Positions 1 to 27,528 of a stretch of 27,528 nucleotides of DNA are shown here, piece after piece. The DNA comes from Bacillota bacterium (GTDB lineage Bacteria > Bacillota_A > Clostridia > Tissierellales > Peptoniphilaceae), in contig JAEZZN010000051.1 of assembly GCA_023418535.1 (NCBI GenBank), positions 1-27,528 on the forward strand, written 5' to 3'. A program made the position numbers and the translations under genes. The first letter of the stretch is position 1, and every line of letters starts with the position of its first letter. The notes below the pieces were generated by a model. It saw only the letters and a program-made list of their open reading frames with translations, had not been told where the DNA came from and did no database searches.

Positions 1-125
1 CTGCTTCAGCAGTAGTTGGGATAGTGGTGCGTGTGATAGAATACTCGGAGCCCCAATAGGGGCGTGCCGGTATTCGCGCCTTATAGGCGCAGTGCAAACT
101 ACCAGCTAAGCTGGTAGTTTTGATT
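1..125 (+). mobile_element. Probable right end of an IS200/IS605-type element with structured RNA (partial)
   Basis: This GC-rich stretch contrasts sharply with the AT-rich DNA that follows. It is a string of compact hairpins: CTGC-TTCA-GCAG at 1-12, GCCCC-AATA-GGGGC at 50-63, GCGCC-TTATA-GGCGC at 76-90, and a perfect 12-bp stem (AAACTACCAGCT with its complement, one-base loop) at 96-120 followed by TTTGATTT. No reading frame here is convincing; all three forward frames hit a stop. Serial hairpins ending in a strong stem that abuts ordinary AT-rich DNA resemble the 3' end of IS200/IS605 (TnpB-type) elements, where the structured end can be the scaffold of a TnpB guide RNA. I infer this from structure and general familiarity. 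The last hairpin could equally be a plain terminator of an unidentified structured RNA. The element's left part and any tnpB gene would lie outside the window. Confidence 0.42.
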
Positions 126-170
126 TAGATTTTAGATGAAATAAAAATAAATTATTTTTAAATTATAGAA

Positions 171-198
171 TAGAATACGAAAAAATTTGTGATATAAT
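171..198 (+). promoter_or_regulatory. Putative sigma-A promoter for the PTS_EIIC_2 gene
   Basis: A perfect TATAAT sits at 193-198, about 68 bases before the start codon at 266. The upstream box is poor (TAGAAT at 171-176, 16-base spacer), so this call rests mainly on the -10 box and on its position directly downstream of the hairpin string at the window start. In DNA this AT-rich, chance TATAAT matches are common. Confidence 0.35.
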
Positions 199-265
199 AT
201 TATAAGTTATATAAAAATAAATTAGGAAATTTTTTGAGTTAATTATATTTTCTATTGGAAGAGCG

Positions 266-1264
266 ATGAAAAATTATATTGTAAAAGTGTTGAATGGTAT
301 GGCTTTAGGCCTTTTTTCATCATTAATTATAGGGTTAATACTTAAACAAATTGGCGAAGCCTTAAATATAGAATATATATATTATGCTGGAGATATGGCC
401 CAGAGACTTATGGGACCAGCTATAGGTGCAGGAGTTGCATACTCTTCTGGTGCTAAAGGTTTAGTTCTTTTTAGTTCTATAGTTGCAGGAGCTCTTGGAG
501 CAGGAAGCATTAACTCTGTTGATGGACAAGTTTTAATTAATATAGGAGAACCAGTAGGTGCTTTTTTCTCGGCTTTAATAGCTTCAGAAATAGGAAATAG
601 AATAGTAGGGAAAACTAAAATTGATATAATTATTGTGCCTACAGTAGTGATTGTAGTTGGGGTTTATGTAGGGGTATATTTAAGTCCAGTAATTTCATCA
701 TTCATGAATTATATTGGAGAATTTATTAATTTTGCTACAACTCAAAGACCTTTTATTATGGGGATTATAATTTCAGTAGTTATGGGAATTGCACTTACAC
801 TTCCTATAAGTTCAGCGGCTATTGGGATATCTCTGAACTTAAAGGGACTTGCAGCTGGAGCGTCTGTTGTAGGATGTTGCTGTCATATGATTGGTTTTGC
901 TGTTGCATCATATAAAGATAATGGTTTTGGAGGACTTATCTCGCAAGGGATTGGTACTTCAATGATACAAATGCCAAATATTATCAAAAAACCAATAATT
1001 GCACTGCCTGCAATAATATCTTCTGCAATACTTGGACCATTGGCAACAACTGTGCTAAAAATCGAATCTAATGCAATTGGATCTGGAATGGGGACAAGTG
1101 GACTAGTTGGAACGATATCTACAATTGGAGTAATGGGAAAAGATAGTATAGGAATTATTATATTAATTCAATTTATATTACCTGCAATAATTTCTTATTT
1201 AGTTTATAATTTTCTTAATAAAAAAGGCTTAATAAGATCTGGTGATATGAAATTACAATCTTAA
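266..1264 (+). CDS. PTS_EIIC_2-family membrane protein (PTS sugar transporter subunit IIC-like)
   Basis: A 332-residue, almost wholly hydrophobic protein with about nine membrane segments rich in Gly/Ala/Ser, resembling the PTS_EIIC_2 family. Visible features are a conserved-looking GPAIGAGVAY stretch near residue 50, the SSIVAGALGAGSI segment near 70-82, and a Cys-Cys-Cys-His cluster near residue 205. No IIA or IIB domain is fused and none is encoded next to it, which is usual for this family. Its substrate is unknown, and annotation as a sugar PTS permease is by homology only. The start at 266 is supported by a GGAAGAG ribosome binding site just upstream. The next gene follows after 48 bases, so the two may be cotranscribed. 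Family assignment fairly sure; function uncertain. Confidence 0.75.
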   Translation: MKNYIVKVLNGMALGLFSSLIIGLILKQIGEALNIEYIYYAGDMAQRLMGPAIGAGVAYSSGAKGLVLFSSIVAGALGAGSINSVDGQVLINIGEPVGAFFSALIASEIGNRIVGKTKIDIIIVPTVVIVVGVYVGVYLSPVISSFMNYIGEFINFATTQRPFIMGIIISVVMGIALTLPISSAAIGISLNLKGLAAGASVVGCCCHMIGFAVASYKDNGFGGLISQGIGTSMIQMPNIIKKPIIALPAIISSAILGPLATTVLKIESNAIGSGMGTSGLVGTISTIGVMGKDSIGIIILIQFILPAIISYLVYNFLNKKGLIRSGDMKLQS

Positions 1265-1312
1265 TTTATAATATAATTTAAATGTGATAAAATTAATATT
1301 TAGGAGACAGAT

Positions 1313-1702
1313 TTGAAATTGACAAAAGGAGATAAAGTATTAGTTATCGTCTTAATAATATTTAGTCTTTTATTTGCTTTTTACATGGCTACAGTTAATA
1401 AGAATTTAGAAAAGAAGTATGTAAGCATACAAATTAATGGTGAAGAGATAAATACCATTGAGTTTTCAAAGGATATTATCGGAGAGACATATGTCCTTGA
1501 AACAGAATTTGGAAGAAATGTATTACAGTTTGGTGATGGAGAGGTGAAGATTATAGAAGCTTCTTGTCCAGATCAATTATGTGTAAAACAGGGTAAAATT
1601 GGACAAGTTGGACAATTAATAGTTTGTTTACCAAATAGATTAGTAGTAGAGATTAAAGCAAATAATGCTGGAAATGATGATATTGATAATATTGTTTTTT
1701 AA
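1313..1702 (+). CDS. NusG domain II-containing protein (membrane-anchored)
   Basis: A 129-residue protein with an N-terminal membrane anchor (residues about 8-26) and an extracytoplasmic domain matching the NusG_II family. The diagnostic part is CPDQLCVKQG (Cys85 and Cys90), followed by GQLIVCLPNRLVVEI with a third Cys at 105. Despite the name, stand-alone NusG_II proteins are not transcription factors; they are small exported proteins often paired with Gx transporters and linked to flavin or quinone redox loci. That is the arrangement here, with the Gx transporter starting 3 bases downstream. The start codon is TTG at 1313, chosen because a clear TAGGAGACA ribosome binding site lies 3-11 bases upstream and no in-frame ATG fits the N-terminus. 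The exact biochemical role is not known. Confidence 0.8.
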   Translation: MKLTKGDKVLVIVLIIFSLLFAFYMATVNKNLEKKYVSIQINGEEINTIEFSKDIIGETYVLETEFGRNVLQFGDGEVKIIEASCPDQLCVKQGKIGQVGQLIVCLPNRLVVEIKANNAGNDDIDNIVF

Positions 1703-1705
1703 TTT

Positions 1706-2227
1706 ATGAGTAAAGATATTAGAGATTTAGTGTACACAGCGCTTTTAGTAGCTATGGCTCTTGCTGTGTCGTTAGTTGAAACACTAATTCCTTTACCATT
1801 TGTTATGCCCGGCGCAAAGCTAGGTTTATCAAATATGGTAATACTTGTCACATTAATTTTATACGGTTTTAAGAGAGGTATGCTTGTAGCAGTATTAAAA
1901 TCGGTATTATTAATGATGATAATAGGATTTGGTCCAAGTTTTATATATAGTTTTAGTGGTGCTGTTTTTAGCACAATAATGATGTGGATTGCCTACAAAT
2001 ATTTTTCAATGAATTTTAAAATATTTAGTGTTATAGGGGTGAGTATAATAGGTGCTGTTTCACATAATTTCGCCCAGGTTACTGCTGCGGCGTATATTTT
2101 GAAGTCACTTATGTTATATACTTATTTCCCATTTTTAACCTTAATAGCAATTGTTACGGGATATTTTGTAGGACTCGGCTCAGACAATGTGGCTTCTCAT
2201 TTAAATAAAATATTTAAAAATATTTAA
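1706..2227 (+). CDS. Gx transporter family membrane protein (heptaprenyl diphosphate synthase component I-like)
   Basis: A 173-residue integral membrane protein with five or six predicted helices. The N-terminal ALLVAMALAVSLVETLIPLP and the following PGAKLGLSNMVILVTL segment are typical of the Gx transporter family, historically labelled heptaprenyl diphosphate synthase component I. The family resembles ECF-type substrate-binding subunits and is usually coupled to a NusG_II protein, as here. In Listeria a similar pair (EetA/EetB) belongs to the extracellular electron transfer locus. No prenyltransferase, FMN transferase or Ndh2 gene is adjacent in this window, so an electron-transfer role is only suggested. 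The gap to the upstream gene is 3 bases, with no strong ribosome binding site, which hints at translational coupling. Confidence 0.8.
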   Translation: MSKDIRDLVYTALLVAMALAVSLVETLIPLPFVMPGAKLGLSNMVILVTLILYGFKRGMLVAVLKSVLLMMIIGFGPSFIYSFSGAVFSTIMMWIAYKYFSMNFKIFSVIGVSIIGAVSHNFAQVTAAAYILKSLMLYTYFPFLTLIAIVTGYFVGLGSDNVASHLNKIFKNI

Positions 2228-2236
2228 GGAGAAGAC

Positions 2237-2932
2237 ATGAAAAATTATACAATCAAAGAAATTATTAAAAATGAAAGACCTATGGAAAAACTAGCTACTT
2301 ATGGAAGACAATCCTTAAGTAATTCGGAGTTATTAGCTATATTAATTGGTTCAGGAACTAAAAAGAAAAATGCAATAAAACTTGCTGATGAAATTCTTCA
2401 TAAGAAACTTATAAGTAAGAATTTATTGTATACCGAAATTCAGCAATTAGTTCAAATTGACGGTATTGGATTATCAAAAGCTTCGAGAATAATTGCTGGT
2501 TTAGAGCTGGGAAAAAGATTATCTAAAATAGATAAGATGGATAGTATTTCACTTACAAATCCAGATTCTGTAGCAGACTATTTATTTGAACATTTTAGAG
2601 ATTCGTATAAAGAAGAATTTGTAGTTTTATTGTTGAATACAAAAAATAGAATTATTACAATTAAAACAATTTCTCAGGGAACTATTAATCAAACCTTAGT
2701 TCATCCCAGAGAAGTTTTTAGAGATGCTATTTTGCATAATGCAAATGCAATTATAGTTAGTCATAACCATCCTAGTGGGGATCCTACTCCAAGCAAAGAA
2801 GATATTCTTATAACTGATAGATTGGTAAAAGTGGGAGAATATATAGGTATAAAGGTTTTAGATCATATTGTTGTAGGAAATAACGAGTATATTAGTTTTA
2901 GGGAAAAAGGTTTAATAAAGGAAAAAATATGA
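2237..2932 (+). CDS. radC: RadC family JAB/JAMM domain protein
   Basis: A 231-residue protein of typical RadC length. An N-terminal helix-hairpin-helix region (IDGIGLSKASRI near residue 74-85) precedes a JAMM-fold domain. The metal-binding motif is complete: His176-x-His178, then Ser186 and Asp189 in SHNHPSGDPTPSKED. RadC proteins are annotated as DNA repair proteins, but their in vivo role is unsettled. This gene sits in the usual firmicute position just upstream of mreB and overlaps it through an ATGA junction (2929-2932). A strong AAGGAG site precedes the ATG. The location is chromosomal core rather than a mobile-element RadC. Confidence 0.93.
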   Translation: MKNYTIKEIIKNERPMEKLATYGRQSLSNSELLAILIGSGTKKKNAIKLADEILHKKLISKNLLYTEIQQLVQIDGIGLSKASRIIAGLELGKRLSKIDKMDSISLTNPDSVADYLFEHFRDSYKEEFVVLLLNTKNRIITIKTISQGTINQTLVHPREVFRDAILHNANAIIVSHNHPSGDPTPSKEDILITDRLVKVGEYIGIKVLDHIVVGNNEYISFREKGLIKEKI

Positions 2933-3933
2933 TATTTAGTATTGGAAAAGTCCTAGCTATTGATTTAGGAAGTGATAGCACATTAATTTATAAAGATAAA
3001 AATAAAGGTATTATTCAAGGATCTTCTCAAGTTGCTATTGATATTAAAAATGGAGAATATATTGCAATAGGAGATAAAGCCTCAGAAATGTATGGAAAAT
3101 CTCCAGAAAATATTGCAGTAATAAATCCAATTCAAGATGGAACTATATCTGATTTTGATACTACCAAAATTTTGTTAAAGTATTATATTGAGAAAGCATC
3201 TGGTGGATTTTCAATTGTGCAACCTAAAGTTGTTATAAATGCACCTTCAGGTATTAATGATATAGAACTAAGAGCTATAGAAGATGCATCTATATATGCA
3301 GGAGCTAGAGAGGTATATATTCTAGAATCTTCTCTTGCAGCAGCAATAGGTGCAGGATTTGATATAAGTAAATCTGAAGGAAGAATAATAGTTAATATAG
3401 GTGCAGGGAATACGGAAATAGCTATTATTTCTATGAATGGCATTGTACTTTCCAAAAATTTAAAATTTGGCGGTGCACAATTAGATCAAAGAATAGCGGA
3501 TTATATATATGATAAATATTCATTACTTATTGGAATAAATACGGCTAAAGAAATAAAAGAAAATTTAGGAAATGTTTTTGAGCCTACAAATACTAGTTAT
3601 GAAGTAAGCGGGAGAGATTTATTATCAGGAATGCCAGTGAACTTAGATGTAAATGATCAAGATGTACTATCTGCTATAAAGGGTGATATTAATCAAATAA
3701 TTAATGAAATCAGAATGCAAATAGAGAAAAATCCTCCAGAACTTGCAAGAGATATACTTAAAAATGGTATATTTTTAACCGGAGGACTAAGCCAATTAAA
3801 AGGACTTGATAAACTAATAGAAAGAGAAATTGGTATAAAAGTAATTAGGTCGAAAAATCCTTTAACGGATGTAGTAAATGGACTAAAAATTGTTGCAGAT
3901 AATCTTAAAGAATATATAAATATTAGGAAATAA
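2929..3933 (+). CDS. mreB: Divergent MreB-type actin homologue (rod-shape determination)
   Basis: A 334-residue actin-fold ATPase-family protein, first of an mreB-mreC-mreD-PBP2 cluster, which makes the assignment firm. Alignable landmarks are AIDLGSDSTLIY at the N-terminus (phosphate 1), PSGINDIELRAI, ESSLAAAIGAG near residue 130, AKEIKENLG near 205 and LTGGLSQLKGLD near 283 (adenosine loop). Several nucleotide-contacting positions differ from ordinary MreB, as I remember it: DLGTANT has become DLGSDST, the phosphate 2 loop DIGGGTTE has become NIGAGNTE (Asp to Asn), EEP before AAAIG has become ESS, and GGGA has become GGLS. Normally MreB forms membrane filaments that position the elongation machinery with MreC, MreD, RodA and PBP2. 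Whether this copy still hydrolyses ATP is doubtful. It starts inside the radC stop codon. Confidence 0.88.
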   Translation: MIFSIGKVLAIDLGSDSTLIYKDKNKGIIQGSSQVAIDIKNGEYIAIGDKASEMYGKSPENIAVINPIQDGTISDFDTTKILLKYYIEKASGGFSIVQPKVVINAPSGINDIELRAIEDASIYAGAREVYILESSLAAAIGAGFDISKSEGRIIVNIGAGNTEIAIISMNGIVLSKNLKFGGAQLDQRIADYIYDKYSLLIGINTAKEIKENLGNVFEPTNTSYEVSGRDLLSGMPVNLDVNDQDVLSAIKGDINQIINEIRMQIEKNPPELARDILKNGIFLTGGLSQLKGLDKLIEREIGIKVIRSKNPLTDVVNGLKIVADNLKEYINIRK

Positions 3934-3934
3934 A

Positions 3935-4768
3935 ATGTTATATTATAATAAAAATAGAGTAAATAAAAAACATATAATTAGAGTTTTAGTGCTTTTTTCA
4001 CTAATTTTACTTACGTCAATTAATCCTGATGCAAGTAGAATTGGTAGTAGAGTATATAGTTTTATAACTAAACCAATAACTCTTTTAACTACCAAAGTTT
4101 CTAAAGTAACTACTGATGCTATAGACGCAGTAATTGGGACAAAACCAAATAGAGATATGGTGAATAAACTTACAAAAGAAAATGAAGAACTAAAATCAAA
4201 AGTTAATAATTTAGAATTTGTTTTAAATAATCAAGAATATTTAAAACAATCTATTAAATTTAAGGAATTAACAAATGCTTTAAATGCTAATTTAATTATG
4301 ATAGATAATGATTCAAGATTTTCACAATTTATGATTGATAAAGGAATATTAAATGGAGTACATGTAGGAGATGAAATTGTAAGTTCTTACGGAAGCAATG
4401 AAACTAATACTTTGGGGTCTTTGGTAGGAAGGGTAATTGAAGTAAATGAAAGCACTTCAGTAATATCTTCTATATATGATGATAAATATAATATAACTTT
4501 TGAACACGGAAAAACCAACACAATTGGAGTTATAAGAAATCGAAATAATGGATATCTTGAAGGTTATATGCTTAATACAGCTGATATAAAAGTTGGAGAT
4601 TCTGTATATACTTCAGGTACCGGAGGGCTATATCAAAGAGGATTATATTTAGGAAAAATAACAGAAGTAAAGATGTCTCAAGATGGATTAAATCAATTAG
4701 TAACTATTTTAAGTCCAGTTAATTTTGCAAAACTATATGAAGTATTTGTATTGAGAGGAGATAATTAA
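3935..4768 (+). CDS. mreC: Rod shape-determining protein MreC
   Basis: A 277-residue bitopic protein with a membrane anchor at about residues 13-28, a coiled coil at about 68-100 (TKENEELKSKVNNLE), then the extracytoplasmic beta domain of MreC. Landmarks there include IDKGILNGVHVGDEI, GSLVGRVIEV, NITFEHGKTNTIGVI and VGDSVYTSG. MreC links cytoplasmic MreB to PBP2 in the elongasome outside the membrane. The length is typical. The gene begins one base after mreB stops, and its stop overlaps the mreD start by one base (TAATG), indicating a tightly coupled operon. Confidence 0.92.
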   Translation: MLYYNKNRVNKKHIIRVLVLFSLILLTSINPDASRIGSRVYSFITKPITLLTTKVSKVTTDAIDAVIGTKPNRDMVNKLTKENEELKSKVNNLEFVLNNQEYLKQSIKFKELTNALNANLIMIDNDSRFSQFMIDKGILNGVHVGDEIVSSYGSNETNTLGSLVGRVIEVNESTSVISSIYDDKYNITFEHGKTNTIGVIRNRNNGYLEGYMLNTADIKVGDSVYTSGTGGLYQRGLYLGKITEVKMSQDGLNQLVTILSPVNFAKLYEVFVLRGDN

Positions 4769-5268
4769 TGAAAAAGAGATATTTAATTATAATTTTGTTT
4801 ATATTAAATTTAATCATTGATTTATCTATTTTATCAAGATATGAATTTTATGGATATACACCAAGTATAACAATACCTATTATTGTGATATTATCAATGT
4901 TTGAGAAAAAAGAAAGTATTGTATATTACGCAATTTTGCAAGGAATATTTCAAGATTTATCATTTGGACATATAATTGGTCTTAATGCATTATTGTACTA
5001 TTTAATCTCATATTATACTTTTAAAAATGTTAAAGAAAACCAATATAGTTTATCATATGGAAATATATCAATAGTATTTGCAATATTATTTAAAAATATT
5101 TTTAGATTAATCAGCTCATATTTAATAAATAGAAAATTTTATTTCTTAAATATATATAATTTAGTATTTACAATAATTGCTGAATTAATTTTTACTTTAG
5201 TAATATTTGCTATTCTACACTTTGTATATAGCAGTATGGATAAAAAACGCGTTAAAAATCTATTTTAA
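4768..5268 (+). CDS. mreD: Rod shape-determining protein MreD
   Basis: A 166-residue polytopic membrane protein with about five helices. It fits MreD in size, hydrophobicity and position, and by the segment ILQGIFQDLSFGHIIGLNAL, which corresponds to the conserved G-x-x-x-D region of MreD. MreD works with MreC and PBP2 in lateral wall synthesis. It overlaps the last base of mreC and is followed by PBP2 after 9 bases. An AGGAG site lies upstream of the ATG. MreD proteins diverge fast, so context carries much of the weight. Confidence 0.87.
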   Translation: MKKRYLIIILFILNLIIDLSILSRYEFYGYTPSITIPIIVILSMFEKKESIVYYAILQGIFQDLSFGHIIGLNALLYYLISYYTFKNVKENQYSLSYGNISIVFAILFKNIFRLISSYLINRKFYFLNIYNLVFTIIAELIFTLVIFAILHFVYSSMDKKRVKNLF

Positions 5269-5277
5269 GGAGGCAAT

Positions 5278-8200
5278 ATGAAAAAAAGTAGACTAAATTT
5301 AATTCTAGTTCTTTTTCTAATTGCTTTTTTTGTACTATTTTTTAGACTATTTCAACTTACAATAGTTGAAGGGGAAAAGTATAGATCATTTTCAGACACT
5401 AACAGAATTAAAGAAGTTAATTTAGAAGCTACTAGAGGAATAATATATGATAGAAATGGTAAAGATCTTGCAACAAATAAAGCAACATATAATTTAGTGG
5501 CATATAAAGATAGATTTGATGAACTTGATAGAAAATCTAAAAATGAAGTTCTTTCAAAGTTAATAACTATTCTTGACCAAGATGGAATTAATTATCTTGA
5601 AGATTATTTTATTAGCTTGAATGAGTTTGTTTATGAAGATGAAAACTCATATTTTACAAACAAGCAATTACCTATTAATAAAGTAATACAAAAAATTCAA
5701 AAAGAAAATTTATTAAAAGATATATTTCTTTCTAAAATTCAAATAGATAATGGAATATATTTTTATCCTATAAAAAGAGTTACAGACTATTTGTCACTTA
5801 GAGGGAAAACTATACCAATTGAAGTCAATACAGGAGATGTAGTTGAAGTTAAATTTATAAAAAATTCTGAATATGACGCTTTAATTGATCAATCTATCAT
5901 TACAGAAAATACAACGGCCATGGATTATTTAACTTCATTAATAGAAAATGATGATAATTTTATTTATTATATTATTTCACATCCGTTTTCAAGAAAGATT
6001 GTATATGATTTATTGGTTCAAAAAGGTATACAAGATGATTTAAATATTTCTAATTTAACATATAAAGCGGATATAGATTATATTGAAAATAAGGCAAGAT
6101 TAAATAAATATTCTAAATCAGTAACTCTAAATTCTAAACCTAAAGATGATTTTATTAATTTAGTTAAAGAAAATTCACTTTCAGATTTATTGACATCCAT
6201 ATATAAAAGTACAGATAGCATGGTTGTTCCGGTGTCAACACTTATTAATAAATTAGAGAAAAGTGGAATTGAGACAAATATAGAATATACATTAGATGAG
6301 GAAAATCTTGAGGTTCATTTAAAATATAAAAATGAAGATTCTGATGAAACTCTTTCTCCAGAATACAGATTAATTGATCTTGCTACTCAAAACAAAATGA
6401 TTGACGAATTCATTTTGAGTAAAGATATTATAACATATGCAGAAAGATCATTGTTTGATAAGGGGATATATCCAAGAATTTATAAAGATGTTTGGGAATA
6501 TTCATATTTAAGTGATAAAGAAGATATGATAAAAAAATATGACTCAGACAAAGTGGAGGATGTATTTACGGAATTAACAGAAGATTATGAACTTGATTCA
6601 TATGATGAATATTTTAAACTGGGTATACTATCCATAAACAATAAAATAAACGAACAAGGTTATTTGGCCTATACTCCAAAAACTATTGCAAAGAACATAA
6701 ATAATGATTCATTGTTAAAAATTGAAGAGATGATACCTAAAGATACAGGCTTTGAGGTCGTAATAGATTCTATGAGATATTATCCTCATGATAATCTAGC
6801 ATCTCATGTCTTAGGATATATAGGAAGCATTTCTGAAAACAGTGAAGTTGAGGAATATATACAGTATAAAAAATATGACGCAAATGATAAAGTTGGTAAA
6901 TCAGGACTTGAACAGAGTTTTGAAGATACTCTAAGGGGTGTGAAAGGTAGAAAACTTGTATACACAGACGTATATGGTCAAACTACCGATACTATTGAAG
7001 AAATAAGCGCTGTTCCAGGAAATAATGTTTATACAACTATTGATTTAGAGTTCCAAAAACAAGTAGAAAGAATTACTTATGATATGCTTGAATCTCTAAG
7101 AGAAGGAACTCCGTATAAATCATATTTTGGAAATTATGATTTAGCACAAGCTCCAAAAGCACAAGTGGCTTCAGTGGTTGTTATGAATACTAAAACTGGG
7201 GAAATTCTAGCAATGGTGTCAACACCAGACTATAATCCAAATCTATTTGTAAATGGAATATCAACTTATGATTGGGATTCATTAAATAATTCAAATCCAG
7301 ATGATATGTATGCTCCTAGACCAATCGTAAACAATGTTATTCAGTCAGCTTTTCCTCCAGGGTCTACATTTAAGCCATTAGTGTCACTAGCAGCACTTGA
7401 AAATGGATTGAATCCTAATGCTACAATTGATACATCTGGTTTTATAGAAATCGATAATAATAAATATTATGAATTTATCTATTCTACACAAGGAAGAACA
7501 TGGGGAAGAATTGATTTATATACTGCATTAAAAGTATCAAGTAACTATTATTTTTATACACTAGGACTAGGATATAATCCTAATAATTTAAGTGATGATG
7601 TAACGCAAGTATCTGTTGAGGATATTCAATCAATGACTAAAAGATTGGGAATGCAAGATAAATCAGGAATAGAAATTGACAATAATACTGAATCCAGCGG
7701 GTATACTCCATCAATTGAAAGAAAGTTGGTTATAGTAAGAGCACAACTTAATTCGTATCTAAGAGAAAACTTAGCTTCTTACGCAAGTGAAGGTGTAGAA
7801 ATTACTGATGAAAAATTAGAGAATGATATTACAAATATTTTGACATGGCTTGATAAAGGCTCAGATATGTCTAGAACAGAAGTAATAGACGAATTAGAAA
7901 AAATGGGATATGAAGCATTAGAACCTTTAGAAGGTAGAACAATTGGTCTTGCAGATTTAGTAAAATACAGCTATATAAATGTTGCAAAATGGGACGAACA
8001 TGATAAGGTGAATATGGTTATTGGTCAAGGTCAAAACTCATATACACCAATACAAATGGTTCAGTATGCTGCGATATTAGGTAATGAAGGTAAATTTGTT
8101 CATCCTACATTATTAAAAGCTATTAAAAACTATAAAAATACAGAAGATATATTTGTCAATGAACCTAAAATTACTGATTCAGGTGTAGACAAAAACAATT

Positions 8201-8613
8201 TTAAGATAGTTAAAGAAGGTATGAGAAGAGCTTCTTTAGGAGTTCAATTTAGAAGTAATTTCCCATTTGAGATTGGATCAAAAACAGGTACAGCTGATGT
8301 AGGTAGTATTGATCCAAAAACAGGTGATTTTTATGATAGAATTGTTTCAGAGATAGCATTTGCGCCATTTGATGAACCAGAAATTGCTGTTTATTTTTCA
8401 GTAATGGAAGGTTCAAAATCAGAAAATGTTCGTGGTGCTAATAATGATATTATATATGCTTATTATAAGTATATAAAGAAAGATCCAAGATTTACTTTGA
8501 CAAGACCTGGAGAAGATATATCTAGTAGTTATAGAGCAAATAAATTTGAACCAGAAGAAGTTGAAGAAACCGATGATGAAGCTATGGATGAAAATCAAGA
8601 GACTGAAGAATAG
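5278..8613 (+). CDS. mrdA: Class B penicillin-binding protein 2 (D,D-transpeptidase), unusually long
   Basis: A 1111-residue class B PBP. It has an N-terminal membrane anchor (about residues 6-27), a dimerisation/pedestal domain and a C-terminal transpeptidase domain with all three catalytic motifs: S696-T-F-K699, S754-S-N756 and K1002-T-G1004. It crosslinks peptidoglycan with the elongation machinery, consistent with its place directly after mreBCD. The usual pre-catalytic block (YIGSISE, then KVGKSGLEQSFEDTLRGVKG) is present near residues 517-556. The odd feature is length: PBP2 proteins are mostly about 600-750 residues. Here several hundred extra residues lie between the N-terminal pedestal (RGIIYDRNGKDLATN, near 55) and that block, and there is an insertion near residues 820-890. 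An acidic tail (EEVEETDDEAMDENQETEE) ends the protein. A strong AAGGAGG site overlaps the mreD stop. Confidence 0.93.
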   Translation: MKKSRLNLILVLFLIAFFVLFFRLFQLTIVEGEKYRSFSDTNRIKEVNLEATRGIIYDRNGKDLATNKATYNLVAYKDRFDELDRKSKNEVLSKLITILDQDGINYLEDYFISLNEFVYEDENSYFTNKQLPINKVIQKIQKENLLKDIFLSKIQIDNGIYFYPIKRVTDYLSLRGKTIPIEVNTGDVVEVKFIKNSEYDALIDQSIITENTTAMDYLTSLIENDDNFIYYIISHPFSRKIVYDLLVQKGIQDDLNISNLTYKADIDYIENKARLNKYSKSVTLNSKPKDDFINLVKENSLSDLLTSIYKSTDSMVVPVSTLINKLEKSGIETNIEYTLDEENLEVHLKYKNEDSDETLSPEYRLIDLATQNKMIDEFILSKDIITYAERSLFDKGIYPRIYKDVWEYSYLSDKEDMIKKYDSDKVEDVFTELTEDYELDSYDEYFKLGILSINNKINEQGYLAYTPKTIAKNINNDSLLKIEEMIPKDTGFEVVIDSMRYYPHDNLASHVLGYIGSISENSEVEEYIQYKKYDANDKVGKSGLEQSFEDTLRGVKGRKLVYTDVYGQTTDTIEEISAVPGNNVYTTIDLEFQKQVERITYDMLESLREGTPYKSYFGNYDLAQAPKAQVASVVVMNTKTGEILAMVSTPDYNPNLFVNGISTYDWDSLNNSNPDDMYAPRPIVNNVIQSAFPPGSTFKPLVSLAALENGLNPNATIDTSGFIEIDNNKYYEFIYSTQGRTWGRIDLYTALKVSSNYYFYTLGLGYNPNNLSDDVTQVSVEDIQSMTKRLGMQDKSGIEIDNNTESSGYTPSIERKLVIVRAQLNSYLRENLASYASEGVEITDEKLENDITNILTWLDKGSDMSRTEVIDELEKMGYEALEPLEGRTIGLADLVKYSYINVAKWDEHDKVNMVIGQGQNSYTPIQMVQYAAILGNEGKFVHPTLLKAIKNYKNTEDIFVNEPKITDSGVDKNNFKIVKEGMRRASLGVQFRSNFPFEIGSKTGTADVGSIDPKTGDFYDRIVSEIAFAPFDEPEIAVYFSVMEGSKSENVRGANNDIIYAYYKYIKKDPRFTLTRPGEDISSSYRANKFEPEEVEETDDEAMDENQETEE

Positions 8614-8622
8614 GAATAAATT

Positions 8623-9192
8623 ATGAAAAAATATTTTTTTGAAGTTGAAGAAGAATTTATTGGAAATATACCAAGGCTAATCGAAAAATTTAATGGTAAA
8701 AAGCTTATTATCAGTTTAATACAGGAAAGCAGAGAATTAGAAAGTCTTTATGATATAGATGAATATATAATTTATGATAATTCTGATGTGTTAACAGGCA
8801 TAATATCTTTGGAAGATGCCATAATTAATGTTGAAGATAACTTAGATTTATTACCATCTTCATATAAGAAAAAAGTAGATTTTATAAATCATGAAATCTT
8901 TGAAAATGAAATATTTAAAGATTATGACTATGTATTTTTCTTACTTGATGACATAATAAATCATGATTTGAATAATGAAACAATTCCAATTTGTGATTCA
9001 CCAAAAGCTAATAAAAACAATATTATATGTTCAAAATTTGAAGTGAAACTTGTTCAACACAACAAAATATATGGTTTTTTAAATGATAATGAAAATGACT
9101 TGGTTCAATTACATGAAAATTTAGAAAATGATAAAATTTTAGATTATAATGATTTTTCATTTTTCCAAAAAATAAAAGGTTTCTTAAATTAG
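8623..9192 (+). CDS. MinD-like protein lacking all ATP-binding motifs (pseudo-ATPase or decaying minD)
   Basis: A 189-residue acidic protein that I align by eye to MinD (about 265 residues). GKKLIISLIQESRELESLYD (25-44) follows MinD GKRVCLVDTDIGLRNLDVVMG. EYIIYDNSDVLTGIISLEDA (47-66) follows NRIIYDLVDVVEGRCKMHQA. NLDLLPSS (73-80) follows LLYLMPAAQ. FKDYDYVFFLLDD follows QEFDYVIIDCPAG. IYGFLNDNENDLVQLHENLE follows LLGIVADDDEVIKASNHGEP. The last residues, SFFQKIKGFLN, resemble MinD's amphipathic membrane-targeting helix. Missing are the deviant Walker A loop, the switch I aspartate (DIG is now QES) and the Walker B aspartate (VIID is now VFFL). Clostridia usually carry minC-minD-minE after PBP2; only this gene occupies that slot. 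It is an intact frame with a normal ribosome binding site. Homology is an inference; the lack of a P-loop is directly visible. Confidence 0.6.
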   Translation: MKKYFFEVEEEFIGNIPRLIEKFNGKKLIISLIQESRELESLYDIDEYIIYDNSDVLTGIISLEDAIINVEDNLDLLPSSYKKKVDFINHEIFENEIFKDYDYVFFLLDDIINHDLNNETIPICDSPKANKNNIICSKFEVKLVQHNKIYGFLNDNENDLVQLHENLENDKILDYNDFSFFQKIKGFLN

Positions 9193-9204
9193 TTGGATAG
9201 ATTA

Positions 9205-10185
9205 ATGGAAAATTTTAGATTTATTTTTGAGAATGAAGAAAATAGAATATTTGGAGAGATTAAAGATAAAAGACTTATAACCTATCTGGATGAAATTTAT
9301 ACATTAAAAGGTAATATATATAGAGCAAAAGTTTTGAGATATATAAAATCATTGGATGGATATATTTTAGATTTAGGTCTTGAGAAAAATGGATTACTGA
9401 GAATGAAAAACACTATATCAGAAATAAAACCATCTATGGATGTAATTGTAGAGCTTATTGAAGCCAATACGGGAGATAAGCTTTACGAATTATCTCAAAA
9501 ATACTCATTAACAGATGGATATATAGTTTATTTACCTTTTGTAAAATTTAATAATAGAAATATTTTTGAAATAGAAGGAAATTCTTATTTATTAAGAACT
9601 AAATGGAAAAAATTAAATAAAGATGAAATCCATAAAAGATTAAATTCATTAATAAAAGAACATGAAAATCTTAAAAAAGAGAAAAATATGCTTCCTACTC
9701 CAAAATTATTGAAGGAAGGAAATTTTTTAGTAGATTTCATAGAGAATTATAATCATGAGATTATTTCGAATGAAAGAAAATATAATGTTAAGTTTGAAGA
9801 AGATTTTAATCCAAACTTTCACACACAAATATCTAGAGAGCTTATCGGGATGAGAAAAAGAAAAATAGAAATTGATGGATTAGAAATTGTTATCGACAAG
9901 CTTGAAGCTCTCACAGTAATTGATGTTAATTCAAAAAATGAATTTAGTGAATATTCTAAAGAAGATATGTCATTAAAAGTAAATCTATCTGTAATAGAAG
10001 AGATAGCCATTCAAATAAAGCTGAGACAAATTAAGAAGATGTTAATTATAGACTTTTTAAGAATGGATAAAAAAAATCAAAAGATACTTTTAAAAGATAT
10101 AGATAAAAAATTTAAGAGTTATGATTTGAAATTTAAAATAATGGGATATTCAAACTTAGGATTTGTTGAAATAATCATATTTTAA
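9205..10185 (+). CDS. Shortened RNase E/G family ribonuclease
   Basis: A 326-residue protein (330 if the TTG at 9193 is used) of the RNase E/G family. An S1-like RNA-binding domain (GNIYRAKVLRYIKSLDGYIL, then GLEKNGLLRM) comes first. The catalytic region follows, with IDVNSKNEF and MLIIDFLRMD; counted from the TTG these hold Asp244 and Asp287, 43 residues apart, the same spacing as catalytic Asp303 and Asp346 of E. coli RNase E. LPTPKLL and NLGFVEI match the family's GPTPRKL and LGLVEMTRKR segments. The protein stops right there, so the zinc-link (CPxC) and the region after it are absent. The gene lies just upstream of rplU, as in many firmicutes. ATG 9205 is preferred because TTGGA lies 7 bases upstream, whereas TTG 9193 abuts the previous stop codon with no ribosome binding site. 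The true start is uncertain. Confidence 0.8.
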   Translation: MENFRFIFENEENRIFGEIKDKRLITYLDEIYTLKGNIYRAKVLRYIKSLDGYILDLGLEKNGLLRMKNTISEIKPSMDVIVELIEANTGDKLYELSQKYSLTDGYIVYLPFVKFNNRNIFEIEGNSYLLRTKWKKLNKDEIHKRLNSLIKEHENLKKEKNMLPTPKLLKEGNFLVDFIENYNHEIISNERKYNVKFEEDFNPNFHTQISRELIGMRKRKIEIDGLEIVIDKLEALTVIDVNSKNEFSEYSKEDMSLKVNLSVIEEIAIQIKLRQIKKMLIIDFLRMDKKNQKILLKDIDKKFKSYDLKFKIMGYSNLGFVEIIIF

Positions 10186-10186
10186 T

Positions 10187-10215
10187 TTGACATTGCCATT
10201 ATAAAATGCTATACT
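10187..10215 (+). promoter_or_regulatory. Strong sigma-A promoter for rplU-prp-rpmA
   Basis: TTGACA (10187-10192), a 17-base spacer and TATACT (10210-10215) preceded by TG at the extended -10 position (TGCTATACT). It begins immediately after the stop codon of the RNase E/G gene, separating the ribosomal protein unit from the upstream cell-shape operon. This is the best promoter match in the window. Confidence 0.82.
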
Positions 10216-10221
10216 ATTCGA

Positions 10222-10295
10222 GTATCTAAACCGCATATTAAGGGTTATAAGAAAAATTTTCACCCTATTAGCGAGAATATTTATAGAGGAGGAAG
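10222..10295 (+). ncRNA. Putative L21 leader (autoregulatory 5' UTR of rplU)
   Basis: Between the promoter and rplU lies a roughly 75-base untranslated leader containing AAACCGCAT and a stem AGGGT...ACCCT (within 10241-10266), ending at the ribosome binding site AGAGGAGGAAG. Firmicutes commonly carry an L21 leader at exactly this place, thought to let L21 control its own operon. I recognise position and general look only; no covariance match could be run. Confidence 0.45.
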
Positions 10296-10299
10296 ATAC

Positions 10300-10608
10300 A
10301 TGTACGCAGTAATTAAAACAGGTGGTAAACAATACCAAGTAAAAGAAGGCGATATCTTAAAAGTAGAAAAATTAAATGCAGAAGTAGGATCTTCATATGA
10401 TTTTGAAGAAGTTTTATTAGTTTCAAACAAAGGAGATTTAAAAGTTGGATCACCTTTAGTAGATGGAGCAAAGGTTTCTGCTGAAGTATTAGAACATGGT
10501 AAAGGTAAAAAGATTGTTGTTTTCAAATATAGACCTAAAAAAGGATCTCAAACAAAACAAGGTCACAGACAACCATATACAAGAGTTAGAATTAATTCAA
10601 TAGGATAA
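10300..10608 (+). CDS. rplU: 50S ribosomal protein L21
   Basis: A 102-residue protein beginning [18 protein letters not shown] and ending [19 protein letters not shown], both signatures of bacterial L21 (bL21), at typical length. L21 binds 23S rRNA in the large subunit. The gene has its own strong promoter and leader and a near-ideal AGAGGAGG site. It overlaps the start of prp by one base (TAATG), so L21, Prp and L27 are coupled in translation. Confidence 0.98.
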
Positions 10609-10943
10609 TGATTAAAGTAAAGATATATACAAAGAAAGATATCATCAAAGGTTTTGAAATTACAGGACATGCATTATATGCTGATCCAGGTAATGATATC
10701 GTATGTTCCGCGGTTACAATACTTGCGGTCAATACTATAGACACATTTACAGATATTTTAATGAAAGAAGATGATATTGATTATGTATTCGATAATAATT
10801 TAGCTAAATTATTATTAAAAGAAGATGAAAATATTGAAAATAACCATGATAGCCAATTAATACTAAAAAAGTTTGAATTAGGAATTAAATCCTTAGTAAA
10901 ACATTATGGCAAATTCATTAGAGTAGACTACATGGAGGTGTAG
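10608..10943 (+). CDS. prp: Ribosomal-processing cysteine protease Prp
   Basis: A 111-residue protein of the YsxB/Prp family. The catalytic pair is His21 and Cys33 in [20 protein letters not shown], corresponding to His22 and Cys34 of Staphylococcus aureus Prp. Prp removes a short N-terminal peptide from L27 before the ribosome is assembled. The neighbouring L27 gene does encode such an extension, so enzyme and substrate are encoded side by side. The gene starts inside the rplU stop codon and ends 2 bases before rpmA. Confidence 0.95.
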
Positions 10944-10945
10944 AA

Positions 10946-11236
10946 ATGTTAAAATTAGATTTACAATTTTTTGCAAGTAAAAAAGGGGTATCTTCTACAA
11001 GAAATGGTAGAGATTCAAGAGCTAAAAGACTAGGAGCTAAAAGAGCAGACGGACAATTTGTACTAGCTGGAAATATATTAGTTAGACAAAGAGGAACAAA
11101 AATTCATCCAGGTGAAAATGTTGGTATCGGTAAAGACGATACATTGTTTGCAAAAGCTGATGGTGTTGTTAAATTTGAAAGATTTGGCAAAGATAGAAAA
11201 AAAGTTAGTGTTTATTCAAGAGAACAATTAGCTTAA
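10946..11236 (+). CDS. rpmA: 50S ribosomal protein L27 with Prp-cleaved N-terminal extension
   Basis: A 96-residue bL27. It starts with the firmicute-type extension [10 protein letters not shown], followed by [14 protein letters not shown]; Prp is expected to cut after FFA, exposing the mature N-terminus that reaches towards the peptidyl transferase centre. The [15 protein letters not shown] core is present as [17 protein letters not shown] good GGAGGTG site within the end of prp serves this start. A Rho-independent terminator follows 11 bases after the stop. Confidence 0.98.
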
Positions 11237-11247
11237 TTTGAATGTAG

Positions 11248-11279
11248 TATCCAGAATTTTTATTCTGGATATTTTTTTT
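11248..11279 (+). terminator. Rho-independent terminator after rpmA
   Basis: TATCCAGAA pairs with TTCTGGATA around a six-base loop (11248-11271), followed by a run of eight T. It closes the rplU-prp-rpmA unit. ObgE starts only 11 bases downstream and has no obvious promoter of its own, so obgE is probably expressed by read-through. Confidence 0.85.
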
Positions 11280-11289
11280 AGAGGTAGAT

Positions 11290-12564
11290 ATGTTTTTAGA
11301 TATAGCGAAAATTACTCTTAGATCTGGAGCAGGCGGAGATGGAGCTATTGCTTGGAGAAGAGAAAAGTTTGAACCAGACGGAGGACCAGCTGGTGGAGAT
11401 GGTGGAGATGGTGGTAGCATCATATTAAAAGCCGACTCTAATGTTCAAACACTTTTAGATTTTAAGTATAAAAGACACTATTTTGCACAAAATGGTGAAC
11501 CAGGAAGAAATAAAAATCAATATGGTAAAAAAGGTGAGGACTTGATTATTCATGTTCCAGAAGGCACAATTGTTAGAGAAGCTAATTCAAATAAAATTAT
11601 TGTTGATTTAGTTGAAGATGGTGAAGAATTTTTAATAGCAAAAGGTGGAAAGGGTGGTAAAGGAAATGCTAAGTTTGCAAATTCTATACGTCAAGCACCT
11701 AGATTTGCTGAACCAGGAGAACCATCTCAAGAAATTGAAGTAATTTTAGAAGTAAAGTTAATAGCAGATGTTGGATTGATAGGTTTACCAAATGTTGGGA
11801 AATCATCACTATTGTCAATTTTATCTGATGCTAAACCTAAAATTGCAAATTATCATTTTACGACATTAGCTCCTAATTTAGGAGTTGTTAAAATTGATTA
11901 TCAAAATTCGTATATAATTGCAGATATTCCAGGAATTATTGAAAATGCAAGCGAAGGTGTAGGATTAGGTTTACAATTTTTAAGACATGTTGAAAGAACA
12001 AGACTTCTTGTACATGTTTTGGATATGTCAGGATCTGAAGGCAGAAATCCAATTGATGATTTCAATATTATTATGAATGAGCTTTCAAAATATAGTGACA
12101 AATTAAAAGAAAAAGATTTATTTGTTGTAGCAAATAAAATGGATATTGAAGGGGCGAAAGATAATTTGGAAATATTCAAATTAAATTTCCCAGAGCTTGA
12201 AGTTATAGAGACTTCTGCAGCTACTACTGATGGTGTAGACAGGCTTAAATATTATATTTTTGATAAATTAAATAATATAAAGAAAGAATATCATAGTTTT
12301 GATGAGGGTGAAGTTTTAGATTTAGAAAACTTTTTCAAAATCGACAGAACTATAGATGTATATAAAGATGGAGATACTTTTGTAGTAGAGGGATATCCAA
12401 TAGTAGAACTTATAAGAAAAACCAATTTTGATGATTTCGAATCTTTAAGTCATTTCGAATCTGTATTAGAAAAAATGGGAGTTATGGATAGATTAGAAGA
12501 ATTGGGTATAATGGATGGTGATACAATAGATTTAAATGGTGTAGCCATTGAATATTTTGGTTAG
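11290..12564 (+). CDS. obgE: Obg family GTPase (ribosome assembly)
   Basis: A 424-residue Obg protein with three domains: the glycine-rich Obg fold (about residues 1-158, with GAGGDGAIAWRREKF and GGKGGKGNAKFA), the G domain with G1 GLPNVGKSS starting at residue 165, switch/G3 DIPG at 212-215 and G4 NKMD at 282-285, and a C-terminal OCT domain (about 345-424) found in Gram-positive Obg. Obg acts in late 50S assembly and in growth or stress control. The rplU-rpmA-obgE order is widely conserved. A GAGGT site is present upstream of the ATG. Confidence 0.97.
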   Translation: MFLDIAKITLRSGAGGDGAIAWRREKFEPDGGPAGGDGGDGGSIILKADSNVQTLLDFKYKRHYFAQNGEPGRNKNQYGKKGEDLIIHVPEGTIVREANSNKIIVDLVEDGEEFLIAKGGKGGKGNAKFANSIRQAPRFAEPGEPSQEIEVILEVKLIADVGLIGLPNVGKSSLLSILSDAKPKIANYHFTTLAPNLGVVKIDYQNSYIIADIPGIIENASEGVGLGLQFLRHVERTRLLVHVLDMSGSEGRNPIDDFNIIMNELSKYSDKLKEKDLFVVANKMDIEGAKDNLEIFKLNFPELEVIETSAATTDGVDRLKYYIFDKLNNIKKEYHSFDEGEVLDLENFFKIDRTIDVYKDGDTFVVEGYPIVELIRKTNFDDFESLSHFESVLEKMGVMDRLEELGIMDGDTIDLNGVAIEYFG

Positions 12565-12571
12565 GAGAAAT

Positions 12572-12859
12572 ATGTTAAATTCAAAGCAAAGAAAATATCT
12601 AAAATCACTTGCAAATACAATGGATCCAAAGATTAATATTGGGAAAAATGGAATAAGTGAGAACTTGATTACACAGATTAATGATACTCTTACAGCAAGT
12701 GAATTAGTTAAGATTAAAATTTTAAATAATAGTTTAGAAGATCATAATGAAATGATTAATGAAATTATTGAAAAAACAAATAGTGATTTAGTTTCCCATA
12801 TGGGAAATAAGTTTGTTATATTTAAACAAAGCAAAGAACAAATTATAAAATTACCATAG
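12572..12859 (+). CDS. yhbY: YhbY family CRM-domain RNA-binding protein
   Basis: A 95-residue single CRM-domain protein: LNSKQRKYLKSLANTMDP, then INIGKNGISENLITQI with the conserved G-K-x-G loop. YhbY-type proteins associate with pre-50S particles, fitting the neighbouring obgE. An upstream TTG at 12548 gives a longer frame, but ATG 12572 has TAGGAGAA 3-10 bases before it and yields the family's usual length. The ribosome binding site overlaps the obgE stop codon. Confidence 0.9.
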   Translation: MLNSKQRKYLKSLANTMDPKINIGKNGISENLITQINDTLTASELVKIKILNNSLEDHNEMINEIIEKTNSDLVSHMGNKFVIFKQSKEQIIKLP

Positions 12860-12867
12860 GAGTATTT

Positions 12868-13455
12868 ATGCAAATTGGTATATTTGGATCTTCTTTTAAT
12901 CCAGTTCATATTGGACATTTAATTATATCAGAGCAAGCAAGATATAGACTAAATTTAGATAAAATACTATTGATACCTACGGCTAATCCATATCATAAAC
13001 AGGTAGATTTACTAGATTTTAGTCATAGATATAATATGGCAAAGCTTATTTCTGAAGATAATGAATACTTTGAGATATCAAATATTGAAGAGAGTATTGA
13101 AGGAAATTCATATAGTTTTGATGTAATCAATGAATTAAAAAAAATATATCCTAATGATGATTTTTATTTTATTATAGGATCAGATTCATTTAATAATATT
13201 CATACATGGTATAGATATGAAGATTTATTGAAATTGATTAATTTAGTTATTTTTAAAAGACCGGGTTATGATATAGATAGAAAAATGTTTGACAGGATTA
13301 ATAGCATTTATAAAAATTTAATTTATTATGATGATTTACAATTAGAAATTTCATCAACATATATTAGAAAAAGTATAAAAAAAGGATATTGTCCTAAATA
13401 TTTACTACATGACAGCACTATTAAATATATCAAGGAGCACAAACTATGGCAATGA
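12868..13455 (+). CDS. nadD: Nicotinate-nucleotide adenylyltransferase
   Basis: A 195-residue nucleotidyltransferase with the N-terminal GIFGSSFNPVHIGHL (the phosphate-binding GxFxPxHxGH motif), the central FYFIIGSDSF and the C-terminal ISSTYIR motif (near residue 162). NadD transfers AMP from ATP to nicotinate mononucleotide to make deamido-NAD in the NAD synthesis and salvage pathway. Its place between yhbY and yqeK is the standard firmicute order. The final 10 bases overlap yqeK. Confidence 0.96.
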   Translation: MQIGIFGSSFNPVHIGHLIISEQARYRLNLDKILLIPTANPYHKQVDLLDFSHRYNMAKLISEDNEYFEISNIEESIEGNSYSFDVINELKKIYPNDDFYFIIGSDSFNNIHTWYRYEDLLKLINLVIFKRPGYDIDRKMFDRINSIYKNLIYYDDLQLEISSTYIRKSIKKGYCPKYLLHDSTIKYIKEHKLWQ

Positions 13456-14024
13456 AGATTGAATTAATTAAAGACAATCTAAAGTCTGACTTAAAGGATT
13501 CAAGATACGATCATGTATTAAGAGTTACTGAAGAAGCTTTGGAATTAAATAAATTATTGAATCTTGAATTAGATGAAAAGAAAATTATGATAGCAGCTTT
13601 ATTGCATGATTGTGCTAAAAATAATGAAGAAAAATACTTTGAAGAATTTAAGAGTAAATATAATCTTAAAAGAGAGGAAGTGTTTTCAGATATTGCATTA
13701 GCACATGCTATTTTAGGGGTATATGTTGCTAAGGAGATTTATGAAGTAAATGATCCTGAAATTTTAGATGCAATAAGATGGCATACTACTGGTAAAGAAG
13801 ATATGACATTGTTGGAGAAATTAATTTTTATATCTGATTTTACTGAGCCTGGAAGAAATTTTGAGGACTCAATACTTGTACGAAATAAAGTATTGGAAGA
13901 TTTGGATAAGGGCATATTACTTTGTTTAGATACTACAATAGAATATTTAATTAAAAAACGTGTTATTATTAATATAGAAACTTTAAAAGCAAGAAATTAT
14001 TTACTAAGGAGAGTTAATGAATAA
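13446..14024 (+). CDS. yqeK: YqeK family HD-domain phosphohydrolase (probable Ap4A hydrolase)
   Basis: A 192-residue HD-domain protein. Likely metal ligands are His23 (SRYDHVLRV), His54-Asp55 (ALLHDCAKN), a His in LAHAILG and another in IRWHTTG. SDFTEPGR near residue 138 is typical of YqeK. Family members hydrolyse diadenosine tetraphosphate symmetrically to two ADP. It sits between nadD and rsfS as usual. The start at 13446 is supported by AAGGAG inside the end of nadD, 8 bases upstream. A second ATG two codons later is possible. Confidence 0.93.
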   Translation: MAMKIELIKDNLKSDLKDSRYDHVLRVTEEALELNKLLNLELDEKKIMIAALLHDCAKNNEEKYFEEFKSKYNLKREEVFSDIALAHAILGVYVAKEIYEVNDPEILDAIRWHTTGKEDMTLLEKLIFISDFTEPGRNFEDSILVRNKVLEDLDKGILLCLDTTIEYLIKKRVIINIETLKARNYLLRRVNE

Positions 14025-14325
14025 ACTTGATATTGTTTTAAAAGCAATTGATTCAAAACTAGGAGAGAATGTAAAAGTTATTGAAATTGGTGAAAAATCA
14101 TCTATTGCTGACTATTTTGTTATAGTTACAGGTGGTTCAATTCAACAAACTAAAGCAATTGCTGATGAAATAGAAGAAAAAGTTATAAAAGAAGGATATG
14201 AAGTCTTAGGCAGCGAAGGTTTCAGAGATGCAAGTTGGATTTTATTGGATTTAGGAGATATTATAGTTCATATATTTACAGAACAAACAAGAGAGTTTTA
14301 CGATATAGAAAAATTATGGGATTAG
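14017..14325 (+). CDS. rsfS: Ribosome silencing factor RsfS
   Basis: A 102-residue protein matching RsfS/Iojap: KSSIADYFVIVTGGSIQQTKAIAD, then GFRDASWILLDLGDIIVHIF and EQTREFYDIEKLW (three separate blocks of one continuous family fold). RsfS binds L14 on the 50S subunit and blocks 30S joining when nutrients run low. It overlaps yqeK by 8 bases with an AAGGAG site inside yqeK. Length and context are typical. Confidence 0.96.
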   Translation: MNKLDIVLKAIDSKLGENVKVIEIGEKSSIADYFVIVTGGSIQQTKAIADEIEEKVIKEGYEVLGSEGFRDASWILLDLGDIIVHIFTEQTREFYDIEKLWD

Positions 14326-14347
14326 ACAGCTCGCCCTTGAGGTGAGT

Positions 14348-14986
14348 ATGAAAATAAAAAAATATTTAGATAAAATTATCATTATTATATTAGCTTTTAT
14401 ATTTATTTTATTTGGATATATAAATAATAAAAAGGAAACTAATATAGAAAATTCTAATTTTTTAATAGAAGAGACTACAAAAGAAAAAATAGGCATTAAG
14501 GAAACTCAACCAAATGAGAATATAATTGAAACAATTTCTGAGGAAATATATGTAGATATTTCAGGTTGTGTAATAAATCCAGGTGTTTACAAATTGAGCA
14601 ATATTAAAAGAATAATAGATGTCATAGATATAGCTGGCGGATTATGCCCTAATGCAGACACTTCGGATATAAATCTTTCTAAAAAGATATTTGATGAAAT
14701 GAAGATACATATTAAAGAAATCGGGGAGACATATAATGAAAATTCGTTTGATTTTGATGATACATCAGATATTTCAGAAAATAGTGATAATGGAAGTAAA
14801 ATTAATATCAATACTGCAAGTGTAGAGCAATTAACAACTTTGCCAGGGATTGGTGAAAAAAAAGCTACAGAAATTATAAATTATAGAGAAAATAAAAAGT
14901 TTAAGACTATAGAAGATATAAAAAAGATATCAGGTATAGGAGATAAAACTTTTGAAAAAATTAAAGATTTAATTATAGTTAATTGA
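14348..14986 (+). CDS. ComEA-like exported HhH DNA-binding protein
   Basis: About 212 residues: an N-terminal membrane anchor (roughly residues 9-26), a Thr/Glu-rich linker, an SLBB-type domain (DISGCVINPGVYKLS, then DVIDIAGGL) and a C-terminal double helix-hairpin-helix (INTASVEQLTTLPGIGEKKA, then ISGIGDKTFEKI). This is the ComEA architecture, a surface protein that binds DNA during uptake. No comEB or comEC follows; secG comes next. Competence therefore cannot be claimed from this locus, and many firmicutes keep comEA homologues of unknown use. I place the start at ATG 14348, with GAGG 5 bases upstream, rather than at GTG 14342. The ribosome binding site lies partly in a hairpin (14330-14346). 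Confidence 0.82.
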   Translation: MKIKKYLDKIIIIILAFIFILFGYINNKKETNIENSNFLIEETTKEKIGIKETQPNENIIETISEEIYVDISGCVINPGVYKLSNIKRIIDVIDIAGGLCPNADTSDINLSKKIFDEMKIHIKEIGETYNENSFDFDDTSDISENSDNGSKININTASVEQLTTLPGIGEKKATEIINYRENKKFKTIEDIKKISGIGDKTFEKIKDLIIVN

Positions 14987-15011
14987 AAAATACTTATATT
15001 TTTGTTACAAT
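14983..15011 (+). promoter_or_regulatory. Sigma-A promoter for secG
   Basis: TTGAAA (14983-14988), 17 bases, TACAAT (15006-15011) with TG one base upstream (TGTTACAAT, extended -10). It overlaps the stop codon of the comEA-like gene, so secG has its own promoter within the tight gene array. Confidence 0.7.
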
Positions 15012-15040
15012 ATGATTGTTATTTATGAAAAGAGGTTAAT

Positions 15041-15265
15041 ATGAAAACAGCTTTAGTAATTTTATTACTTATTTCAAGTATTGGAATAATTCTATCTACA
15101 ATACTAATGGACCCTAAAGCAGAAGGTATGGGATCTATTTCAGGTTCATCTGCTAATGTGTTTGGGAAAACAGCATCTAGGGGTAAAGAACAGATATTAA
15201 GCACAGCTACTATAGTATTTGGTGTTATATTTGCAGTAACATCTATATTATTAGCTATATTTTAA
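15041..15265 (+). CDS. secG: Preprotein translocase subunit SecG
   Basis: A 74-residue protein with two membrane helices (about 2-20 and 55-73) and a cytoplasmic loop holding GMGSISGSSANVFGKTASRG, the SecG signature. It is the small accessory subunit of the SecYEG channel. It has its own promoter and an AGAGG ribosome binding site. secG upstream of rnr-smpB is a common firmicute order. Confidence 0.95.
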   Translation: MKTALVILLLISSIGIILSTILMDPKAEGMGSISGSSANVFGKTASRGKEQILSTATIVFGVIFAVTSILLAIF

Positions 15266-15298
15266 TATAAAATTGAGAACTCTCAATTAAGATTCTTT

Positions 15299-15356
15299 AA
15301 GTTCAAAAATATCTATCGATGAATTGTTCATATGAGATGTTTTTGGACTTTTTTAT
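15299..15356 (+). terminator. Long hairpin terminator between secG and rnr
   Basis: A 16-bp stem (15299-15314 with 15335-15350, two G-U pairs) is capped by a small inner stem ATGAA-TTG-TTCAT and followed by TTTTTTATTTT. A separate 8-bp hairpin, AATTGAGA...TCTCAATT, lies at 15271-15288 just after secG. This is a strong end point for secG transcription. Confidence 0.75.
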
Positions 15357-15366
15357 TTTAAAGTTT

Positions 15367-15395
15367 TTTATTAATATAAGATTTAATGATATAAT
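15367..15395 (+). promoter_or_regulatory. Putative promoter for rnr-smpB
   Basis: TGATATAAT (15387-15395) gives a perfect -10 box with an extended TG element. The -35 region (TTTATT at 15367-15372, 17-base spacer) is weak. It lies between the secG terminator and rnr, where a promoter is required. Confidence 0.55.
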
Positions 15396-15427
15396 TAAAA
15401 AAAGTCCCTAAAAATAAAGGATATATT

Positions 15428-17350
15428 ATGAGAATATTAGATGGAAAAGTTAAATTAAATAGAAAAGGTTTTGGTTTTTTTATAGCTGATGATGAAAATA
15501 TTGAAGATATTTTTATTTCCAGAGCATCATTAAATAGAGCCTTAGATAACGATAGAGTTAGGATAAAGGTTACTAAAGAAGCGGAAAAAGACCATAAAGC
15601 AGAAGGTGAAGTTGTAGAAATACTTGAAAGAAATAAAGAAGTTTTAGTTGGAGATTTTCAAAAGGTTAAAAAATATGGATTTGTTATTTTAGATGGCAAA
15701 TATTCTAATTATGATATATTTATTCCTTCTGAACATGTAAATAAAGCGAAAAATAATGATAAAGTTGTTGTTGAAATTTTATACTTTGATAAAAAAGACA
15801 AAAATCCAACAGGAAAGATTGTAGAAGTTTTAGGAAATATGAATGATACGGGAATTGAAATATTAGCTATTGCTAAGAAATTTGATTTACCTGATGAATT
15901 TTCACATGAAACTTTAGAATATGCGAATTCTTTGCCTACAACACCTAGCAAAGAAGAAATGAAAAATAGAAAAGATTTTAGAAATTTATTTACAGTAACA
16001 ATTGATGGTGCTGATGCCAAAGATTTTGATGATGCTATTTCTATAGAAAAAGATGGAGATGATTATATATTATATGTCCATATAGCGGATGTTGCACATT
16101 ATGTTACAGAAAATAGAAGAATTAACGATGATGCATATGAAAGAGGAAATTCAGTTTATCTTCTAGATAGAGTTATTCCAATGATTCCTGAATCATTATC
16201 AAATGGATTATGTTCATTGAATCCAAATGAGGATAGATTAACATTAACAGTTAAGATAAAGATAGATAAAAAGGGAAAAGTTATAGATTATGATTTTTAT
16301 GAATCAGTGATAAATAGTAATTATAGATTAATTTATGAAGATGTATCAAATTTATTAGAAAATAAAAAGAGTGTTTATAAAAATCCTGAATTAGAAGAAA
16401 AATTATATCTAATGAATGAACTTCATCAAATACTTGAAGAGAAAAGATATTCGAATGGTGCATTAGATTTTGATTTTAAAGAGTCTAAAATTATTCTTGA
16501 CGGTTATGGAACACCAATTGATGTAAAAGTTGATGAAAGAAGAGTGGCTAATCGATTAATTGAATCTTTTATGGTTTTAACAAATGAGGTTGTTGGGGAA
16601 CATTTTGCAAATATTGAAGTTCCATTTGTCTATAGAGTTCATGAAGCTCCTTCTGATGATAAAGTAATGGAATTTAGATCTATAATTTCTAGATTTGGTT
16701 TACAAATAAAGGGAGATAAATTATATCCAAAGGATTTTCAAAAGATACTTAAAGAAGTGGAAGGTACTAGTTTATCTTATACAATCAGTAATATTATTCT
16801 TAGAACTATGAAAAAGGCAGAATATAGAAGAGAACCAAATATACATTTTGGTTTGGCTACAGAAAATTATTCTCATTTTACAGCACCTATTAGAAGATAT
16901 AGTGATTTGGTTGTACATAGAATCACAAAAGCAAGTTTACACAACAATTATAAAAAAGTTAAAAGATCATATCTTAAAAAGTTAGATAAAATTGCTGAGC
17001 ACATTTCTGAAACTGAAAGAAAAGCTGATGAAGCGGAAAGAGATGTAGATGCATTAAAAAAATGCGAATACATGGTTGATAGGGTTGGAAATGAATATAA
17101 AGGAATTATTTCATCTATTACTCATTTTGGGATATTTGTTGAATTACCAAATACTATTGAAGGTCTAATTCACTTTAGAAGTTTAAATGACGACTTTTAT
17201 GAATTTGATGAAGAAAACTATAGAGTAATTGGTAATCATAAGAAAAAAATATATTCACTAGGTCAAGAAGTTACTATAAGAGTTGATAAAGTGAATATAG
17301 AACTTAGAGAAATTGATTTTAGTTTAGTAAGAGAAGAGGAAAATGAATAA
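15428..17350 (+). CDS. rnr: Ribonuclease R (3'-5' exoribonuclease)
   Basis: A 640-residue RNB-family exonuclease: N-terminal cold-shock-like domains (GFGFFIADDENIEDIF and KYGFVILDG), the RNB catalytic domain with DGADAKDFDDAIS from residue 193 holding the metal-binding aspartates, HFTAPIRRYSDLVVHR near 480, and a C-terminal S1 domain (GIISSITHFGIFVELPNTI). It is somewhat shorter than many RNase R proteins and lacks the basic C-terminal tail. RNase R degrades structured RNA and, together with tmRNA-SmpB, defective mRNA; smpB follows with an 8-base overlap. The ribosome binding site is weak (AAAGGA). Confidence 0.97.
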   Translation: MRILDGKVKLNRKGFGFFIADDENIEDIFISRASLNRALDNDRVRIKVTKEAEKDHKAEGEVVEILERNKEVLVGDFQKVKKYGFVILDGKYSNYDIFIPSEHVNKAKNNDKVVVEILYFDKKDKNPTGKIVEVLGNMNDTGIEILAIAKKFDLPDEFSHETLEYANSLPTTPSKEEMKNRKDFRNLFTVTIDGADAKDFDDAISIEKDGDDYILYVHIADVAHYVTENRRINDDAYERGNSVYLLDRVIPMIPESLSNGLCSLNPNEDRLTLTVKIKIDKKGKVIDYDFYESVINSNYRLIYEDVSNLLENKKSVYKNPELEEKLYLMNELHQILEEKRYSNGALDFDFKESKIILDGYGTPIDVKVDERRVANRLIESFMVLTNEVVGEHFANIEVPFVYRVHEAPSDDKVMEFRSIISRFGLQIKGDKLYPKDFQKILKEVEGTSLSYTISNIILRTMKKAEYRREPNIHFGLATENYSHFTAPIRRYSDLVVHRITKASLHNNYKKVKRSYLKKLDKIAEHISETERKADEAERDVDALKKCEYMVDRVGNEYKGIISSITHFGIFVELPNTIEGLIHFRSLNDDFYEFDEENYRVIGNHKKKIYSLGQEVTIRVDKVNIELREIDFSLVREEENE

Positions 17351-17798
17351 AGTATTAGCAAGAAATAAAAAAGCAAAACATGATTATCATATAGAGGAGT
17401 ATTTTGAAGCTGGAATTGTTCTTGAAGGCAATGAAGTGAAAAGCATAAAACAAACAAGAGTATCTATAAAAGAATCCTTTTGTCAGGTTAGAAATAATGA
17501 AGTTTTCATAGTTGGAATGCATGTTACACCATATGAATATAGCAATAATTTTAGCAAATTAGATCCAACTAGAACTAGAAAACTTTTATTAAATAAAGTT
17601 GAAATACGAAAAATTAATTCAAAAATTACTGAAAAAGGCTACGCATTAATTCCTTTGGAAGTAAAAGAAGTGAAGGGGCTAATAAAGATAGATATTGGCC
17701 TTGGTAAAGGTAAGAAATTATATGATAAAAGACAAGATTTAAAAGAAAAAGATGATAGAAGAAATATAGAGAGAGTTTTAAAGGAAAGATATAATTAA
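17343..17798 (+). CDS. smpB: SsrA-binding protein SmpB
   Basis: A 151-residue SmpB: NKKAKHDYHIEEYFEAGIVL, GNEVKSIK and the C-terminal KGKKLYDKRQDLKEKDD with the basic tail that enters the ribosomal mRNA channel. It binds tmRNA and starts rescue of stalled ribosomes. It overlaps rnr. No tmRNA gene (ssrA) is recognisable in the window. Confidence 0.97.
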   Translation: MNKVLARNKKAKHDYHIEEYFEAGIVLEGNEVKSIKQTRVSIKESFCQVRNNEVFIVGMHVTPYEYSNNFSKLDPTRTRKLLLNKVEIRKINSKITEKGYALIPLEVKEVKGLIKIDIGLGKGKKLYDKRQDLKEKDDRRNIERVLKERYN

Positions 17799-17799
17799 A

Positions 17800-18414
17800 A
17801 TGAAAATAAAAGAATACTTAGAAATCCTTGAGACAGCTGATAATAGAGCTGGTGGGGGATCTGTAGGAGCTTTTTCAGGAGCTTTTGCAGCAACTCTTAT
17901 ATTAAAAGCATATAATATGACATCAAAGAAAGACCAAAAATTTATAAATAAAATAGATAATAATTTCTATGAAGATGTAGAAAAAATTGGAGATTATTAT
18001 GACGAAAGCATTATGAATGATGGTCGAATGTTTGGAGAAGTAATTAAAGCTTATAAATTACCTAAAGACACAGATGAAAATATAAAATTGCGTAATAAAG
18101 AAATACAAAAAGCATATAAAGTTGCGTACAATTCATCTTTATCTTTAGTCGAAAAAGCTTTAGATTTATTCGAGTATATATTTATAATAAATCAGTATGT
18201 AGATGATATGGGAAAATCTGAAATTAATGTAGCAATAGCTCAAATAAGTGCAAGCATTATAGCTTCTTTCGTAAATGCAAAATTAAATTTGAAGTATATT
18301 TCAGATGAAGAATTTATTAAAAGAGAAAATTATAAATTAAAAGATCATAAAAACAAGTTTTATGCTTATATAGATAAAAGTAAAGAGTCAGGATTAAGTG
18401 TTAATTTAGAATAA
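17800..18414 (+). CDS. Cyclodeaminase/cyclohydrolase family protein (FTCD_C/FchA-like)
   Basis: A 204-residue, mostly helical protein whose N-terminal NRAGGGSVGAFSGAFAATL matches the P-GGGSVAA motif of the FTCD_C family (formimino-THF cyclodeaminase and methenyl-THF cyclohydrolase FchA). Members work in one-carbon metabolism, as in histidine or purine degradation. No hutG, ftcD, fhs or folD gene is adjacent, so the reaction cannot be fixed from context. The usual motif proline before the glycines is replaced (ADNRAGGGS). The gene follows smpB after one base with only a distant AAAGGA site, and ends at a bidirectional terminator. Confidence 0.78.
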   Translation: MKIKEYLEILETADNRAGGGSVGAFSGAFAATLILKAYNMTSKKDQKFINKIDNNFYEDVEKIGDYYDESIMNDGRMFGEVIKAYKLPKDTDENIKLRNKEIQKAYKVAYNSSLSLVEKALDLFEYIFIINQYVDDMGKSEINVAIAQISASIIASFVNAKLNLKYISDEEFIKRENYKLKDHKNKFYAYIDKSKESGLSVNLE

Positions 18415-18415
18415 T

Positions 18416-18441
18416 AAAAGGAGCTGATATCAGCTCCTTTT
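18416..18441. terminator. Bidirectional terminator between convergent genes
   Basis: A perfect 26-base palindrome, AAAAGGAGCTGAT with its complement, flanked by A-rich DNA on the left and T-rich DNA on the right, so it can end transcription from both strands. It lies 1 base after the cyclodeaminase-family gene and 23 bases beyond the stop of the minus-strand PTS IIA gene. Confidence 0.88.
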
Positions 18442-18464
18442 ATCCTTTTATTATTTTATTCTAT

Positions 18465-18932
18465 TTATTTCTTTACTGTCATTATTTCATCTTGACCAGC
18501 AACTACATTTCCACTTTGTTTTTCAAAAGATTTGAATTCATCACTATTTGTTATAACAATAGCTGTATCAGTTTCAAAACCTTTTTCTTTAATGAAGTCA
18601 ATATCAAATTCTACAAGCTTATCGCCTACACTAACTTTATCTCCTTCATTTACGAATGCAGTAAAACCTTCACCTTTTAATTCAACTGTATCCATACCAA
18701 TATGAATTAATATTTCAAGTCCTTTTGATTCAATACCAATAGCATGTTTTGTATGAAATACTTGAACAACCTTTCCTTCTACTGGTGAAAGCAAAACGCC
18801 TTCAGTTGGTTCTATTGCAACACCATCACCAAGGAACTTTTGTGCAAAAGTTATATCATTTACTTCAGTTATATCTTTTAATTTTCCTGTTAAAGGTGCA
18901 ATTAATTTATATTTTTTTCCAAATAAACTCAT
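18465..18932 (-). CDS. PTS glucose-type EIIA domain protein
   Basis: A 155-residue free-standing EIIA-Glc (Crr-like) protein. Core motifs are GDGVAIEPTEGVLLSPVEGK, then FHTKHAIGIES with His63 and LEILIHIGMDTVEL with His77. By comparison with E. coli Crr (His75 and His90), His77 is the phosphate acceptor and His63 the helper. It takes phosphate from HPr and passes it to a sugar-specific IIB. No IIB or IIC partner of this type is adjacent; the PTS_EIIC_2 protein at 266-1264 is of a different family. It is the only convincing minus-strand gene, monocistronic, with a strong AGGAGGAAG site and its own promoter. Confidence 0.95.
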   Translation of the reverse strand: MSLFGKKYKLIAPLTGKLKDITEVNDITFAQKFLGDGVAIEPTEGVLLSPVEGKVVQVFHTKHAIGIESKGLEILIHIGMDTVELKGEGFTAFVNEGDKVSVGDKLVEFDIDFIKEKGFETDTAIVITNSDEFKSFEKQSGNVVAGQDEIMTVKK

Positions 18933-18979
18933 ACTTCCTCCTAATCATTTATATCTATAGTTTATCACATTTATCGTAT

Positions 18980-19008
18980 ATTATAAACATTGTATTTAAT
19001 AAAAAATA
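18980..19008 (-). promoter_or_regulatory. Putative promoter for the PTS IIA gene
   Basis: On the minus strand a perfect TATAAT (complement of 18980-18985) lies about 48 bases upstream of the start codon, with a weak TATTTT/TTATTT box 17-18 bases further up. No catabolite-responsive element is visible in this divergent spacer. Confidence 0.45.
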
Positions 19009-19077
19009 ACCTTGTTACCATAATTTAATTGTTTCATAGTATAAGATATGTTTATTTAATTTAATATCCAAATTATA

Positions 19078-19106
19078 AATATTTATATATTAAATTATGT
19101 TATAAT
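19078..19106 (+). promoter_or_regulatory. Extended -10 promoter for rqcP
   Basis: TGTTATAAT (19098-19106) is an extended -10 element. The -35 position (AATATT, 19078-19083) is poor and overlaps a 14-base palindrome, TATAAATATTTATA (19074-19087). Transcription should begin near 19113, leaving only about 11 bases before the ATG, just enough for the GGAGGA site. Confidence 0.55.
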
Positions 19107-19123
19107 ATTCTAATGGAGGAAGT

Positions 19124-19369
19124 ATGAGAATAGACAAATTTTTAAAAAACTCTAGAATAATAAAAAGAAGAACAGTTGCTAAAATTGCATGTGAAAATGA
19201 AAGAGTTAAAATTAATTCAATTATTGCAAAGCCAGGGACTGAAGTTAAAATTGGAGATATTGTAGAAATACAATTTGGAGATAAAACTGTAAAATTTGAA
19301 GTGTTATCGCTAAAAGAAAATACAAATAAAAGCAATGCAGACGAGTTGTTTAGAGTAGTTGAAGGTTAA
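19124..19369 (+). CDS. rqcP: S4-domain RNA-binding protein RqcP
   Basis: An 81-residue S4-domain protein: MRIDKFLKNSRIIKRRTVAK and GDIVEIQFGDKTVKFEV closely follow Bacillus RqcP (YabO). RqcP works with RqcH on obstructed 50S subunits, helping add alanine tails to stalled chains. Its place ahead of a DivIC/FtsB gene matches the Bacillus yabO-yabP-yabQ-divIC order without the two sporulation genes, consistent with a non-sporulating organism. The GGAGGA site is strong and the 5' leader very short. Confidence 0.9.
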   Translation: MRIDKFLKNSRIIKRRTVAKIACENERVKINSIIAKPGTEVKIGDIVEIQFGDKTVKFEVLSLKENTNKSNADELFRVVEG

Positions 19370-19373
19370 TTTT

Positions 19374-19766
19374 ATGGACAATAAACAAGCGAAGAGAAGA
19401 AGTGAAAAGAACAAACGAAAAAAAAGAACAAATAGAAGATTGAATATTCTATTTTTAACTTCAACAATTATTACTGTTTTTTTGATGTTTACATTTATTG
19501 GACAAAGAATAAAAATTGCTAGTTTAAATAAAGAATCAAAACTTTTAAAAGTAGAACAAGAAAATTTAGAAAAACAAATTGATGATTTAGTAAAAGAAAT
19601 AAAAGAAGTAAATTCACTGGAATATATTGAGAAAAAAGCTAGAGAAGAACTTGGAATGATAAAAAAAGATGAAAATATATATGTGAATCCTGATGATACA
19701 GATGAGGAAACAAAAGAAGAAAGTTTTGATGAATCAGAAGAGACAGATGAGGAATCTCTTAATTAA
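19374..19766 (+). CDS. Septum formation initiator (DivIC/FtsB family)
   Basis: About 130 residues: a strongly basic cytoplasmic N-terminus (KQAKRRSEKNKRKKRTNRR), one membrane helix (about residues 25-43), a coiled coil (SKLLKVEQENLEKQIDDLVK), the AREELGMIKKDENIY motif of DivIC/FtsB, and an acidic C-terminal tail. It should join the FtsL-DivIB divisome subcomplex. I choose ATG 19374 because GAAGG lies 8 bases upstream; a TTG at 19359 would add five residues. The gene follows rqcP closely and precedes tilS, the usual order. Confidence 0.88.
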   Translation: MDNKQAKRRSEKNKRKKRTNRRLNILFLTSTIITVFLMFTFIGQRIKIASLNKESKLLKVEQENLEKQIDDLVKEIKEVNSLEYIEKKAREELGMIKKDENIYVNPDDTDEETKEESFDESEETDEESLN

Positions 19767-19800
19767 TCAAGATTATAAAATTTGGTAATAGTGAGGAAAT

Positions 19801-21075
19801 ATGCTAATCAAAGAAAAACACTATGATATCTTAAAAAATAAAAAAGTATTAGTTGCGGTTTCGGGTGGCGTAGATTCTATGGTTTTAATCTATGATTTGA
19901 TAAAATTAAAAAAACTATTAAATCTAGATATACAAATAGCACATTTTGATCATTTGACAAGAGATGGGGAATCAACAAAAGATAAATTGTTTGTTGAGGA
20001 TTTTGCTAAAGCTAATGGTCTAATCTTTCATACAAAAGCTTATTCAATGTATGAATATAAAGATAATCATGATGTTTCAATTGAAGAGGCAGGAAGATTG
20101 CTTAGGATGGAATTATTTGAAAGTATAATCTCAGACAAATCCAACTATATTTTATTATTTGCTCATAATCTTGATGATAATGTGGAAACCATAATAATGC
20201 GCATAATCAGAGGTACAGGATTAACCGGTCTTGAAGGTATAAAAGAATATGAGAAAAAAAGAAATTATGAAATACTAAGACCTTTATTAGATGTTACTAA
20301 AGAAGAAATAATTAATTATGCAGTAGAAAATGATATAGAATTTCGACAAGATCATACTAATTTTGAAAATATATATACTAGAAATAAAATTAGAAACGAG
20401 TTAATTCCTCTTATCAAGAGAGAATATAATAGCAATATTTATGATGCTATTTCTAAATTATCAAATTTTTCAATATTAAATAATGAATTTGTAGAAAATA
20501 AAATCGACAATATTATTAATCAAATTTCTAAACAAGAAAATAATTATATAATAATGGATTCAAACAAGTTAAAACAATATAATGATTATGAAAAAACTAT
20601 GATAATTAGAAATGTAATAGATAGACTACATAATAATTACAATTTTACTAATTCACATTATGATGAAATATTAAAAATTATAAAATCTGAGAAAGGTGTA
20701 GATTTAACAATAAATGGCATTGTTTTTTATAATTCTTTTAATAGTTTTATTATAAGAAAAATAATTAAAAATGATCTAGATAAAGAGATTATTGTAAAGA
20801 AAGATAGTAAAATAAAAGTTAATAATTATTTTATAGATATTAAAGCTGATAATAAAGAAGTGATTATTAGAAAAAGAAAAAATGGAGATAGAATTAAAGT
20901 AAAGAATTCAATTAAGAAAGTAAAAGATTTTCTCATAGATAATAAAATTGATAAATATGAAAGAGATTATATTCCTATAATTGAAATAGATAATGAAATA
21001 AAACTTATTGGAAATATATATAAGTCTAGTTTTGATAGTAAAGAAATAATAATTGAAAGGATAGCTAATGAATAA
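19801..21075 (+). CDS. tilS: tRNA(Ile)-lysidine synthetase TilS
   Basis: A 424-residue N-type ATP pyrophosphatase with the P-loop SGGVDS at residues 21-26 ([13 protein letters not shown]), [10 protein letters not shown] near 120, [10 protein letters not shown] near 139 and a C-terminal substrate-binding domain ([20 protein letters not shown]). TilS converts the CAU anticodon cytidine of tRNA-Ile to lysidine so that it reads AUA; the abundance of ATA codons here makes this essential. The hpt gene that normally sits between tilS and ftsH is absent, and tilS overlaps ftsH directly by 8 bases. Confidence 0.96.
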
Positions 21076-22996
21076 AAAAAGACAGAGTTTTATGCCATTA
21101 TTATCGACTGTTTTGATGTTTGTGATAATAGTAAGCATATTTAGTAGAATATTTGATACCACAAACAATATTAGTGTTAATGAATTGCTAAAATTTTTAA
21201 GTTCAGACAATGTAACGGATGTTACAACTCAAGGTAATAAAGTAGAAATTATTACAAAAGATAAGCAAAGATATACCACTGTATTACCAGAAGAATTTCA
21301 AAGAAACTTTTATAAAGACTATTTAGAAAATAAAGTTGAAAATAATTCAATCAATTACAAAGGTATTGAACAAAGTGAAAGTAATTATATAATACAATTT
21401 TTACCATCATTAATAATGCTTGCAGGTATGGGCTTTATATTTTATATGCTTTTAGCAAAAGGTGCTAATTCAAATAATCAAACTATGAAATTTGGTAAAA
21501 GTAGAGCGAGCCTACATTTAGATAAAAATAATTCTATTACATTTAAGGATGTAGCAGGACTTAAAGAAGAAAAAGAAGAAATGACAGAGCTTGTAGATTT
21601 CTTAAAAAATCCTAAAAGATATGTTGAACAGGGAGCAAGAATCCCTAAAGGGGTATTGTTAGTAGGGTCTCCTGGTACAGGTAAGACTTTTATTTCAAAA
21701 GCAGTAGCTGGAGAGGCAAAAGTTCCTTTTTATAGCATATCAGGATCTGATTTTGTAGAAATGTTTGTAGGGGTTGGAGCTTCAAGAGTAAGGGATATGT
21801 TCCAAGAAGCTAAGAAGAATGCTCCTTGTATTATTTTTATTGATGAAATAGATGCAGTAGGTAGAAAAAGAGGTTCAGGATTAGGTGGTGGACACGATGA
21901 AAGAGAACAAACTTTAAATCAACTATTGGTTGAAATGGACGGATTCTCAAAAAATGAAGGTGTAATTATAATTGCAGCAACTAATAGACCAGATATTCTA
22001 GATCCAGCATTATTAAGACCTGGTAGATTTGACAGAACAATTCAAATTTCAATGCCAGATGTTAGAGAAAGAGAAGAGATGCTTAAAGTGCATACAAAAA
22101 ACAAAAAGCTTTCTTCAGAAGTTAATTTGAATGCAATTGCAAGATCAACGGCAGGTTTTTCACCAGCTGAGATTGAAAATCTAACAAATGAAGCTGCATT
22201 ACTAGCTGCAAGAAATAGACAAGATGAAATTACTCCAGATTTACTTGAAGAAGCCTCCATAAGAATAATGGCTGGACCAGAAAAGAAATCAAGAGTTGTT
22301 ATTGAAAGAGAACGAGTATTAACAGCATATCATGAAGCGGGTCATGCTGTAACAGCTGAAATAATTAAAGGATTAGATCCTGTTCATATTATTACTATTA
22401 TTCCTAGGGGAGATGCTGGAGGATTTACAGCTTACTTACCAGAGGAAGATAGATCATTTAGAACAAAGACAGAAATGACAAATAGATTAGTAGCTTTACT
22501 AGGTGGAAGAGCTGCTGAAGATATTGTACTTGGAGATATTTCAACAGGAGCTTCAAATGATATAGAAAGAGCTACAGGTATCGCAAGAGCTATGATTAAG
22601 ACTTATGGTTTTAGTGATTCTCTAGGACCAGTACAATATGATGATGGTTCAGGAAATGTATTTTTAGGTGGTGACAACTATTCAAAAGGTGATCATTATT
22701 CTGAACAAACTGCTATAATTATCGATAAAGAAGTTACAGATTTAATAAAAAATGCTTATGAAAAAGCAAAAGAAATCATAGTAAATAATAGAGATTTTCT
22801 TGAGGAATTAGCTCAAACTTTATTAAAAGAAGAGACTATTAGAAGAGAAAAATATCTTGAAATAGCTAAGAAATATACAGATGTTGAAGATGTATATTCT
22901 AAAAATGTTGAAGAATTAATTGATTTCAAAAACACTTCTATTGATGAAAATAATGAAAAAATAGAAAATAAAAACGATGAGAATAAAGGAGAATAG
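21068..22996 (+). CDS. ftsH: ATP-dependent zinc metalloprotease FtsH
   Basis: A 642-residue membrane AAA+ protease: two N-terminal membrane helices (about 9-26 and 112-131) around an extracytoplasmic domain, Walker A GSPGTGKT near residues 200-207, Walker [10 protein letters not shown], the second region of homology [19 protein letters not shown], and the zinc site HEAGH at 422-426. The C-terminus is acidic and low in complexity. FtsH degrades membrane and short-lived regulatory proteins. Its start lies within the end of tilS with AAGGA upstream. Confidence 0.98.
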
Positions 22997-22997
22997 T

Positions 22998-23513
22998 ATG
23001 CCTATAATATTGGGAAATCAACAAACGCAAAATACAAATAATTCAGTAGGTGGTTTATCTTTCTTTGTTATACTTTATTTAGCACTTGCAGGATATTTCC
23101 TATATAGAGCATTTTCAACTATTAAAGCTAATAGAAATGCAAAAGGGGAAATCTATAAGGTAACAAAACAAAACAGTATGATGATGAATGTATTATTGGT
23201 TTTAATAGCTGGTCTTGGAATTTATAATATAATTGAAGGATTATTGCTAAATGGAGCTTTAATGTTACTTTTATCATTGTCATTAGGATTTGAATCTATC
23301 ACAAAAAATGTTATAGCAAGCAATGGTTTTGTTGCAGATGCTAAATGGATAGAATGGGATCAATTAAAAAAATGGCAAATAGATAAAGAAAAAGGAGAAG
23401 TTACTGTTTTATATAAAAAGGGTATTGATGAAAAGACAGGATTTTTCAGAATAAAGAAAGAAGAAGCAAATTTAATACAAGATTTATTTAAAAAATATAA
23501 ATTAAAAAAATAA
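22998..23513 (+). CDS. Membrane protein of unknown function (possible DUF5673/PH-like C-terminal domain)
   Basis: A 171-residue protein I do not firmly recognise. It has a short polar N-terminus (NQQTQNTNNS), a membrane helix at about 20-38, a basic linker, two closely spaced helices at about 63-98, and a soluble C-terminal part (100-171) with WIEWDQLKKWQIDKEKGEV followed by predicted beta strands. That pattern resembles small bacterial PH-like or DUF5673-type domains after a membrane hairpin, but I cannot confirm it. It starts one base after ftsH stops, with AAGGAG 6 bases before ATG 22998; a longer reading frame from 22977 lies inside ftsH and is less likely. Coupling to ftsH hints at membrane homeostasis, which is only a guess. 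Confidence 0.72.
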   Translation: MPIILGNQQTQNTNNSVGGLSFFVILYLALAGYFLYRAFSTIKANRNAKGEIYKVTKQNSMMMNVLLVLIAGLGIYNIIEGLLLNGALMLLLSLSLGFESITKNVIASNGFVADAKWIEWDQLKKWQIDKEKGEVTVLYKKGIDEKTGFFRIKKEEANLIQDLFKKYKLKK

Positions 23514-23561
23514 AAAATAATAAATGACTGGTATCTTAAAAGAACTAGATCGGAGGATATT

Positions 23562-24140
23562 ATGAAAAATACAAAAGATATGACATTAGTAGCTTTAATG
23601 TCAGCAATTATTATTGTTATGTTAGCTATTCCAGGACTTGGTTATATTCCGCTACCATTTATGAATGCAACATTAGTGCATATCCCAGTAATTATATTAG
23701 CGATTGTTAAAGGACCAAAGTTAGGAGCACTGATAGGTGGAGTATTTGGCGTTTCATCTTTGATAAATTCATTGATTAGACCTAATATCACATCTTTTAT
23801 ATTTATTAATCCATTAGTTTCAGTATTACCAAGAATACTTATAGGATTAATAACAGGTTATATATCTAAACTTCTTAATAAAAAGAAATGGAAATATAAT
23901 TTGCAAAATATAATTCCAGCGGGAATAGGTTCAATGGTTAATACTGTCGGTGTTTTAGGTATGATATATTTATTATATGCAAAAGATTATTTAGAAGTGA
24001 CAGGAAAAGTTGGTAGCAATGCATTTTTAGTAATAGGATATATAGCAATTACTCAAGGTGTAGTAGAGATGATTATTTCTATGATTATTGCAACTCCAAT
24101 AGCTAACGCTTTATTAAAACTAAACAAGGGAAATTTATGA
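23562..24140 (+). CDS. ECF transporter S component (possibly pantothenate)
   Basis: A 192-residue membrane protein with about six helices. The N-terminal LVALMSAIIIVMLAIPGLGY and the APRI/ILIGLITGY-like helix region are typical of ECF-type vitamin transporter S components, which bind the substrate and dock on a shared EcfAA'T module (not in this window). The gene overlaps coaX, the pantothenate kinase gene, by an ATGA junction, so pantothenate (PanT-like) is the best substrate guess by context. Sequence alone does not prove specificity. A strong CGGAGG site precedes the start. No riboswitch-like structure is evident in the 48 bases upstream. Confidence 0.8.
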   Translation: MKNTKDMTLVALMSAIIIVMLAIPGLGYIPLPFMNATLVHIPVIILAIVKGPKLGALIGGVFGVSSLINSLIRPNITSFIFINPLVSVLPRILIGLITGYISKLLNKKKWKYNLQNIIPAGIGSMVNTVGVLGMIYLLYAKDYLEVTGKVGSNAFLVIGYIAITQGVVEMIISMIIATPIANALLKLNKGNL

Positions 24141-24934
24141 TTTTATTAATTGATATAGGAAATACAAATGTTGTTTTAGGAATCTATGATAAAAATAAAA
24201 AGATTAAATCATGGAGACTCGAAACTAGACAAACTAAAACTGATGATGAATATGGATCTCAAATTGAATCTATATTGACTCATGAAAATATAAAAACTGA
24301 AGATATTAAAGATGTGGTGATTGCTTCTGTAGTACCTACATTACAACATACATTTAAGGTGCTTTGTAAAAAATATTTAAATAGAACACCTATAGTTGTA
24401 GGGGAGAATACAAGAACAGGAATGCCTATAAAGCACGATAATCCTAGAGAAGTAGGAGCTGATAGAATAGCAAACTCCGTAGCATTGGTTGAACATTATA
24501 AATTGCCTGCCATTTTAATCGATATGGGTACAGCAGTTACATTTGATGTAGTAAGTAAAAATGGAGAATATTTAGGTGGGGCTATTTCTCCAGGGCTTGG
24601 AATAGCTTCAGAAGCACTATTTGAAAGAACATCGAAATTACCAAGAATTGAAGTTATTAAACCTAAAAATGCTATAGGGAAATCAACTGTTGACGCAATG
24701 AAATCAGGATTATTTTATGGATTTATAGGTTTAATAGATAATGTAATTGAACAAATATTGCTAGAGTTAAATGAAGACAAAGATAATGTTAGCATTATAG
24801 CTACTGGTGGTTATTCAGAAATGATAACAAAAAATTCAAAATACCTTCAATCAAATGATCAAGATATTACACTTGAAGGAATGAGAATTATATACGAAAA
24901 AACAATTGAGAGTAGAAAGAATGAAATCAATTAA
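24137..24934 (+). CDS. coaX: Type III pantothenate kinase
   Basis: A 265-residue ASKHA-fold kinase: LLIDIGNTNVVLGIYD at the start (phosphate loop), GADRIANSVAL near 111, IDMGTAVTFDVV near 129 and GGAISPGLGIASEALFERTS near 146, all hallmarks of CoaX. It phosphorylates pantothenate, the first step of coenzyme A synthesis. It overlaps the ECF S component upstream by four bases (uptake plus first kinase) and the MATE gene downstream by 14 bases. Confidence 0.97.
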   Translation: MILLIDIGNTNVVLGIYDKNKKIKSWRLETRQTKTDDEYGSQIESILTHENIKTEDIKDVVIASVVPTLQHTFKVLCKKYLNRTPIVVGENTRTGMPIKHDNPREVGADRIANSVALVEHYKLPAILIDMGTAVTFDVVSKNGEYLGGAISPGLGIASEALFERTSKLPRIEVIKPKNAIGKSTVDAMKSGLFYGFIGLIDNVIEQILLELNEDKDNVSIIATGGYSEMITKNSKYLQSNDQDITLEGMRIIYEKTIESRKNEIN

Positions 24935-26285
24935 TAAAAAGCTTAATTTAACCGAAGGGAGCATTCTCAAGAATTTAATTCTACTGAGTGCTCCTTTAAT
25001 GGCTACATCATTTATTAATATGGCCTATAATCTTACAGATACAGCTTGGTTAGGACGTCTGGGAACTGATGCTGTAGCAGCGACAGGATCTGTAGGATAT
25101 TTTGTGTGGATGTCGGCAGCTGTTGCTGATATTGCAAGAGTTGGAACGTCTGTTTTTGTTGCTCAAGAATATGGAAGTGGACATACAAAAAGATTAAATG
25201 ATACCATAAAAAATGGAATAGTCTTACTTTTTATACTTATTGGATTATTTACATCTATAATAATTGGATTCACAGATAATATCCTAAATTTTTATAGTTT
25301 AACTGATCATGTTCATAGTATGGCTAAATCATATTTAACAATATTTGCACTTGGTTTTATTATAAATGGTCTTAATATGATATTTTCCAATATTTATAAT
25401 AGTATAGGGAATAGTTTTTATCCATTTGCAGCCAATGTCGTAGGTCTTGTGTTGAATATAATAGTGGATCCAATTTTAATATTTGGATTAGGACCAATTA
25501 AACCTTTGGGAGTAGCAGGTGCAGCATTAGCATCAGTATTTTCCCAAATTGTTGTATTAACAATATTTGCTGTAGACATTATAAAAACTAAAAATGAAAT
25601 TTATACAGGTATTATTCATGGAAAAATTTATTTAGAAAATATTTTGGTCAAGTTTAAGAAAGGATTTCCTGTTGGATTTATGTCAGTTATACATGCATCC
25701 ATTACAGGATTACTTATGAAGTATATGTCAAATTATGGCTCAGGTCCAATAGCGGCTTATTCAATAGGTTCAATGGTTGAGTCTATTACATGGAGAACAG
25801 CAGATGGTCTTCAAGTTGGGATAACAGCTTTTATAGGTCAAAACTTTGGAGCTAAATTGTATAGTAGATTAAAAGATGTAATTAAGAAGTCCATGGGATT
25901 AATTGTATTAGTAGGGTTGATAGGTACATTTGTTATAGGAGTATTTAGATATCCTTTATTTAAATTGTTTTTACCTGATGATCCGCAAACAATAGAGATG
26001 GGTGCTCAATACTTGTTGATATTATCAATGTCACAACTTGGGATGGCCTTTGAAATAGGAGCATCTGGAGTGTTTTATGGTATGGGAAAAACTCACATTC
26101 AGGCAATCATATCAACAGTATTTAATATAGCTAGAATACCAATCTCAATTCTATTAATGTCATATTTTGGATATCAAGGTATATGGATGGCTATAACAAT
26201 CTCATCTATATTTAAAGGAATTTTTGCATTTGTATTTTTAAGAATAGAATATAAAAAAATAGATGAACAATTTGTAGAAGCATAG
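24921..26285 (+). CDS. MATE family multidrug/Na+ efflux transporter
   Basis: A 454-residue membrane protein with about twelve helices in two similar halves. MATE family marks include LILLSAPLMATSFINMAYNL, DTAWLGRLGTDAVAATGSVG near the N-terminus and GPLGVAGAALASVFSQ-like text (PLGVAGAALASVFSQIVV) near residue 195. Substrates cannot be predicted; members export drugs or metabolites using Na+ or H+. ATG 24921 is preferred over TTG 24906; both lie inside the 3' end of coaX, and ribosome binding sites are weak in each case. Transcription probably ends at the IS-borne terminator at 26350-26386. Confidence 0.9.
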   Translation: MKSINKKLNLTEGSILKNLILLSAPLMATSFINMAYNLTDTAWLGRLGTDAVAATGSVGYFVWMSAAVADIARVGTSVFVAQEYGSGHTKRLNDTIKNGIVLLFILIGLFTSIIIGFTDNILNFYSLTDHVHSMAKSYLTIFALGFIINGLNMIFSNIYNSIGNSFYPFAANVVGLVLNIIVDPILIFGLGPIKPLGVAGAALASVFSQIVVLTIFAVDIIKTKNEIYTGIIHGKIYLENILVKFKKGFPVGFMSVIHASITGLLMKYMSNYGSGPIAAYSIGSMVESITWRTADGLQVGITAFIGQNFGAKLYSRLKDVIKKSMGLIVLVGLIGTFVIGVFRYPLFKLFLPDDPQTIEMGAQYLLILSMSQLGMAFEIGASGVFYGMGKTHIQAIISTVFNIARIPISILLMSYFGYQGIWMAITISSIFKGIFAFVFLRIEYKKIDEQFVEA

Positions 26286-26324
26286 ATTTAAAATTAATAA
26301 AGAAAAAATATAGAATTATAAGGT

Positions 26325-26492
26325 GACCCCAAAAAGTTGGACTTTAAATCAGAGACATTTACAGAATTTGTCTCTGTTTTTTTTTTGTCCATATATTTCT
26401 CTTAGGAGGGCTCGAATCTAGTGGAATTTAATTTTATATACCCTACTGGACCTAAATAATTAAGTTGGTTTTTAGGGGCAACTTTTAGGGTC
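26325..26492 (-). mobile_element. Non-coding IS3-family (IS150-like) remnant or MITE
   Basis: A 168-base segment bounded by near-inverted ends: GACCCCAAAAAGTTG on the left, and on the right the complement of GACCCTAAAAGTTG. It is flanked on both sides by AGGT (26321-26324 and 26493-26496), as expected for a target duplication. The outer T and A of the AGGT copies also extend the inverted repeat to TGACCC...GGGTCA. The TGACCCC-AAAAAGTT terminus is typical of IS3/IS150-type elements in low-GC Gram-positives. Read on the minus strand, the order hairpin then ...CAACTTTTTGGGGTCA looks like the right end downstream of an IS3 orfB. No transposase frame remains, so it is either an internally deleted copy or a MITE mobilised by a related IS elsewhere. 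Confidence 0.62.
26350..26386 (+). terminator. Rho-independent terminator inside the IS3-like remnant
   Basis: CAGAGACA pairs with TGTCTCTG (26350-26357 with 26369-26376), followed by ten T. It acts on + strand transcripts coming from the MATE gene. IS elements often carry such a hairpin at their ends to block incoming transcription, which here seems to have become the operon's terminator. Confidence 0.82.
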
Positions 26493-26585
26493 AGGTCATT
26501 TTTAATTATTATTTTATTTTTATAATTTCATCATTTTTTGATGAAAAAAAAGAATAACTATTAACTATTTTCTTGTTCAAATATA

Positions 26586-26614
26586 TTGACTAATATTAAC
26601 ATAAATACTAAAAT
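26586..26614 (+). promoter_or_regulatory. Sigma-A promoter for the lipoprotein gene
   Basis: TTGACT (26586-26591), a 17-base spacer and TAAAAT (26609-26614). The predicted start of transcription is near 26621, giving an untranslated leader of about 85 bases. This agrees with the gene being monocistronic between two terminators. Confidence 0.62.
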
Positions 26615-26622
26615 ACATTTAA

Positions 26623-26634
26623 GAATACGTATTC
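26623..26634. promoter_or_regulatory. Palindrome at the expected transcription start (possible operator)
   Basis: GAATACGTATTC is a perfect 12-base palindrome lying just downstream of the -10 box, where a repressor would block initiation. No regulator gene is adjacent. Short AT-rich palindromes can occur by chance, so this is tentative. Confidence 0.35.
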
Positions 26635-26707
26635 ATAAATGTTAGCGTTTTAGATTTTTAACGAAATATTTATTATCAAATTATCAAAAAATATTATGAG
26701 GGAAGTT

Positions 26708-27331
26708 ATGATAACTACAGTGATGCGTATGAAGTTAAATAAGAGAATAATATTGTTAATAATAATTATTATTTTAACTACTTCATGCGATAGTAAATAT
26801 ATGGAAGTTTCAAAAGAAGAATCAAATATAGAAACTGTAAAAGAAAAAGCAAAAGAACCTGTAAAAGAAAAAGTTCCAAATAATTCTAATGATAAAAACA
26901 AAAAAGATAATTTTTATAGCCATAGAGATGAAATGATTAGTCTGATAGATAAAGGAAAAATTTTAAATATAAATATTGATTCAAACAGTACTGATAAAGA
27001 TATGTATATATACGTAACATTAAAAAATGAAAAAACAATTCTTAAAGATTTAGATAAAATAATGATTGGATTATCAGTTCAAGAATATAATGATGAATTA
27101 TTCACAAACATTTCGAAATTAGACAAATCTAAGAAATATTGGGAAATAAAGTTAAATGAAGGCAAATTAGAAGAAGTGTATGATATAAATATTTCAAAAG
27201 AATCAAACTTATTAACAAACAAAGATAAAGAATTGATAATGAGTAAGAGTAAGTCAACTATATTAAGATTTGATATTTTCGTAGATGAGCATAGTCCTAT
27301 TAAAATATACAATCATTTTCTGAATAAATAA
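26708..27331 (+). CDS. Hypothetical lipoprotein, orphan
   Basis: A 207-residue predicted exported protein that I do not recognise. A basic N-terminus (MKLNKR) and a hydrophobic stretch of isoleucine and leucine lead to LTTSC, an atypical but plausible lipobox with Cys27 as the lipidated residue. A Lys/Glu-rich low-complexity linker follows (KEKAKEPVKEKVP), then a C-terminal domain of about 130 residues with alternating predicted strands (MYIYVTLKNEKTIL, KYWEIKLNEGKLEEV, ILRFDIFVDE). ATG 26708 is chosen because GAGGGAAG lies just upstream; ATG 26696 would add four residues, and ATG codons at 26723 and 26729 are also possible. It has its own promoter and terminator and no functional neighbour. 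Its adjacency to an IS remnant suggests, but does not prove, acquisition. Confidence 0.7.
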   Translation: MITTVMRMKLNKRIILLIIIIILTTSCDSKYMEVSKEESNIETVKEKAKEPVKEKVPNNSNDKNKKDNFYSHRDEMISLIDKGKILNINIDSNSTDKDMYIYVTLKNEKTILKDLDKIMIGLSVQEYNDELFTNISKLDKSKKYWEIKLNEGKLEEVYDINISKESNLLTNKDKELIMSKSKSTILRFDIFVDEHSPIKIYNHFLNK

Positions 27332-27416
27332 ACTATCTATTAAAAATGGGATAAATTTATTTTAAATTATTTTTAATTGTTTATTTACTCAGTAATTATT
27401 TAAGGTTCTACAATAA

Positions 27417-27456
27417 ATAGTGTTGGTGGATAAATTCTACTAACACTATCTTTTTT
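27417..27456 (+). terminator. Rho-independent terminator after the lipoprotein gene
   Basis: A 14-bp stem (27417-27430 with 27436-27449, two G-U pairs) with a TAAAT loop is followed by C and six T. It lies about 85 bases after the lipoprotein stop codon. Confidence 0.85.
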
Positions 27457-27518
27457 ATAAATAAAAAAGACAAATTGTTCAGTTTAACTTAGAATTAGAA
27501 TAACTACAAACTTCAACC

Positions 27519-27524
27519 AAGGAG
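27519..27524 (+). promoter_or_regulatory. Likely ribosome binding site of a gene starting beyond the window
   Basis: AAGGAG, followed by AACA, ends the window. This is the spacing expected just before a start codon, so another + strand gene probably begins within a few bases after 27528. TAGAAT boxes at 27490-27495 and 27496-27501 could be its -10 element, but no good -35 partner is seen. Confidence 0.45.
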
Positions 27525-27528
27525 AACA

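Follow-up and report, generated by a model that had tools for sequence, protein, structure and literature searches.

MinD is the textbook ATP-driven membrane switch. The window, by which we mean the whole 27,528-nucleotide stretch of Bacillota DNA analysed here, encodes 3' of pbp2 a protein that a first-pass annotation described as a MinD paralogue stripped of its ATPase site but keeping its membrane-targeting helix. Is this protein a MinD at all, how did it come to occupy this slot, and does it persist there as a pseudo-ATPase with a role on the membrane or as a gene in decay?

Identity of the protein encoded 3' of pbp2

The open reading frame begins with ATG, a few bases 3' of an AGGA sequence; its motifs and neighbours are listed in Table 1. 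The nearest genome compared, G001 (apparently Helcococcus sueciensis DSM 17243), shares 96% DNA identity with the window over 12 kb. The RNase E/G-like protein encoded downstream has 330 residues; open frames of about 400-516 residues are found in most Min-containing relatives. This downstream protein matches Pfam best over the later part of the model and presumably stops where the RNase E zinc-link would follow.

Table 1. The MinD-derived gene of the window, its motif positions and its neighbours.
Feature	Position	Strand	Basis or remark
MinD-derived pseudo-ATPase, 189 aa	8623..9192	+	sequence profiles, AlphaFold2 model, Foldseek
Residues 9-13, turn and start of first helix right after strand 2-8; position of the deviant Walker A, motif lost	8647..8661	+	model, alignment
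Residues 31-34 (SLIQ), switch I position; MinD D38 and D40 replaced	8713..8724	+	alignment
Residues 51-55 (YDNSD), MinD YD..D motif	8773..8787	+	alignment
Residues 103-109, Walker B position; counterpart of MinD D119 is leucine	8929..8949	+	alignment
Residues 179-189 (SFFQKIKGFLN), putative MinD-like membrane-targeting tail; predicted helix 180-188	9157..9189	+	alignment, model
mreB, mreC, mreD	2929..5268	+	upstream, same gene run
PBP2-type transpeptidase (pbp2)	5278..8613	+	directly upstream, 9-base gap
Short RNase E/G-like protein (rng)	9193..10185	+	immediately 3'; TTG start follows the stop codon without a gap; ATG at 9205

Sequence profiles and a predicted structure both lead to MinD. Searched alone against the MinD profile TIGR01968 (minD_bact), the 189-residue protein matches at E 7.9e-5 with 22.1 bits, short of the cut-off of 212.9 bits. 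A profile built from 13 close relatives recovers MinD structures from the PDB, that of Aquifex (4v02) at E 5.3e-9 and that of E. coli (3q9l) at E 1.1e-3, and aligns in hhalign with five canonical MinDs (probability 80.6, E 1.3e-5). Pfam returned no match for the 189-residue protein; when the 22 members of our alignment A2 were scanned with it, ParA/CbiA-type matches turned up sporadically, in a few members only. The AlphaFold2 model (pLDDT 91, pTM 0.88) has a MinD/ParA-like predicted fold across residues 1-179, and in Foldseek its first match is MinD (E 2.7e-6). The resemblance first noticed in the letters is real, and two of the checks proposed for it, profile-profile search and structure prediction, both recovered MinD. 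Several members of the same fold superfamily, which includes the ATP-binding proteins MipZ, FlhG/FleN, BcsQ and Soj/ParA, were among the structure matches; the profile and the slot favour MinD.

Sequence-profile homology, the predicted fold and the slot 3' of pbp2 all support MinD ancestry. The protein has both marks of a MinD descendant, an orthologous slot and profile homology, and we regard its gene as a positional descendant, or orthologue, of minD. The word paralogue has to be given up, since no full-score MinD was found in the 20 MinC-less genomes of our 60-genome sample that carry such a protein. We considered and rejected two further candidates. That the protein is not MinD at all is contradicted by profile, fold and slot. 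A canonical second minD in G001 was not found by the TIGR01968 search, in which the best match there reached 59 bits, far below the cut-off.

The slot and the Min system among relatives

In five Min-containing relatives (L073-L077), pbp2 is followed by an open frame of 211-228 residues and then by minD. We take the middle frame to be minC, since the MinC_C match coordinates fall inside it at all five loci. In MinC-less carriers, the MinD-derived frame comes directly after pbp2. Across 60 relatives, MinC_C, full-score MinD and MinE over cut-off were each found in 22 genomes, and these are the identical 22. In the other 38, which include the 20 carriers and among them G001, neither full-score MinD nor MinC was found, nor any MinE match above its cut-off. 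MinE matches below the cut-off occur in G025 and G035. The suggested search for minC, minE or a second minD was made in these relatives, and none was found over cut-off in G001 or the other MinC-less carriers. DivIVA passed its cut-off in 21 of the 22 Min-containing genomes, G028 being the exception, and in none of the 38 others, seven of which gave sub-cut-off matches.

Of the 36 genomes that the window's family contributes to the sample of 60 relatives, G028 alone has MinC and MinE together with full-score MinD. Its minD and minC lie at the ends of different contigs (L078, L079), and no DivIVA match was found in it. It is either an early branch or a mis-binned assembly.

The MinD-derived protein is a family-wide feature that extends beyond the window genome. 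In the first sample, 17 of the 36 family genomes carry it 3' of pbp2 (16 found by the A2 search and G029 by reading), as do G038, G054 and G055, which belong to two other families. No such slot protein was found in 18 of the 36 family genomes, and likewise in 18 of the 38 MinC-less genomes. In 11 MinC-less genomes that have MreC and lack the protein, the next listed frame opens no more than about 180 bases after pbp2 ends, so the slot there is empty. A family-wide search of 130 genomes gave matches with E values no higher than 1e-10 in 63; a pbp2 match lies at most 1.5 kb upstream in 59 of the 63, and the slot proteins, from 15 genera, are 142-256 residues long. The comparison of the same slot in relatives, also proposed earlier, therefore puts carriage at no fewer than 59 of 130 family genomes, a lower bound because A2 searches miss G029.

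The counts below refer to a set of 62 slot proteins. It consists of the 63 family matches less G028 (canonical, at a contig edge) and G100, G101 and G142 (no pbp2 match upstream), which leaves 59, together with G038, G054 and G055. G029 is counted among the 20 MinC-less carriers and not among the 62. The P-loops of G100 and G101 read SGKGGVGKS and SGKGGSGKS.

The ATP site, the YD..D motif and the C-terminal tail

In the alignment row of G001, where the letters of the window are identical, MinD K11 is replaced by E, D38 by S, D40 by I and D119 by L. The Walker A lysines, the switch I aspartates and the Walker B aspartate are thus lost, as the sequence had first been read. The N-terminal stretch aligns uncertainly; still, no GK[ST] remains near the N-terminus of the 189-residue protein. 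The full motif, KGGxGK[ST], is missing from the window protein and from all 62 slot proteins, and what is left of it varies. Both lysines stand among altered glycines in 6 slot proteins, 12 have the GK[ST] lysine only, 3 the first lysine only, and 8 have GGxG with neither lysine. The remaining 33, like the window protein, are without the motif by the pattern used, although the rows G078, G087 and G112, scored as having none, retain a lysine and have lost the flanking G or T/S. GK[ST] matches near residue 30 are false and were excluded from these P-loop counts. On a tree of the PBP2 C-terminal region (59 rows; a quick method, with long branches), parsimony gives at least four changes of GK[ST] state if regain is allowed. 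If no regain is assumed, the same tree, read by eye, gives eight or nine independent GK[ST] breaks.

Could the pocket have been re-tuned to another ligand or nucleotide, making the slot protein a sensor? The GK[ST] strand is retained in 18 of the 62, including the six with both lysines and altered glycines, which would fit such a use. We nevertheless think it very unlikely, given that the window protein and 33 of its 62 relatives have no P-loop motif and that the 189-residue model has just a short turn at the P-loop position.

Elsewhere the protein has kept recognizable parts of MinD. MinD Y58, D59 and D62 are retained in 57, 59 and 61 of the 62 slot proteins, respectively (one alignment), and YD..D, which is shared with the clostridial-type MinDs in the alignment, is the best conserved among the positions counted. 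At the C-terminus, SFFQKIKGFLN aligns with the MinD tail, which upholds the likeness noted earlier. A net positive charge over the last 15 residues is found in 61 of the 62 proteins, and the body is net negative in all of them; an F or W stands within the last 16 residues in 61. In 73% of slot proteins, at most 5% of the other segments along the protein are equally positive and hydrophobic. Hydrophobic-moment shuffles of the tail, a test with little power, gave p <0.05 in 6 of 40 rows (0 of the 6 canonical MinDs among them) and so lend the amphipathicity of the tail no statistical support.

A protein that has lost the C-terminal half of the domain still has the tail. In the H. massiliensis version (L085), of 142 residues, the second half of the domain is missing and the C-terminus reads SLWDKIKGIFKNG; in its model, residues 1-110 have block pLDDT of 72-94, and the C-terminal helix at residues 129-140 is of low confidence. 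The slot protein of G029 (L096, + strand, 6481-6909), missed by the A2 profile, also has 142 residues; its motif reads YN..D, and GFLQRFFAALKG occurs in its tail. Judged by its sequence, the slot-protein tail may be a MinD-like helix that targets the protein to the membrane.

Constraint and possible roles

Between the window and G001, the gene differs by 22.5 synonymous and 8.5 non-synonymous changes, a dN/dS of 0.067. The same comparison gives 0.109 for mreC, 0.121 for mreD, 0.076 for pbp2 and 0.137 for rng. A binomial comparison with neutrality yields p 5e-12 to 7e-11 (8 or 9 of 31 changes non-synonymous). In genus g24, dN/dS is 0.03-0.40 in all 40 pairs compared (from 30 genomes, amino acid identity at least 55%, dS <1.5, G096 left out), with a median of 0.21 over the 39 pairs with dS >0.1. 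One g24 clade without the P-loop (G069, G070, G071, G083, G094, G095) has values of 0.16-0.40, and another P-loop-less group (G074, G081, G084) has values of 0.03-0.07, so loss of the ATP site by itself need not mean relaxed constraint. No internal stops occur in 62 of the 63 family matches, a set that includes non-slot proteins. The match in G096 (L144) has internal stop codons and a C-terminus unlike that of its relatives, and is either a broken allele or an assembly error. The MinD-derived protein is under purifying selection, and the initial remark that it was still under some selection holds.

These values bear on the reading that minD is in slow, functionless decay and is translated by an accident of its operon. 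Recurrent loss of the ATP site, lengths that range from 142 to 256 residues, absence from half of the 36 family genomes, the internal stops of G096 and the dN/dS of the first P-loop-less clade are what decay would produce. It would not readily produce a window-lineage dN/dS no higher than that of mreC or mreD, the low values of G074, G081 and G084, 40 of 40 g24 pairs under 0.40, a tail and YD..D motif kept across 62 proteins, or presence in 15 genera. We therefore disfavour decay and hold it to be quite improbable. The first-pass annotation had left the choice between decay and a pseudo-ATPase acting as a membrane adaptor; the dN/dS, the open frames and the tail of the 142-residue version turn it towards the second, with the adaptor role itself a putative one.

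On balance, and with modest confidence, we lean towards a remnant minD that, after loss of the Min system, serves as an ATP-independent membrane adaptor for the MreCD-PBP2 elongation machinery. The ancestral order would have been mreBCD-pbp2-minC-minD-minE, as in present Min-containing relatives, and minC and minE would then have disappeared. Along more than one path, MinD would have shed the residues of the P-loop and switch that ATP binding and dimerisation require, and it would have retained its fold, its YD..D motif and its C-terminal tail. The remnant protein would be a static adaptor at the membrane that works without ATP, probably as a monomer, and may serve the MreCD-PBP2 machinery encoded alongside.

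In the 60-genome sample, MreC is present in 20 of 20 MinC-less carriers and in 11 of 18 MinC-less non-carriers (p 0.0025); for RNase E/G the counts are 17 of 20 and 13 of 18 (p 0.44). Both p values overstate independence because the genomes are related. The MreC co-occurrence is partly linkage, in that loss of the operon takes the slot gene too. As 11 of the 18 non-carriers keep MreC, the slot protein must be dispensable in some lineages. At four loci (G005, G009, G019, G034; L035, L039, L049, L064), the interval from radC to mreC showed no mreB, and mreC, pbp2 and the MinD-derived gene are all present. MreB encoded in the operon is therefore not an obligatory partner.

A static MinD that stays on the membrane without ATP is plausible because B. 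subtilis MinD K16A is reported as unable to bind ATP, monomeric, membrane-bound, slow to be released and evenly spread (PMC13246001). By analogy, a Gram-positive MinD that does not bind ATP but has its tail could behave like K16A, and the slot protein would be expected in the same state: no ATP binding, monomeric and evenly bound to the membrane. K16A is a loss-of-function laboratory point mutant, whereas the slot protein is natural and selected. Unlike the B. subtilis protein, E. coli MinD needs to dimerise before it binds the membrane well, according to the same study (PMC13246001), so a MinD without ATP cannot be assumed to bind the membrane.

The main rival to the elongation adaptor is a tether: the slot protein would hold the downstream RNase E/G at the membrane and so replace an anchor absent in the short RNase. 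We rate this as unlikely. The longest frames of the slot gene and rng overlap by 1-11 bases at nine of ten neighbour loci (starts chosen mechanically) and abut at the tenth, in G001, as they do in the window, which would allow coupled translation. Such close packing is not peculiar to the slot gene, however, since in G023, G033 and G036, which lack the protein, it is pbp2 that overlaps rng or ends shortly before it; in G005, G009, G018, G019, G034 and G031, other genes lie between the slot gene and rng. RNase E/G was not found in three of the 20 carriers, and its frequency in carriers and non-carriers, given above, does not set them apart. In E. coli, too, a MinD-type protein stands beside an RNase E/G-type one: RNase E is reported to be bound by MinD and to keep its wild-type distribution in cells whose MinD is the ATPase-deficient K16Q form (PMC10897333). 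The contact site is segment A of RNase E, which belongs to the long enzyme (PMC10897333), and such a segment is unlikely in the 330-residue RNase G-like protein.

We give little credence to a role in division, in which an ATP-free membrane protein would still place the division site by acting on FtsZ or the divisome without MinC. MinD ancestry would suit this role, and MinC, MinE and DivIVA do not pass their cut-offs in the carriers, so that another protein may have to stand in. Two studies report that MinC is dispensable for the action of E. coli Min waves in vitro (PMC6158289, PMC9262947). Against it, 18 of the 38 MinC-less genomes have no slot protein that we could find, and the gene sits among elongation genes. 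MinD itself is not known to inhibit FtsZ in the absence of MinC.

The adaptor for MreCD-PBP2 that we prefer can be stated more boldly: MinD had an old role in elongation that required neither ATP nor MinC nor MinE, this role alone was kept when the family lost the Min system, and the protein repeatedly and independently became an ATP-free membrane scaffold for MreCD-PBP2. We offer this version tentatively, as possible but rather doubtful.

The slot protein shares with canonical MinD (TIGR01968; 3q9l, 4v02) the predicted fold, the slot 3' of pbp2, the YD..D motif of the aligned clostridial-type MinDs and a C-terminal tail that aligns. Unlike MinD, it lacks the Walker A motif and the switch I and Walker B aspartates, its domain is shortened, and no MinC or MinE was found with it (G001). 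It is a MinD descendant that fails the tests by which MinD is defined, and it points to a change from a dynamic ATP switch to a static membrane adaptor. Among the matches listed from the open-access literature, there was no MinD pseudo-ATPase, no orphan MinD of this family and no such operon link, which is weak evidence of novelty.

The finding raises the question of how the septum is placed in bacteria such as the 38 MinC-less genomes, in which MinC, MinE and DivIVA do not pass their cut-offs. Within one family, it provides a natural series in which a switch is dismantled stepwise under continued selection on the fold, the tail and the gene. Such a series tells the ATP-requiring roles of MinD apart from the others and opens a function of MinD independent of MinC and MinE to testing.
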